Positions 1 through 53,717 of a stretch of DNA of 53,717 bases are shown one piece after another (positions within the stretch are counted from its first letter, which is position 1; every line of letters starts with the position of its first letter). This stretch comes from Terriglobia bacterium (GTDB lineage: Bacteria; Acidobacteriota; Terriglobia; Bryobacterales; Bryobacteraceae), in NCBI GenBank assembly GCA_025363475.1, contig JANYDS010000006.1, positions 1 to 53,717 on the forward strand. Reading direction: 5' to 3'. The notes beneath the pieces were generated by a model. It was given only the letters and a program-made list of their open reading frames with translations, did no database searches and was not told the origin of the DNA. A program made the position numbers and the translations under genes.

Positions 1-1479
1 CCGGAACGCCGGGAACGCCAACACCGCGAAGGAAAACTCTCGGCGCGCGAGCGCATCGACCTGCTGCTCGATGAGGCCACCTTCGAGGAGATGGATAAAC
101 TGGTCACCCACCGTTGCCGTGATTTCGGCATGGAGACGCAAGTGGTCCCGGGTGATGGATTCGTCACCGGACATGGCCGGATTCATGGCCGGCTCGCGTA
201 TGTCTTTGCCCAGGATTTCACGGTCTTCGGCGGCTCCCTCTCCGAGACAAACGCGCAAAAAATTTGCAAGATCATGGACCTCGCCCTGAAGGTGGGAGCG
301 CCCGTGATCGGGCTCAACGATTCGGGCGGCGCGCGCATCCAGGAAGGCGTCGTGTCGCTGGCCGGTTACGCCGATATCTTCCTCCGCAACACTATTTCGA
401 GTGGCGTCGTTCCGCAGATCTCCGCGATCATGGGGCCATGCGCTGGCGGAGCTGTCTACTCGCCCGCCATCACCGATTTCGTCTTCATGGTGGCCGACAC
501 CAGTTACATGTTCATCACCGGGCCGGACGTCATCAAAACCGTCACCCACGAAGACGTAACCAAGGAAGTCCTCGGCGGCTCCATGACGCATAACTCTGTT
601 AGCGGCGTCGGCCACTTCGTCTCGAAAGATGATGCCGAATGCATCCGCATGATTCGTGAGTTACTCACCTACCTTCCGCAGAATAATCGCGAAGACGCGC
701 CACGCCGCGCCACCACCGACCCCATCGACCGCGCTGACCCCGAACTCGACACCCTCGTCCCCGCCGAATCGAACATGCCGTATGACATCAAGGACGTGAT
801 ACACCGCGTCGCCGATGAGGGCAATTTCTTTGAAGTCCATGAACATTACGCGAAGAACATCGTGGTCGGCTTCGCGCGCCTCGATGGCCGGTCCGTAGGC
901 ATCGTCGCCAATCAGCCAGCCTTTCTCGCTGGCTGCCTCGATATCAATTCATCGGTGAAAGGCGCGCGCTTTGTCCGCTTCTGTGACGCCTTCAATATCC
1001 CGATCATCACGTTTGAAGATGTACCTGGCTTCCTGCCCGGTACTGATCAGGAATTCGGCGGCATCATCCGCCACGGCGCGAAACTCCTCTACGCCTACGC
1101 CGAAGCCACCGTCCCTAAAATCACAGTCATCACACGCAAAGCCTACGGCGGAGCCTACTGCGTCATGGGTTCCAAGCATCTGCGGACGGATGTGAACCTC
1201 GCCTGGCCCACCGCTGAAATTGCGGTCATGGGTGCCGAAGGAGCAGTCAACATCGTCTACCGCCGTGAACTGGCCAACGCCGCACCTGAAGTGCGCGGCC
1301 AAAAGGTGGCGGAATTTAACGACCGTTTCGCCAGTCCGTTCGTTGCTGCCGAGCGTGGTTTTGTGGATGATGTGATTGAACCGCGCGAGACCCGCCTGCG
1401 CCTCATCCGCGCCCTGCGCATGCTTGAGAACAAAGTCGATACCATGCCGAAAAAGAAACACGGCAACATCCCGTTGTAA
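1..1479 (+). CDS. Acyl-CoA (propionyl-CoA) carboxylase, carboxyltransferase beta subunit, 5' end missing
   Basis: The reading frame is open from the first base, so the start codon lies outside the window; 492 residues are visible and the family is usually about 510-520, so only about 20-25 residues are missing. The first visible stretch ([19 protein letters not shown]) is the conserved N-terminal segment of PccB/MmdA proteins. The two crotonase-like halves are complete, with the GGARIQEG and [16 protein letters not shown] motifs in the first half and the [14 protein letters not shown] and [14 protein letters not shown] motifs in the second, which hold the acyl-CoA and biotin sites. The enzyme transfers CO2 from carboxybiotin to propionyl-CoA or a related acyl-CoA in the cytoplasm. 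The biotin carboxylase partner is not in this window. The exact acyl substrate cannot be decided from sequence. Confidence 0.95.
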
Positions 1480-1509
1480 TCCCTCACGACGAACCGCCGT
1501 CTATAGATG

Positions 1510-1619
1510 GTGGCGCACGCACTCTGCGTGCCGTGTCGAGACTCATCTCGACACCAGTGCTCCGACCCAGAGAGCGTCGGCACGATTGCCGACGCGGAAC
1601 ACAAGAGTGCGCGCACCAC
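1510..1619. repeat. Cloverleaf-shaped palindromic element (MITE/REP-like)
   Basis: A closing stem of 16 bp (1510-1525 with 1604-1619, two mismatches) encloses two perfect 9-bp hairpins, each with a 4-nt loop: 1533-1554 (GTGTCGAGA/TCTCGACAC) and 1574-1595 (GCGTCGGCA/TGCCGACGC). The element lies directly after the carboxyltransferase gene and just upstream of a broken Spy-like gene. The design fits a non-autonomous mobile element or REP-type palindrome. No second copy was seen in this window. Confidence 0.7.
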
Positions 1620-1637
1620 TTTTGAAACTGTAACTTC

Positions 1638-1906
1638 CAGCAAAATCGCCTGCGCCCGGTCGATCTGACCGGCGCTCTGCGAAAGATGAAATGATCCTCG
1701 AACCCATGATGTCGCCCGATACCCCGGACGAACCAAAGGTTCTCGTGCAGATCGATAAAGTCGCGCAGGACCGCGCTGAACGGGAAAAAGCCAACGCCCG
1801 CTTCCTCCTGGGAATCCGCAGAACTCTGTCGCCTGACCAGCGGAAACGTCTGCAGGCAAGTCGCCCGGAACCACCGCCACCCACGCGCCCGCGCGACAGA
1901 GAGTGA
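1638..1906 (+). pseudogene. Remnant of a Spy/CpxP-like periplasmic protein
   Basis: An open frame starts with ATG at 1691 (71 codons). Its segments DTPDEPKVLVQIDKVAQ and LLGIRRTLSPDQRKRLQ resemble the C-terminal half of Spy/CpxP-type periplasmic proteins, including an LTxxQ-like motif (LSPDQ). The stretch just upstream, 1638-1690, continues the same homology in another frame (QQNRLRPVDLTGALRKMK), so a frameshift lies near 1685-1690. No signal peptide or N-terminal LTxxQ repeat is present, because the sequence further upstream is the cloverleaf repeat. I read this as a gene that lost its 5' half and then shifted frame. The family match is from memory of its pattern and not a search. Confidence 0.5.
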
Positions 1907-1908
1907 GA

Positions 1909-2880
1909 CTACTTCTTGCCCTTCGCAGCGGCGGCTTCTTCCACTCTGCCGCCGCGAAGATTCAGCGTCACCGCTTCATTGCCTTCATGGCAGGCATACT
2001 CAAACATCCGGTACGCTTCATCCCGGTCCAGTTGAAATGACATCTTCCAGGGCTTCAAATAAACGCCCGGATCTTCAATCAAAGCCTCATAGCGGATCGC
2101 GTTTTCCCCAGTTCGCGTAAACCGTTCTTCAAGGTGCATCGCAGCCGATTCATACATCGACTTCATCCGCCCCGAATAACCACTGGTTGCAATCTGCGCA
2201 TGGCCATTGAAGCCGGTTGTTTCCACCACCAGAGTGTTTCCCTCCCAGTGGCCAATGGAGTCCCCGTTTAACTGCTTCACCCCGGCCTGAACATGTTCCT
2301 TCACCAGAGGCACAATATGCGCCTCGTGAATCATCTCGTAAACGATCACCACATAGCCCGGCGTCTGAATAATCTGATATCCATTGGCAATATTTCCGGG
2401 GATCATCCCGCCCGGTACGCCACGCGTCACGCACCGGTCCCAAACGCTCATGTACTCCCAGGAATCAGCACTATGGGCCAGTTGATAGGCATGTTTGGCC
2501 AAAGCGTCAGGCGTCACCGGGATCCGCCCGTCCGCCGGTTCCACCACCAGTGAAGTCTGCCCTGACGCCAGCATCTTCATGCCCGGTTCTCCCCACGTGT
2601 CATTGCCAACATCACCGGCGCGGGCAAGGTTCTGATCCCCCGCCTCAACCGCGCGTTTTTCCATTTGAGCCACTTCGGTTTCGGTATAGAGCGCGCGCCC
2701 ACCCACCGCTGGTGAACGTTCGAGCGGGGTCAGCGTGAAGAAGGTCCACATGCCCTGCATATCAGGCTGTCCGTCCGGAGTGCGCCCCTGCGCCCATGTC
2801 GCACCCGGTTTCTGTCCGGTCGCGGGCACCGCAACAGTAAGAATACAAAGGGCGACAAGGCCATAACTTCGGGGTTTCAT
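1909..2880 (-). CDS. Secreted protein of unknown function (acidobacterial PDGQPD-type family)
   Basis: 323 residues with a clear Sec signal peptide (MKPRSYGLVALCILTVAVPATG). The mature protein begins with a TPDGQPDMQGMWTFFTLTPL segment; similar openings are typical of a large family of exported acidobacterial proteins with no assigned function. The central part carries WDRCVTRGVPGGMIP and GNTLVVETTGFNGH, and the C-terminal part reads like a lipocalin-type beta fold (MSFQLDRDEAYRMFEYACHEGN). It has a good ribosome binding site (AGGGAG) and is divergent from the serine hydrolase at 2931, with a 50-bp shared promoter region containing a possible -10 (TAGAAT, 2914-2919) for the plus strand. No catalytic function can be assigned. 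Confidence 0.8.
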   Translation of the reverse strand: MKPRSYGLVALCILTVAVPATGQKPGATWAQGRTPDGQPDMQGMWTFFTLTPLERSPAVGGRALYTETEVAQMEKRAVEAGDQNLARAGDVGNDTWGEPGMKMLASGQTSLVVEPADGRIPVTPDALAKHAYQLAHSADSWEYMSVWDRCVTRGVPGGMIPGNIANGYQIIQTPGYVVIVYEMIHEAHIVPLVKEHVQAGVKQLNGDSIGHWEGNTLVVETTGFNGHAQIATSGYSGRMKSMYESAAMHLEERFTRTGENAIRYEALIEDPGVYLKPWKMSFQLDRDEAYRMFEYACHEGNEAVTLNLRGGRVEEAAAAKGKK

Positions 2881-2930
2881 AAAAAGCTCCCTTCAATTGT
2901 TCACCAGGTGGGGTAGAATCAGCAACATCC

Positions 2931-4208
2931 ATGAAGATTCTTGCCGCACTACTGCTCATTAGCTTCGGCCTCTGTGCCGCTCCTCCGGTAGCCCCTCAGG
3001 CCCTGCCTAAAGGGAACGCCGCAGATCTTGGTTTCTCCCCCGAGCGCCTCAACAAAATCACGCAGATTCTCAAAGACGACGCAGCCAAAGGCACCATGCC
3101 CGGCGCGACCCTCATGATCGTCCGTCACGGCAAGATCGCTTATTTCGAATCCATCGGCAGTCTCGACCCGCAGAAGAAAACGCCGATGACGAACGACGCC
3201 ATCTTCCGCATTTATTCCATGAGCAAAGCTGTCACCACAGTCACAGCTATGACGCTGTTTGAAGAAGGCAAATTCAACCTGAGCGACCCGGTTTCCCGCT
3301 ACCTGCCGCAGTTTGCGCGCATGAAAGTCGGCGTGGAAAAGCTGGATCCGGCTACCGGCAAGCCGACCCTCGAAATCGTCAACGCCCGCGGCCAGATGAC
3401 CATTCAAGACCTGATGCGCCATACCTCAGGTATCACTTACGGCTTCTTCGGTAATTCGCTGAACAAGAAAGCGTACCTTGACGCCGGTGTTCTGAAAGGT
3501 GACTACACCAACGCCGAGTTTGTAGACCGTATCGCCAAACTTCCCCTCGCCTACCAGCCCGGCACCACCTGGGATTACAGCCATTCAACCGACATCCTCG
3601 GCAGCGTGATTGAAGCTATTACCGGCAAGTCACTCTACCAGGCGGAAAAGGAACGCGTGCTCGACCCGCTCGGCATGAAGGATTCGGCGTTCTACGTAAC
3701 CGATCCCGCCAAACAGCCCCGCATCGCGGAACCGTTCAGTAACGACCGTGTCTTTGGCATTCAGGCCGAATTCAATGATCCGCGCGTCGGGGGCAAGACA
3801 GAATCCGGCGGTGGCGGCATGGTGAGCACCACAATCGACTACGCCCGTTTCCTGCAAATGATGCTGAACGGCGGCACCCTCGAAGGCAAGCGTATCCTGA
3901 GCCCGAAGACGGTCGCGTTCATGACTTCAGACCATGTGGGCGAGACCATTACTCCCGGCCCGTTGTATCTGCCCGGCCCCGGTTACGGCTTCGGCCTCGG
4001 CTTCGCCGTGCGCCGTGTTCCCGGTGTCTCAGCCGATCAGGGTTCGCAGGGCGACTATACCTGGAATGGAGTGGGCGGCACGCATTTTTGGGTGGATCCG
4101 AAGGAAGACATGTTCGTGGTTTACATGATGCAGTCGCCGCGCGCACGCCAGCACTACATGTCCACCATCCGCAACCTGGTCTACTCAGCGCTGGTCAACC
4201 CAAAATAG
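2931..4208 (+). CDS. Exported serine hydrolase, class C beta-lactamase family
   Basis: 425 residues with an N-terminal signal peptide (about residues 1-22). The SxxK nucleophile motif is S96-M-S-K99, followed by the usual helix [20 protein letters not shown] and the [10 protein letters not shown] segment. The second motif is Y-S-H (in YSHSTDILG), a Y-x-N-like tyrosine, and the third box is [11 protein letters not shown]. The overall order and length match the beta-lactamase/esterase EstB/D-aminopeptidase superfamily. It probably acts as a periplasmic esterase or peptidase. True beta-lactam hydrolysis is possible but not indicated. A two-hairpin repeat follows the stop codon and may serve as its terminator. 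Confidence 0.88.
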
Positions 4209-4219
4209 GCCGCCGGGGC

Positions 4220-4258
4220 GCGGGGACCCCTGTCCCGCAAGCCGACGCCCCCGTCGGC
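4220..4258. repeat. Two-hairpin intergenic repeat, copy A
   Basis: Two adjacent hairpins: 4220-4238 (GCGGG-G-AC/GTCCCGC, with one bulged G) and 4241-4258 (GCCGACG, loop CCCC, CGTCGGC). On the opposite strand it aligns with copy B at 36199-36235 in order, spacing and sequence. It fills the gap between two convergent genes, so it may also act as a bidirectional terminator, although no T-run follows. Confidence 0.65.
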
Positions 4259-4262
4259 GCCA

Positions 4263-5117
4263 CTACGCGAGAAACCCTCTCGTTTCCCGCAAAAATAGAT
4301 CCAGCTGATCATGATGGACCCAATGCCCCGCATTCGGCACCGCCACCAGCCGACACCCCGGAATCGCCAGAAAGCGCGGGTCCGTATCGGGCACCGGTGC
4401 CCAGCTCTCCAGACCCCAGAACATCAAAGCCGGACAAGCAACCTTGCTGAAAATTTCCGCCACACCATCCACCTCATGCCCATACGGCGAAAAAGCGTGG
4501 ACATAATTATCAAATTTCCACGTCATGGAAGCGTCCGCGTTCCAGTTGGTCCCATGCAGCGTCAGATGCCGGGCCACCTCATCCGAAAGGCGCTTGTTCG
4601 CTTCCTTCATGCGCGCCACTGCACTTTCCAGATCCGGATACGACCGTGGCGTGCGATGCTCCAGCTTGCGCACCGCTTCCACCCAGCGACGCATCTTTTC
4701 CGACGGCGTGCCGTGGATTTTATGATCGAGCGGAAACCCCAGACCCTCCACCGACACAATTTTGTGAACACGCTCCGGGAACGTGCCCGCATAGTGCAGC
4801 GTAATCATGCCGCCCAGCGAATGGCCCACAATGCGGACCGGGTCTTTACTAATGATGTCGATCAGAACCGACAGATCAAGAACATATTCCGCCATGCTGT
4901 AAATCGCGCCCGGTGCCCAGGCACTGTTGCCATGCCCGCGCAGGTCCAGAGCATAAACGTGATAGTCGTTGCGCAGGTCGCGCGCCACCCAGTCCCAATT
5001 ACGCGCATGGTCCAGACCGCCATGCACCAGAATCAGCGGCGGTTTGTCATCCTGCCCGTAATCCCAAAACTGCAGCTTGAGCCGGTTTGAATAGAAGAAG
5101 TGGGAAACGGGTTCCAT
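4263..5117 (-). CDS. Alpha/beta hydrolase
   Basis: The chosen ATG at 5117 gives 284 residues and starts 10 bp after the stop of the upstream SDR gene; a longer frame back to 5267 would overlap that gene and adds no recognisable domain. The protein has the alpha/beta-hydrolase layout: oxyanion region LVHGGLDHARNW, DLRGHGNS, the nucleophile elbow GHSLGG, and a C-terminal histidine in NAGHWVHHDQL. A lid region lies around residues 140-200. It is the last gene of a minus-strand operon with a TPP enzyme and an SDR, which suggests action on a small carbonyl or ester intermediate. The substrate is unknown. Confidence 0.85.
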   Translation of the reverse strand: MEPVSHFFYSNRLKLQFWDYGQDDKPPLILVHGGLDHARNWDWVARDLRNDYHVYALDLRGHGNSAWAPGAIYSMAEYVLDLSVLIDIISKDPVRIVGHSLGGMITLHYAGTFPERVHKIVSVEGLGFPLDHKIHGTPSEKMRRWVEAVRKLEHRTPRSYPDLESAVARMKEANKRLSDEVARHLTLHGTNWNADASMTWKFDNYVHAFSPYGHEVDGVAEIFSKVACPALMFWGLESWAPVPDTDPRFLAIPGCRLVAVPNAGHWVHHDQLDLFLRETRGFLA

Positions 5118-5127
5118 ACGCAGTCCG

Positions 5128-5904
5128 TTAGATGCCACCACTGGCGTTATGGAGTCGGCGCATTCCGCGCAGCCAGCGTTCATAATCAGAGGCTTTGCGC
5201 TGGAAATATTCGGCAACTTCCGGATGGGGCAGCACCAGAAAGCGTTCGGCGGCGATGGCGCTGACAACGTCCTCAGCCACCTTCTCCGGTTCGATTGCGG
5301 TATCTCTCAATACCGCTCCCACACCGGTGCCGCCTGCACCTGCCAGCATGTTCGTACGGACGCCCTGCGGGCAAAGAACCGAGACGCGGATGCCCTGATC
5401 GTAATGACTAATTGCCAGCCATTCCGCCAGTGCCAGTGCCGCATGTTTCGTAACCGCGTAAGGCGCGGACCCGATCTGTGTCAACAGGCCCGCAGCCGAC
5501 GCGGTTTGCAGCAGATAGCCCTGGCCGCGCGCGATCATGCCAGGAAGTACCGCACGGGCTGCGTAAATATGCGCCCGGACATTGATGTCCCAGATGTTTT
5601 GCCACGCATCGTCAGCTACCTCAACGCCGCCGGGTGTAAAGATGCCTGCGTTCGAACAAAAGAGATCAACCGCGCCGTAATTGTCTTCAGCGAATTTCAC
5701 CAGCCGGATGATGTCTGCTTCGCTGGCGACGTCCGTCTTGAACGGCACTCCGCTGGTTTCGGCGGCGACAGCGATGGCATTTGCCTCATCAATATCGGCC
5801 ACAAGCAACGCGCGGGGTTTCTCCGCGGCAAAGCGCCGACAGAGAGCGCGTCCGATGCCGTTAGCTCCCCCGGTGACGATGATTACCTTGTCTTTGAGAT
5901 TCAT
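5128..5904 (-). CDS. Short-chain dehydrogenase/reductase
   Basis: 258 residues, classical SDR. The cofactor motif TGGANGIG is at residues 12-19, NAG is in the middle ([12 protein letters not shown]), and the catalytic Ser and Y-x-x-x-K are in QTASAAGL and PYAVTKHA. The ATG follows directly on the stop codon of the TPP enzyme with no gap, so the two are translationally coupled. It probably oxidises or reduces a hydroxyl or carbonyl group with NAD(P). The neighbouring C2-unit-forming enzyme and hydrolase suggest a small catabolic module, but this is inference. Confidence 0.88.
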
Positions 5905-7452
5905 TTAGAGAACAGCCTCGATCAAGCGCGGTCCCGATTCCGCAACTGCGGCCCGAAACTGAGCCATGAATTCTTCAGTGGTTGCAGCGCGCGTGGCCGG
6001 AACACCCATCCCTTGCGACAGACTCACAAAATCCAGTTCCGGCCGGCCCAGATCCAGCATATTATTTGCCGAAGAACCGATCTTGCCCGCACCAGTCCGC
6101 GTCATTTCAATATCGAGAATACGGTAACGGTGGTTGGCAAAAATCACAATGGTGACGTTCAGGTTCTCGCGGGCCATCGTCCACAGGGCCTGGAGCGAGT
6201 ACATAGCACTGCCGTCAGCTTCGAGTGCGAGAACCTTGCGATCAGGTGCGGCCACGGCTGCGCCCACGGCGACAGGCAGCCCCTGACCAATGGCTCCGCC
6301 GGTAATGGTGAGTTGATCGTGCGCCGGACCCTGCGCCAGGTGTCTCAGGACCGGCACTGCCGACGAAATCATCTCATCCGAAACGATTGAGTTTTCCGGC
6401 ATGAAGTTGGCCACAATCCGACCAATCGCATCAAGAGTAAGAGGACCAGGTTCGGGCAGGGAAGGCAGGTCTGCTTTCATCAGCGGGTCTGCGATCGTTC
6501 CTGCTCCCACCAGATCCCGCAAGGCTTCCAGCGCCGCCGTACCGTCTTCCGCCCGCGTGGCCAGCGTCGAAACCGCGCAGGTTTCGGGCACCGGAGAACT
6601 GGGTGTATCAGGATAGCCAAAGAACGAAACCGGTGTCTGCGCTTCCACCAGAATCAAGTGGGCCAGTCCATTCAGCGCGGCACTTGCATCCTCCGGGAAA
6701 TAGGGAATTTTCTCAACCGCAAATACGCTCCGGCCACAAGTAAGTTTGGGAGCGCTGCGATCCGCAAAGAATCGGACACCTGTTGCCACAGAAAGCCGTC
6801 GCGCTGCGTCGAGTGCACGGGGATTCATCGCCGCGCCGCCCAGTACGACGGCCACAGGCTGACCGGACAGCAGGATTTGTGCAACGGCTTCGATTTGATC
6901 AGCCGCTGGCAGCGCGGGTATTGGCTTCGGAACAACCGGCCCCGGCACCCCCGCCGCAAGCCACGAATAATCAGCCGGGACAATCATCATCGCAATCTGG
7001 CCCGGCAGCGCAATCGCCGCGGCAATAGTGGCAGACGCAGCTTCGCCAATCGAATCCGGCCCGGCCACCGTGCGAATTTCCTGCGATACCGTCCGCGCGA
7101 AAGCCGCAATATCAGAAGTAAGCGGCGCGTCATATTTCAAATGCCCACTCGAATGTTCACCGACGATGCTAACGATGGGCGTACGGGCCTTGCGGGCATT
7201 GTGAAAGTTGGAAAGGCTGTTGGCAAGGCCCGGCCCCAGATGCAGCAGAGTGGACGCAGGCTTGCCCTTGATCCGCGCGTATCCATCCGCCGCACCGGAA
7301 CAAACGCCTTCGTACAAACACAGAATCCCGCGCATCCCCGGGACATGATCCAGCGCCGAAACAAAGTGCATCTCCGACGTACCCGGATTCATAAAACAGG
7401 TATCGATGCCATTGGCAACAAGAGTTTCGAGAAGGGTTTCAGCACCGGTCAT
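5905..7452 (-). CDS. Thiamine-diphosphate-dependent enzyme, acetolactate synthase/benzoylformate decarboxylase type
   Basis: 515 residues in the three-domain TPP order: N-terminal PYR domain with the catalytic glutamate (LYEGVCSGAADGYAR, E48), a central domain about residues 190-310, and a C-terminal PP domain with GGAIGQGLPVAVGAA and the metal/TPP motif EADGSAMYS followed by N in FANHRYR. It belongs to the acetolactate-synthase-like branch that has no separate regulatory subunit. No ilvH-like small subunit is nearby, so a catabolic 2-oxoacid decarboxylase or carboligase role is more likely than branched-chain amino acid synthesis. First gene of the operon with the SDR and hydrolase. Confidence 0.85.
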   Translation of the reverse strand: MTGAETLLETLVANGIDTCFMNPGTSEMHFVSALDHVPGMRGILCLYEGVCSGAADGYARIKGKPASTLLHLGPGLANSLSNFHNARKARTPIVSIVGEHSSGHLKYDAPLTSDIAAFARTVSQEIRTVAGPDSIGEAASATIAAAIALPGQIAMMIVPADYSWLAAGVPGPVVPKPIPALPAADQIEAVAQILLSGQPVAVVLGGAAMNPRALDAARRLSVATGVRFFADRSAPKLTCGRSVFAVEKIPYFPEDASAALNGLAHLILVEAQTPVSFFGYPDTPSSPVPETCAVSTLATRAEDGTAALEALRDLVGAGTIADPLMKADLPSLPEPGPLTLDAIGRIVANFMPENSIVSDEMISSAVPVLRHLAQGPAHDQLTITGGAIGQGLPVAVGAAVAAPDRKVLALEADGSAMYSLQALWTMARENLNVTIVIFANHRYRILDIEMTRTGAGKIGSSANNMLDLGRPELDFVSLSQGMGVPATRAATTEEFMAQFRAAVAESGPRLIEAVL

Positions 7453-7575
7453 GGGGAGTCGTGTCAGGATAATGCTCCAGTCCTATCCTATCCCCAGCGT
7501 TCCGGCCATATACGTGCTACGGATACACCGAAAGCCGATTCCGGTCGCCGGATGAACTTTCAGGAGGATTATCCA

Positions 7576-7875
7576 ATGATGAAATCTCGTTTCGCAATCG
7601 TCGCCGCGTTATTCCTTTCCACCGTCGTGCCGGGTACGGCAGAGGTAGTGCAACGCAGAACCAGCCAGCGCACATACACCACTACGCAGCAGCGGCGTCC
7701 GGTGCAACGCCGGCATCCCAAACGGAATACCGCTCTGAGAGTGGGCGGTGGTGCCGCAGCCGGAGCTGGAATCGGCGCACTTCTGGGCGGTGGTAAGGGT
7801 GCAGCTATTGGTGCCATTGCCGGTGGCGCGAGCGGCGCCGTTTACGATCAGCACGAACGCCACACGGGCCATTAA
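7576..7875 (+). CDS. Small secreted glycine-zipper protein
   Basis: 99 residues. The start at 7576 is set by a strong AGGAGG at 7562-7567; a much longer open frame upstream is antisense to the TPP enzyme and is rejected. A signal peptide (MMKSRFAIVAALFLSTVVPGTAE) is followed by a basic Gln/Arg-rich linker and a C-terminal glycine zipper (GGGAAAGAGIGALLGGGKGA and AAIGAIAGGASGAVYDQHE), as in YMGG/OmpA-linked glycine-zipper proteins that insert in or attach to the envelope. It is monocistronic and divergent from the TPP-enzyme operon. The role is unknown; envelope stress or pore-like association is a guess. Confidence 0.8.
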   Translation: MMKSRFAIVAALFLSTVVPGTAEVVQRRTSQRTYTTTQQRRPVQRRHPKRNTALRVGGGAAAGAGIGALLGGGKGAAIGAIAGGASGAVYDQHERHTGH

Positions 7876-7920
7876 GATTCAGGCACCCTGCCCGAAAGCT
7901 TTGTAAACGGTCGGGGCACC

Positions 7921-8547
7921 TCAATCACCAACAGAAACAAATGCACCCCAATAAAAGGGATGCCGATACCGTTCATTCTTCATAACAGCCAGAATGGAAT
8001 GCCGAAGCGCCTCAGCCGGGGCCGCCTTCTCACTGACAAACCGGTGCAGCACTACCATCAGTTCCGTAGTGCTCACCGATTCCACCCGCCCTTGGCTCAC
8101 CACTGACGAAGGCACCCCCGACACCAGCAGTGCCCAGCTCAGACCTTCCTGGCCCCCGATGAGTTGAAGCCCGGTTGCTATGTGGTGATCGTCCTGAATC
8201 CTGGTGGCAATCGCGAGAAAGAGCTGGAAGCGGGCCATCGCTCCCGGATATTCACCACTCTTCTGAATCGTTTCGCCTGCATCGGCAAGGGCGTCAAGTA
8301 CGGCATCGTCGCCAGCATGCGTGTCGCTGATCACCAGCTCGCGGTCGGCGCCGGTAGAGGCCGCATTCCAGGCCAGGCCCAGCCGTTCGCTCAGGTCTGC
8401 CGCTGCTTTTGAATGTAAAAGCAGGCTTGTCCGGGCTCCGCATGCAGCGCCCTCCGCATGGATAAACTTCTGGCCCGGTACTCGGGGGTTGCCACCGACG
8501 AAGACGCGCGGGACTGCCTCAATCAATTGCTGGCCGCTGAAATCCAC
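7921..8547 (-). pseudogene. Remnant of a TPR-CHAT protease-like protein
   Basis: An open frame of 208 codons. The last 60 residues match the end of CHAT (caspase-like) domains: SWALLVSGVPSSVVSQ, then STTELMVVLHRFV and YRHPFYWGAFVSVGD. The part before it looks like tetratricopeptide repeats (KSGEYPGAMARFQLFLAIAT; AADLSERLGLAWNAAS). The central CHAT segment that should carry the catalytic His (GHA) and Cys (SACET) is absent, so a TPR unit is joined directly to the CHAT C-terminus, as expected from an internal deletion. It lies head to head with another broken gene. I call it a non-functional remnant; a small adaptor protein cannot be excluded. Confidence 0.5.
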
Positions 8548-8576
8548 CCCCTTATTCGGTAAACAGCGCGCCGTAA

Positions 8577-9787
8577 CGTCCGCAATTAAGCGGACATGAC
8601 TGGCCCGATGCCGTTGAAGAGGTTGAAGCAGAGGTGCTGCTACACCTGTCTACCCGGCTGCGGGATTTACGGTATGGCCGTGCGCCCGACATCGAAAACC
8701 TGCGGGGCTATTTAGTCTCCGCACTTATTCATGCAGCCTTTGAGCAGCTCCGCCGCCGGTGTCCAGGGCGCACTCGCCTGCAAAACCGCATCCGCTATCT
8801 GTTGCGCAACGACGCGCGTTTCGAGCTTTGGAAGACTGTCGCGGGGGAGTAGCTAACCGGCGTCGCCCGCTGGCAGGGGCGATCCCTGCCCGTGGTGTCA
8901 CCGCTGGTACGGGCACAGACGGCACCGCTGGACCGGATTCTGCGCGAAATCTTTGAACTGGGCAGCGATGCTGTAGGTGCGGATGAAATCCCCATCGGGC
9001 GCGAAAATCTGGATTTGCGACGTTTTTATCTGGAGATATCACCCGGCAAATCGCGTCGTTATTTGATTCCGTTGGTGGGAGTTTTCGCGGTTGCCGCAGC
9101 GGTGGTCTTCGCTGTTTTGCGCCCCGAACTTCCTACTTCATCTTCACCCGTAATCGCTGGCTTGACCAGAGATTCATCGGCAAACTCGCCGGTTTCGGCA
9201 CCCTCACGCCGGCGGAGCTGCTGACTGTGTCAGCTGTCCTGAACTCGGGGCACCTTCCGGCTGCCACTGGCGTAGCAGGTTTGCAGCACCGCAAAGAGAC
9301 ACTCTTGTCTGCGAATACCACCGCAGGGCCGGGTTTTGTTCCGGTCTCACCGGCCGGAATCGTAGTTCCACCAGCCTGCCGCAGTTTCGCTGGACTCCGG
9401 CGGAAAATGCAGTTGAGTACAACGTAGCTGTTTACAACAACGATTTTGAACGCGTACTGCAAGGTGGGCCCGTCCGCGCAACAGAGTGGACAGCCGCCAA
9501 GTCCCTGCCAGCCAGCGCCACATACTCCTGGACCGTAACGGCACAGATACGCGGCAAGCGGGTGACGGCGCCGCGAGCGCCCCAACCCGAAGCAAGGTTT
9601 CGGGTAGCCACGGCCGCTGAAGCCGCCACTATCGAAGCCCTGAAGCAAAGGGTGCCGAAGTCAGACATAATCCTTGGCTATTGAAGCCAGCAAAATGGGC
9701 CTGGCGGAAGTAGCTGAAGCCGCTCTAAAAGATCTGGTGCAACAAAACCCCAACTCGCCCCAAATAGCAGCTCTGCGCACCAATTAA
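8577..9787 (+). pseudogene. Decayed sigma-like/transmembrane protein gene
   Basis: Recognisable segments follow one another in order but in changing frames. A helical N-terminal part (VEAEVLLHLSTRLRDL; AAFEQLRRRCPGRTRLQNR), similar to sigma-factor-like proteins, ends at an in-frame TAG at 8850. The same frame continues through LDRILREIFELG to a membrane segment (YLIPLVGVFAVAAAVVFAVL, about 9055-9117). After a frameshift near 9130 comes RFIGKLAGFGTLTPAELL; after another near 9380, an Ig/Fn3-like domain (FRWTPAENAVEYNVAVYNND); and after a third near 9685, a short TPR-like tail ending in NPNSPQIAALRTN and TAA. One nonsense codon and at least three shifts make this a clear pseudogene. Similar proteins accompany CHAT genes in related bacteria (from memory). 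Confidence 0.65.
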
Positions 9788-9793
9788 AAGGAG

Positions 9794-9817
9794 GGCGGAG
9801 CCCCCGTCGGCCTCCGC
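9794..9817. repeat. Short palindrome containing GGAGCCCCCGTCGGC
   Basis: Hairpin GCGGAG/CTCCGC (9795-9800 with 9812-9817) in the 33-bp gap between the end of the sigma-like pseudogene and the stop of the TonB receptor. Its core resembles the palindrome at 11744-11759 on the other side of the receptor gene. Confidence 0.4.
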
Positions 9818-9820
9818 GTA

Positions 9821-11731
9821 TCAAAACCTAAACCGAATCCCGCCATTCAGGACACGTCCATCCAAAGGTGCCCAGCCATCCACAGTCCAGCGCCCGTCAA
9901 TCCCCCGATCCGGCCGAAGCAGCGGATCCCACCGCGTCTGACGAACATTAGTCAGGTTTTCCACATTCACAAACAGCCGGGCCGGGCCAAGTTTGCGCTC
10001 AGCCAGAAAACCAAATAAAACATAAGGCAGCGACTCATTACGGTATGGATTTTCCTCCAGCCGCTGGTGCCCCGTATAGTAACTCTCCACACCAATCCGC
10101 CCGCTCTTTTCCTTCTCCCACATCGCGACAATTCCAAAACTCTGCCGGGGAGTCAGCGGGGTGTCCACGCGCTGGCCTCTCGCATCCTGCTGCCGCGATT
10201 GAACGAAGGTATACGTTGCCGTGGCCGAGAACGGAGCCTTCCTCAAAGTAGCGAGGAATTCAACCCCCACGTTGTCGGTCGGTTGGGCCAGGTTAGTCAA
10301 CTGGTAGCGTGTCCCGCGCTCAACGTTGATCGGATGCCGCACACCGGACCCGAAAAAAGTACCGGTAAAAGATACCGGACCCAGTGCGCGGGTGAGATCG
10401 AAAGACGCGCTTCGTCCCCGTTCAGCCACCAGCACTGCCGGAATAGTCAGGCGGGACAACCCGGCTGCTTCCGTCTCTTCCGTCAGTGGCGTCGGCGCGA
10501 AGAACCCCTCACCCCCCGATACGCGACTGATCCAGCCTTTCCATCGCAGCAGCGCCGATATCCGCGGACTCACAAATGTCCCGTACCGGCTGTGGAAGTC
10601 TGCCCGCGCACTGGCCGAGATCGAGAGCCAGCGTGCGACATTGACATCGTCCTGAATGAACACACCAGGCGTCGTATACCGGTAAGCAAACCGAGGAACA
10701 TCAGTGGGAACAAAATCCTCCCGTTCCGCAGCCACGCCTGCCACCCACGTATTGCGGCCGAATGCGCCCCGCACCGCGACCTCGCCAAAGAGCATTTCAT
10801 GACGATCCCGTTCACGGTTTTCACCGAACCGGTGGTCGTGTTCCTGCTCCGAGACAGCGAAGCGGGCGGTAACCACATAGCGCTTGTCGATGATGGCCTG
10901 CACGTTGCCGCCAACATCAAAGCGGCGTGTATTCAGTGCCTCACTATAGGGTTTCCCTGTTGCCGGAAGCACAGACCCCGGCATCGTTCCGCCCTCGCGA
11001 TTCTCATAAGTAAATCCGCCCGTCAGGAAGCCGGTGCGGCCTGCTCCGTTGTCCCAAAAAACGCGTGGCCTCACCACCCCGCGCGCATACCCGGCCAGAT
11101 CAGACCAGCCATCATGGCCGAGATCTTTCTGCTCCTGCCAGTCACCGCTGCCGAGGAACGACCCGCCCCAGTGCGGGGTTAACCGCGAGGCCAGAAAGAG
11201 CGAGGCGTCTGTGCCTCCGAGCGTCGTCCTGTTGAACAGCACTTCGTGAACCGGTTCTGACGCCGGACGCCGCGAGATCAGGTTCACGACACCGGCCATC
11301 GCCCCGCCGCCATAGAGCGCAGAGGAAACACCCTTGATCACTTCAACCTGGCCAAGATCAACCGGAGGAATCTGCAACAGTCCCAGCCCGCCGCCTTCCT
11401 GCCCGAACAGGGGCAGGCCATCCGCCAGAAAACGTGTGTAGCGCCCGCGCATCCCCTGAATCCGCACGCTGGCCGCACCCAGCGAAGGTGATGTCGTCTG
11501 CACCCTGAGGCCCCCCATTTCATTCAGCATCATGACGATGTCGCCGGGAGTCATCATCGCCTTTTCATCAATCTCGTCCTGGCTGAGCACCTCTACACGT
11601 ATGGGCGAATCCTGCAGCCGGATGTCGGTTCGGGTGGCGAAGACAGTAATTTCCTCATCAGGCCCCGCAAGCGGTGTTTGCGCGAAAGCCGGAACCAAAG
11701 CCGTGATCAGAATGACCAGCAAGGCAAGCAT
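9821..11731 (-). CDS. TonB-dependent outer-membrane receptor
   Basis: 636 residues with a signal peptide (MLALLVILITALVPAFAQ). A plug domain follows: EEITVFATRTDIRLQDSP, PGDIVMMLNEMGGLRV, and VEVIKGVSSALYGGGAMAGV, the conserved end of the plug. The remainder is a beta-barrel rich in alternating aromatic strands, ending in GGIRFRF with the terminal phenylalanine needed for BAM-dependent insertion. The small size (BtuB/FecA-like, without the long N-terminal carboxypeptidase domain common in acidobacterial TonB proteins) points to uptake of a metal chelate, cobalamin or similar small substrate. No TonB/ExbBD or ABC permease genes are adjacent, so the substrate stays open. Confidence 0.9.
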   Translation of the reverse strand: MLALLVILITALVPAFAQTPLAGPDEEITVFATRTDIRLQDSPIRVEVLSQDEIDEKAMMTPGDIVMMLNEMGGLRVQTTSPSLGAASVRIQGMRGRYTRFLADGLPLFGQEGGGLGLLQIPPVDLGQVEVIKGVSSALYGGGAMAGVVNLISRRPASEPVHEVLFNRTTLGGTDASLFLASRLTPHWGGSFLGSGDWQEQKDLGHDGWSDLAGYARGVVRPRVFWDNGAGRTGFLTGGFTYENREGGTMPGSVLPATGKPYSEALNTRRFDVGGNVQAIIDKRYVVTARFAVSEQEHDHRFGENRERDRHEMLFGEVAVRGAFGRNTWVAGVAAEREDFVPTDVPRFAYRYTTPGVFIQDDVNVARWLSISASARADFHSRYGTFVSPRISALLRWKGWISRVSGGEGFFAPTPLTEETEAAGLSRLTIPAVLVAERGRSASFDLTRALGPVSFTGTFFGSGVRHPINVERGTRYQLTNLAQPTDNVGVEFLATLRKAPFSATATYTFVQSRQQDARGQRVDTPLTPRQSFGIVAMWEKEKSGRIGVESYYTGHQRLEENPYRNESLPYVLFGFLAERKLGPARLFVNVENLTNVRQTRWDPLLRPDRGIDGRWTVDGWAPLDGRVLNGGIRFRF

Positions 11732-11743
11732 GCTTCATAGTAG

Positions 11744-11759
11744 GACGGGAGCCTCCGTC
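11744..11759. repeat. Short palindrome GACGG/CCGTC
   Basis: A 5-bp stem with a 6-nt loop just upstream of the TonB receptor start. It shares the string CCGTCGGC with the palindrome at 9794-9817. The stem is weak and the relation is suggestive only. Confidence 0.3.
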
Positions 11760-11800
11760 GGCTTCTTAATACATAGTAAAATCAGGGCAACACCTTACCT

Positions 11801-12337
11801 ATGACCCGCCGCGAACTGCTGCTCAGCGCACTCAGTGCTGCCACACTTTCAGATATCGCCAGTGCCCAACAGCACGCGCAGTCAGCCAAGGAATCGGACG
11901 CGGCCTTCCGCTATCTAGCCACTGCCGACGCTCGCGAAATAGAGGCCCTCGCGGCACAAATCATACCTTCCGATGGAACCCCCGGAGCAAAAGAAGCCGG
12001 CTGCATTCATTTCATTGACCGGGCCCTCGAGACATTTGACCGGGAGAAGCGTGAGATCTACCGCACAGGCCTCGCCGCCGCGCAAAAGAAACGTGCCGAA
12101 CTGTTTCCGCAGTCACAAACCCTCGCAGGCCTCGAAAGTTCACAAGCCATCGAATTGATCAGGGGCATTGAGCAAACAGAATTTTTCAAACTGCTGCGCA
12201 CCCACACCATCATGGGTTTCCTCGCCACACCGGCATGGGGCGGCAACCAGGGAATGGTGGGCTGGGCTCACATCGGCCTTGAGCATAAGATGGCTTTCCA
12301 GCCGCCGTTCGGATACTACGACGGAGCAGCAAAATGA
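11801..12337 (+). CDS. Gluconate 2-dehydrogenase subunit 3 family protein (gamma subunit of GMC dehydrogenase)
   Basis: 178 residues. The N-terminus MTRRELLLSALSAATLSDIASAQ has a twin-arginine-like motif and signal sequence. The mature protein has the family pattern: LAAQIIPSDGTPGAKEAGCI, FIDRALETF, and the terminal HTIMGFLATPAWGGNQG. This subunit is known to be needed for folding and Tat export of the partner flavoprotein, which carries no signal of its own. Its TGA overlaps the ATG of the GMC oxidoreductase by 4 bp, so the two are coupled in translation. A cytochrome c subunit, often the third component, is not adjacent, but the cytochrome c maturation operon follows. Confidence 0.9.
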   Translation: MTRRELLLSALSAATLSDIASAQQHAQSAKESDAAFRYLATADAREIEALAAQIIPSDGTPGAKEAGCIHFIDRALETFDREKREIYRTGLAAAQKKRAELFPQSQTLAGLESSQAIELIRGIEQTEFFKLLRTHTIMGFLATPAWGGNQGMVGWAHIGLEHKMAFQPPFGYYDGAAK

Positions 12338-13977
12338 TCCGCTACAAACCCTCCGAAGTAGTGGATTTCATAGTAATCGGCTCCGGCGCTGCCGGCGGTG
12401 TGGTCGCGAAGGAACTGTCGACAGCAGGCTTTTCGGTAGTTGTGCTGGAGCAGGGGCCTTACATAAAAGAGAAGGACTTCAATCACGACGAATTCGGCGT
12501 AGGCTTTCAACACGACATTTCCAACAATCCCAAACTCCAGCCCAACACCTTTCGGACCAATGCCTCCGAAGCCGCCACCTTAGGCCAGCGCTATAACTAT
12601 GGCCGCCTCGTAGGGGGCGGGAGCGTCCACTTTACTGCCAACTACTGGCGGTTCCATCCTGATGATTTCCGCGAGCGCAGTGTCTTTGGCGATGTCCCCG
12701 GCAGCAGTTTTTCTGACTGGCCCGTCACCTACGATGAACTCGAACCCTATTACACGAAGGCAGAATGGGAGCTTGGCATCTCCGGCCTGGCCGGATCCAA
12801 TCCATTCGACGGGCCGCGTTCCAGGCCCTATCCGTTGCCGCCGTTGCCGGTAAAATCGTCCGGCGTTCTGTTTGAACGGGCCACGAAGAAGCTGGGCCTG
12901 CATCCGTTTCCCGCGCCCATGGCAGTGCTCTCGCAACCGTATCTCGGTCGGGGGGCCTGTGTCCATTGCGGCTGGTGTGAAACCTTCGGTTGTGAGATGC
13001 GGGCCAAATCCAGCACGCTGGCCTCAGTAATTCCCATGGCTGAGAAGACGGGCCGTTGTGAAATTCGCTCCGGCTGTTACGTGCGCCGCATCCAGAGCAA
13101 CGCCGCGGGCCGAGTCACTGGCGCGGTTTATTTCGACTCGCGTCGTCGCGAAGTCTTCCAGAAATCACGTGCCGTCGTGCTGTCGGCCAATGGCGTGGAA
13201 TCCGCCAAACTGCTTCTAATGTCGGCCTCGAAACGCTTTCCCAACGGGCTTGCGAATTCAAGCGGGATGGTGGGGAAGAATTTCATGTGGGACCTCGGCG
13301 GCCTGGTCAGCGGCCTCTTTGATCACCCGCTCAACGAATACAAGAGCGTGCAGGTTTCGCGTGTGATTCACGATTACTATGCCGCGGACCCCAAACGCGG
13401 CTTCTACGGCGGCGCCGGAATCGACGCGCGCTTCGATTGGTTTCCCATCACCTTTGGTCTCGATGGACTGCCGCCGGACGCTCCCAAATGGGGCGCAGAT
13501 TACAAGAAGATGCTGGGCAACTACTTCACCCACACGTTCTCGACGCTATCGCACAACACGTCCCTCTCGGTGGAAACGAATATGGTGGATCTGGATCCGT
13601 CAGTGAAAGACTCCTGGGGTTTACCGGCCCCCCGCCTCACATTTCAGTTGCACCCGGATGATGTAAAGAATGCTGAGTGGGTACAGAAGCGCCAGGTGGA
13701 AATTCTGGAAGCCGCGGGCGCGACTAAAATCTGGACTTATCCCCTCGACGATGTGGGAATCAGCACGCATCTGATGGGCACCATGCGGATGGGCAATGAT
13801 CCGGCACGTTCGGTTGTCAACCGCTTCAACCGTGCGCACGATATCCCCAACTTGTTCATAGTCGATGGCAGCAGTCTGGTCACCAGCGGACGGCAGCAGC
13901 CAACGGCCACCATTCAGGCCCTCGCCTACCGTGCAGCCGAAGCAGCAGCCGAAGCAGCCAAAAAGGGCGAACTGTAA
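12334..13977 (+). CDS. GMC-family FAD-dependent dehydrogenase (sugar/alcohol dehydrogenase catalytic subunit)
   Basis: 547 residues. The FAD-binding GSGAAGG motif is at the N-terminus (DFIVIGSGAAGGVVAKEL), GGGSVHFTANYWR follows, and the C-terminal GMC domain ends with GTMRMGNDP, NLFIVDGSSLVTSGRQQPT. Near residue 210 is a cysteine cluster, CVHCGWCETFGC, located where the bacterial FAD-glucose dehydrogenase alpha subunit carries the cysteines for a 3Fe-4S cluster. Together with the subunit-3 gene this indicates a periplasmic dehydrogenase exported by hitch-hiking through Tat, which oxidises a sugar, sugar acid or polyol and passes electrons to a cytochrome. The substrate cannot be told from sequence. 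Confidence 0.9.
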   Translation: MIRYKPSEVVDFIVIGSGAAGGVVAKELSTAGFSVVVLEQGPYIKEKDFNHDEFGVGFQHDISNNPKLQPNTFRTNASEAATLGQRYNYGRLVGGGSVHFTANYWRFHPDDFRERSVFGDVPGSSFSDWPVTYDELEPYYTKAEWELGISGLAGSNPFDGPRSRPYPLPPLPVKSSGVLFERATKKLGLHPFPAPMAVLSQPYLGRGACVHCGWCETFGCEMRAKSSTLASVIPMAEKTGRCEIRSGCYVRRIQSNAAGRVTGAVYFDSRRREVFQKSRAVVLSANGVESAKLLLMSASKRFPNGLANSSGMVGKNFMWDLGGLVSGLFDHPLNEYKSVQVSRVIHDYYAADPKRGFYGGAGIDARFDWFPITFGLDGLPPDAPKWGADYKKMLGNYFTHTFSTLSHNTSLSVETNMVDLDPSVKDSWGLPAPRLTFQLHPDDVKNAEWVQKRQVEILEAAGATKIWTYPLDDVGISTHLMGTMRMGNDPARSVVNRFNRAHDIPNLFIVDGSSLVTSGRQQPTATIQALAYRAAEAAAEAAKKGEL

Positions 13978-14030
13978 AGGCACCTGGTAACCCGAGCCCG
14001 GCGGTACAGACCCATAGCTCCCATCAAAAA

Positions 14031-14072
14031 CATCCGTAAAAGCATCCGTGTGGAAATCCGTGTTCATCCGTG
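14031..14072 (+). repeat. Short CATCCGT tandem-like repeat
   Basis: CATCCGT occurs at 14031, 14043 and 14065, with a variant AATCCGT near 14055, at irregular 10-12-bp spacing. It lies in the 157-bp gap between the GMC gene and ccmE. Its function is unknown. Confidence 0.4.
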
Positions 14073-14109
14073 CACGCCGTTGACTTTTCCCGGGGGACGC
14101 ACACAAGCG

Positions 14110-14115
14110 TATAAT
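14110..14115 (+). promoter_or_regulatory. Candidate -10 box of the ccm operon
   Basis: A perfect TATAAT lies 20 bp before the ccmE start, and an AGAGAGG ribosome binding site lies between them. A TTGACT further upstream is about 24 bp away, too far for a normal spacer, so the -35 is unclear. If used, the leader would be very short. Confidence 0.4.
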
Positions 14116-14134
14116 TAAGATTCAGAGAGGTCCT

Positions 14135-14608
14135 ATGCAAAAATACGGGAAATTCGCTGTCCTGATGGCGATCATCGTCGGTTCTCTTCTATGGCTTGCC
14201 ACCAACGGCATTCAGAATTCCACCACCTACTACAAGTCCATCGCCGAACTCCGGCAAATGGGCGGGGGCGCTCAGGCCCGCAATGTCCGCGTGGGCGGAG
14301 ATGTCGTCGGCGATTCCATCGTCCATGAAGGCACCTTTGTGAAATTCAACCTCGTGCAGGACAAAGAAACCCTGCGTGTAGCGTACGAAGGCCGCGATCC
14401 GCTGCCCGATACGTTCCGCGGCGGCGCACAGGCTCTGGCCGCTGGCCGCATGGGTCCGGACGGCGTCTTCCACGCCTCTGAAATCCAGGCCAAATGCGCG
14501 TCAAAATATGCGCCGAAACCGGGTATGGCCCCCGAAGGCCTGCAGCCCAAAGGTGTCGGCAAGCCCACCCAGGCCATGCCCGCTTCCACACTTCGCACCA
14601 GCTTGTAA
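14135..14608 (+). CDS. ccmE: Cytochrome c maturation heme chaperone CcmE, CxxxY type
   Basis: 157 residues: one N-terminal membrane anchor (about residues 7-23) and a periplasmic OB-fold domain (YYKSIAEL, VRVGGDVVGDSI, VRVAYEG-like strand, DTFRGGAQALAAGRM). In most bacteria heme is attached to the His of an HxxxY motif. Here the motif is C121-A-S-K-Y125, so a cysteine replaces the heme-binding histidine. CxxxY forms of CcmE are known from archaea and some sulfate reducers. CcmE carries heme from the CcmABCD complex to CcmF. It is the first gene of the operon, behind a good RBS (AGAGAGG, 14124-14130), and its tail is Pro/Gly-rich. Confidence 0.92.
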   Translation: MQKYGKFAVLMAIIVGSLLWLATNGIQNSTTYYKSIAELRQMGGGAQARNVRVGGDVVGDSIVHEGTFVKFNLVQDKETLRVAYEGRDPLPDTFRGGAQALAAGRMGPDGVFHASEIQAKCASKYAPKPGMAPEGLQPKGVGKPTQAMPASTLRTSL

Positions 14609-14620
14609 ACTGAGATTTCT

Positions 14621-16663
14621 ATGGAAAATGTAGGCGCCCTTGCCCTGTTGCTGGCGTTCTGTATCGCCCTCTACGCGATCATCGCCAGCGTCACCGGAAC
14701 ACTGAAAAAGAAACCCTTCCTGACCCTCAGCGGAGAACGCGCCGTCGTCGTGGTATGGCTTCTCGTTTCCCTCGCTTCCGGCATTCTGGTTTATTCGCTC
14801 ATCACCGGCGACATGCGCATGGCTTACGTAGCCTCCCATTCCAACCACGCCATGCCCATCTTCTACAAGGTGGCGGCATGGTGGGGCGGCCAGGAAGGTT
14901 CACTCCTTTTCTGGAGCTGGATACTTTCCACCTACGGCGCTGTGGTCGTGCTCACCAACAAGGGCAAGCACCGCAACCTGATGCCGTGGGTCCTCTCGAT
15001 CCTCTCCACCGTCCAGGTTTTCTTCCTGATCCTGAACGCCTTCGTCGTCAGCCCGTTCCAGGTTCTGGCCGTCGATAAAGTGGTTACCTCCGTCCCCGAC
15101 GGCATGGGGCTGAATCCACTGCTTCAGTACTGGGCGATGGTCATTCATCCGCCCATGCTCTACCTCGGCTACGTAGGTTTCGTGGTGCCGTTCGCCTTCG
15201 CCATGGCCTCGCTCATCGTCAAAGCACCGGGCGAAAGCTGGATTCAAAGCACCCGCCGCTGGGCCATCGTCACATGGCTCTTCCAGGGCACCGGCGTCAT
15301 GCTGGGTTCCGCGTGGGCCTATCACGTCCTCGGCTGGGGCGGCTACTGGATGTGGGACCCCGTTGAGAACGCCTCCCTCCTCCCCTGGCTCGCCGCCACC
15401 GCCTTCCTTCATTCCGTCATGATGCAGGAAAAGAAGGGCATGATGAAGGTTTGGAACATGGTGCTCATCGCGTCCACCTTCTTCCTCTGTATCTACGGGA
15501 CATTTCTGACGCGCTCGGGCATCGTAAGCTCAGTCCACGCCTTTGCGGAATCGCCCATCGGCAAGTTTTTCGTAGTCTTCCTCGCAGTCGGAATTGCGGC
15601 CACGGTCTGGCTCATTCTCGACCGCCTCGATTACCTCAAGAGCGAGTCCGAACTCGAAAGCGTAGTCTCCCGCGAATCCAGTTTCCTGTTTAACAATCTG
15701 ATCCTGCTTGCCAGTTGTTTCGCGGTCCTTTGGGGCACCATGTTCCCGGTGATCTCAGAGAAATTCGCCAGCGAAAAAATCAGTCTGGACGCCGTCTGGT
15801 TTAACCGCCTGATGGTCCCCATCGGCCTGTTCCTGCTGTTCCTGACCGGCGTCGGTCCGCTGTTCGCCTGGCGGCGTACGTCCATGGAAAGCCTTCGCAA
15901 GAACTTCCAGTGGCCCGGTATCGGCATGCTGATCACCGTCGCAGCACTCTACCTGGGCGGCATGCGTTACATCTATTCCATCATTTCCCTCGGGCTCTGT
16001 TTCTTCGTCACGGCGACCATCTTCATGGAATTCTTCCGTGGCTCCCGTGCCATCAGCGAGAAGTCGAAAATGGGCTTCATCCCCGCTATGGTCGAACTGA
16101 CGCACCGCAACACGCGTCGCTACGGCGGCTACCTGGTTCATATGGGTATTGTGCTGATGTTCGTCGGCTGGAGCGGTCACCCGTTCAATCAGACGGCTAT
16201 CGGCGAAGTAGCTAAAGGCGACAGCATGAGTGTCGGTGCCTATACCCTCAAGGTTCTGGACTTGCAGGACTCTGACACAGCCGATTATCAGGAAGCCACT
16301 GCTGTCCTCGAAATCAGCAAAAACGGCCAGCCGCTGGGGACTCTTTCCCCCGCCCGCCGCTTCTATAAGGTTGCCCAGCAGGCCACCGCCGACGTCGCCC
16401 TGCGCACACGCCTCAACGAGGATCTCTACATCAACTACGCTGCAGTCACCAACGGCAAAGCGACTCTGCAGGCCTACGTCTTCCCGCTCGTGACCTGGAT
16501 TTGGATCGGCGTCATCACGCTGATTGGCGGCACTTTCGTATGTCTGGTGCCCAGCAAAGTGGCCCGGTCGTATCCGCGTACTGAAGTCGTCGGCATCGCG
16601 CAGGAAGGCAAACGCCAGCCAGCTGTCGTTCATCATGAAAACGCCCAGCGTGGGTCTGAATGA
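14621..16663 (+). CDS. ccmF: Heme lyase subunit CcmF
   Basis: 680 residues with many membrane segments and the tryptophan-rich WWD signature (WGGYWMWDPVENASLLPWL), plus the upstream PMLYLGYVGFVVPFAFAMA block and the THRNTRRYGGYLVHMGIV segment with a conserved histidine. The length is normal for CcmF. It receives heme from holo-CcmE and, with CcmH, ligates it to CxxCH motifs of apocytochromes on the outer face of the inner membrane. It starts 12 bp after ccmE and its last codons overlap the ccmH start by 4 bp. Confidence 0.95.
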   Translation: MENVGALALLLAFCIALYAIIASVTGTLKKKPFLTLSGERAVVVVWLLVSLASGILVYSLITGDMRMAYVASHSNHAMPIFYKVAAWWGGQEGSLLFWSWILSTYGAVVVLTNKGKHRNLMPWVLSILSTVQVFFLILNAFVVSPFQVLAVDKVVTSVPDGMGLNPLLQYWAMVIHPPMLYLGYVGFVVPFAFAMASLIVKAPGESWIQSTRRWAIVTWLFQGTGVMLGSAWAYHVLGWGGYWMWDPVENASLLPWLAATAFLHSVMMQEKKGMMKVWNMVLIASTFFLCIYGTFLTRSGIVSSVHAFAESPIGKFFVVFLAVGIAATVWLILDRLDYLKSESELESVVSRESSFLFNNLILLASCFAVLWGTMFPVISEKFASEKISLDAVWFNRLMVPIGLFLLFLTGVGPLFAWRRTSMESLRKNFQWPGIGMLITVAALYLGGMRYIYSIISLGLCFFVTATIFMEFFRGSRAISEKSKMGFIPAMVELTHRNTRRYGGYLVHMGIVLMFVGWSGHPFNQTAIGEVAKGDSMSVGAYTLKVLDLQDSDTADYQEATAVLEISKNGQPLGTLSPARRFYKVAQQATADVALRTRLNEDLYINYAAVTNGKATLQAYVFPLVTWIWIGVITLIGGTFVCLVPSKVARSYPRTEVVGIAQEGKRQPAVVHHENAQRGSE

Positions 16664-17148
16664 CCAAACGCCGGTTCCAGTTAGCCGCACTACTGATCCT
16701 CACTGCGGGGATGGCCTTCGCTCAGTCCGAAGCCCAGATCGAAAGCGATGAAGTCAAACGCGTCGGTTCGCACATCAACTGCCAGTGCGGCGGCTGTAAA
16801 GACGATGCCAATTGCATGATGTCGGGCGGTCAGTGCCACTTCTGCAAACCCGCGCGCACGAAGATCTTCACCATGCAGCAATCCGGTTCTGACGATGCCG
16901 CCATCATCGCCACATTCGTCAAAGAATACGGCGATAAAATCTTCCGGCCCGATCCCAGTTCTTCCTTCTGGCTGGTTCCTTACCTGTCGTTCGCGGCAGG
17001 CGGACTGCTGCTCGTTCTGATCCTGATGAAGATGCGCAGCGGTGCCCGCAAACATGCGCTCTCCCCCGCCGGTGCCGCCACCATTGACGATCCCTCGCTT
17101 GCGCGCTACCGCGATGCGATCGAAAAAGATCTGGCGAAACTGGACTAA
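16660..17148 (+). CDS. ccmH: CcmH-like thioreductase with an unusual cysteine-rich site
   Basis: 162 residues: signal peptide (MTKRRFQLAALLILTAGMAFA), a periplasmic domain, one membrane helix (YLSFAAGGLLLVLILMKMRS) and a short cytoplasmic tail. Typical CcmH proteins carry LRCxxCQ. Here the corresponding site is HINCQCGGC with further cysteines C52, C59 and C62, so six cysteines lie within 22 residues. The arrangement could mean metal binding or a modified thiol-exchange centre. The position after ccmF, the 4-bp overlap and the fold pattern (TIFTMQQ-like helix, DDAAIIATFVKEYG) support the CcmH assignment. Its job is to reduce or hold the apocytochrome CxxCH thiols. Confidence 0.85.
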   Translation: MTKRRFQLAALLILTAGMAFAQSEAQIESDEVKRVGSHINCQCGGCKDDANCMMSGGQCHFCKPARTKIFTMQQSGSDDAAIIATFVKEYGDKIFRPDPSSSFWLVPYLSFAAGGLLLVLILMKMRSGARKHALSPAGAATIDDPSLARYRDAIEKDLAKLD

Positions 17149-17169
17149 GGGCGACAGGGGAAACAACGT

Positions 17170-17571
17170 TTGGATTCCACTCTTATTCTGGGAGCGCTGC
17201 TGGGCGCAGCCGTGGTCGCTTACCTGCTTTTCATTCGGTCGCAGGATCTGCCCGAACCCGTTCCGGTATCACCTTTTAAACACCTCGATGAACGCAAGGC
17301 CATCATCTATGAGAACCTGCGCGACCTCCAGTTTGAATACCGTCTGGACAAACTTTCCGATGCCGATTATCAGGCCACCAAACTGGAACTGCAAAAGGAC
17401 CTCGCGCACGTGATGGCTGAAACAGATCGCATCAAATCAGAACCAGGGCTCGGCGTGAAAGTCACCCCGCCCCCCGCACCCAAAAACGTATGCCCATCCT
17501 GCGGCGCGAAATTCGAAAAAGCTCTAAAATTCTGCGGCGAATGCGGCAAACCAATGGGTGGTGTTGCCTAA
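17170..17571 (+). CDS. Membrane-anchored zinc-ribbon protein in ccm operon (CcmI-like position)
   Basis: 133 residues from a TTG start at 17170; an AGGGG motif lies about 10 bp upstream and no ATG fits. An N-terminal membrane helix (LILGALLGAAVVAYLLFI) is followed by a helical region (ERKAIIYENLRDLQFEYRLD; LSDADYQATKLELQKDLAHV), much like the N-terminal part of CcmI, and then by a C-terminal zinc ribbon (CPSCGAKFEKALKFCGECG). The helical segment is the common CcmI-type element that interacts with CcmFH. The zinc ribbon replaces the TPR domain that binds apocytochromes in proteobacterial CcmI. The role is inferred from operon position. Confidence 0.75.
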   Translation: MDSTLILGALLGAAVVAYLLFIRSQDLPEPVPVSPFKHLDERKAIIYENLRDLQFEYRLDKLSDADYQATKLELQKDLAHVMAETDRIKSEPGLGVKVTPPPAPKNVCPSCGAKFEKALKFCGECGKPMGGVA

Positions 17572-18647
17572 TGCGAACGCTCATCCTTCTGGCCCTCACG
17601 GTGATTGCGGCCCATGCTGGTGTCGATGGCACCGTAGTCAACGGCACTACCGGCAAACCCCAGCCGGGAGCCACCGTAACGCTCTTTCAGACCAGCGGCC
17701 AGGGCCCCCAAAATATCGGCAGCGTGAAAACCGATGCCCAGGGAAAATTCGTTTTTACCCAGGACGTCAAGCCCGGGCAGGGCGGGGGACCCCTCCTCCT
17801 CCAGGCCGTCTATGCCGGCGTTCAGTACAACAAAGTCGTCACCCCTGGCATGCCCACCGGCGGCGTCGATATACCCGTCTACGACACAGCCAAAACTCCC
17901 GGCGGGGCCAAGCTTGAGCAGCATATGATCCTGCTTGAACCAGCAGCCGCTGGCGAAATGCGGGTCAGCGAAACTTACGTTTATAAGAACGATGGCAAGA
18001 CCACCTGGAACGATCCGGAACGTGGCACCCTCCAGTTCAGCCTGCCCGACGCAGCCCAGGGCAAAGTCGAAATTAACGTCCTGGCCCCCGGCGGCCTGCC
18101 CATCCGTCGCGCTCCCGACCCCGGCCCTAAAGCCAACACCTTCAAACTCGATTTCCCCATCAAACCGGGTGACTCCCGTGTCGATATGGTCTGGACCATG
18201 CCCTTCAAATCCCCTGGCATGTTTGAAAGTCATGTGCTTGCCAAAGGCGGCGTGATCCGCATGGTGGCACCCGCGGGCGTCAACCTCAAAGGCCCTGATA
18301 TGGATATCTTAGGTGAGGAGCCTTCCACCAAAGCCACCATTTACAACGTAAAAGGCCCGGATCTGATGATCGCCGTCGAAGGCAACGGGACACTGCAGGA
18401 TCCTTCCGCACAATCGGGCGGCGGCGATAACGGTGGCGGCGCAGGCAGTCCCGGTCTCAGTGAAAATCTTCCGAAACTCTATGCGCTGGCCGCCGGTAAT
18501 TCCGGTCTGCTCGATTCCCTGATGGCAGTGAAATGGATTCTCGCCACCATCATCGGCATGCTCGCGCTTGGCTTCGTTTTGCTCTATCGCAAAGGCGACC
18601 CTCAAGCCCAGGCCAAACCCTCCGACAATGCACGCAGTCGAAGCTGA
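17571..18647 (+). CDS. Exported carboxypeptidase-regulatory-like (Ig-fold) membrane protein in ccm operon
   Basis: 358 residues from the ATG at 17571, which overlaps the previous stop (TAATG); the frame is open further upstream but only over the zinc-ribbon gene. It has a signal peptide (MRTLILLALTVIAAHAG), an N-terminal CarboxypepD_reg-like beta domain (VDGTVVNGTTGKPQPGATVT), a second beta-rich domain (about residues 110-245), a Gly/Ser-rich spacer and a C-terminal membrane helix (ILATIIGMLALGFVLLYRKG). It has no catalytic motif. Its place between ccmH and ccmA suggests that it supports apocytochrome delivery or the assembly of the Ccm complex, but this is inference. Confidence 0.8.
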   Translation: MRTLILLALTVIAAHAGVDGTVVNGTTGKPQPGATVTLFQTSGQGPQNIGSVKTDAQGKFVFTQDVKPGQGGGPLLLQAVYAGVQYNKVVTPGMPTGGVDIPVYDTAKTPGGAKLEQHMILLEPAAAGEMRVSETYVYKNDGKTTWNDPERGTLQFSLPDAAQGKVEINVLAPGGLPIRRAPDPGPKANTFKLDFPIKPGDSRVDMVWTMPFKSPGMFESHVLAKGGVIRMVAPAGVNLKGPDMDILGEEPSTKATIYNVKGPDLMIAVEGNGTLQDPSAQSGGGDNGGGAGSPGLSENLPKLYALAAGNSGLLDSLMAVKWILATIIGMLALGFVLLYRKGDPQAQAKPSDNARSRS

Positions 18648-19329
18648 AAACGTCTGGAAGTATTTTGGCGACTACCCGGCTTTACGCGGTGCCAGTCTTC
18701 AGGTAAACAAGGGCGCTTGCCTGGCGCTGCTCGGCCGCAACGGTGCGGGTAAAACCACTCTCCTGCGCATCCTCGCCAATCTTTCCAGACCGGGCAAGGG
18801 TGAAGTCCGGCTGTTAGGCCTTGCCTCCCACACCCCCGAAGCTCGTCGCCGTATTGGCTACCTCGGTCATGGCATCGGTGTTTACGATGACTTGTCCGCT
18901 GTAGAGAATCTAATCCTGTTCGGCCAGCTTCTGAACCTGGACAATCCTCGCGAGACCGCCCTCAACGCCCTCGAACGCGTAGGTCTTTCCCGCGTCAAAG
19001 ACGGCCTGGCCCGCGAGTTCTCCCGTGGCATGAGACAGCGTCTCGCCGTCGCCCGTGCCTTTCTGCACGATCCTGAACTGCTGATCCTCGACGAACCCTT
19101 CACGTCCCTTGATGACCGAGCCGTAGCCGTCCTGCAAAAACTGCTGCAGGACGCCCAGAGCCGCGGTGCCACCATCATTATGTCCACTCATCAGATCCGC
19201 GAGGCGATGGAGTTGGCCACTGATGTAGCGCTGCTAGAACGTGGCAAAGTCGCTTTTGCCGGGCCGCAGACCGTCGTCATGCTGGCCGACCCCGGCTGGC
19301 TCTACAGAAATCATGGGGCACCCGAATGA
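18628..19329 (+). CDS. ccmA: ABC transporter ATPase CcmA
   Basis: 233 residues from the ATG at 18628 (overlapping the previous gene by 20 bp); a longer frame from 18568 has no homologous N-terminus. Walker A is GRNGAGKTTL, the signature is REFSRGMRQRLAVARAF, Walker B is LLILDEPFTSLDD, and the H-loop is MSTHQ. It powers release of holo-CcmE from the CcmABCD complex on the cytoplasmic face of the inner membrane. It is followed with a 4-bp overlap by ccmB. Confidence 0.93.
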   Translation: MHAVEAENVWKYFGDYPALRGASLQVNKGACLALLGRNGAGKTTLLRILANLSRPGKGEVRLLGLASHTPEARRRIGYLGHGIGVYDDLSAVENLILFGQLLNLDNPRETALNALERVGLSRVKDGLAREFSRGMRQRLAVARAFLHDPELLILDEPFTSLDDRAVAVLQKLLQDAQSRGATIIMSTHQIREAMELATDVALLERGKVAFAGPQTVVMLADPGWLYRNHGAPE

Positions 19330-20012
19330 GAGCCGGTTTTGCTGCGGCGTTCGCCATCGCGCGGAAGGACCTTCAGACCGAACTCCGCACCAGGGAATCG
19401 CTCACCGCCAGTCTTTCTTTCTCCCTCGTCATTCTGGTGCTGTTCAGCTTCGCTTTCGATTTAGGACGTGAAGAACTCTACGCCATCTCAGGCGGGCTGC
19501 TCTGGCTGGTGTATTCCTTCGCCGGTGCGCTCATTGTCAACCGCAGTTTCGCCCGTGAACTGCCGAACGATTGTCTCGATGTGCTGGTTTCGTCACCCGC
19601 CCCCGGCTGGGCAATCTTCCTGGGCAAAACGGTAGCCGCCTTCTTCCTGCTCTTGATCGTGGAACTGGTCTCGCTACCCTTCTTCGGCCTGTTTTACAAC
19701 ATTTCCTGGTGGCAGTCGCCCGGAACTCTGCTCCTGGTCATCTTCCTCGCCACCTGGGGTATCGCCGTCGTGGGCGTAGCTTTCAGCGCGGTCACCGTCA
19801 ATATACGGTTGCGCGAACTCATGCTGCCGGTGCTGCTTTACCCTATGCTGATCCCGCTGCTGCTCGGCGCCATTGGCACCACTACGGCGCTTTTCACCCG
19901 CGACCCGGAAGCGCTCAAGTCCATGGGCAGTTCCATTCAGTTGATGATCGTGTTCAACCTGATCTACACGTCGCTGTCGTTATACATCGTTGAGTTCATT
20001 CTGATAGTTTAG
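19326..20012 (+). CDS. ccmB: Heme exporter permease subunit CcmB
   Basis: 228 residues, six predicted membrane segments. The N-terminus AFAIARKDLQTELRTRESL and the start of the first helix (FSLVILVLFSFAFDL) are characteristic of CcmB. The block FGLFYNISWWQSPGTLLLVI and LPVLLYPMLIPLLLGAI are also conserved. It pairs with CcmA and CcmC to form the complex that loads heme onto CcmE and releases it. It is translationally coupled to ccmA. Confidence 0.93.
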   Translation: MRAGFAAAFAIARKDLQTELRTRESLTASLSFSLVILVLFSFAFDLGREELYAISGGLLWLVYSFAGALIVNRSFARELPNDCLDVLVSSPAPGWAIFLGKTVAAFFLLLIVELVSLPFFGLFYNISWWQSPGTLLLVIFLATWGIAVVGVAFSAVTVNIRLRELMLPVLLYPMLIPLLLGAIGTTTALFTRDPEALKSMGSSIQLMIVFNLIYTSLSLYIVEFILIV

Positions 20013-20023
20013 GAGGGGTAATT

Positions 20024-20704
20024 ATGCGCGAAAAACTCACCTACGCACTGGGCATTCTGGGCACGCTCGTCATGCTTTTCAACTTGAACACCATCTTCGG
20101 TGACTTGCCGGATGAAGCCATGCAGGGTACCATTTTCCGGATCATCTTCATTCACGTGCCGGCCGCCATCAACGCTGATATTTTTCTGTTCGCGGCGTTG
20201 TGTGCGAGTGTAGCGTTTCTGGCGAAGAAGAACTTCCTCTACGATTCCATTTCCGTCGCCTGCATTGAAGTGGCGACTATGCTGCTGCTGCTCAACCTGG
20301 TGACCGGCAGCATCTGGGGCCGCAACCAGTGGGGCATCTGGTGGGCGTGGGACCTCCGCATGACCAGCCAGCTGATGTGCTTCCTGCTCTATCTCGGCTA
20401 TCTGCTGGTGCGCCCTGCGATCGCCGAACCCACGCAGCGTGCCACCATGTCGGCATTCATCTCCATCTTTGCTTTTGCCGACGTGCCGCTCGTGTTGATG
20501 GCCATCCGTCTTCCCAACGTCAAGACGCAGCATCCCGGCCCGGTTCTTGAAACCGGTAACCTCGCACCCGTTTACCAGGGACCGTTTGCTCTCGGCATCC
20601 TTGCTCTGTTCCTGCTTGGCACAGCCTTAGTGCTGGTTCGTTTGCATCAGGAAACAAGCAGGCGCGAAATCGATTCCCTGCGCCGTGAACTGCATTCCTT
20701 CTGA
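20024..20704 (+). CDS. ccmC: Heme-handling protein CcmC
   Basis: 226 residues, six membrane helices, with the WWD signature WGRNQWGIWWAWD and the two heme-ligating histidine regions (FIHVPAA near residue 45; the expected second His lies in the KTQHPGPV loop). It has a strong ribosome binding site (AGGAGGGG, 20011-20018). CcmC presents heme to CcmE at the periplasmic surface. Together with the downstream ccmD-like gene it completes the CcmABCD set. Confidence 0.93.
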   Translation: MREKLTYALGILGTLVMLFNLNTIFGDLPDEAMQGTIFRIIFIHVPAAINADIFLFAALCASVAFLAKKNFLYDSISVACIEVATMLLLLNLVTGSIWGRNQWGIWWAWDLRMTSQLMCFLLYLGYLLVRPAIAEPTQRATMSAFISIFAFADVPLVLMAIRLPNVKTQHPGPVLETGNLAPVYQGPFALGILALFLLGTALVLVRLHQETSRREIDSLRRELHSF

Positions 20705-20739
20705 ATTGCATCCTTAACTAAAAGACAGGCCGAATCATT

Positions 20740-20910
20740 ATGGACCCTATCGCAGTCGCCAATAACCTCAGGTTTCTCTTTTACGGCTATACCGCCGGGT
20801 TTCTGATCCTGCTCATCTTTGTGCTGACCCTCGTCAGCCGGGGCCGCAAGATCGACAGCGAACTCGCGCGACTCAAAGCGCTAGTCGAAGATAAAGAACG
20901 CCCGAGCTAA
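20740..20910 (+). CDS. ccmD: CcmD-like small membrane protein
   Basis: 56 residues, too short for many gene finders. The sequence has an aromatic N-terminal part (NNLRFLFYGYTAGFLILLIF), a single membrane helix, and a charged cytoplasmic tail (SRGRKIDSELARLKALVEDK), which is the CcmD pattern. It lies 35 bp after ccmC on the same strand. CcmD is a small adaptor that stabilises the CcmABC-CcmE complex. Its stop codon overlaps that of the convergent MFS gene by 4 bp. Confidence 0.75.
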   Translation: MDPIAVANNLRFLFYGYTAGFLILLIFVLTLVSRGRKIDSELARLKALVEDKERPS

Positions 20911-22085
20911 ACTTCTTCCGGGCGCGGCCAGGTGACGAGTAATCCGCCGAAGGCAATTGCGCCCATCGCGATTGCCCAGATACCCAGGTAACCCGCGCCG
21001 ATCAGGCTCGTGGCGATTAGCGGCGCAATGATCTGCGACACCGAAGTCAGGGATTGGGTCAGCCCCAGCACCACCCCTTGTTCCCGCTTACCCGCCTGCT
21101 GTGTAATCAGCGCTGTGACGGCAGGCCGCAACACACCGGTTCCGTATGAAGTGATGGTGCTGGCGCCCAGCAGTTGTCCCAGCGTGTGTGTCCACGCCAA
21201 CAGCGAATAACCGACGGCGGCTGAGGCGAAGCCAGTCCAGACTAAAGTCCGTTCGCCGAATCGTTTGACGAGTCGGCCAATCAGCCCCCCCTGTAAAATC
21301 ACACCCAGGAAACCCACGAAGGCGAAAACATACCCCACCTGTTTCGCCTTGTAGGCGAAGCGCTGTTCGGCGTAGAGTGCGAAGCCGCTCATGAAGAACG
21401 CGAAGGAAAACGCGAAGAAGAAGAACTGTGCAAGAAGCCGTCCGAGGTGCGGACGCTTGAAGTACTCAGCGTACGCATTCCAGTCGAGGATGCCGAGTCT
21501 GCGGCCGCCTGGCCCGGTATCGCGGGCTGTTTCTGTATGCGGTTCGGCTTTCGGCAACAGCGTCGCCGTGCAGAAAATACTGGTGGCTGAAAGCGCCGCC
21601 GCTGCGAAGATCGGGTATGAATAACCGTACTGCGACAGAAAGCCCGAAATAGCCGGTCCGATCAGGAAGCCGATGCCAAACGCAATCCCGATCACGCCAA
21701 ACGATTTGGCCCGGTCTTCCGGTTCTGTGACATCAGCAATATAGGCCTGCGCCAAAGAAAGATTACCCGCCGTCAAACCGTCAATCACCCGCGACAGGAA
21801 CACCATCCATAGTGAGGTGGAAACCGCCAGCAGCAGGAACCCCGCAAAGGTCCCGATCTGGCTGACAATCAGCAGCGGCTTGCGACCAGTAGTATCCGAC
21901 ATGCGCCCCAGGATGGGGCCTGCGATCAATTGGCAGAGCGCATAGGTAGAGATCAGCAGACCAATCGTCGTAGGGGAAGCGCCCAGATGCTCCGCATAGA
22001 ACGGTAGCAGCGGCAGGATGATGGTCAGGCCAAGAATATCAACCAGAACGATCAGGAAGATGGGCAGAAGGGGGGAGCGAGTCAT
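20907..22085 (-). CDS. MFS transporter, TetA-like drug:H+ antiporter family
   Basis: 392 residues, twelve predicted membrane helices. The motif between helices 2 and 3 is GRMSDTTGRKPLLI, the antiporter motif C region is GIAFGIGFLIGPAISGFLSQ, and the N-terminus LPIFLIVLVDILGLTIILPLLPFYAE is that of the TetA/DHA1 class. It probably exports a small toxic compound. It is convergent with the ccm operon, with overlapping stop codons, and is separated from the FecR-like gene upstream by a strong bidirectional terminator. Confidence 0.9.
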   Translation of the reverse strand: MTRSPLLPIFLIVLVDILGLTIILPLLPFYAEHLGASPTTIGLLISTYALCQLIAGPILGRMSDTTGRKPLLIVSQIGTFAGFLLLAVSTSLWMVFLSRVIDGLTAGNLSLAQAYIADVTEPEDRAKSFGVIGIAFGIGFLIGPAISGFLSQYGYSYPIFAAAALSATSIFCTATLLPKAEPHTETARDTGPGGRRLGILDWNAYAEYFKRPHLGRLLAQFFFFAFSFAFFMSGFALYAEQRFAYKAKQVGYVFAFVGFLGVILQGGLIGRLVKRFGERTLVWTGFASAAVGYSLLAWTHTLGQLLGASTITSYGTGVLRPAVTALITQQAGKREQGVVLGLTQSLTSVSQIIAPLIATSLIGAGYLGIWAIAMGAIAFGGLLVTWPRPEEV

Positions 22086-22088
22086 AAT

Positions 22089-22121
22089 AAAAAGCCCCGG
22101 TCGTCAGACCGGGGCTTTTTT
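22089..22121. terminator. Strong Rho-independent terminator
   Basis: A 14-bp perfect stem (22089-22102 with 22107-22120), loop GTCA, core GCCCCGGTC/GACCGGGGC, flanked by A-run and T-run so that it works on both strands. On the minus strand it ends the FecR-like gene, just before the MFS gene start. Confidence 0.93.
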
Positions 22122-22155
22122 CAAAGCTGTTCAATTTTGAAAGATTCGGTAACGA

Positions 22156-23136
22156 CTACTGAGTGCTGGAAGACGTCGTGGTGCTGGATCCTCCGGTACC
22201 AGCGGCGATGCCTAGACCCGCTCCCGCCGCAGCAACAGCAACCGAGACGCCGACCACCGATGCAGTAATTCCGGCTGCTGCACCAGCAGCTGCTCCAGCA
22301 GCGCCAGCCGCTGCTCCGGCGGCACCGGCCGCGCCCGCAGCTCCTGCTGCACCAGCACCAGCTGCCCCGGCCGCGCCTGCGGCACCTGCACCGGCAGCTC
22401 CAGCTGCACCAGCCATCTGCTGCGCACTACAGGTGCCCTTTTCCTTCACATCCGTAACATTGAGCACTTGGCTGGCACCGGCCACCGCAGTGGCATTCGG
22501 AACCATGGCGCCTGAAATCTGAACGCGGCGACCGACTCTCGGGCTCTTGCCTTTAATCTGTACGGTGACGTTCGTCGTTTCATCCGTCAGAAGCAGGTTC
22601 TTCTTCGCATCACCGCGAACGCAGCCCGTGAGGGACGTTCCGGCACTGGCGCCCGCGTCAGCAGGAGTCAGATTGAGTGCGCGCCCAGGAGCGAGATTCG
22701 CTACATTGATGCCAGCCGCGTTGAAGACATGCACGTTACCGGTTAGTGCGGCTACTTCCACAACTTTACCGTGAATCGCGATGTTCGCCGAGCCGCTACC
22801 TTCAGTGCGAACACTGAGTCCGTTGGCGTTGGTCGAATAACCGGAGACGCGGACACTGCCTTCCTGAAGATCGGCATGGTCCGTAAAAATCCGGGCGCGT
22901 GATGCACTTTCGAGGCGGAGCAACGCTCCATCCTTCAAACGGATCTGGGAAGCCGTCTTCCCAGTCTGCAATGTGTTGCCGTCGAATAGTGTGGCGTTTC
23001 CTGAGGTTCGCGCCTGGTTAACAAGGATGTTGCCTTGAGACATGGCCACGCCAATCGCCGGGGCGGCGGCACTTAGCAACGAGGCAGTGGCCGTGAAAGC
23101 GAAAAGAGAGAGGTGTTTCGGGTTTAAAATTGTCAT
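22156..23136 (-). CDS. Secreted FecR-domain-like protein with Ala/Gly-rich repeat
   Basis: 326 residues. The ATG at 23136 is chosen because GGAGG sits just upstream; a longer frame to 23175 lacks one. A signal peptide (residues about 10-30) precedes a FecR-like beta domain (LFDGNTLQTGKTASQIRLKD, LRLESASRARIF, GSVRVSGYS). A second domain around residues 150-230 has GCVRGDAKKNLLLTD and VQISGAMVP, resembling an OB-like fold. Residues about 241-288 are almost pure Gly-Ala, then comes a hydrophobic glycine-rich helix and a Ser/Thr tail. No FecI sigma factor or TonB receptor is adjacent, so this is a surface or envelope structural protein rather than a classical anti-sigma factor. Confidence 0.8.
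   Translation of the reverse strand: MTILNPKHLSLFAFTATASLLSAAAPAIGVAMSQGNILVNQARTSGNATLFDGNTLQTGKTASQIRLKDGALLRLESASRARIFTDHADLQEGSVRVSGYSTNANGLSVRTEGSGSANIAIHGKVVEVAALTGNVHVFNAAGINVANLAPGRALNLTPADAGASAGTSLTGCVRGDAKKNLLLTDETTNVTVQIKGKSPRVGRRVQISGAMVPNATAVAGASQVLNVTDVKEKGTCSAQQMAGAAGAAGAGAAGAAGAAGAGAAGAAGAAGAAGAAAGAAGAAAGAAAGITASVVGVSVAVAAAGAGLGIAAGTGGSSTTTSSSTQ
22271..22413 (-). repeat. Gly-Ala codon repeat inside FecR-like gene
   Basis: About 48 codons made almost only of GGx and GCx, encoding GAAGAAG-type units with irregular length. The DNA repeat is imperfect at third positions, which suggests selection for the peptide and not a recent simple-sequence expansion. Confidence 0.8.
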
Positions 23137-23253
23137 GTGTCCTCCGGACTGTAGGTTCGTGCCCATATCTATCATCTAAACAGAGCGCTGTTGAAGTCAA
23201 GTACCTTAATTAATAAAATAACGGACTAGTTCAGCGCCGCCTTCACTCAACGT

Positions 23254-23739
23254 TTACAACTGCGCCACCACTGGCACAAGCATCCAGCGCAATATTCCAT
23301 ACGGTATATTGCGGGCCGCATCCACATCAATTCTGAGCAAAGCTGATTTCTTCATTTCCACCAGCAATGCGGGACACCCCAGCACGTAAGCGGCCAATTT
23401 GCTCAACAACGGTTCGTGGCTGGTCAGTAAAATCCCGGACTCATGACGATTCTCACGGACTTCACTCCAGACGTCATGCGGTGATCCGTCCGGTGTAAGG
23501 CACTTTGCCTCAATGATTGCGCCTTTGTAGCCCAGTTCTGTTGCCGCGATCCGGGCTGTCTCCATTGCGCGAACGTACGGACTCGACAAAAGCAAAGACG
23601 GTGCGGCCCCGGTTGCTCGCGCCATTTCCATGACCCCGGCCAGCTTTTTGCGGCCTTCGGTGGTTAGTGCGCGAGCCGAGTCCGGAGCTCCGGCGCGGTG
23701 TTCCTCAGCGATTCCGTGTCGAAGTAAATACAATTCCAT
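23254..23739 (-). CDS. sixA: Phosphohistidine phosphatase SixA-type
   Basis: 161 residues, histidine phosphatase superfamily. The catalytic RHG is in MELYLLRHGIAEEH, the second arginine is in LLSSPYVRAMETA, and the second catalytic histidine is in LLTSHEPLLSKL. The size and short sequence fit SixA, which removes phosphate from phosphohistidine residues in signalling proteins in the cytoplasm. It is divergent from the Ppx/GppA gene with a 34-bp gap, so the two probably share a control region. Confidence 0.88.
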   Translation of the reverse strand: MELYLLRHGIAEEHRAGAPDSARALTTEGRKKLAGVMEMARATGAAPSLLLSSPYVRAMETARIAATELGYKGAIIEAKCLTPDGSPHDVWSEVRENRHESGILLTSHEPLLSKLAAYVLGCPALLVEMKKSALLRIDVDAARNIPYGILRWMLVPVVAQL

Positions 23740-23773
23740 TGAAAAGGCCGTTGTCGCTATTATAGTCGTGCAG

Positions 23774-25306
23774 ATGCCCCGCTATGCCGCCGTCGATATC
23801 GGCAGCAATTCAGTCCGGATGGAAGCCGCCGAAGTTTTGCCGGGTGCCGCGCCGCGCATTCTTGCTTCAGAGCGTCAGGTAACCCGCCTTGGTGCCAGCG
23901 TTTTCCGGACGGGGCGTATCACCCAGGAATCCACTGATATGATTTGCGGGGTACTGGGTGGCATGGTTGCCACTTACCGCAAACTGAATATTGACGGCAT
24001 CCGCGCCGTGGCCACTGCGGCCGTGCGTGACGCAGGTAACCAGCACGAATTCATCGCGCGTACGTCCGCCGCCCTTGGTACCGACGTTGAAATTATTTCC
24101 GGCCAGGAAGAGGCCCGCCTCATTCATCTTGGGGTAAAGAGTCGCTGGCCGCACCCGAAAGAACGCTTCCTGATCATCGACATTGGCGGCGGAAGTGCCG
24201 AAATTATCCTAAGCGACCAGGAACAAATCGGCCAGGCTTTTTCAAAACCACTCGGGGCACTCCGGCTCCAGGAACTGTTCCTGCGCGCGGATCCGCCCAA
24301 ACCGTCAGACCTGCACCGGATGGAGGAATATATCGCTGAGAAGCTGGGGTCCGCAGTCCGGCGTCTGGGCGGCACCCATATTGACAGGGTGATTGGTACT
24401 TCTGCCACTGCCTCCGCCGTCGTGTGTGCGGTCAATCGCATCCCTCGCGCGCGCAGGGATGAATCGGACCGAATGCGAGCCACTACCCCGCGAATCCGCA
24501 AACTCTTCCGCGACCTGTGCAGCCTCGACTTGTCTTCCCGGCAGAAAATCACCGGCATCGGCCCGCGCCGCGCGGAGATTATTGTACCTGGAACCGCCGT
24601 GCTGCTCCGCCTGCTGGAAGCGTTCCAGATGCCGGCTTTGTATTATTCGGCTGCGGGAGTTCGCGACGGCATCATTGCGGACCTTGCTGCGCGAACTGTG
24701 GACCGCGATCTTTCGCGGCTCTCTACAGACCAGCGCAGTGTAGTCGAAGCCCTGTCGGAACACTATGGTGTAGCGCTGCGACACGGCCGTCGTGTAGGTA
24801 AACTTGCCAGCGATCTCTTCACCGGCTTCCGCCAGCTTCATCAGCTGCCCGCGCATTGTGGCGGCCTGCTGGAAGCCGCAGCGTACCTGCATGACTCCGG
24901 GCACTACGTCAGTGACTCACGGCACCACAAACATTCCTACTACCTGGTTTCGAATTCCGATTTGCCGGGCTTCACCGTCACTGAACGCGAAGTGATCGCC
25001 AATCTATGCCGCTACCACCGCAAGGCCCTGCCAACAGCCGAACACAGTAATCTGCAGGTCCTGGATCCGGAACGGCGACGGATGGTCACACTGCTCAATC
25101 CGCTGTTGCGTCTGGCCGACAGTCTGGACCGTAGTCATGGTCAGCGGATACGATCCGTGCAGTGCAAGGTTCGTGAAAATGACATCTGGGTTGGCCTCTC
25201 CATCCCGCCGGGGACCGATATCGACCTGGAACTCTGGGCAGCGGAACGCGTTTCCGATATCTTCCGCGCCGTGTATGGCAAACCACTGAGCCTGGCCACA
25301 CTATGA
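23774..25306 (+). CDS. Exopolyphosphatase / pppGpp phosphohydrolase (Ppx/GppA) with C-terminal HD domain
   Basis: 510 residues from the ATG at 23774; the frame stays open upstream but only over the sixA region. The two ASKHA-type halves show AAVDIGSNSVRMEAAE, LIDIGGGSAEIIL and GTSATASAV. The HD-like C-terminal domain (about residues 340-500) has AAYLHDSGHYV and LCRYHRKALP. It degrades polyphosphate or converts pppGpp to ppGpp in the cytoplasm. Its TGA overlaps the start of the next gene by 4 bp. Confidence 0.92.
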   Translation: MPRYAAVDIGSNSVRMEAAEVLPGAAPRILASERQVTRLGASVFRTGRITQESTDMICGVLGGMVATYRKLNIDGIRAVATAAVRDAGNQHEFIARTSAALGTDVEIISGQEEARLIHLGVKSRWPHPKERFLIIDIGGGSAEIILSDQEQIGQAFSKPLGALRLQELFLRADPPKPSDLHRMEEYIAEKLGSAVRRLGGTHIDRVIGTSATASAVVCAVNRIPRARRDESDRMRATTPRIRKLFRDLCSLDLSSRQKITGIGPRRAEIIVPGTAVLLRLLEAFQMPALYYSAAGVRDGIIADLAARTVDRDLSRLSTDQRSVVEALSEHYGVALRHGRRVGKLASDLFTGFRQLHQLPAHCGGLLEAAAYLHDSGHYVSDSRHHKHSYYLVSNSDLPGFTVTEREVIANLCRYHRKALPTAEHSNLQVLDPERRRMVTLLNPLLRLADSLDRSHGQRIRSVQCKVRENDIWVGLSIPPGTDIDLELWAAERVSDIFRAVYGKPLSLATL

Positions 25307-25938
25307 TCACCGCGCCGAATCTGAGTGAACTGGAGTGGCTGGTTCACGGGTTTGGCACTCGCGATACTGAATATCCTGCGGCAATTGTCACCGTCCGGCA
25401 GATTCATTCCTGTATTGTGCTGGTGGCGGAAGACCTGTCTGAAGGCGGGGAAGGCGATGCCCTGGTTTGTCGCCAGCGCGGAACCGTGGTTGGCGTGCGG
25501 ACCGCCGATTGCGTGCCGGTGTTGATCGCAGATCCGGTCACAAGGGCTGTAGCTGCGATTCACGCCGGGTGGCGGGGAACGGCGGGAAATATTGTGGCGG
25601 TTGCGGTTGCCAGACTCTGTCGCGACGCTGCAGTTTTACCGCAGAACCTTCGCGCCGCAGTCGGACCGTCGATCGGACCTTGTTGTTACGAAACGGGTCC
25701 GGAAGTGGCACAGCAGTTTGCTCCTGAGTTCCAATCCCGGACGACGACATCAGGCACCGCCCATCTCGACCTGCGATCCGCGAATGAAAATCAGTTGCGG
25801 GCCGCGGGAATCAGTTCCATCTGGAAGGCGGGAGAGTGTACTTTTTGCACTTCTGATTACGAAGGCAGCCGTTACTATTCATTCCGAAGGCAACGCGAAA
25901 ATGCCGGGCGGATGATTTCGTACATCGGAATCAAATAA
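25303..25938 (+). CDS. pgeF: Peptidoglycan-editing/purine nucleoside phosphorylase-type laccase-domain protein (PgeF/YfiH)
   Basis: 211 residues with the Cu-oxidase_4 pattern: TVRQIHS with the first histidine, VGVRTADCVPVLIAD with the cysteine, AIHAGWRGTAGNIV, and SIGPCCYETGPEV. The H-C-H zinc site is therefore present. Family members are reported to act as purine nucleoside phosphorylase/adenosine deaminase and to remove misplaced L-Ser from peptidoglycan precursors. The ATGA overlap shows co-translation with Ppx/GppA. The start MITAPNLSELEWLVHGF is slightly short at the N-terminus compared with many homologues but normal for the group. Confidence 0.9.
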   Translation: MITAPNLSELEWLVHGFGTRDTEYPAAIVTVRQIHSCIVLVAEDLSEGGEGDALVCRQRGTVVGVRTADCVPVLIADPVTRAVAAIHAGWRGTAGNIVAVAVARLCRDAAVLPQNLRAAVGPSIGPCCYETGPEVAQQFAPEFQSRTTTSGTAHLDLRSANENQLRAAGISSIWKAGECTFCTSDYEGSRYYSFRRQRENAGRMISYIGIK

Positions 25939-25950
25939 AAAGCTGGCAAT

Positions 25951-25984
25951 AAATAAAAACGGGCGGATCTTATCGATCCGCCCG
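25951..25984 (-). terminator. Rho-independent terminator of the DksA-like gene
   Basis: A perfect 10-bp stem (25960-25969 with 25975-25984), loop of 5 nt, followed on the minus strand by TTTTTATTT. It ends the DksA/TraR-type gene. On the plus strand there is no T-run, so it may insulate the PgeF gene only weakly. Confidence 0.85.
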
Positions 25985-26032
25985 CTCACTACAGCGTGAC
26001 GAGGTTTAAGTTTGAGGGGCGCAGCGGCGCGG

Positions 26033-26413
26033 TTAAGCCGCGCTGGCGAACAAGTCCGCCGTATCGTCAACTTCGATTTCATGCCGGTCAACCTGTTCCT
26101 GGCACTTGATGCAAAACGCTGCCCACGGCACCGCAACAACGCGCTTGGGCGAGATGTCTTCCTCACAATGGAGACACACGCCATAGCTGCCGTCGGCAAC
26201 CCGCGCCAGAGCGCGCTTGATCTGCCGGAGCATGTTCGAATCACGGTCCAGATTGCGAATGGCAAGCTCACGCTCACCGGCAAGCTGCACTTCGTCAATG
26301 GCATCCGGAGCCTTCTCAATCACAATCTCGTCCCGGTTCCTGAGAACACCGGTGAGTTCGGCCTGCTTCGCCTCCAAAATCTTTTTATACTTGTCCAGTT
26401 CAACCTTGGTCAT
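26033..26413 (-). CDS. DksA/TraR-family zinc-finger transcription factor
   Basis: 126 residues. A coiled-coil N-terminal half (LDKYKKILEAKQAELTGVLR, about residues 5-70) is followed by the four-cysteine zinc finger CLHCEEDISPKR and FCIKCQEQVDRHE. DksA-type proteins enter the RNA polymerase secondary channel and act with ppGpp. It is notable that the pppGpp-related Ppx/GppA gene is close by on the opposite strand. The coiled-coil tip lacks the DxxDxA motif of true DksA; DAIDEVQLAGERE occupies its place. It is therefore better called a DksA/TraR-like protein than DksA itself. Confidence 0.88.
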   Translation of the reverse strand: MTKVELDKYKKILEAKQAELTGVLRNRDEIVIEKAPDAIDEVQLAGERELAIRNLDRDSNMLRQIKRALARVADGSYGVCLHCEEDISPKRVVAVPWAAFCIKCQEQVDRHEIEVDDTADLFASAA

Positions 26414-26888
26414 TTCAATTCCTCGTCTTCCAGCATCTGTGTGGCTGGTTTCCGTTTCTACTTGAGATAGAGACGAAAATTCACCATCAAAGTTTCAAAA
26501 AAGCTTCAGTGGCGGAAGCCAGCGCTTTTCTCAGCTCCTGGTTTAATTTTCCGCTTACCTCTGCTGCCCGATTACCTAAGCAATACGACTGCCAAAGACT
26601 CCAGCCCTTCCGGATTCTGTTTACACTACATCAACCCGGACGCAGAGTCTATTCCCAAAAGTTAATTTTCGGGGAAAAAGTTCCATAAACATGACACACG
26701 GTAAGACGATGAAACCCTGTCCCTGGATGTCTCATTTTTGTAACTTTTCGGTATCGCCATTCATACTCAACGGGGCCGTGATACCAGAGCAGTTCGGAGC
26801 CGACTGCCCGGAAGATCCCGTGACATCAGGTGATCGCCGACATAGAAGTGTATCACGGCCTCAACGAATTTTCAGATCGAGCCGGCGG
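26414..26888. other. 475-bp intergenic region without recognisable gene
   Basis: Between the DksA-like gene and the molybdopterin oxidoreductase. One 67-codon plus-strand frame (26691-26894) has no coding look. The left part holds the DksA promoter; the right part contains an inverted-repeat element (26774-26860). The base composition is more AT-rich than its surroundings. Confidence 0.6.
26774..26860. repeat. Structured inverted-repeat element
   Basis: A perfect 11-bp inverted repeat (GGCCGTGATAC at 26774-26784, GTATCACGGCC at 26850-26860) encloses 65 nt that can form a smaller hairpin (around 26792-26806, AGTTCGG/CCGACT). It lies just beyond the stop of the molybdopterin oxidoreductase and may be a 3' UTR structure, a REP-like element or a small RNA. 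Confidence 0.5.
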
Positions 26889-28940
26889 TTATAGTTCCAG
26901 TACCTTTTCCACCTGCACCAAACAACTGTAAAACGAGGGGCCTCCGCCTTTGTCCGTGAGTCTTTGGGATGTCAGCATGTTGACGCTGTTGCCATCTCCG
27001 GCCAGTTTGGGCCAGCGTACGGAAGGGGTTGAGACCACGCCCTGCGCTACCGTCCCGGCCACGTTTGCTGTTAACAGACACTGCCCGCGACCGTTGAACA
27101 TGCGCACGGCATCTCCGGTGGTGATTGCCCGCAGCCCGGCATCGGCCGGGTGAATTGTCACAATTGCCGTCTGCGCGTCCACCTCAGGCCGGAAGCCGAA
27201 GGTTGAATTCATGCTGTCGTCATTCTTAGGAGAAATCATCTCCAGGGGATAGCGCTTCACAAGATCCGGTTCGCCCAAACGGGATTCCACGGGCGGGGTA
27301 TAGTCGAGCGTTTCCGCATTGAATTCACACTTGCCGGTTGAAGTTCCGAAGCCGCTGCCCGCGAACGGCAGGAAAGGTGCCCCGATATTCAGGCGCACGG
27401 AACGCTCACTATCCAGCTGCTCCAGTGTGATGCCTTTAACAAATGGATGGCTGGAATCGAGAGTGGTCCGCACCATATCGTCATCGGAATCATCGAAGCA
27501 GGGTTCGGTAAAGCCCATACGCGCCGCCAGTCGCCGGAAGATCTCAGTGTTGGGCAGGGTTTCGCCCGGTGCACTCAGCGCGGGGCGCCCCAGTTGCAAG
27601 TAATAGTGTCCGTAGGCGCGGTAGAGGTCTGTATGTTCCAGAAACGTAGTGGATGGCAGCACGATATCGGCGAAATCTGCGGTATCGGTCTGGAAATGTT
27701 CCAGAACCACAGTGAACAGGTCGGGTCTGCGCAGGCCAGAGCGAACGGTGTTCTGGTCCGGTGCAATGGCCGCCGGATTGGAGTTGTAAACCACCATCGC
27801 TTTAACCGGCGGATCATCGACGCGGGTCAAAAGATCGCCCAGCAGCGACATATTCAGAAGACGCGCCTCGCGCGCCAGCGGAGACTGCATCTGGAGGTCG
27901 GGCCGCTCCAGCCCGGCAGCGTTGACCTGAAACGCGCCCGAGGTGGAAAGCTGAACGCCGCCGCCCGGGTCCATCCACGCACCGGTGAGAGCGGGCAGCA
28001 GGCTGATGGTTCTTACCGCCATGGCCCCTCGCTCAGAGCGCTGCACACCATAGTTAAGGCGGATTGCAGCCGGGCGCGTGGTTGCGTATTCGCGCGCCAG
28101 TTGCACGATATCTTCGGCTGCAATTCCCGTCAGCTCCGCTGCGCGCTGCGGCGTCCAGAGACGCACTTTTTCTTTGAGTGCACTGAAGCCCAGGGTGTTG
28201 GCACTCACATACGCGCGGTTTTCAAGGCCCTCTGTCGTAATCACCTGCATCATGGCCAGCGCCAGGGCGGTGTCGCTGCCCGGCCGAATGGCATAGTGAC
28301 GGTCGGCCAGTTTCCCGGTGCGGTTCTGGTGAGGATCAATCGTGTAAAACTTCGCTCCATTGCGGCGTGCTTCCACAATGAACGGCCAGAGGTGGACGTT
28401 GGTCCCGAGGATGTTGGCGCCCCAGGCGATGATCAGTTTGGCGTGGCGGAATTGCTCCGGTTCCACACCGTAGCGCGCACCCAAAGCATCCATCAGCCCC
28501 ACACCGCCGGCTGACGAGCAGATGGTGCGGTCAAGTCTCGATGCGCCCAAACGGTGAAAGAAGCGCCGGTCCATACCCGATCCGTTAAGCAGGCCCATGG
28601 TTCCGGCGTAGCTGTAGGGGAGAATCGATTCGGAGCCAAATTCGGCCGCTACAGCCTTGAGGCGCGAGGCGATTTCATCCAGAGCTTCATCCCAGGAGAT
28701 CCGCGCGAAGTGGCCGTCGCCCTTTGCGCCCATGCGCCGCAGAGGGTGCAGCAGGCGGTTCGGAGAATATTCACGTTCCAGATAGCGGGCGACTTTGCCA
28801 CACAAGAAGCCGCGCGTTACCGGGTGGGCCGGGTCACCACGGAGCTTTGAGCCACGCCCTTCGGTATCGACGTCAATCAGCAGGGCGCAAGTGTCCGGAC
28901 AATCCAGAGCGCAAACGGAGCGCCGTGTTTCGGTGGGCAT
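26889..28940 (-). CDS. Molybdopterin-dependent oxidoreductase (DMSO reductase superfamily)
   Basis: 683 residues. The N-terminal iron-sulfur motif is C10-x3-C14-x3-C18-x28-C47 (CALDCPDTC and GFLCGKV), as in the 4Fe-4S containing members. The region DRTICSSAGGVG around residue 145 is where the Mo-ligating residue (Cys or Ser) is expected. The remaining body is the two-molybdopterin domain, and the last about 110 residues form the dinucleotide-binding domain (TAIVTIHPADAGL; GDAVRMFNGRGQC). No signal peptide or electron-transfer subunit is adjacent, so a soluble cytoplasmic enzyme is likely. The substrate cannot be assigned. Confidence 0.88.
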   Translation of the reverse strand: MPTETRRSVCALDCPDTCALLIDVDTEGRGSKLRGDPAHPVTRGFLCGKVARYLEREYSPNRLLHPLRRMGAKGDGHFARISWDEALDEIASRLKAVAAEFGSESILPYSYAGTMGLLNGSGMDRRFFHRLGASRLDRTICSSAGGVGLMDALGARYGVEPEQFRHAKLIIAWGANILGTNVHLWPFIVEARRNGAKFYTIDPHQNRTGKLADRHYAIRPGSDTALALAMMQVITTEGLENRAYVSANTLGFSALKEKVRLWTPQRAAELTGIAAEDIVQLAREYATTRPAAIRLNYGVQRSERGAMAVRTISLLPALTGAWMDPGGGVQLSTSGAFQVNAAGLERPDLQMQSPLAREARLLNMSLLGDLLTRVDDPPVKAMVVYNSNPAAIAPDQNTVRSGLRRPDLFTVVLEHFQTDTADFADIVLPSTTFLEHTDLYRAYGHYYLQLGRPALSAPGETLPNTEIFRRLAARMGFTEPCFDDSDDDMVRTTLDSSHPFVKGITLEQLDSERSVRLNIGAPFLPFAGSGFGTSTGKCEFNAETLDYTPPVESRLGEPDLVKRYPLEMISPKNDDSMNSTFGFRPEVDAQTAIVTIHPADAGLRAITTGDAVRMFNGRGQCLLTANVAGTVAQGVVSTPSVRWPKLAGDGNSVNMLTSQRLTDKGGGPSFYSCLVQVEKVLEL

Positions 28941-28965
28941 AATTCATTCTACGGCCCGGCTGGAC

Positions 28966-30186
28966 CTACAGTGCCGTCGCGTAAACCGCTTTTTCGAAAT
29001 CACCCAGAACAGCTACGGCTGCTTTATCTACGAACGGATAGAACTGCATCATCAGCACCGCGCAGAGGGAACGCTTCGGGTCGATCCAGTAAAACGTATT
29101 CGCCAGCCCTGCCCAGGCGAGGCTGCCCGCGGACCGCCCTCCTTTATAGGCTTGTGGATTCATGAGAAAACCATAGGTCCACCGGTCTTTGAAGTCCGGG
29201 TGCATGTCCACGTCTTCGGTCAGATTCGGGCGCGCGGTTTTCAAGCGCCCGGCGCTTAGATCTCCGATCTGATTTGATGACATCATGGTGATCGTTTTCG
29301 TCTGGAGGATCCGATTCCTATGCGAGCCTTCGCCCTGACGCAGAATCATCTGCATGAATTTCACGTAGTCCGCACAGGTCGAATACAGGCCGCCACCGCC
29401 GTTAAATGACTTCGGCGGCGCGGGTAACTGGCGCGAATCTTCTTTCAAACTCCCATCCTTTTGGCGTTGACTCGAAGTCACCAGGCGATCAAACTTCTCT
29501 GCCGGACAGATGAAGCTGGTGTCCTCCATACCCAGCGGCTGCAGGATGTTGCGCTGGAAATACTGCTCCAGCGTGAGGCCGCTGATGGTTTCGACAATCC
29601 GGCCTGCCCAGTCGATACCGGTGCCATATTCCCACCGAGTACCCGGCTCAAAGGCCAGGGGGCTCACGCCTGTGCGTTCCGCCGCCGGGAGCGTGTTGTA
29701 GCGCAGCAGGTTCTGGTCCCACATGTCATAGACGAAACCGGACGTATGAGTAAGCAGATGGTGGAGTGTTACCGGCTTGGTTGAGGTTCGTAGTGCGGCT
29801 TTGCCGTCGTTGTTAAAGCCATCGAGGACTTCTAATTTTGCGAGTGCGGGAAGGTATTTGCCAACCGGCTCATGCAGGGCGACCTTGCCCTGTTCGAGTA
29901 GCTGCATTACAGCCGTTGTCGTGATGGCTTTCGTCATCGACGCGATGGAAAAGATGGACTTCGGTCCCACACTGACCCCGGATGCGGAATCGCGCAGACC
30001 GACGCCGCCCGACCAGATCGTCCTGTCTTTCGAAGCAACCGCCGCCGCAGCCAAGGGAATTCCGTGGCGTTTCACGCTTTCGCTCAGCGCGCTTTCAAGG
30101 CCGGATGTCGCGGCTTTCAGGGGTGAGGCCCGCATCGCGAGACCGAGCGTCAGACCACCAAATCCTCTGCGGGTTACTTGAGTCAT
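28966..30186 (-). CDS. Tat-exported serine hydrolase, class C beta-lactamase family
   Basis: 406 residues. The N-terminus MTQVTRRGFGGLTLGLAMRA has a twin-arginine motif. The nucleophile motif is S83-M-T-K86. Other family blocks are LLTHTSGFVYD, the tyrosine motif YGTGIDWAG, and FNGGGGLYSTCADYVKFMQ, followed by a third box near SLAWAGLANTFYWIDP. This is the second class-C-like hydrolase of the window. It is probably a periplasmic esterase or peptidase. It ends 25 bp before the start of the molybdopterin oxidoreductase on the same strand, so co-transcription is possible. Confidence 0.88.
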   Translation of the reverse strand: MTQVTRRGFGGLTLGLAMRASPLKAATSGLESALSESVKRHGIPLAAAAVASKDRTIWSGGVGLRDSASGVSVGPKSIFSIASMTKAITTTAVMQLLEQGKVALHEPVGKYLPALAKLEVLDGFNNDGKAALRTSTKPVTLHHLLTHTSGFVYDMWDQNLLRYNTLPAAERTGVSPLAFEPGTRWEYGTGIDWAGRIVETISGLTLEQYFQRNILQPLGMEDTSFICPAEKFDRLVTSSQRQKDGSLKEDSRQLPAPPKSFNGGGGLYSTCADYVKFMQMILRQGEGSHRNRILQTKTITMMSSNQIGDLSAGRLKTARPNLTEDVDMHPDFKDRWTYGFLMNPQAYKGGRSAGSLAWAGLANTFYWIDPKRSLCAVLMMQFYPFVDKAAVAVLGDFEKAVYATAL

Positions 30187-30272
30187 CAGTCAGTATGTTA
30201 CCTGTTTGACAAACACATTGAGCCGGCCTTGATATGACATCGTTTGGCGGATGATGCACTCAACACTCAGCA

Positions 30273-30635
30273 TCAGACCCGCGCCCCGATGCTTGAGTCA
30301 ATGAAGATATTCCGGCGCCGGAACGGCACAGGTGATTCCAGCAGCAAGTGGGCACGCATGATCATCCACGGTACAGCGAAAACGGGAACGGGCAGAGGCG
30401 CAATAGCAGATGTCCACATCGGAGGACGAACGCCTTTCCTGTGGGCTGCCAATGCAACCATTGCGGCGACATAATTTGACAGATACGGGTCAGTCAATAA
30501 GGGTGCCCCAAGCAGGTCAAACTGAACACCATCCGCAGCAGTGAGCAGGTCGTTCAACTCCGCAAAAACATAAGGCGACTTCCCCTGGGCGGCCAGTTGC
30601 CCCGTCGGGACCCGAAATGCCTCAGCGGTATCCAC
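30273..30635 (-). CDS. Hypothetical protein, possibly N-terminally truncated
   Basis: 120 codons from a GTG at 30635, with an in-frame stop (TAG) about 40 nt further upstream and no good ribosome binding site. The composition is clearly coding: SPYVFAELNDLLTAADGVQF, LSNYVAAMVALAAHRKGVRP, and the ending PFRRRNIFIDSSIGARV. The ending resembles the C-terminal domain of some putative antitoxin-like or HTH proteins in actinobacteria, but I cannot name the family. If so, the N-terminal DNA-binding part has been lost and the gene is a fragment. Its 5' part lies in the promoter region of the peptidase gene at 30738. Confidence 0.4.
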   Translation of the reverse strand: MDTAEAFRVPTGQLAAQGKSPYVFAELNDLLTAADGVQFDLLGAPLLTDPYLSNYVAAMVALAAHRKGVRPPMWTSAIAPLPVPVFAVPWMIMRAHLLLESPVPFRRRNIFIDSSIGARV

Positions 30636-30737
30636 GAAGTCAACTGTAACACCCCAAAGCTATACTCAAATTTACCCTCCATGCCCGCGGGTTGCGCGGC
30701 TCGTCTCATCACAAATACCACTTGAAAAGAGAGTTTC

Positions 30738-32681
30738 ATGCACCCTTCCCGGCTCTTCACCATCGGCATCATATTCACAGGTTTGACCGCTGCCGTGTCC
30801 GCCCCGGCTCAGCAATACGACCCGCGCCTGACCTTCGCCCCCCTGACGTTGCCCGACCCGGTTAACGCCTACCGTTCCAGCAACGGTGCTCCTGGCCCTA
30901 GTTATTGGCAAAATGCGGCCGACTACGAACTCCACGCCGACCTCGACACCGCAGGTAAACAACTCAAAGCCGGCGAAATCATCACCTACACCAACTACAG
31001 TCCGGACACTCTCCCCAGCCTGTGGATTCAACTGGAACAGAATATGTATAAGGCCGATTCGCGCAACCGGCTCATGGGCGCGGGAACCCGTGTCACCACT
31101 GAAGGTCCTCGCCCCGGCACTGATGGCTTCGTCTTCGATTCAGTAGAAATTGAAGCGGGTAAGATCACCACCAAAGCCGAATACTTAGTCAACGACACCC
31201 GTATGCAAATTCGCCTGGCAGAGCCGCTCAAAGGCCGCGGCGGCCAGCTCAAAATCCACATCAGATACCACTATCAGATCCCCGGAGTCTGGGGCGGACG
31301 AACTTCATGGGGGATGTCCGAAAAAGGCGAGATCTACGACATGGCGCAATGGTATCCGCGCATGGCAGTCTATGACGACCTTCGCGGCTGGGACACGCTG
31401 CCCTACATTGGCGCCGAGTTTTATCTTGAATACGGCAAATTCGATTACTTCATCACCGCACCGTCAGAAATGCTCATCGCAGGTTCCGGCGAACTGGTCA
31501 ACCCGAAAGATGTTCTGACCGCGACACAGATCGAGCGTCTGGCACAGGCCCGCAACAGCGATAAGACCGTCTATATCCGCAAGCCGGAAGAGGTGGGCAC
31601 GGCTGCGAGCCGCCCCAAACAGGGGGGCACGCTCACGTGGCATTTCCACATGGATCATACCCGCGATGTGGTGTGGAGCGCCTCGCCCGTCTTCATCTGG
31701 GATGCTGCGCGTATTAACCTTCCTGATGGCAAGAAGTCCCTCGCAATGTCCGTCTATCCGCCTGAAAGTGTGGGGCCTGACGCATGGGATAAATCCACTG
31801 AATACGTGAAGGACACCATCGAGAATTTCTCCCGGCAATGGTTCCCGTACCAGTGGCCCGTCGCCGTCAGTGTAGCCGGTTTCTCCACGGGGATGGAATA
31901 TCCGGGCGTCGTTTTCGACGGCATCAAAGACAAAGACTCTTTCCTGTTCTGGGTCACCGCGCATGAGATCGGCCATGAATGGTTTCCCATGATCGTTGGC
32001 TCCAATGAGCGCCGTCATTCGTTTATGGATGAGGGCTTCAATACCTTCATCGATATTGACGAATCCGCCACGTACCAGAAAGGAAAGTACGGACCCAAGC
32101 GCGACAGCGAATACTCGGCGGGCGGGGAACCGCCGGACGCCATACTGAAAGTGATTGATGACCCCTCTGCCCCCGCGCTGCTCATGCGTGCCGATGGTTA
32201 CACCAGCGCACTGAGCCACCCTGTCAGTTACTTCAAAGGGGCTTATGGGATGGTGCTGTTGCGGGAGCAGATCCTGGGGCCGGAACGCTTCGACTGGGCC
32301 TTCCGCAAGTACATCCGTGACTGGGCGTATAAGCACCCGTCGCCGTCGGACTTCTTTCGCGCGATGTCGAGCGAAGCCGGTGAAGACCTGACTTACTTCT
32401 GGCGCGGCTGGTACTTCAATAACTGGAAGTTCGATATGTCGGTGGATAAGGTGGAAGCGACGCAGGCCACCATTAGCAATCGGGGACAGCTCTTGCTTCC
32501 GGCTACGGTGGAAGTGAAATTCAAGGACGGAACGAATACCCGGTTCAAGCTCCCCATAGAAACCTGGCTGAGCAAAGCGTCATTCAACTGGCCCGCTCCG
32601 GCAGGCAAGATGATTAGCGGCGTGACGATAGACCCGGACCACATTCTTCCTGATGATGACCGCAGCAATAACGCAAAATAG
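30738..32681 (+). CDS. M1-family (gluzincin) metallopeptidase, exported
   Basis: 647 residues with a signal peptide (about residues 1-27). The zinc site is H409-E410-I-G-H413 with E432, giving the exact HExxH-x18-E spacing of gluzincins. The usual upstream GAMEN motif is replaced by STGMEYPGVVF, which is common in the M1-like bacterial peptidases of this type. An N-terminal beta domain (residues about 50-250) and a C-terminal region after residue 480 complete the fold. It probably trims peptides in the periplasm. It stands alone between opposite-strand genes. Confidence 0.9.
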   Translation: MHPSRLFTIGIIFTGLTAAVSAPAQQYDPRLTFAPLTLPDPVNAYRSSNGAPGPSYWQNAADYELHADLDTAGKQLKAGEIITYTNYSPDTLPSLWIQLEQNMYKADSRNRLMGAGTRVTTEGPRPGTDGFVFDSVEIEAGKITTKAEYLVNDTRMQIRLAEPLKGRGGQLKIHIRYHYQIPGVWGGRTSWGMSEKGEIYDMAQWYPRMAVYDDLRGWDTLPYIGAEFYLEYGKFDYFITAPSEMLIAGSGELVNPKDVLTATQIERLAQARNSDKTVYIRKPEEVGTAASRPKQGGTLTWHFHMDHTRDVVWSASPVFIWDAARINLPDGKKSLAMSVYPPESVGPDAWDKSTEYVKDTIENFSRQWFPYQWPVAVSVAGFSTGMEYPGVVFDGIKDKDSFLFWVTAHEIGHEWFPMIVGSNERRHSFMDEGFNTFIDIDESATYQKGKYGPKRDSEYSAGGEPPDAILKVIDDPSAPALLMRADGYTSALSHPVSYFKGAYGMVLLREQILGPERFDWAFRKYIRDWAYKHPSPSDFFRAMSSEAGEDLTYFWRGWYFNNWKFDMSVDKVEATQATISNRGQLLLPATVEVKFKDGTNTRFKLPIETWLSKASFNWPAPAGKMISGVTIDPDHILPDDDRSNNAK

Positions 32682-32699
32682 CGGGCGTTAGCTGGTCTC

Positions 32700-34277
32700 T
32701 TAGGCCAGGTGCAAGACTTTTTCCATGGCCTGGCGGGCAGCACTGTCCGGGTCTGCAACAACGCGGGACTGGTTGTTGAAAATCATAGTCTCGCGCGCTT
32801 TGGCCGAATAGGCCGGCCAGTTGGGCAGCTTCGGCGTATTGGGGTTGCCGGTGCGGGCGAAAGCCACCCATGAGGCGCTGACTTTTTCTGCCAGCGTGTA
32901 GGCTTCGGGCATTTTGGAAATCAGCGGGCCTGCGACTTTAATGTTCTGAAATACGAAGGGAATTTCGATGGTGTGCGGCGAGCGCATGTGGCCGCCATTC
33001 TCAGGCGTTTCCCAGTCGAAACGATAGAGCCATGCGGACGCACCTCCCTGTGCGGCTTTGCGTTTGGCCAGTTCACGGGAATAGGCGCCGCGCGGATGGT
33101 CAGTCCCAATCAATATGTGCAGATCCCACGGGGTGGCATCAGGGTAGGCGCTGCGGAAGGCTGCAATGACCGGGGCAGGGTCAACTCCGAGACGCACACG
33201 AGCCCGCTGGCTCAGCGTTGCTTCATCGAGTTTGAGCGACTCCTCAGTAGGATGGTCGTACAGTGTTTCTTCGGTGTGTGCCCAGCCCATTAACAGGGGA
33301 ATCTTAGCGGAGATAGAAGGTGCGTCAGGGTCGAAGGGGTGCCGGGGCAGGGCTTTGCCGTCAACCATGGGCGAGTTAGGCACGCCGCCGACTTCGCGCG
33401 CGGGGAACTTTTTCAACACAGCATCGTTGGCTGCCAGCAGTCGCACCACGGGTATGGTCTGAAGATCGCGGGCCTGCTTCAAGCCCAATTCGGCGAGCAG
33501 CATTTCGGTGTGGTGAATGGCGTCTTCCGGAGTGGTTAAACGCAAAACTGCGCCGCTCTCAATAATGGCCCGGTGGTAGAGTCCCTGGGCGGAGGGCATC
33601 GACATGAGCGTGGCGACTTTGCGCCCGCCACCGGATTGACCAAAGATGGTGACCAGCTCGGGATCCCCGCCAAAGCCTGCAATATTTTCGCGGACCCATT
33701 GCAGCGCGGCTACGATGTCGAGCATTCCGGCCCCGCCCGACAGGGCGAAATCAGAACCGGCCTGTTCACCCAGATAACTGAAGCCGAAAACATTGAGCCG
33801 GTGGTTGATGGTGACCACTACGACGTCATGATTTTGCGCGAGGCTGGTGCCGTCGATAGTGGCACCGGAGCCGGAGCCTGTGGCGAAACCGCCGCCATGC
33901 AGCCAGACCATGACCGGGCGTTTCGAGCCACCGCTCAGGGCGGGGGTAAAGACATTGAGCACCAGGCAATCTTCGCGGTCTGAGGTGTGGCCGTCGCCCT
34001 GCGGTGCCGATGGCCCGTAAGCGAGGGCGTCGCGGGTTACCGTCCACGGTTGCGGTTTCACGGGTGGCATGAAGCGGTTCTTTCCGCCGGTGTCCGCGCC
34101 ATAGGGAATGCCTCTAAAAATTTTTACGCCGCCCAGTATTGTCCCGCGGACTTTGCCTGCGGACGTGACGGCGATGCTGTCTTCGCCCGCTGCCCAGGCA
34201 AACCTGCCTGCGGCCAGGAAGAGAGCGGCTTGTTTTGCAAATGCGCGTCTGCTGTGGGGAGTGGAAAGTACGGACAT
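32700..34277 (-). CDS. Type-B carboxylesterase, probably Tat-exported
   Basis: 525 residues. The N-terminus SRRAFAKQAALFLAAGRFAWA has a twin-arginine-like signal. The oxyanion hole is MVWLHGGGFATGSGSG, the nucleophile elbow is GQSGGG, and EDCLVLNVFTP is the family signature. The acid residue is expected near EETLYDHPTEE and the histidine near SPHTIEIPFVFQ. It hydrolyses carboxylic esters in the periplasm. Convergent with the peptidase gene (18-bp gap). It is followed upstream on the same strand by the small putative metalloprotease, 21 bp away. Confidence 0.9.
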   Translation of the reverse strand: MSVLSTPHSRRAFAKQAALFLAAGRFAWAAGEDSIAVTSAGKVRGTILGGVKIFRGIPYGADTGGKNRFMPPVKPQPWTVTRDALAYGPSAPQGDGHTSDREDCLVLNVFTPALSGGSKRPVMVWLHGGGFATGSGSGATIDGTSLAQNHDVVVVTINHRLNVFGFSYLGEQAGSDFALSGGAGMLDIVAALQWVRENIAGFGGDPELVTIFGQSGGGRKVATLMSMPSAQGLYHRAIIESGAVLRLTTPEDAIHHTEMLLAELGLKQARDLQTIPVVRLLAANDAVLKKFPAREVGGVPNSPMVDGKALPRHPFDPDAPSISAKIPLLMGWAHTEETLYDHPTEESLKLDEATLSQRARVRLGVDPAPVIAAFRSAYPDATPWDLHILIGTDHPRGAYSRELAKRKAAQGGASAWLYRFDWETPENGGHMRSPHTIEIPFVFQNIKVAGPLISKMPEAYTLAEKVSASWVAFARTGNPNTPKLPNWPAYSAKARETMIFNNQSRVVADPDSAARQAMEKVLHLA

Positions 34278-34298
34278 GATCCGTTATTGTATGCCTGG

Positions 34299-34955
34299 TT
34301 AGAGGCGGGGATTTACGGGGATAGACGCAGGGAGAGTCAGGTCTGCATATTCGCGCAGGATTCGGGTCTCTTTTTCGTCGAAGCCGAACACCGGCTGAGT
34401 TAGTTCCGCACGGCTGTGGCAGGCGCGGGCTACGCCGCCAGAAGCATGTTTTTCAGTGGCGGCGAAGATATGGTACATCTCATGCGAAATGATGCGTCCG
34501 AGAGCTTGTCCGTAGAGGCGGTCGCGGTTTTTCTCACGCACAGAACTGATATCGCGCGCCAGATAGCGGCGCAGTTCATCGCAATGCACTTCGGTGAAGT
34601 GCAGGACCTGGCCTTGCGAAACGGTGGTGGAGGCAAGGGTGGTATCGGTTTCGTTCGGCCCCAGTTCGCTGAAAGGCGCGAACCCGCTGCCGCAGGAGCC
34701 TTTGAATTTGATGACTACCAGGTCGGCGAAGGAACCATCATTGTGGGGTGCGTTGAGGTCCTGCCAGGCGAATGACAGGCCGGCGGGCAGCATGATGGAA
34801 GCGACTTCGCGTTCCATTGAAGAGACGATGTTTTGTGACGGGCGATTTTCGAAATCGATGAATACACCGATACCCGGCGACGCGACAACCGGATCACGGG
34901 CCGGCGCGACGGAACAAATACCCAGCAACAGAGTTGTAAAGCAAACGAATCTCAT
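34299..34955 (-). CDS. Secreted protein with HExxH motif, putative small metalloprotease
   Basis: 218 residues: signal peptide (MRFVCFTTLLLGICSVAPA), a compact N-terminal domain with IGVFIDFENRPSQN, and the zinc-like motif H158-E159-M-Y-H162, with a further histidine at H170 (ATEKHASGG). Similar proteins are known in acidobacteria without a characterised function. The motif HEMYHIFA within a predicted helix is consistent with a zincin; the third ligand is not certain. It precedes the carboxylesterase on the same strand. Confidence 0.72.
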   Translation of the reverse strand: MRFVCFTTLLLGICSVAPARDPVVASPGIGVFIDFENRPSQNIVSSMEREVASIMLPAGLSFAWQDLNAPHNDGSFADLVVIKFKGSCGSGFAPFSELGPNETDTTLASTTVSQGQVLHFTEVHCDELRRYLARDISSVREKNRDRLYGQALGRIISHEMYHIFAATEKHASGGVARACHSRAELTQPVFGFDEKETRILREYADLTLPASIPVNPRL

Positions 34956-35094
34956 TCACGCGGCTGCTCCTTCGCAGCTTTTGCGCAGCCTGGTTGCGCA
35001 GCAGGGATCACGACAGGGAAGCCCACCGCAATTCTACATGAAAAAATGTGTGTCAAAACATGCACCAGAACAAGGGCTATACTGGGGCAGGATT

Positions 35095-36198
35095 ATGAAA
35101 CGTCGCAGCTTCCTTCTTGCTTCCGGTGCGGCCTCCCTTGCGGTGGCTGCCCCGTCCAAAAACACGGTCACCGTGTTGTGTGCCGATAAGGCCGTGAAAC
35201 TTACCGAGGTGCGTCCCGATCCGAAGGATTTGTGGATACGGGCGGCGGATCTGCCGTCCATCAATGAATTCCACGTCAAGCCGCAGGGGGCGTGTCGCGA
35301 AGATACCTGTATCCCGATTCCGCATGATATGAAGAGCGGGCCGTGGTTCAATCTGAGCGCCTTTGCGCGCAAACTGCACCAGCCGGTGGTGGCCGATTCC
35401 GGGGTGTGGAGTTTCGGCGAGATTCCTTTATTGAGCGGCGCGTTTTTGGAATCGCGGATTGCACCGGAATTTGCGGTGCCGGATCGCAAGGGTCGCCTGG
35501 TTCATCTGGCCGATTCCAGGGGCAAGAAAAGGCTGATCATTACCTGGGCATCCTGGTGAGGGTGCCGCTTTGATCTGCCCGGGTGGCAGACACTCTATAC
35601 GGAACTGAAAGACCGGAATTTTGAAATCATCGCGGCGGCGCAGGATACGGGCGGTGAAGCGGCTGCGGGTAAGTGGTACGACGCGGCGAAGGCTACTTAT
35701 ACAACGCTGATCGATAAGCAGCATGTGGTCAGCACGGCGTATCAGTTCATTAATGTGCCGACCGGAATATGGATTGATGAACGCGGGCGGGTGGTGAGAC
35801 CGGGCGAATCGGCATGGACCTCTTCAACGGCGAATAAGTATGGTGGCAAGGTGCTGGAAACGCATGGCGAGGAATATGTATCGGCCCTGCGCGACTGGGT
35901 GATCAACGGGGAGCGCAGCAAGTTTGCGTTGTCTGATGAAGAGTTTCAGAAGCGGATGAAGCCACGTTCGTCGGCTGAGATGGAAGCGGATGCGAGCTTT
36001 AAGCTGGCGGTCTGGTTCCATGAGAATGGCGGGGATGAACTGGCGGCGAAGTACTGGAAGCGGGCGCAGGAATTGAATCCGGATGACTGGAATTATGCGC
36101 GACAGGACTGGAGCTTTAAGCCGGAAGAGGCGGGGAAGAAGTGGCTGGATAAATTCCAGAAGTTTGATAAGGAATATTATCCTGGGATCAAGAAATAG
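35095..36198 (+). CDS. Probable selenoprotein: Tat-exported TlpA/redoxin-like protein with Sec155
   Basis: Read through one in-frame TGA (35557-35559), the frame gives 367 residues ending in TAA. The N-terminus MKRRSFLLASGAASLAVA is a twin-arginine-like signal. Residues about 125-290 have the thioredoxin/redoxin fold: IAPEFAVPDRKGRLVHLAD, KKRLIITWASW-U155-G-C157, FEIIAAAQDTGG, and NVPTGIWIDERGRVVRP, which contains the cis-proline (VPT). The TGA sits exactly at the first redox cysteine after the tryptophan. Both sides of the TGA are conserved in fold order with no frameshift, so a random nonsense mutation would be a coincidence. A hairpin with bacterial SECIS features follows at once. It likely acts as a periplasmic thiol or peroxide redox enzyme. 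The alternative is a recent nonsense pseudogene; sel genes are not in this window. Confidence 0.75.
35560..35595 (+). promoter_or_regulatory. Candidate bacterial SECIS element
   Basis: Directly after the TGA: lower stem GGGTG (35560-35564) with CACTC (35591-35595), a 9-nt bulge on the 5' side only, a perfect 6-bp upper stem TCTGCC/GGCAGA (35574-35579 with 35585-35590) and apical loop CGGGT. The loop begins 20 nt after the TGA and carries G in its second position, which is the known spacing and loop rule for bacterial SECIS hairpins recognised by SelB. Confidence 0.65.
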
Positions 36199-36235
36199 GC
36201 GGACGTGGGCGTCCGTTGCGGGGCAGGGGCCCCGC
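36199..36235. repeat. Two-hairpin intergenic repeat, copy B
   Basis: Hairpin one: CGGACG, loop TGGG, CGTCCG (36200-36215). Hairpin two: GCGGGGC, loop AGGG, GCCCCGC (36218-36235). It matches copy A (4220-4258) on the opposite strand in both stems and spacing. Like copy A it fills the gap between two convergent genes. Confidence 0.65.
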
Positions 36236-36239
36236 CCTC

Positions 36240-37437
36240 CTATACTGCTTCGGCTTCCCTTAGTTTTGCTATTTCAGGATCTGTGTAACCGATTTCTTTT
36301 AGGATCTGATCTGTGTGTTCTCCCAGTGTCGGGGCGCGGTGGCGGATGGTTGCTGGCGTTTGGGATAGCCTGACTGCGGTTTCTGCAATTGGCACCGGTG
36401 CCGGTGCTCCTGGATAATCCATGTAGCGCAGGAGCTGCCTTTCATTCACCTGCGGATCTTCAAGCACTTGCTGAAGGCTGTATACCGGTCCGGCTGAGAC
36501 TCGGGCTGCTTCGAGTTCGGTTAAGGCTTTTTCTGTCGTCCGGTCTTTGAGCCAGGCGTTCATGATTTCCGCAATCGTGAGGTAATTGTCTGCGCGCAGC
36601 AGATCGCCTGCCCAGGCGAGGTTGTCGATCAGATCCGCCCGGTCCATCAGACTGGCCCAGAGGGCGAACATATCGCTGCCCACTACTTGCACGATGATCC
36701 AGCCGTCGCGCGTCTTGAACGTATCGGCTGGCGCGGTATCGAACCCTGCGTTGCCACGCTGTTCACGTTCCACTCCGAGGACGCTGCATTCCGCCAGCAT
36801 GGGCTGCATCAGGGTTACTCCACTCGCGAGCAGGGAACCATCCACAATCTGGCCCTGGCCGGTTGTTGCGCGGTGAAAAAGCGCGACCATGACGCCGAAT
36901 GCTGTGTGGAGCGCCGTCGTATAGTCTTCAAACGGAACCAGGGCGCGGGTGGGGATGCCGGGGAATCCGGTGAGGCTCATGGCTCCGGACATGGCTTGCG
37001 CGATGGAATCAAAACCTAGACGCTGGGCATACGGGCCGTCGGGGCCAAAGGTTGAGATGCGGGCGAGAATGATGTCGGGTTTGGTGGTGCAAAGAGATTC
37101 GTAATCAAGCCCCATCTTGCGTAGTACGGCGACGGGAAGGTTGGCGATTACGACATCCGCAGAGGCAACCAGCCGGCGAATGATGTCGCCAGATTCGGGT
37201 TTCGCCGTGTCGAGGGTAAGGCTGCGTTTGTTGCGGTTGAAAGAAAGGGAAACCCCCGCCGTCGGTCACGGGACCGGTATAGCGGTCCTCACTGCCCTGA
37301 CGGCGGTCGATGCGGATCACGTTGGCCCCCATGTCGGACAGTAGTGCGCCACAATAAGGACCCGCGATAAAACGGCCAAAGTCGAGAACCCGGATTCCGG
37401 CCAGGGGGCCTGCAGCTGCGGGTTCAGAAATAGTCAT
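36240..37437 (-). pseudogene. Family III CoA-transferase (CaiB/BaiF type) with one frameshift
   Basis: The N-terminal part (from ATG at 37437; [30 protein letters not shown]) and the C-terminal part (from about 37236; [10 protein letters not shown], then MGLDYESL...) are in different frames. The shift is at 37235-37236, where minus-strand CAACCGCAAC has one extra C compared with the expected CAACGCAAC (Gln-Arg-Asn of the conserved FFQRNKRSL block). Corrected, the protein would be about 398 residues, normal for the family, with the active-site aspartate region PFEDYTTAL intact. It would move CoA between carboxylic acids. A sequencing error is a fair alternative to a true mutation, because nothing else is damaged. 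Confidence 0.8.
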
Positions 37438-37461
37438 TGCCTGCTTCTGACCAGACGGGAA

Positions 37462-37707
37462 TTATTCCTTGGTCTTGAGCTTGCTTTTGTTTTCGTCGAT
37501 GAAGGTCTGGATGTCACCGGCGAGGGCCAGGAGTTTTATCCACTGTTCCTGATAGAGAGTGACGGGGAAGCGACCGAGGCCGTAAACCGAAACCGCACCC
37601 TTTTCGCTCACCTTCATGGAAACGGGAGCGCCGCGCTTGCCCGCCTTCAGTGCTTCGTTCTCTGCCTTCAGCCGATCAAGCTCTAGCTGCATGTCTTCGT
37701 TCGCCAT
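37462..37707 (-). CDS. Small conserved coiled-coil protein of unknown function
   Basis: 81 residues. An N-terminal heptad-like helix (MQLELDRLKAENEALKAGKR) is followed by a compact beta part, VSMKVSEKGAVSVYGLGRFP, and a C-terminal helix (QWIKLLALAGDIQTFIDEN). The core VSEKGAVSVYGLGRFPVTLY looks conserved in similar small proteins of varied bacteria, from memory. It lies 24 bp upstream of the CoA-transferase on the same strand. No function is known. Confidence 0.7.
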   Translation of the reverse strand: MANEDMQLELDRLKAENEALKAGKRGAPVSMKVSEKGAVSVYGLGRFPVTLYQEQWIKLLALAGDIQTFIDENKSKLKTKE

Positions 37708-37839
37708 TACTTTTTTGTCCTTGTTCCGGTCAGACCGGCTCGTGATACTCCGTCATTCTCCCACAGGACTAGGCATGGCCATAGGAGAGGCACGAAAATA
37801 TTCTGCGCCGCGGCGGGAACCTGGCGAGTCAAACCGGTA

Positions 37840-38394
37840 TTGAGAGTGGGGAAAACAGATCAGACAAATGGGGATGTGCCGGGAGTTGTCCGGGTGCTGG
37901 AGCGCGCGGTTACGCAGAAGGGCGTGGGCTTTGTGGAACTCTCGAATGCCTCTCCTCTGCTGGTGGTTTTCCTGCGCCATGCCGGTTGTTCGTTTTGCCG
38001 CGAGGCCTTGAGCGACATTTCGCGGTCCCGCTCAGTGATTGAGGGCGGGGGCAGCAAGATCCTGCTGGTCCATATGGGCGATGATGCGGCGATGGGCGTG
38101 TACCTGCAAAAAAATCACCTGGAAGATATTGACCGGATCGTAGATTCGGACCAGGCGTTGTACCGTGCTTTTGGGCTGAAAAGCGGGACGGCGTGGCAGT
38201 TGTTTGGGTCCAAGGTGCTGTGGCGGGCATTTTTGAGCGGTGTGCTGGTAAAGCATGGTTTGGGGCGTGTGGCTGCGGATGCGTCACAGATGCCCGGTGT
38301 GTTTTATCTGGAAAAGGGAGCCGTGGTGCGGCGTTTCCGGCACGGGAGTGCTGCTGACCGGCCTGATTATGTTGAGCTTTCGTCGCGCCCTTAA
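37840..38394 (+). CDS. Peroxiredoxin-like protein with CxxC (SelL/PRXL2-like)
   Basis: 184 residues from a TTG at 37840; GTG codons at 37846 or 37876 are possible starts and no ATG or clear ribosome binding site decides. The redox motif is RHAGCSFCREAL, near residue 55, on a thioredoxin fold (LLVVFLRHAGC; KILLVHMGDDAAM; PGVFYLEKGAVVRRFRHGS). This matches the AhpC/TSA-like SelL group, where some members carry UxxU and others CxxC. Here both positions are cysteine. It probably reduces peroxides or disulfides in the cytoplasm. It lies only 1.6 kb from the probable selenoprotein. Its stop overlaps the stop of the convergent regulator by 4 bp. Confidence 0.8.
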   Translation: MRVGKTDQTNGDVPGVVRVLERAVTQKGVGFVELSNASPLLVVFLRHAGCSFCREALSDISRSRSVIEGGGSKILLVHMGDDAAMGVYLQKNHLEDIDRIVDSDQALYRAFGLKSGTAWQLFGSKVLWRAFLSGVLVKHGLGRVAADASQMPGVFYLEKGAVVRRFRHGSAADRPDYVELSSRP

Positions 38395-38999
38395 ATCCGG
38401 GGCGGCAATGTGATTACGATTGCTTTGGCACCGGTGTCGCCGCGTCCACGGTAGCTGTGGGGTTCCGAGGAATCCATGTGGAGGCTGTCGCCTTTTTCGA
38501 GCATGTGGTCGACGCCTTGAAAATGAATCGTCAGGCTGCCGTTCAGGATGAAAAGAAACTCCGAACCTTCATGGAAGTGCTCCGTCACCGGGCCGGCCGG
38601 CTGCGTGGGAAACTCAGCAAGGTAGGCGCTCATCCCTTTTCCCTGGCTGGCGAACGCCAGGCATTCGAAAAAATAGGCAGGCGTGGGCGCATCGGCGCGC
38701 TCAGGGAAGCGCATCCTTTCACCCGCCTTCACGACAGAAAACATCTTCTGCCCGCGTTTGTCCCCGAAAAAATGATCGAGGCCCACGTCGAACACCATGG
38801 CGATTCGCGCGAGCGTCGGCAGGGTGGGAATCATCTTGCCATTCTCCAGTTGTGAGATCAGCGAGGGGGAGAGGCCGGTGTGTTTGCCCAAATCGACCAG
38901 CGATACTTTCTTGCGCAGGCGCAACTGGCGCAGCTTGGTGCCGACTTCGTAGGAATTGAGCACCCGGTTGATGGTTTCGGGGCCAGTTTCTTCTTTCAC
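38391..38999 (-). CDS. XRE-family transcriptional regulator with C-terminal cupin
   Basis: 202 residues. The HTH domain (about residues 20-75) reads LRQLRLRKKVSLVDLGKHTG-LSPSLISQLENGK with the standard XRE recognition helix. The cupin domain (about residues 105-200) includes TEHFHEGSEFLFILNGSLTI and LEKGDSLHMDSSEPHSYRG, with histidines for metal or ligand binding. Such regulators commonly sense small molecules such as amino acids, polyamines or phosphonates. It is divergent from the ECF sigma gene across an AT-rich 110-bp gap, which probably contains both promoters. Confidence 0.9.
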   Translation of the reverse strand: MKEETGPETINRVLNSYEVGTKLRQLRLRKKVSLVDLGKHTGLSPSLISQLENGKMIPTLPTLARIAMVFDVGLDHFFGDKRGQKMFSVVKAGERMRFPERADAPTPAYFFECLAFASQGKGMSAYLAEFPTQPAGPVTEHFHEGSEFLFILNGSLTIHFQGVDHMLEKGDSLHMDSSEPHSYRGRGDTGAKAIVITLPPRI

Positions 39000-39110
39000 T
39001 ACAACTCAGTTTAGTCATACTGTTATGGAAAGATCAAATTTCATTTACACAAAAATCAATTTCCCCCACAAACAAAATAACCCCTCGGTTGTTGTTACGC
39101 TCGAAAAGTG

Positions 39111-39710
39111 ATGACAGAAATTTATGTGGATGAACTAGTTCGGCGGGCTCAAGACCATGACGACGCGGCATTCGCGGAATTGATGCGAATGACCTCGGCG
39201 TCGTCCTTTCGGCTGGCGCTCTCGATTTTGCGCGACCGGCAGGAAGCGGAAGATGAAGTCCAAAATTCGTATGTCAAAGCGTGGCGTCATGTGGGGCAGT
39301 TCCAAAGAGAAGCGAAATTTTCCACCTGGATGTCGCGAATCGTAACCAATCAATGCCTGATGCGGCTGCGCAAGCTGCGGGGGGCAAGCTTTCTGTATCT
39401 GGACGATGCCGATTCGTCGAACGGGTCGCGTCCGCAGGAATTGCCGGATGTGGGGCTGACGCCCGAGACAGAACTGGGCGATACGGAGCTTACCGGGATT
39501 GTTCGACGGGAAATCTCGCGGCTGCCTCCCATCCTTCGTAACGTGCTGATGTTGCGTGACGTGGATGAGCTCTCAACGCTTGAAGTGGCTGACCGGCTGA
39601 GCATTTCGGTTTCGGCGGTGAAGTCGCGGCTGTTGCGGGCGAGGGCAGAGTTGCGTACCCGCCTTGAAAAGCATTGCGGTCCGGCGGCCCGCAGCGCCGT
39701 GACAGCCTGA
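39111..39710 (+). CDS. ECF-type RNA polymerase sigma factor
   Basis: 199 residues from ATG 39111 (a GTG lies in the codon before). Region 2 is RQEAEDEVQNSYVKAWRHVG with FSTWMSRIVTNQCLMRLRK; region 4 is LPPILRNVLMLRDVDELSTL with VADRLSISVSAVKSRLLRAR. It directs RNA polymerase to a small regulon. No zinc-finger anti-sigma follows: the next gene, 4 bp away, is an SRPBCC protein. Region 4 is followed by about 20 extra residues. Confidence 0.92.
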   Translation: MTEIYVDELVRRAQDHDDAAFAELMRMTSASSFRLALSILRDRQEAEDEVQNSYVKAWRHVGQFQREAKFSTWMSRIVTNQCLMRLRKLRGASFLYLDDADSSNGSRPQELPDVGLTPETELGDTELTGIVRREISRLPPILRNVLMLRDVDELSTLEVADRLSISVSAVKSRLLRARAELRTRLEKHCGPAARSAVTA

Positions 39711-39714
39711 CGAG

Positions 39715-40149
39715 GTGACGTTTACCCGAACCGTGCTGATCGCTGCTCCAGTGGAGCGCGTTTTTTCTTTTCATGAGCGGGAAGATGCTTTGAATTTACT
39801 TTCCCCTGCGTTTCCTCCGGTTCGCGCAGTGAGCCGCACGGGTGGCATTCAAAAAGGTGCGCGGGTGGAACTGCGGGTGGGTCCGCTGCCCTGGCTGGCG
39901 CTCCACACGGCTTACGCGAAGAATAAGCTTTTTGTGGATGAACAGGTGCGCGGTCCGTTTGCGAAGTGGATTCACCGGCATGAGTTTGTGGCGGTGGGGA
40001 ATCAGACGCGTCTTACGGACAGTATTGAATATGAACTGCCGGGGGGCGCGGTGGTCAATGCGCTTCTCGGTTGGGTGGTGAAACCGGGTCTGATCCAGAT
40101 GTTCCGGCATCGTCATCGGGTGACGAAGCGCTTCTGCGAGAGTTCTTAG
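39715..40149 (+). CDS. SRPBCC-fold (START-like) ligand-binding protein
   Basis: 144 residues from a GTG at 39715, 4 bp after the sigma factor stop. The order MTFTRTVLIAAPVERVFSFH, the central hydrophobic strand pattern and DSIEYELPGGAVVNALLGWV are typical of SRPBCC/polyketide-cyclase-like proteins (such as the YfcH-associated cell-division-inhibitor type). It binds a hydrophobic ligand, and its identity is not visible. Probably co-transcribed with the sigma factor, which suggests a ligand or stress sensor, but this is inference. Confidence 0.8.
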   Translation: MTFTRTVLIAAPVERVFSFHEREDALNLLSPAFPPVRAVSRTGGIQKGARVELRVGPLPWLALHTAYAKNKLFVDEQVRGPFAKWIHRHEFVAVGNQTRLTDSIEYELPGGAVVNALLGWVVKPGLIQMFRHRHRVTKRFCESS

Positions 40150-40179
40150 AACTGCACGCACGTTAACATCGTTAGAAGC

Positions 40180-41130
40180 ATGATTCAGACCCTGTTCGGC
40201 TCTATCGAGCAAGAGCCGACACTACTCGAAAAACTCAAAAGCGGTGTACAAAAGACGCGGGCCGGGCTGGTGTCGCGTATTGAAGAGGTCATCTCCGGGC
40301 GCAAGGAAATTGACGCGGATCTGTTGGAAGAGCTGGAATATACGCTCATCAGCGCGGATATCGGCGTCACCACAACCCAGGAAATTCTGGACCGCATCCG
40401 TGAGCGGGTGGACCGCAAACTGGTGGGCGATGCGGGTGAGCTGCGCGGGCTGATTCGCGAATATCTGCTGGAAGTTCTGCTGGCGAATGATCTTCCGCTG
40501 GCGCAGGTGGATTCGCCACCCGCCGTGATCATGATGGTGGGAGTCAACGGGGCGGGGAAGACCACCACCATCGGCAAGCTCACAGCGCATTTCAAGGCGC
40601 ATGGGCATTCGGTGCTGCTCTGCGCCGCCGATACCTTTCGCGCGGCGGCGATTGAACAACTGGAAGTGTGGGGCGTTCGCACCGATACGCGCGTGATTCG
40701 TCAACAAACCGGCTCCGACCCCAGTGCGGTTATGTTTGACGCGCTCCAGGCGGCTAAAGCGGCGAAGACAGACTACGTAATCATCGATACTGCCGGGCGT
40801 TTGCAGAATAAAACGCACCTGATGACGGAACTGGAAAAAATGCGCCGTACTGCGTCGCGCGTGATTCCGGATGCGCCGCATGAAGTGCTGCTGGTGCTGG
40901 ATGCGACCACGGGCCAGAACGGACTGGAACAGGCGCGAAAATTTACTGAAAGTTCGGGCGTGACGGGGATTGTTCTCACCAAGCTGGATGGCACGGCCAA
41001 GGGTGGAGTGATTGTGGCGATTGCGCGGGAACTGGCGCTGCCAATCCGGTTTATCGGCGTGGGCGAGAAGGTGGATGATTTATTGCCGTTTGATCCTGAA
41101 AAATTCATTGATTCGCTGTTTGCGCTATGA
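40180..41130 (+). CDS. ftsY: Signal recognition particle receptor FtsY
   Basis: 316 residues: the N domain (residues about 10-95), then the G domain with G1 GVNGAGKTTTIGKL, ADTFRAAAIEQL, VIIDTAGRLQNK (G3), and TKLDGTAKGGVI (G4). It lacks the long acidic A domain of the E. coli protein, as in many bacteria. It brings ribosome-SRP complexes to the inner membrane and translocon. First gene of a three-gene group: its TGA overlaps the ATG of ribD by 4 bp. Confidence 0.96.
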   Translation: MIQTLFGSIEQEPTLLEKLKSGVQKTRAGLVSRIEEVISGRKEIDADLLEELEYTLISADIGVTTTQEILDRIRERVDRKLVGDAGELRGLIREYLLEVLLANDLPLAQVDSPPAVIMMVGVNGAGKTTTIGKLTAHFKAHGHSVLLCAADTFRAAAIEQLEVWGVRTDTRVIRQQTGSDPSAVMFDALQAAKAAKTDYVIIDTAGRLQNKTHLMTELEKMRRTASRVIPDAPHEVLLVLDATTGQNGLEQARKFTESSGVTGIVLTKLDGTAKGGVIVAIARELALPIRFIGVGEKVDDLLPFDPEKFIDSLFAL

Positions 41131-42230
41131 CGAATATTTTTATGCAGGAGGCTCTGGCGCTGGCGGCGCAGGGCGTGGCGCTGGCATCGCCCAACCCTAT
41201 GGTTGGCGCGGTAATCGTCACTGACGGCGTTGTAGTCGGGCGCGGTTCGTATCGCTACGCGGGCGTTACCCATGCGGAAATTCTGGCGCTGCGGGAAGCG
41301 GGTGAGCAAGCGCGGGGCGGCACCATGTATGTGTCGCTGGAACCGCATGCCCATACGGGTCGCACGACACCCTGTACCGATGCAATTATTGCGGCGGGGA
41401 TTGTGAAAATAGTGGCGGCGTCGCTGGACCCCAATCCGCTGGTTGCGGGCGCGGGCTTTACTCAATTGCGTGAGGCCGGAATCGTGGTTGAGATCGCCAG
41501 CGAATTTCAGGCTGAAGCAGAAAAATTGAACGAAGCATTTTTCCATTTCATGCGGACGGGCCGGCCGCTGGTGATGCTGAAATCCGCACTCACTCTGGAT
41601 GGCAAGATTGCGGCACCGGAAGACAACACCGGCTGGATCACCAGCGAACGGGCGCGGGCACATGTGCAATTGCTGCGCCATGCCAGCGATGCGATTGTGA
41701 CGGGGATCGGGACTGCGCTGGCGGATGATCCGCTGCTTACGGACAGATTGGGCACGCCCAGAACGCGTCCGCTGTTGCGCGTGGTGCTGGATTCTACGTT
41801 GCGTCTGCCGCTGGAATCGAAACTGGTGAAGAGTGCGCAGGGGGATCTTATTGTTGTCGCGACCACGGCGGCTTCGGCTGAGCGGCGCCGCGCTCTCGAA
41901 GCGCGCGGCGTGGAGGTTAAGACGCTGGACGGCCCGCGCGGCCGTGTCGATATTCGCGATGTGGTTTCCATGCTGGGTGAGCGGTGTTGTCTTTCCGTGA
42001 TGATTGAAGCGGGCAGCAAAGTGAATTGGGCCGCGCTTGAGAGCGGTGCGGTGGACAAGGTGTTTTTGTATTACGCGCCGAAGATTTTGGGGGGCGTGCA
42101 GTCGCTGCCGATGGCGGGCGGGACGGGTCGGTTACGTCGTGCGGATGCTATCGTGCTGGAGCGAACGCAGTTGCATGTGATTCCGCCGGATGAATTTGCA
42201 GTGGAAGCTTACGTTCGCAGAGACGCTTAA
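41127..42230 (+). CDS. ribD: Bifunctional diaminohydroxyphosphoribosylaminopyrimidine deaminase/reductase RibD
   Basis: 367 residues. N-terminal deaminase domain with SPNPMVGAV and the zinc site H49-A-E51 ... LEPHAHTGRTTPC (H74, C83); C-terminal reductase domain from about residue 150 (SALTLDGKIA; NTGWITSERARAHV; GAVDKVFLYYAPKILGG). In RibD the zinc ligands are normally His, Cys and Cys, with the first cysteine in EPC. Here that position is histidine (H74), which could still bind zinc. It performs the second and third steps of riboflavin synthesis. The TAA overlaps the ribE start by 1 bp. Confidence 0.93.
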   Translation: MTNIFMQEALALAAQGVALASPNPMVGAVIVTDGVVVGRGSYRYAGVTHAEILALREAGEQARGGTMYVSLEPHAHTGRTTPCTDAIIAAGIVKIVAASLDPNPLVAGAGFTQLREAGIVVEIASEFQAEAEKLNEAFFHFMRTGRPLVMLKSALTLDGKIAAPEDNTGWITSERARAHVQLLRHASDAIVTGIGTALADDPLLTDRLGTPRTRPLLRVVLDSTLRLPLESKLVKSAQGDLIVVATTAASAERRRALEARGVEVKTLDGPRGRVDIRDVVSMLGERCCLSVMIEAGSKVNWAALESGAVDKVFLYYAPKILGGVQSLPMAGGTGRLRRADAIVLERTQLHVIPPDEFAVEAYVRRDA

Positions 42231-42820
42231 TGTTTACGGGAATTATTGAAGAGACCGGGTTTGTGGAAACGCCTGGTGCGACGTTTTCAGTTCGCTGTTC
42301 GCATGTACTTTCTGACCTGACGATTGGTGCCAGTATTGCGGTAAACGGGGTGTGTCTCACGGCTGTGGATATTCGCGCGGACGGTTTCACGGCAGACCTT
42401 GCGCCTGAGACGCTGGAACGTAGTAATCTGGGCGATCTGAAAGCAGGCGACCGGGTGAATCTGGAACGGCCTTTAACGATGCAGGCGCGGCTGAGCGGGC
42501 ATATTGTCCAAGGGCATGTGGATGGCACAGGCACGCTGGAAGGTTTGCGTGAGTTGGGTGACGGCAACTGGGAATTGACGGTGCAGGTGCCGCGTGAGCT
42601 GGATCGCTTTCTGGTTTATAAGGGTTCGATTGCGATTGACGGGATTAGCTTGACGATTGCGTCAGTGACGGCCGGGCTGGTTAAAGTTGCGATCATTCCT
42701 CACACTTACGAGGCTACTAGTTTGAAGGCAAGAAAACCGGGTGACCGCATCAACATTGAATGCGATGTGCTGGCAAAACATGTGGACAAACTGCTGGCCC
42801 ACATGTCACTCAATACTTAG
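42230..42820 (+). CDS. ribE: Riboflavin synthase alpha subunit
   Basis: 196 residues in two homologous lumazine-binding halves: MFTGIIEETGFVETP and LSGHIVQGHVDGTGTLEG mark the two repeats, with SIAVNGVCLTAV and SIAIDGISLTIA as the paired strands. It converts two 6,7-dimethyl-8-ribityllumazine molecules into riboflavin plus pyrimidinedione. It follows ribD with a TAATG overlap. The ribAB and ribH genes of the pathway are not present here. Confidence 0.96.
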   Translation: MFTGIIEETGFVETPGATFSVRCSHVLSDLTIGASIAVNGVCLTAVDIRADGFTADLAPETLERSNLGDLKAGDRVNLERPLTMQARLSGHIVQGHVDGTGTLEGLRELGDGNWELTVQVPRELDRFLVYKGSIAIDGISLTIASVTAGLVKVAIIPHTYEATSLKARKPGDRINIECDVLAKHVDKLLAHMSLNT

Positions 42821-43527
42821 CGCTGACTTAAGCCGCCATCCACAGCCATAATCTGGCCGGTGATGAACTTACTGGCATTGAGGAAATAAGCCACGGCGTC
42901 CGCGACTTCTTCGCCCGTGCCCGCACGGCCTGCGGGAGTGACTTCGATCAGGTGTTCAATTCGCGTATCGGTCTTGCCGAAAGGGATAACGCCCGGGGCC
43001 ACACTGTTGACGGCGATTTTCGGTGCCCAGGCTTTCGCCAGAGACTTTGTCAGCATGACGACTCCCGCTTTTGACGCGCAATAGTGGGCATGTTCCTCCC
43101 ACGGCCGGAGGGCACCAAGTGAACTGATGTTTACGATGTGTCCGCCTTCGCCCGGCAGCATGATTCTGGCCGCAGCCTGGCAGCAAAAAAAGGTCGCTTT
43201 AAGATTCACCGAATGGATAAAATCCCAGTCGGCTTCTTCCACTTTGAGTGGGTCGATGCGGGTGAATCTGGCAGCGTTGTTCACCAGACCGTCGAGCCTG
43301 CCGAATTTGGCGGCGACGTCATCAAACATGCGACGGATATCGGCCACGTTTTCGAGATCAGCCTGAAATATGGGTGCGCCACCGCACTCTTCGGCTGTGT
43401 GACGGGCTTCCGCTTCAGAGTTGCCGTAATGGATGGCAACACGCGCACCGTCGCCAGCGAGTTTCAATGCGATGGAGCGACCGATGCGTTTCGACGCTCC
43501 AGTGACCAGAATGACTTTGCCGCTCAT
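42817..43527 (-). CDS. SDR oxidoreductase (pteridine-reductase/FabG-like)
   Basis: 236 residues, classical SDR: TGASKRIGRSIALKL at the N-terminus, NNAARF, catalytic Ser (NISSLGALRPW), and Y-x-x-x-K in AHYCASKAGVV. TGASKRIGR is the pattern of the pteridine-reductase/FolM side of the family. The GGLSQR C-terminus is usual. It is the last gene of the five-gene minus-strand operon. Its ATG overlaps the MFS stop codon by 4 bp. A link to pterin or flavin metabolism is possible but not shown. Confidence 0.87.
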   Translation of the reverse strand: MSGKVILVTGASKRIGRSIALKLAGDGARVAIHYGNSEAEARHTAEECGGAPIFQADLENVADIRRMFDDVAAKFGRLDGLVNNAARFTRIDPLKVEEADWDFIHSVNLKATFFCCQAAARIMLPGEGGHIVNISSLGALRPWEEHAHYCASKAGVVMLTKSLAKAWAPKIAVNSVAPGVIPFGKTDTRIEHLIEVTPAGRAGTGEEVADAVAYFLNASKFITGQIMAVDGGLSQR

Positions 43528-44807
43528 GACTGTGCCTCAAGTGTATGAAGTTCCGGCACCGCGTCCTCTTCGACCCGCGCCGGTTCAGGGAGTCTGCCAG
43601 AGAGATTGAGCCAGGTCCACGCGATCGCGGTGGTGGCACTGACAATTCCCGCCACCATACCAATCTGGCGCGGGTTATACCGTGTCGTCGCAAGGCCTGT
43701 GGCCATCATGGAAAGCATCATCGTGGCCCAGGTGATGGATTCATTGGTCGCAAAAACGCGGCCGCGAAAACGGTCTTCAACATGATGCAGCAGTTGCGAG
43801 AAATTCAATACACTGCTGACCGCGACTGCTGCGCGTGAAATCAGAATGAAGACACAAGCCCAGGCCATGGTCGGCATCTGACTGAACAGGATATAACCCC
43901 CGCCATGGATCACATACGCAATCGCAATCACCCACTTATATTGCGAGAAGGTGAGCCTGCTGCCCAGCCGGTAGCCGAGCGAGCCACCAACAATCAGGCC
44001 GATACCAGCAAAGCCCCAGATAATACCGATTCCATATGGCCCGGCATTGAAGACCTTTTCCCCAAACAGGCTGAAGAGGATCTGCGCCGCACCGCCGCCG
44101 CTGGCCCAGCCGATGTTGATGATGGCGATGCCGAAGACAAGTGGCGTGGCCTTCATGTAGCGCAGGCCGTCGCGGTATTGGCTCAGTCCATTGCTTCCTG
44201 GCTTCTTTTCGGACGCCACTGCACGGAAGCCTTCGGGCCGCCGCAGTTGCCAAATGCAGAGGGCCGAAACCACGAACGACAGGGCATTACAGATGAACGC
44301 AACTTTGAAGCTGTAGCCCGCGCCCAGTGCCCCGAGAAAGGCTCCGATGGTGAGGCTGGCCCAGGACGTCGTCTGCGTCATCGTGTTCGCGACATGCAGT
44401 TCCTCCGGAGTCGTGATGGATGGCAATATCGATGACCGGCCACTGGTGAAAAACGGCGACGCGAACATCAGAGCTGCACTCAGGGCATAGAGCAGAAACG
44501 TACCCTGTTGCCTGGCGCACAGAATAAAGCCGAGGGCCACCACCGCGCGGACCAGATCACTGACGATCATCACCCGCCTGCGGTCCAGACGATCCAGTAA
44601 CACGCCCGCCACAGGACCTGCGGCAAGCATAGGAATGGCGCGGGCGAGAAAGACTCCGGTGACAACCAGCCCGGAATTGCCATGCTGCATCGCAAGGCTC
44701 ATCACGGCGATGTTGTTAAAGTGATCGCCCACTTCACTCACCACCTGGCCGCTCCAGGTGAACCGGTAGTTCCGATTCTGGCGCAGCAGTGTGATGAAGG
44801 CGCTCAT
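43524..44807 (-). CDS. MFS transporter
   Basis: 427 residues, twelve predicted membrane helices, of the EntS/MefA-like DHA3 type: the N-terminus LLRQNRNYRFTWSGQVVSEVGDHF-type opening, GVLLDRLDRRRVMIVSDLVRA (loop 2-3) and LPSITTPEELHVANTM are typical of it. The start overlaps the stop of the racemase-like gene by 1 bp (TAATG). It probably exports the product or imports the substrate of the operon. The direction is unknown. Confidence 0.88.
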   Translation of the reverse strand: MSAFITLLRQNRNYRFTWSGQVVSEVGDHFNNIAVMSLAMQHGNSGLVVTGVFLARAIPMLAAGPVAGVLLDRLDRRRVMIVSDLVRAVVALGFILCARQQGTFLLYALSAALMFASPFFTSGRSSILPSITTPEELHVANTMTQTTSWASLTIGAFLGALGAGYSFKVAFICNALSFVVSALCIWQLRRPEGFRAVASEKKPGSNGLSQYRDGLRYMKATPLVFGIAIINIGWASGGGAAQILFSLFGEKVFNAGPYGIGIIWGFAGIGLIVGGSLGYRLGSRLTFSQYKWVIAIAYVIHGGGYILFSQMPTMAWACVFILISRAAVAVSSVLNFSQLLHHVEDRFRGRVFATNESITWATMMLSMMATGLATTRYNPRQIGMVAGIVSATTAIAWTWLNLSGRLPEPARVEEDAVPELHTLEAQS

Positions 44808-45925
44808 TACGCCTGGGGACTAAGTGATTCGGTGCGGACCGTTACGCTGTCCATGAAATCATGGTCCACGTCATAACCGAAGCCAGGTTCGTTGCGGATG
44901 GCAATGGTGCCGTTTGGAGTGATCTCAACCGGCGGCACGATAATGTCGCGTTTCCAGTAACGGCTGCTGGCGGAAACGTCGCCGGGGAGCGTGAAATTGG
45001 GCAGCGTCGCGAGAGCAATGTTGTGGGCGCGGCCAATGCCAGCTTCGAGCATGCCTCCGCACCAGACAGGGATGCCGGCTGCCGCGCAGGTATCATGCAC
45101 ACGTTTGGCTTCAGCGAAACCGCCGACGCGGCCCAGCTTGATGTTCATGATGCCGCAGGCCTTGAGCCGGATGGCCTGCGCGGCGTGGTGTTCGGAGCGG
45201 ATACATTCGTCGAGACAAACGGGAGTTTGTAACTGCGCCTGTAAAACAGCATGGTCGATGATGTCGTCATGCGCGAGCGGCTGCTCAATCATCATCAGAT
45301 AAAACTCATCGAGTTGTTTGAGGCGTGCAGTGTCGTTAAGCGTGTAGGCCGAATTCGCATCGGCCATCAGACGGATTTGCGGGAAACGTTCGCGCACCTG
45401 GCGGATCACATCCAGATCCCAGCCTGGCTTGATTTTCATCTTGATCCGCTGATAGCCGGCGGCGAGTTCGATCCCGATCTTTTCAAGAAGCTGCTCAACT
45501 GTATCCTGAATGCCGATGGAGACGCCGCAGGGAATTTCCGTGCGTGCGCCACCGCCGATTTCCTTCCAGAGCGGGTTGCCATTGCGGCGGGCCTGCAGAT
45601 CCCAGACCGCCGCTTCCACGCCGCCGCGCGCCATATTGTGGCCGCGGATGTGGCGGGTGAGCGGGTCCACGTCTGAGGCCGTCGCCAGTTCCTTGCCCAG
45701 GATACGCGGGGCAACATAATCTTTTGCGATGAGCCAGGCGGCGGCGGTCCATTCTTCGTTATAGAAGGGGTTTTCACCGGCGGTTATTTCGCCCCAGCCG
45801 GAAAGCCCTTCGCTCACAACCTCAATGATGATGATGTCGCGGGCATATGTCCGGCTGAAGCTGGTTTCAAAGAAATGTACCAGCGGCATGCGGATTTGCC
45901 GCAGCACGATCCGTTCGATTTTCAT
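44807..45925 (-). CDS. Enolase-superfamily N-succinylamino-acid racemase / o-succinylbenzoate synthase
   Basis: 372 residues with the full catalytic set: K162-M-K164, metal ligands D189, E214, D239, and K263 (NIKLGRVGG). The WDLQAR and LDECIRSEHHA motifs fit the NSAR/OSBS group. No other menaquinone gene is close, whereas the gene before it encodes a GNAT of the type that accompanies N-succinylamino-acid racemase in Geobacillus kaustophilus. That known pathway converts D- to L-amino acids by succinylation, racemisation and hydrolysis. NSAR function is thus favoured over OSBS, but sequence cannot separate them fully. Confidence 0.85.
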   Translation of the reverse strand: MKIERIVLRQIRMPLVHFFETSFSRTYARDIIIIEVVSEGLSGWGEITAGENPFYNEEWTAAAWLIAKDYVAPRILGKELATASDVDPLTRHIRGHNMARGGVEAAVWDLQARRNGNPLWKEIGGGARTEIPCGVSIGIQDTVEQLLEKIGIELAAGYQRIKMKIKPGWDLDVIRQVRERFPQIRLMADANSAYTLNDTARLKQLDEFYLMMIEQPLAHDDIIDHAVLQAQLQTPVCLDECIRSEHHAAQAIRLKACGIMNIKLGRVGGFAEAKRVHDTCAAAGIPVWCGGMLEAGIGRAHNIALATLPNFTLPGDVSASSRYWKRDIIVPPVEITPNGTIAIRNEPGFGYDVDHDFMDSVTVRTESLSPQA

Positions 45926-46608
45926 TCCGGCACCACTCCAAATAAATAGTCGATGGAATCGCCTGTGCGTTCCACTCCAAATGCAGTCAGGCCTTTAGCG
46001 AAGCAGGCTTCAAAACGTGTGGCCAGTTCTTCCTGCACCTCCCGTGAACGCACAGGCGTGGCGCGGACGCGCTCTACAACAGCCGGGCGGAAGCGGTCTT
46101 TTTTGATCCACCATTCAGCCACGCAGCGGTCAGTGGGAAGGCCGCTTTGCAGGGCGCTGGAACTGAATCCATATTGGTTGCGGACGTAGCGGCGGATCAC
46201 TGCGCCCAGGCCTTCCAGATTGAACCAGGCGTTCTTCAGTTCAAGGGGATCAAAAGTCCATTCGATCAGATCGATACCGCGCGCCAGCGCATCATCCCGC
46301 TGCCGCATCTTGAGACGACGACCGAGCCCCAGGTTCTGGTAATCCGGCAGCACACCCATCATATGGCTGTGCAGGTAAGGATGGCCGCCAGGTTTCAGCC
46401 CGGGGATGGCGAGCAGAAAGGCCACCATTGTGTCGCCTTCATAAGCCCCAAAAGCCTGACCGCCCACCTTGACTGCCACGACGAAAAAGCGGTGCGGGAG
46501 CAGGTCCGTATCGTCCTCAAATGCCCAGATGGATTTCTGCAGCAGCAGCGCGCCGTGAAACTGATCCAGCGTCGTCAGGTCGATGATACGAATTTCTTCA
46601 GCCGGCAT
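45922..46608 (-). CDS. GNAT N-acyltransferase (COG3375-like)
   Basis: 228 residues from ATG 46608, which has AGGAAG upstream; a longer frame from 46644 overlaps the mazG end and is less likely. The acyl-CoA site is HMMGVLPDYQNLGLGRRLKM (the Q-x-x-G-x-G/A-like motif), followed by IEWTFDPLELKNAWFN, YVRNQYGFSSSALQSG and LPTDRCVAEWW, the last being typical of this group. In the NSAR operon context it is the likely succinyl-CoA:amino-acid N-succinyltransferase. Its stop overlaps the racemase start by 4 bp. Confidence 0.85.
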   Translation of the reverse strand: MPAEEIRIIDLTTLDQFHGALLLQKSIWAFEDDTDLLPHRFFVVAVKVGGQAFGAYEGDTMVAFLLAIPGLKPGGHPYLHSHMMGVLPDYQNLGLGRRLKMRQRDDALARGIDLIEWTFDPLELKNAWFNLEGLGAVIRRYVRNQYGFSSSALQSGLPTDRCVAEWWIKKDRFRPAVVERVRATPVRSREVQEELATRFEACFAKGLTAFGVERTGDSIDYLFGVVPE

Positions 46609-46622
46609 TAGGTTTTCGCTTC

Positions 46623-47474
46623 CTATTCTTTGGCTTCCTGCCACAACGCTTCCAGTTCTTCGATGGGCGTTCCTGCAACCTCTTTGCCCTGCGCTTCGAG
46701 GCGGCGTTCCACATGGCCGAAACGCTGGCGGAATTTGCTGCTGGTGCGGCGCAGGGCCTGCTCCGGATCAACTTTCACGAAACGGGCGATATTAACCAAT
46801 GAGAAAAGCAGATCGCCCAGTTCATCTTCAATTTGTTCCTGGGTCCCGCCGGCCAGCGCTTCTTCAAATTCAGCGCGTTCTTCGTCGAGTTTGGCGAAGA
46901 CCTCAGAAATGCTGCTCCAGTCAAAACCCACACGTGACGCACGGGAAGTAATCTGCTGCGCTTCCACCAGTGCAGGCAGAGAACGCGGCACGGTGGAGAG
47001 CATCCCCGTCGCATTATTTTCTTTCCGTTCCTGCTTTTTCTTCCGTTCCTGACTCTTGACCTTTTCCCAGATCTTCAGCACTTCCGTGCCGTTCGAAGCC
47101 GATTCATCGCCGAAGACGTGCGGGTGGCGGCGGATGAGTTTATCGCTCACCGCATCCAGCGAATCGCCGATATCGAAGTATTTTTCTTCCGCGGCCAGTT
47201 GAGCATAAAAAACGGCCTGGAGCATGAAATCGCCCAGCTCACCACGCAGTTCGTCCCAGTCCCGTTTATCAATGGCATCGAGGACTTCGTAGGTCTCTTC
47301 CAGCGTGTAAGGTTTGATGGAATCGAACGTCTGTTCGCGGTCCCACGGGCAGCCACCCGGAGCACGCAGGCGCGCCATAATATCCACCAGCCGCTGAAAT
47401 TTCGCGCCTGTGTCGCTGTTGCCGGATGGGGTCAGGGTAGGAGGATTATCAGGCTGCAAACCCAAATGTAACAC
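46623..47474 (-). CDS. mazG: Nucleoside triphosphate pyrophosphohydrolase MazG
   Basis: About 283 residues; the start is uncertain because no ATG exists near the expected N-terminus. GTG 47474 is chosen; TTG 47465 or 47459 are alternatives, and a longer frame to 47726 would run into the divergent gene. Two MazG domains: LRAPGGCPWDREQTFDSI, LEETYEVLDAID, ELGDFMLQAVFYAQLA, then a charged linker (about residues 140-155) and the second EERAEFEEALA and EDELGDLLFSLVNIARF. It hydrolyses NTPs and dNTPs to monophosphates, clearing damaged nucleotides. It is probably the first gene of the minus-strand operon. Confidence 0.92.
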   Translation of the reverse strand: MLHLGLQPDNPPTLTPSGNSDTGAKFQRLVDIMARLRAPGGCPWDREQTFDSIKPYTLEETYEVLDAIDKRDWDELRGELGDFMLQAVFYAQLAAEEKYFDIGDSLDAVSDKLIRRHPHVFGDESASNGTEVLKIWEKVKSQERKKKQERKENNATGMLSTVPRSLPALVEAQQITSRASRVGFDWSSISEVFAKLDEERAEFEEALAGGTQEQIEDELGDLLFSLVNIARFVKVDPEQALRRTSSKFRQRFGHVERRLEAQGKEVAGTPIEELEALWQEAKE

Positions 47475-47531
47475 CCGCTCACAGGACCGTATCCATGACT
47501 GTTTCCCCCGGCAGATGTAGACTGTAGTCTT

Positions 47532-47858
47532 ATGAGTGAACAGCTGGAAACCCAGACTGACGATTTTGATGATGATCTCGAGTCCCGGCCTGAACTGCCG
47601 GCGGCGGATTTCGACTTTCTGGTGTATTCGCTCCGGCTGCAGGCGGAACTGAATCTGGGAATCCTCCCATTCGGGGGGATGACCGGTGATGAGACGCAGG
47701 AGGCTGATTTTGAGCTTGCCCGCCATAACATTGATCTGCTGGCGATGCTACAGGAAAAGACTAAAGGCAATCTGTCGGGTGAAGAGCAGCGCGCGCTCGA
47801 TAACTCCGTAGCGGAACTGCGTTTGCGTTTTGTCCAGGCTCAGTCATCAGCATCCTGA
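47532..47858 (+). CDS. DUF1844 family protein
   Basis: 108 residues. The core LPAADFDFLVYSLRLQAELN and ARHNIDLLAMLQEKTKGNLS, ending in a helical LRLRFVQAQ tail, is the DUF1844 pattern. No biochemical function is known. It is the first gene of a three-gene unit with the MBL-fold protein (1-bp overlap) and ribF. It is divergent from mazG, and the 57-bp gap contains both start regions. Confidence 0.87.
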   Translation: MSEQLETQTDDFDDDLESRPELPAADFDFLVYSLRLQAELNLGILPFGGMTGDETQEADFELARHNIDLLAMLQEKTKGNLSGEEQRALDNSVAELRLRFVQAQSSAS

Positions 47859-48625
47859 TGAGTTTGAAGATCACGGTGCTGGGTTCCGGCACCAGTTCGG
47901 GAGTTCCCACCATTGGTTGTCCCTGCAGCGTTTGCCACTCGGCGGACCCTCGCGACACCCGGCTCCGGCCTTCCATTCTGATCCAGCATGAGGGTTCCAA
48001 CATCGTCATCGATACCACTCCGGATTTTCGCGCGCAGATACTGAAGGCGGGCATACGGAAACTGGATGCAATCGTATACACCCATGGACATGCCGATCAT
48101 ATTCTGGGTCTGGATGACGTGCGACCGTTCAATTATCACCAGCAGGCGCGCATTCCCATCTATGCCGCGCCGCCCGCGCTGGCGATTATCCGCCGTGTTT
48201 TCGAATATGTTTTTGACACTAAGGAGTGCAGTACGCATGTTCCGAAGCTGGACGTGCATGAGATTGGCTGGGAACCATTTGATGTGGCGGGCCTGAAGTT
48301 TGAGCCGATTCCGATTACCCACGGGCCGCAAACAATTCACGGTTTTCGCATTGGAAACTTCGCGTATCTGACCGACCACAGCGATATCCCAGAGACGTCA
48401 ATCGCGCGATTGCACGGGCTGGATGTGTTGTTTCTTGATGCGTTGCGCCACAAGCCTCATCCCACCCATTCCACCGTGGAAGCCTCTGTTGCCACCGCGC
48501 GTTTGCTTCAGGCCAACCGCACCTATTTCACCCACATGTGCCACGATATTCCGCACGCGGCGACTGAAGCCACGCTGCCGCCGGGAATTTTCCTGGCTTA
48601 TGACGGCCTCGAAATCGAAGCATGA
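47858..48625 (+). CDS. MBL-fold metallo-hydrolase (PhnP/cyclic phosphodiesterase-like)
   Basis: 255 residues. The metal site is THGHADHILGLDD, with further ligands in ITHGPQTIHGFRIG, YLTDHSD and FTHMCHDIPH; the N-terminus LGSGTSSGVPTIGCPCSVCH contains the three-cysteine segment found in the PhnP-like group (CxxCxxC-type), which may bind a structural zinc. Likely a phosphodiesterase. The TGATG overlap with DUF1844 and the ATGA overlap with ribF show tight coupling. The substrate is unknown. Confidence 0.87.
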   Translation: MSLKITVLGSGTSSGVPTIGCPCSVCHSADPRDTRLRPSILIQHEGSNIVIDTTPDFRAQILKAGIRKLDAIVYTHGHADHILGLDDVRPFNYHQQARIPIYAAPPALAIIRRVFEYVFDTKECSTHVPKLDVHEIGWEPFDVAGLKFEPIPITHGPQTIHGFRIGNFAYLTDHSDIPETSIARLHGLDVLFLDALRHKPHPTHSTVEASVATARLLQANRTYFTHMCHDIPHAATEATLPPGIFLAYDGLEIEA

Positions 48626-49572
48626 AAATCTTTCGTTCGGTGGCGGAAGTTCCGGGTTCGTTTGGTCCCTCGGTGGTCACGATCGGGAATTTTGACGGTG
48701 TTCATGTCGGGCATCGGGCGATTTTAAGGCGGGTATCGGAGATTGCTCGGGAACGCGGACTTGCGGCAACTGTCCTGACTTTTGATCCTCATCCAGCCGC
48801 AGTTCTGGCACCGGAGCGAGCTCCGAAACTGCTCATGACGATTGGCCAGCGCGTGGGTGCGATGGCAGCGGAAGGCGCGGATGCGGCCCTGCTGCTGCCA
48901 TTCTCGCTGGAGTTTGCCCGCCTGACTCCGGAAGAATTCGCTGCGGGTATTCTCCGGGATACTTTGCAAGCGCGGGTTGTCCTGGTGGGCGAAGATTTTC
49001 GTTTCGGACACAAACAGGCCGGCGATATCGGCACGCTGCGGGAACTGGGTGTTCGGCTGGGGTTTGAGGTGGAGCCGGTGGTGGCTGTCACGCGGCACGG
49101 CGAACGCATCAGCAGTAGTTCGATACGCCGGCTGGTGGGTGAGGGCGCAGTTTCCAAAGCCTGCCGCATGCTGGGTGCTCCGTTTGCGCTTCAAGGTCCC
49201 ATCGTCAAAGGGCAGGGGCTTGGATCGAAACAAACCGTTCCTACCTTAAACCTTGATCCTCGGAATGAAGTACTGCCGAAGACGGGCGTTTATGTCACCA
49301 GGGCCCGTGATCTGGCAGATGGCCGCCGCTGGAATTCGATTACCAATATTGGCTACAGGCCTACTTTTGATGGCACGGGGTTGACGGTTGAGACCTTCCT
49401 GCTCAGTCCGTTTGACGGATTGACGCCGCTCGAAGTAGAAGTGGAGTTTCTGGCATTCGTCAGGGACGAACGGAAGTTTGAATCACCGGAGGCCCTGAGG
49501 GCGCAGATCATCAGGGACGCCGGTGTTGCGGCGCGTTTGCACCGGCGTCTGGCTAGCGTTTTCCACTTTTGA
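48622..49572 (+). CDS. ribF: Bifunctional riboflavin kinase/FAD synthetase RibF
   Basis: 316 residues. N-terminal FAD-synthetase nucleotidyl-transferase domain: TIGNFDGVHVGHRAIL, FDPHPAAVLAP, VGEDFRFGHKQAGD and ISSSSIRRLV; C-terminal riboflavin kinase domain: VKGQGLGSKQTVPTLNLD, GVYVTRARDL, NIGYRPTFDG, VEVEFLAFVRDERKF. It turns riboflavin into FMN and FAD, supplying the flavin enzymes (for example the GMC dehydrogenase). It is co-translated with the MBL-fold gene. Confidence 0.95.
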   Translation: MKIFRSVAEVPGSFGPSVVTIGNFDGVHVGHRAILRRVSEIARERGLAATVLTFDPHPAAVLAPERAPKLLMTIGQRVGAMAAEGADAALLLPFSLEFARLTPEEFAAGILRDTLQARVVLVGEDFRFGHKQAGDIGTLRELGVRLGFEVEPVVAVTRHGERISSSSIRRLVGEGAVSKACRMLGAPFALQGPIVKGQGLGSKQTVPTLNLDPRNEVLPKTGVYVTRARDLADGRRWNSITNIGYRPTFDGTGLTVETFLLSPFDGLTPLEVEVEFLAFVRDERKFESPEALRAQIIRDAGVAARLHRRLASVFHF

Positions 49573-49622
49573 AATGAGCCTATAAGGACGAGGGTAATTA
49601 AACACCATCACCCGCTCATTTC
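49571..49622. terminator. Possible hairpin terminator after ribF
   Basis: An inverted repeat GAAATGAGC (49571-49579) with GCTCATTTC (49614-49622) starts inside the ribF stop codon. A further GGGT/ACCC pair lies inside. No T-run follows, so termination is not certain. The right arm overlaps the possible transposase scrap. Confidence 0.4.
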
Positions 49623-49679
49623 ATTGCCTGTCAGAAATATCTCGATTTGCTCCAGACTCAGGCGCTCGCTGTTCTTCAT
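49608..49679 (-). pseudogene. Possible remnant of a transposase N-terminus
   Basis: A short frame, MKNSERLSLEQIEIFLTGNE, resembles the opening of integrase-type transposases (MKxxERLSLEQIRAFL pattern, from memory), but ends after 23 codons. It lies between ribF and a truncated kinase gene, so it may mark an old insertion and deletion event. A stretch this short could match by chance. Confidence 0.28.
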
Positions 49680-49818
49680 GCTGATTAACAATCCACAGCA
49701 TCCGTTACCCACCGCTTCAGGCTCATCTGGCATTGGACAACATTGGCCAGGATCACTATAGAAAACGGCGCTAAATCTGGTAATCCTGGAAGTTTCCAGG
49801 CGAGCGCCCACCTATCCC

Positions 49819-50373
49819 TTGCAGCCGGCAAAACAATTTTTTCGCGCCAATGACCGGTTCGACGTGGTCCGTCAGGTCGGTGCCGGAGCTATGGGTGTCG
49901 TCTATGAAGCCTGGGATAAAAACCGCAACACCCGTGTCGCACTCAAAACCCTGACTGGCCTTCATCCGCAAGCGCTGCAACTCTTCAAGAACGAATTTCG
50001 CGCACTGGCCGACGTCAGCCACCCCAACCTCGCCGCACTCCATGAATTGTTCTTTGAAGACCAGTGGTTCTTCAGTATGGAATATGTTGAAGGCGGCCAT
50101 TTTCTCGACTATGTTCGCCCCGGCGGACCTTCCGTTCCCGTGGCGGCGGTTCCGGAATATGTGATCGGGCCGGATGAGCCTACATTTGTTGGCGGCGACC
50201 TGGCTGGCGGGAATCTCGACCTGTCCTTGTTTTCGGGCAAAGCGAACCGGTCCATTCCGCCGGGCCACTGCGACACGAAACTTCTGAGCGCGAGCCTGGA
50301 GCAACTCGCCCGCGCCGTGCTGGGGCTGCACAGCGCCGGTATCCTGCACCGCGACCTGAAACCCCTTAACTAG
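49819..50373 (+). pseudogene. Truncated serine/threonine protein kinase
   Basis: 184 codons from a TTG near 49819; the exact first base is uncertain. The Hanks-type kinase N-lobe is intact: VRQVGAGAMGVVYEAWD (glycine loop), VALKTLT (catalytic Lys), EFRALADVSHPN (αC Glu). It breaks off inside the catalytic loop (HRDLKPLN then TAG), so the DFG metal-binding loop, activation loop and rest of the C-lobe are missing. The insert with ALFSGKANRSIPP-like sequence before the catalytic loop resembles large kinases fused to ATPase and TPR domains. The protein cannot be an active kinase. The gene was cut by a deletion before the aldolase gene. Confidence 0.75.
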
Positions 50374-50417
50374 CTGACGTGACAAAAGCACCGGTCTGAT
50401 AAAGTTAAAGGTTTGTC

Positions 50418-51425
50418 ATGAGCCTGTCACCCGGTAAGATTCAACACATGAAGGCCCTGTCCAACGCCCGCGGCGTAATTGCTGCGGCGGCGATGGACCA
50501 GAGAGGCAGTCTGGCGAAGTCCCTCGCGAGCGCCAAAGGCATAGCGCAGAAGGATATTCCGGACAGCATGATGGAGGAATTCAAGACTGCGGTTTCACGC
50601 ATCCTGACCCCGCATGCCAGTGCTATATTGCTCGATCCGGAATGGGGTTTGCCTGCGGCGAAGGCCCGTTCGGCGAATGCCGGTCTGCTGCTTGCCTATG
50701 AAAACAGCGGGTACGACAATACGCAGCCGGGGCGTTTGCCGGATCTTCTTCCGCATGTTTCGGTGAAGCGGATTAAAGAAGACATGGGTGCGGATGCGGT
50801 CAAGATTCTGATCTATTACACCCCGTTTGATGATCCGAAGGTGAATGACATCAAGCACGCTTTCATCGAGCGCATTGGCGCGGAATGCGAGACGTACGAT
50901 ATTCCGTTTTTCCTTGAATTTATTGGCTATGACCCGCAGGGTGGAGACGAAAAAGGCTTTGAATTTGCCAGCAAAAAGCCCGCTGTTGTGACCGGTGCGA
51001 TGGAAGAATTCTCGAAACCGCAGTACAAAGTAGACGTACTGAAGGTTGAAGTGCCGGTTAACGCGAATTTCGTGGAAGGCAGCAGTGTTTTCAAGGGGCA
51101 GGCGGCTTATTCACGAGCTGAGGCCCTCGATCATTTCCGCCATGCGGCGTCGGTTGCAAAGAAACCCTTCATTTACCTCAGCGCAGGCGTCAGCAATGCT
51201 CAGTTTATTGAATCCCTGAACATGGCTGAAGAGAGTGGAACTGATTATTCGGGCGTGCTCTGTGGCCGCGCTACATGGAAAGACGGTATGCCTGTCTATG
51301 CGACGCAGGGTCTTAGCGCACTGGAAGACTGGCTGTCGACTGAAGGCGTCAAGAATATTGAAGCCGTGAATCAGGCGATTGGCGGGGCGGTATCCTGGAT
51401 GAAGAAAGCTGGCGTGACCGCGTAA
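50418..51425 (+). CDS. Tagatose 1,6-diphosphate aldolase-type (LacD/DeoC-like class I) aldolase
   Basis: 335 residues. The segments GVIAAAAMDQRGSLAKSL, SAILLDPEWGLPAAKA, DAVKILIYYTPFDDPK, FFLEFIGYDP and VDVLKVEVPVNANF follow the TIM-barrel class I aldolase pattern of LacD, where the lysine in VLKVEVP forms the Schiff base. It cleaves a ketose bisphosphate or related sugar phosphate. No tagatose or lactose gene is adjacent, so the physiological substrate is open. Independent transcript; an RBS is not strong. Confidence 0.87.
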   Translation: MSLSPGKIQHMKALSNARGVIAAAAMDQRGSLAKSLASAKGIAQKDIPDSMMEEFKTAVSRILTPHASAILLDPEWGLPAAKARSANAGLLLAYENSGYDNTQPGRLPDLLPHVSVKRIKEDMGADAVKILIYYTPFDDPKVNDIKHAFIERIGAECETYDIPFFLEFIGYDPQGGDEKGFEFASKKPAVVTGAMEEFSKPQYKVDVLKVEVPVNANFVEGSSVFKGQAAYSRAEALDHFRHAASVAKKPFIYLSAGVSNAQFIESLNMAEESGTDYSGVLCGRATWKDGMPVYATQGLSALEDWLSTEGVKNIEAVNQAIGGAVSWMKKAGVTA

Positions 51426-51515
51426 TTGTCCAGGTTTGCTTCTGGTTACGCGTCGCGCGATAATGGAATTTAGTTACCAGTATCACGTCAGTTATCAGCA
51501 TCAAGAGGAGACGGA

Positions 51516-52790
51516 TTGAAGCGCGCGGGATCAGATGACACACTCCGGTGTTCCTTTTGTCACAAAAGTCAGGACGTGGTCGGGAAGCTGATTTCTTCCC
51601 CCAGCGACTACCCCCGAGCTTATATCTGCGACGAATGTATTGCGGTTTGCAACTCCATTCTGGAGGATGACAAGCCGGAACCGGCCACCACCGGGCCGCA
51701 CAAAATCCCCAAACCGCTTGAAATTAAGGATTTCCTGGACCAGTACGTGATTGGGCAGGAAGCTACCAAGCGCAAGCTTGCCGTGGCGGTTTACAACCAT
51801 TCCAAGCGCGTCCACATGAACCGGATGCGCAATTCGGAAGTGGAACTGGCGAAATCGAACATTCTGCTGATCGGGCCTACGGGTACCGGCAAGACGCTGA
51901 TGGCGCAGACGCTGGCGCGCATTCTGGATGTGCCGTTTGCCATTGTGGACGCGACAACGCTCACCGAGGCCGGCTATGTAGGTGAGGACGTGGAAAACAT
52001 CATCCTCAAGCTGCTGCAGGCGGCGGATGGCGATGTGCAGAAGGCGCAGCAGGGCATCATTTATATCGACGAAATCGATAAAATTTGCCGCAAGGACGAA
52101 AACCCTTCCATCACGCGTGATGTTTCCGGTGAGGGCGTACAGCAGGCGCTGCTTAAGATCCTCGAAGGGACGGTTGCGAATGTCCCTCCGCAGGGAGGGC
52201 GCAAGCATCCGCATCAGGAATTTACGCCGATTGACACCACGAACATCCTGTTCATCTGCGGCGGGGCGTTCATCGGGCTGGAAAAGATCATCAGCCGCCG
52301 TTCGGGCAAGAAATCAATTGGCTTCCTGACCGAGGATGCCAGTAAAGAACCGGGCAAGACTGTCGGGATCGGCGACCGGCGCGATGTGGATTTGCTGCGC
52401 CAGTTACAGCCGCAGGATCTGATCCGTTACGGTTTCATCCCGGAATTCATCGGACGTCTGCCGGTGGTAGCGACGCTTGAAGACCTTGATAAATCGGCAC
52501 TCATTCAAATTCTGAGCAAGCCGAAGAACGCGATCATCAAGCAGTATCAGCGGCTGTTTGAGTATGAAAATGTCCGGCTGCGCTTTTCCGAAGATGCGCT
52601 GGACGCCATTGCCTCGCTGGCGCTGGAACGTAAAGTGGGCGCGCGCGGCTTGCGCATGATTTTGGAAGATCTGATGCTTGATCTGATGTATTTCCTGCCG
52701 TCCTACAAAAAAGTCAAGGAATTCCAGGTGACGCGCGAAATGGTGCTCTCGCAGAAGATCAGCGTTTCTTTACTTGAGAAGGCCGGCTAA
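51516..52790 (+). CDS. clpX: ATP-dependent Clp protease unfoldase subunit ClpX
   Basis: 424 residues from a TTG start at 51516 preceded by GAGGAG; the N-terminal C4 zinc finger is CSFCHKSQ and CDECIAVC. Walker A is [13 protein letters not shown], the pore loop is in [10 protein letters not shown], Walker B is [11 protein letters not shown], sensor 1 is [12 protein letters not shown], and [10 protein letters not shown] is the IGF-loop region for ClpP docking. ClpX recognises and unfolds tagged proteins. The clpP and tig genes usually next to it are not in this window. 26 bp separate it from the following sensor gene. Confidence 0.96.
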
Positions 52791-52816
52791 CCCGGCTACA
52801 TCCGCAGAGCTGCCAA

Positions 52817-53717
52817 ATGCGCGAAACCATTCCCATCGCCCCCGGCATTGGTGTAGTTCAGGTTGACACTGCGGGCCACATAACGCAGGTAAACCGGAGC
52901 TGGTGCGAAATGCTCGGTTACAGCGCTGCCGAATTTTTACACCTGACCCTCGCAGACATTACGGACCCGGCAACTCCGGCGCTGACGCTGGAATCCCTTC
53001 GCCAGCTGGCGGAAGGGGGGCCTGATTACGTCATCGAAAACTGCTACCGCCGCAAGGACGGTTCGCCGCTTTTGGCCAACACCAGCGTCAACGCGCACCG
53101 TGGTTCCGGCGGTGAATATCTGGGGCTGGTGGCGGTGGTCATCGACATTACAGAGCGCAAGCGGACAGAAGCTCTGGTGACGTGTCAGCGGCGGGCCTTC
53201 GAAATGGTGGCGTCGGGATCGCCGCTGCCGAAGGTACTGGAATTTCTGGCAACAGCGGCAGAGCGCCAGTCCCATGCAGGGGCGATGGTTGCCATTCATC
53301 TTCTGGACGAAACGGAGTCGCGCTTTGAGCAGGCGTTCGCACCGGGTTTGCCCCGAACCTATATTCTGGCCGCCGGGGGAATGGATATCAGTTCAGGCGC
53401 CACTCCGTTCTGTATGGCGGTCTCGAGGCGTCAGCGGGTGGTCGTCGCGGACCTGGTCAACAGCGGGGAATTTCCTGAGTTCGCTTTGTTCGCGTTGCCG
53501 CTGGGAATTCGTGCGGGCTGGGCCTCACCCATTTTGGGTTCGACAGGCAAGGTTCTGGGCACGGTTGCGAACTACTATCGCGAGGCGCGCGAACCGCGCC
53601 AGGAAGACGATGCTTTAGGGGAAATCGTCACCCGCACCGCCGCCATGATCATCGAGCGCAAACAAGCGGAAGAGACGCTCCGCCAAACCGAAAACCACTA
53701 TCGCACCATGTTTGAAG
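52817..53717 (+). CDS. PAS-GAF sensor protein (probably histidine kinase), 3' end missing
   Basis: The frame is open to the window end (300 residues visible). A PAS domain covers about residues 1-115 (VVQVDTAGHITQVNRSWCEM, LGYSAAEFL, VVIDITERKRTEA as PAC end), then a GAF-like domain (about residues 125-280; MVAIHLLDETESRFEQAFAP, VLGTVANYYREARE), then the start of a second PAS (RQTENHYRTMF). The order PAS-GAF-PAS and the repeated ERK linker are typical of multi-domain histidine kinases or diguanylate cyclases. The output domain lies beyond the window, so the type is open. No signal peptide or membrane segment is visible. Confidence 0.85.
   Translation, partial: MRETIPIAPGIGVVQVDTAGHITQVNRSWCEMLGYSAAEFLHLTLADITDPATPALTLESLRQLAEGGPDYVIENCYRRKDGSPLLANTSVNAHRGSGGEYLGLVAVVIDITERKRTEALVTCQRRAFEMVASGSPLPKVLEFLATAAERQSHAGAMVAIHLLDETESRFEQAFAPGLPRTYILAAGGMDISSGATPFCMAVSRRQRVVVADLVNSGEFPEFALFALPLGIRAGWASPILGSTGKVLGTVANYYREAREPRQEDDALGEIVTRTAAMIIERKQAEETLRQTENHYRTMFE

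Follow-up and report, generated by a model that had tools for sequence, protein, structure and literature searches.

Selenoproteins in which selenocysteine (Sec, U) stands one glycine ahead of a cysteine, within a redoxin domain, are already on record. A 2008 paper lists an entry "Prx-like (UGC-containing)" with the motif UGC and the figures 46, 15, and 855, which we read as the numbers of Sec sequences, samples, and Cys homologues, the column heads lying outside the passage that holds the entry (PMC2398784). The paper counts 3,506 sequences as members of families already described, so the UGC kind may predate 2008; a Prx-like family that includes one UXC sequence appears in a 2005 paper (PMC1088965). 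A 2026 review, which cites this 2008 paper and one of 2016, names a "UGC-containing TlpA disulfide reductase family protein, cd02966, UGC" and the record MDE0950781.1 (PMC13188914). The main texts of this review and of PMC5029168 contain no word beginning "acidobacteri". Our literature searches returned no paper for WAxxUGC, for NF041054, or for a bacterial ResA-like selenoprotein, and nothing on topic for a selenoprotein in Bryobacter; papers on HTCC2143 were found without the word "selenoprotein", and the one paper returned for an acidobacterial selenoprotein of thioredoxin fold concerned a kinase-like domain.

The gene described here lies in a stretch of 53,717 nucleotides, hereafter the window, from the genome of a Terriglobia bacterium of the Bryobacteraceae. 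The U-G-C arrangement of its product is not new, and the gene adds a new member, apparently an acidobacterial one, to the published kind. As far as the published descriptions available to us extend, the UGC-containing Prx-like and TlpA selenoproteins resemble the window protein in having an AhpC/TSA- or TlpA-type domain, the U-G-C motif, and Sec with Cys homologues, the likeness being one of description; those same descriptions give neither an N-terminal CxxxxC domain nor a Tat signal, unlike the window protein.

NCBI curators already model a UGC family, to judge from the match of the window protein to NCBIfam NF041054 (WAxxUGC_long, ResA-like WAxxUGC motif-containing protein). The match is nearly full length (residues 48-364, E 2.6e-85) and takes in the WASWUGC motif, and all 44 proteins of the alignment described below match the model as well. 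With Sec given as Cys, the protein scores 286.8 bits, 13 short of the curated cut-off (300), so we do not call it a formal member; yet it belongs to a supported 12-row clade with a relative, L067, that passes. L067 (300.5 bits) and L072 (328.6 bits) are the two that reach the cut-off among ten relatives scanned singly, as sequences that ran from the start of the match and not always from the start codon.

Gene, Codon, and Reading Frame

The selenoprotein gene occupies 35095..36198 on the forward strand, from an ATG at 35095 to a stop at 36196-36198, and encodes 367 residues when its TGA is read as Sec. The sequence-only reading that preceded this work had pointed to an in-frame TGA at 35557-35559 (+), and translation from the ATG bears this out: that TGA, at residue 155, is present and is the sole inner stop of the frame. 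The read-through product contains W-A-S-W-U155-G-C157 and, further on, N-V-P-T-G with P222, so both the redox motif and the VPT cis-proline region named earlier are found. The partner of U155 in the motif, C157 (35563..35565, +), is a cysteine throughout the 44 aligned proteins. The terminal stop, which had been given as TAA, is TAG. The list of open reading frames (ORFs) made under the standard code splits the gene in two at the TGA; because standard-code annotation cuts it there and its NF041054 score falls just under the threshold, such a gene is easily missed.

Relatives and the Sec/Cys Position

Scanning 84,980 species genomes brought up 63 related loci, whose names read Acidobacteria/Terriglobia/Bryobacteraceae, Planctomycetes, Hydrogenedentota, Gammaproteobacteria, and Actinobacteria, with one further bacterium. 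At the aligned Sec position, 54 of these carry TGA and 8 carry Cys; L076, whose frame is broken, was left unread and dropped from the count, and L107 was kept as Sec despite a second, later TGA. Sec or Cys is thus found in 62 of the 62 readable loci, a result obtained with two search patterns, one of which spells Cys at the Sec position while the other lies elsewhere, so that Cys forms are favored and other residues under-sampled. Glu occurs at the position only in the more distant L026. This locus (1405-2337, −) encodes a shorter redoxin homologue that reads WASWELC and is without the N-terminal CxxxxC domain.

Among 121 whole genomes (the host and 120 relatives), a match better than 1e-70 was found in four (the host, G050, G072, and G093), and each of these matches contains a single TGA; at that level the 18 genomes of the same genus had no match. 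A fifth, weaker match, in G113 (E 2e-35), is L026. The loci L056, L067, and L068 are probably the same records as G093, G072, and G050, respectively.

For further comparison, the window protein was aligned with 43 of the 63 loci, the other 20 being near-copies, partial, or broken. In the tree of these 44 proteins a single branch parts 37 Sec rows from 7 Cys rows (support 96/88); on this unrooted tree, one origin of Sec is a possible reading. The window protein groups with the Acidobacteriota rows and has its highest identity, 69%, with L052, which points to an acidobacterial host. The pN/pS values indicate that the frame beyond the TGA is conserved as protein. Against six of seven acidobacterial relatives chosen from the 43 in the alignment, pN/pS was 0.195-0.282 after the TGA and 0.323-0.516 before it, and against the seventh, L068, the two parts were level (0.514 and 0.521); constraint is stronger after the TGA than before it in six of the seven comparisons.

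A SECIS-Like Hairpin

The TGA is followed by a bacterial SECIS-like hairpin, UCUGCC-CGGGU-GGCAGA (35574..35590, +), with a stem of 6 bp, a 5-nt loop in which G is second, and a gap of 20 nt from the UGA to the loop. It lies within the bSECIS limits given in the published passages available to us, namely an upper stem of 4-16 bp and a loop of 3-9 nt located 16-37 nt from the UGA, with G in the first two loop places. When the window was compared with the 54 Sec loci and identical 36-mers were merged, all 47 distinct sequences had, after the TGA, a stem of UGCC/GGCA type closed by a loop of five bases, and the second loop base was G in all 55 before merging. Of the 47, 45 extend the stem through one of three registers, which were defined after the sequences had been viewed and were applied in the same way to the controls; within registers, bases at synonymous positions covary (e.g., U-A versus C-G). 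Against the observed 45, permutation of the 3′ sides overall gave a mean of 22.2 and a maximum of 33, permutation within two clades (of 18 and 29) a mean of 35.9 and a maximum of 41, and synonymous recoding a mean of 10.8 and a maximum of 21. In this alignment Sec and Cys cleanly replace each other at a single catalytic position, and the SECIS covaries.

Folded in isolation, the whole 48-mer of the window has a minimum-energy structure that differs from the hairpin; trimming 6, 9, 12, or 14 bases brings the hairpin into the best fold, and trimming 3 does not. A search with Rfam SECIS_1 was uninformative, since no control matched. The core and extension are also present in three of the eight Cys genes. 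One Cys homologue, L072 from the Pirellulales, has a perfect SECIS-like hairpin after its TGC codon, perhaps a relic of a change from Sec to Cys, or perhaps chance.

Selenocysteine Machinery and Other Candidate Selenoproteins

The host genome (4.16 Mb, 96.3% complete, a draft in 96 contigs) contains a tRNA-Sec (70.7 bits, above cut-off; anticodon TCA according to ARAGORN) together with SelA (477.5 bits), SelB (350.7 bits), and SelD (351.8 bits), each above its cut-off; SelA and SelB were recovered again in a later scan. All the sel genes whose presence the sequence-only reading had proposed as a check are therefore in the genome. SelB matches at E up to 1e-60 occur in 102 of the 121 genomes, so its co-occurrence with the selenoprotein gene carries no weight. 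The tRNA-Sec gene adjoins a tRNA-Gln gene (the pair at 1337-1410 (−) and 1501-1594 (+) of L001) and a frame at 3-1061 (+). The neighboring frame resembles a serine recombinase by eye, and the tRNA-Sec gene may stand next to a mobile element.

The UGC gene is not a lone case in this genome, since two more redoxin frames contain a TGA. Of 26 AhpC/TSA matches, two besides the selenoprotein gene hold one TGA each, in the motif DW-U-P-Y-C. They lie at G000:C5:33000-34600 (−; L119) and G000:C23:47300-49000 (−; L120), share the longer motif FFRSADW-U-PYC, and are matched by PRK09437, SelL-related, and ResA models below the respective cut-offs. A Sec formate dehydrogenase was sought in the genome among four molybdopterin oxidoreductase matches (one below cut-off), none of which has an inner stop, and a search for a SelW-type Rdx match found none.

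Protein Architecture

All parts of the predicted protein are encoded on the forward strand. A probable Tat signal, MKRRSFLLASGAASLAVAAP (35095..35154), precedes an N-terminal domain of residues 22-112 (35158..35430), which is a confidently modeled region and holds C67 (35293-35295) and C72 (35308-35310). Next comes a ResA/TlpA/DsbE-like thioredoxin-fold domain, residues 114-276 (35434..35922), with U155-G-C157 and the cis-Pro-type P222 (35758-35760), followed by a helical, TPR-like C-terminal part of approximately residues 281-356 (35935..36162), in which the model has helices. The only Cys/Sec columns kept in all 44 proteins are C67, C72, U155, and C157, C67 and C72 being Cys in every one; V221-P222 is likewise kept in 44 of 44. 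The pLDDT of the structure model was 55.9 from 4 sequences and 91.1 from 44.

On the window protein, Pfam identifies AhpC-TSA (PF00578, E 2e-13) and Redoxin in addition to a GSHPx match of 18.2 bits, below its cut-off of 27; the ResA model matches all 44 members, with a best E-value of 2.1e-21. By fold and sequence comparison, ResA, TlpA, and DsbE-like chains are among the best solved-structure matches, the fold match spanning residues 114-276, and the Z gap between ResA/DsbE-type chains and peroxiredoxins is under 2. The window protein thus shares with the periplasmic oxidoreductases ResA, TlpA, and DsbE-CcmG a common fold over these residues, including the cis-Pro position, but where they have C-x-x-C it has U-G-C, one residue shorter, and it possesses in addition the N-terminal Cys-pair domain and the helical tail. 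The active site of thioredoxin is C-G-P-C, of which U-G-C is the same minus the proline, with selenium for the first sulfur.

In a Pfam scan of the 44 members, no family was assigned to the N-terminal domain of the window protein. We considered whether CREDTC in this domain might be a MerB-like organomercurial lyase site, and whether its strand pattern resembles that of copper amine oxidase N-terminal (stalk) domains; both candidates were set aside, neither a MerB nor such an amine oxidase family being among the 25 of 33 families listed in that scan. The TPR_2 model matches 35 of the 44 family members (E up to 1, best 4.7e-6), and the TPR match of the window protein itself is weak (E 0.16).

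The Tat-like signal noted earlier from the sequence is plausible as regards its RR motif but falls short by the profile, the Pfam TAT_signal score of 15.6 bits lying below the cut-off of 22.7. The suggestion suits the acidobacterial branch: among Acidobacteriota, 18 of 19 loci have a twin-arginine motif ahead of the domain, versus 3 of 42 others, a count over 61 of the 63 loci that leaves out L076 and L114. With moderate support, the product would exit the cytoplasm, probably by Tat. Many gammaproteobacterial loci have no evident N-terminal signal, and localization seems, from the N-termini of L052-L113, to differ by lineage.

Decoding of the TGA and Proposed Function

We take the TGA at 35557-35559 to be almost certainly a Sec codon on the evidence of the sequences, and consider it very probable that Sec is decoded and that the product has a redox role of some sort. 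A nonsense mutation giving a pseudogene, or a misread base, might be thought of in a draft genome of 96 contigs, the more so as TGA is one base away from a Cys codon; such an origin deserves practically no credence, because many separate assemblies and phyla, with 54 of the 63 loci, have TGA at the same codon, which excludes sequencing error, and because purifying selection acts on the part that follows it. The earlier judgment that a chance nonsense mutation at exactly this codon is unlikely agrees with that count, as does the selenoprotein reading with the sel genes and with Sec or Cys at the position in all 62 readable loci. The frame, open on either side of the TGA, would also suit decoding as another amino acid (e.g., Trp or Gly), whether the code has changed throughout or read-through is leaky. 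TGA is nonetheless the ordinary stop of 8 of the 27 long ORFs picked from the window's ORF list, which rules out a change of the code throughout; all eight readable non-TGA loci have Cys (the Glu being in the more distant L026), and with the full Sec machinery in the genome this decoding is extremely improbable. A slim chance is left for a regulated switch, in which low selenium would yield a 154-residue N-terminal part that carries the CxxxxC domain for a use of its own. That domain is indeed a separate region with two invariant cysteines, but in the model the UGA lies inside the thioredoxin fold, soon after the strand at 145-151, and the short product would therefore carry an unfinished fold.

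As to the chemistry, the protein might be a Sec-dependent peroxidase (GPx/Prx-like) and not a disulfide exchanger, an alternative that we regard as the less likely one but of real weight. Against it, ResA matches all 44 members with the better best E-value, the best solved-structure matches are of ResA/DsbE type by sequence and by fold (though with that small Z gap to the peroxiredoxins), and V221-P222 and C157 are kept throughout the alignment. Earlier work (Woycechowsky and Raines 2003), as reported in PMC4316792, found that the tripeptide CGC mimics PDI and has a potential of -167 mV. Like the window motif, this CXC mimic has two chalcogen residues with one glycine between them; the window motif differs in sitting in a natural thioredoxin fold and in having selenium in place of the first sulfur, and -167 mV is the value of CGC only. 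By analogy, U-G-C should be a comparatively oxidizing, fast-exchanging center. The tripeptide's activity as a PDI mimic, taken with the U-G-C motif, leads us to regard the protein as about twice as likely to be an exported thiol-disulfide exchanger as to be a peroxidase, and an exported thiol-disulfide oxidoreductase of the ResA/TlpA type is, in our estimate, the fairly probable identity of the protein.

SelB-dependent insertion is the established route to Sec for such genes. Its parts are evident at the level of sequence, in the conserved UGA/Cys position, the conserved frame, the SECIS-type hairpin, and SelA, SelB, and SelD with tRNA-Sec(UCA); from these parts, SelB on the hairpin would deliver Sec-tRNA at the UGA of codon 155. 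In the exported thiol-disulfide oxidoreductase that we favor, Sec would attack the substrate (a disulfide, sulfenate, or peroxide) and C157 would resolve the adduct, giving a U155-C157 selenenylsulfide that a reductant would regenerate, possibly through the invariant C67/C72 pair. A relay through C67 and C72, proposed from their conservation, is tentative. Both are invariant and lie outside the thioredoxin fold; they are a candidate electron route, and they make testable the function of a kind of selenoprotein that has been in print since 2008. More speculative still, and in our view rather doubtful as a whole, is an exported and self-contained relay of four conserved chalcogens, in which the CxxxxC domain would feed or drain a proline-less U-G-C center, a naturally occurring selenium counterpart to the artificial CGC isomerase motif. 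Such a relay would refold or repair extracytoplasmic proteins, acting outside the cytoplasm in Acidobacteriota and inside it in the gammaproteobacterial branch that has no evident signal.

Gene Neighborhood

Mechanically called ORFs around the 63 loci and the window were clustered over at most 4 to 4.5 kb on each side, less on short contigs, and within that span no family was found near more than five loci. Just upstream of the selenoprotein gene, and divergent from it, the window has a frame of 218 residues (34299-34955, −) that no Pfam family matches at E up to 1e-5. On a Pirellulales contig (L086, 3920-7141) the UGC redoxin frame continues without a stop to a total of 1,074 residues; by eye, the extension resembles a domain of the DUF1080 type together with a sulfatase (CSPSR).
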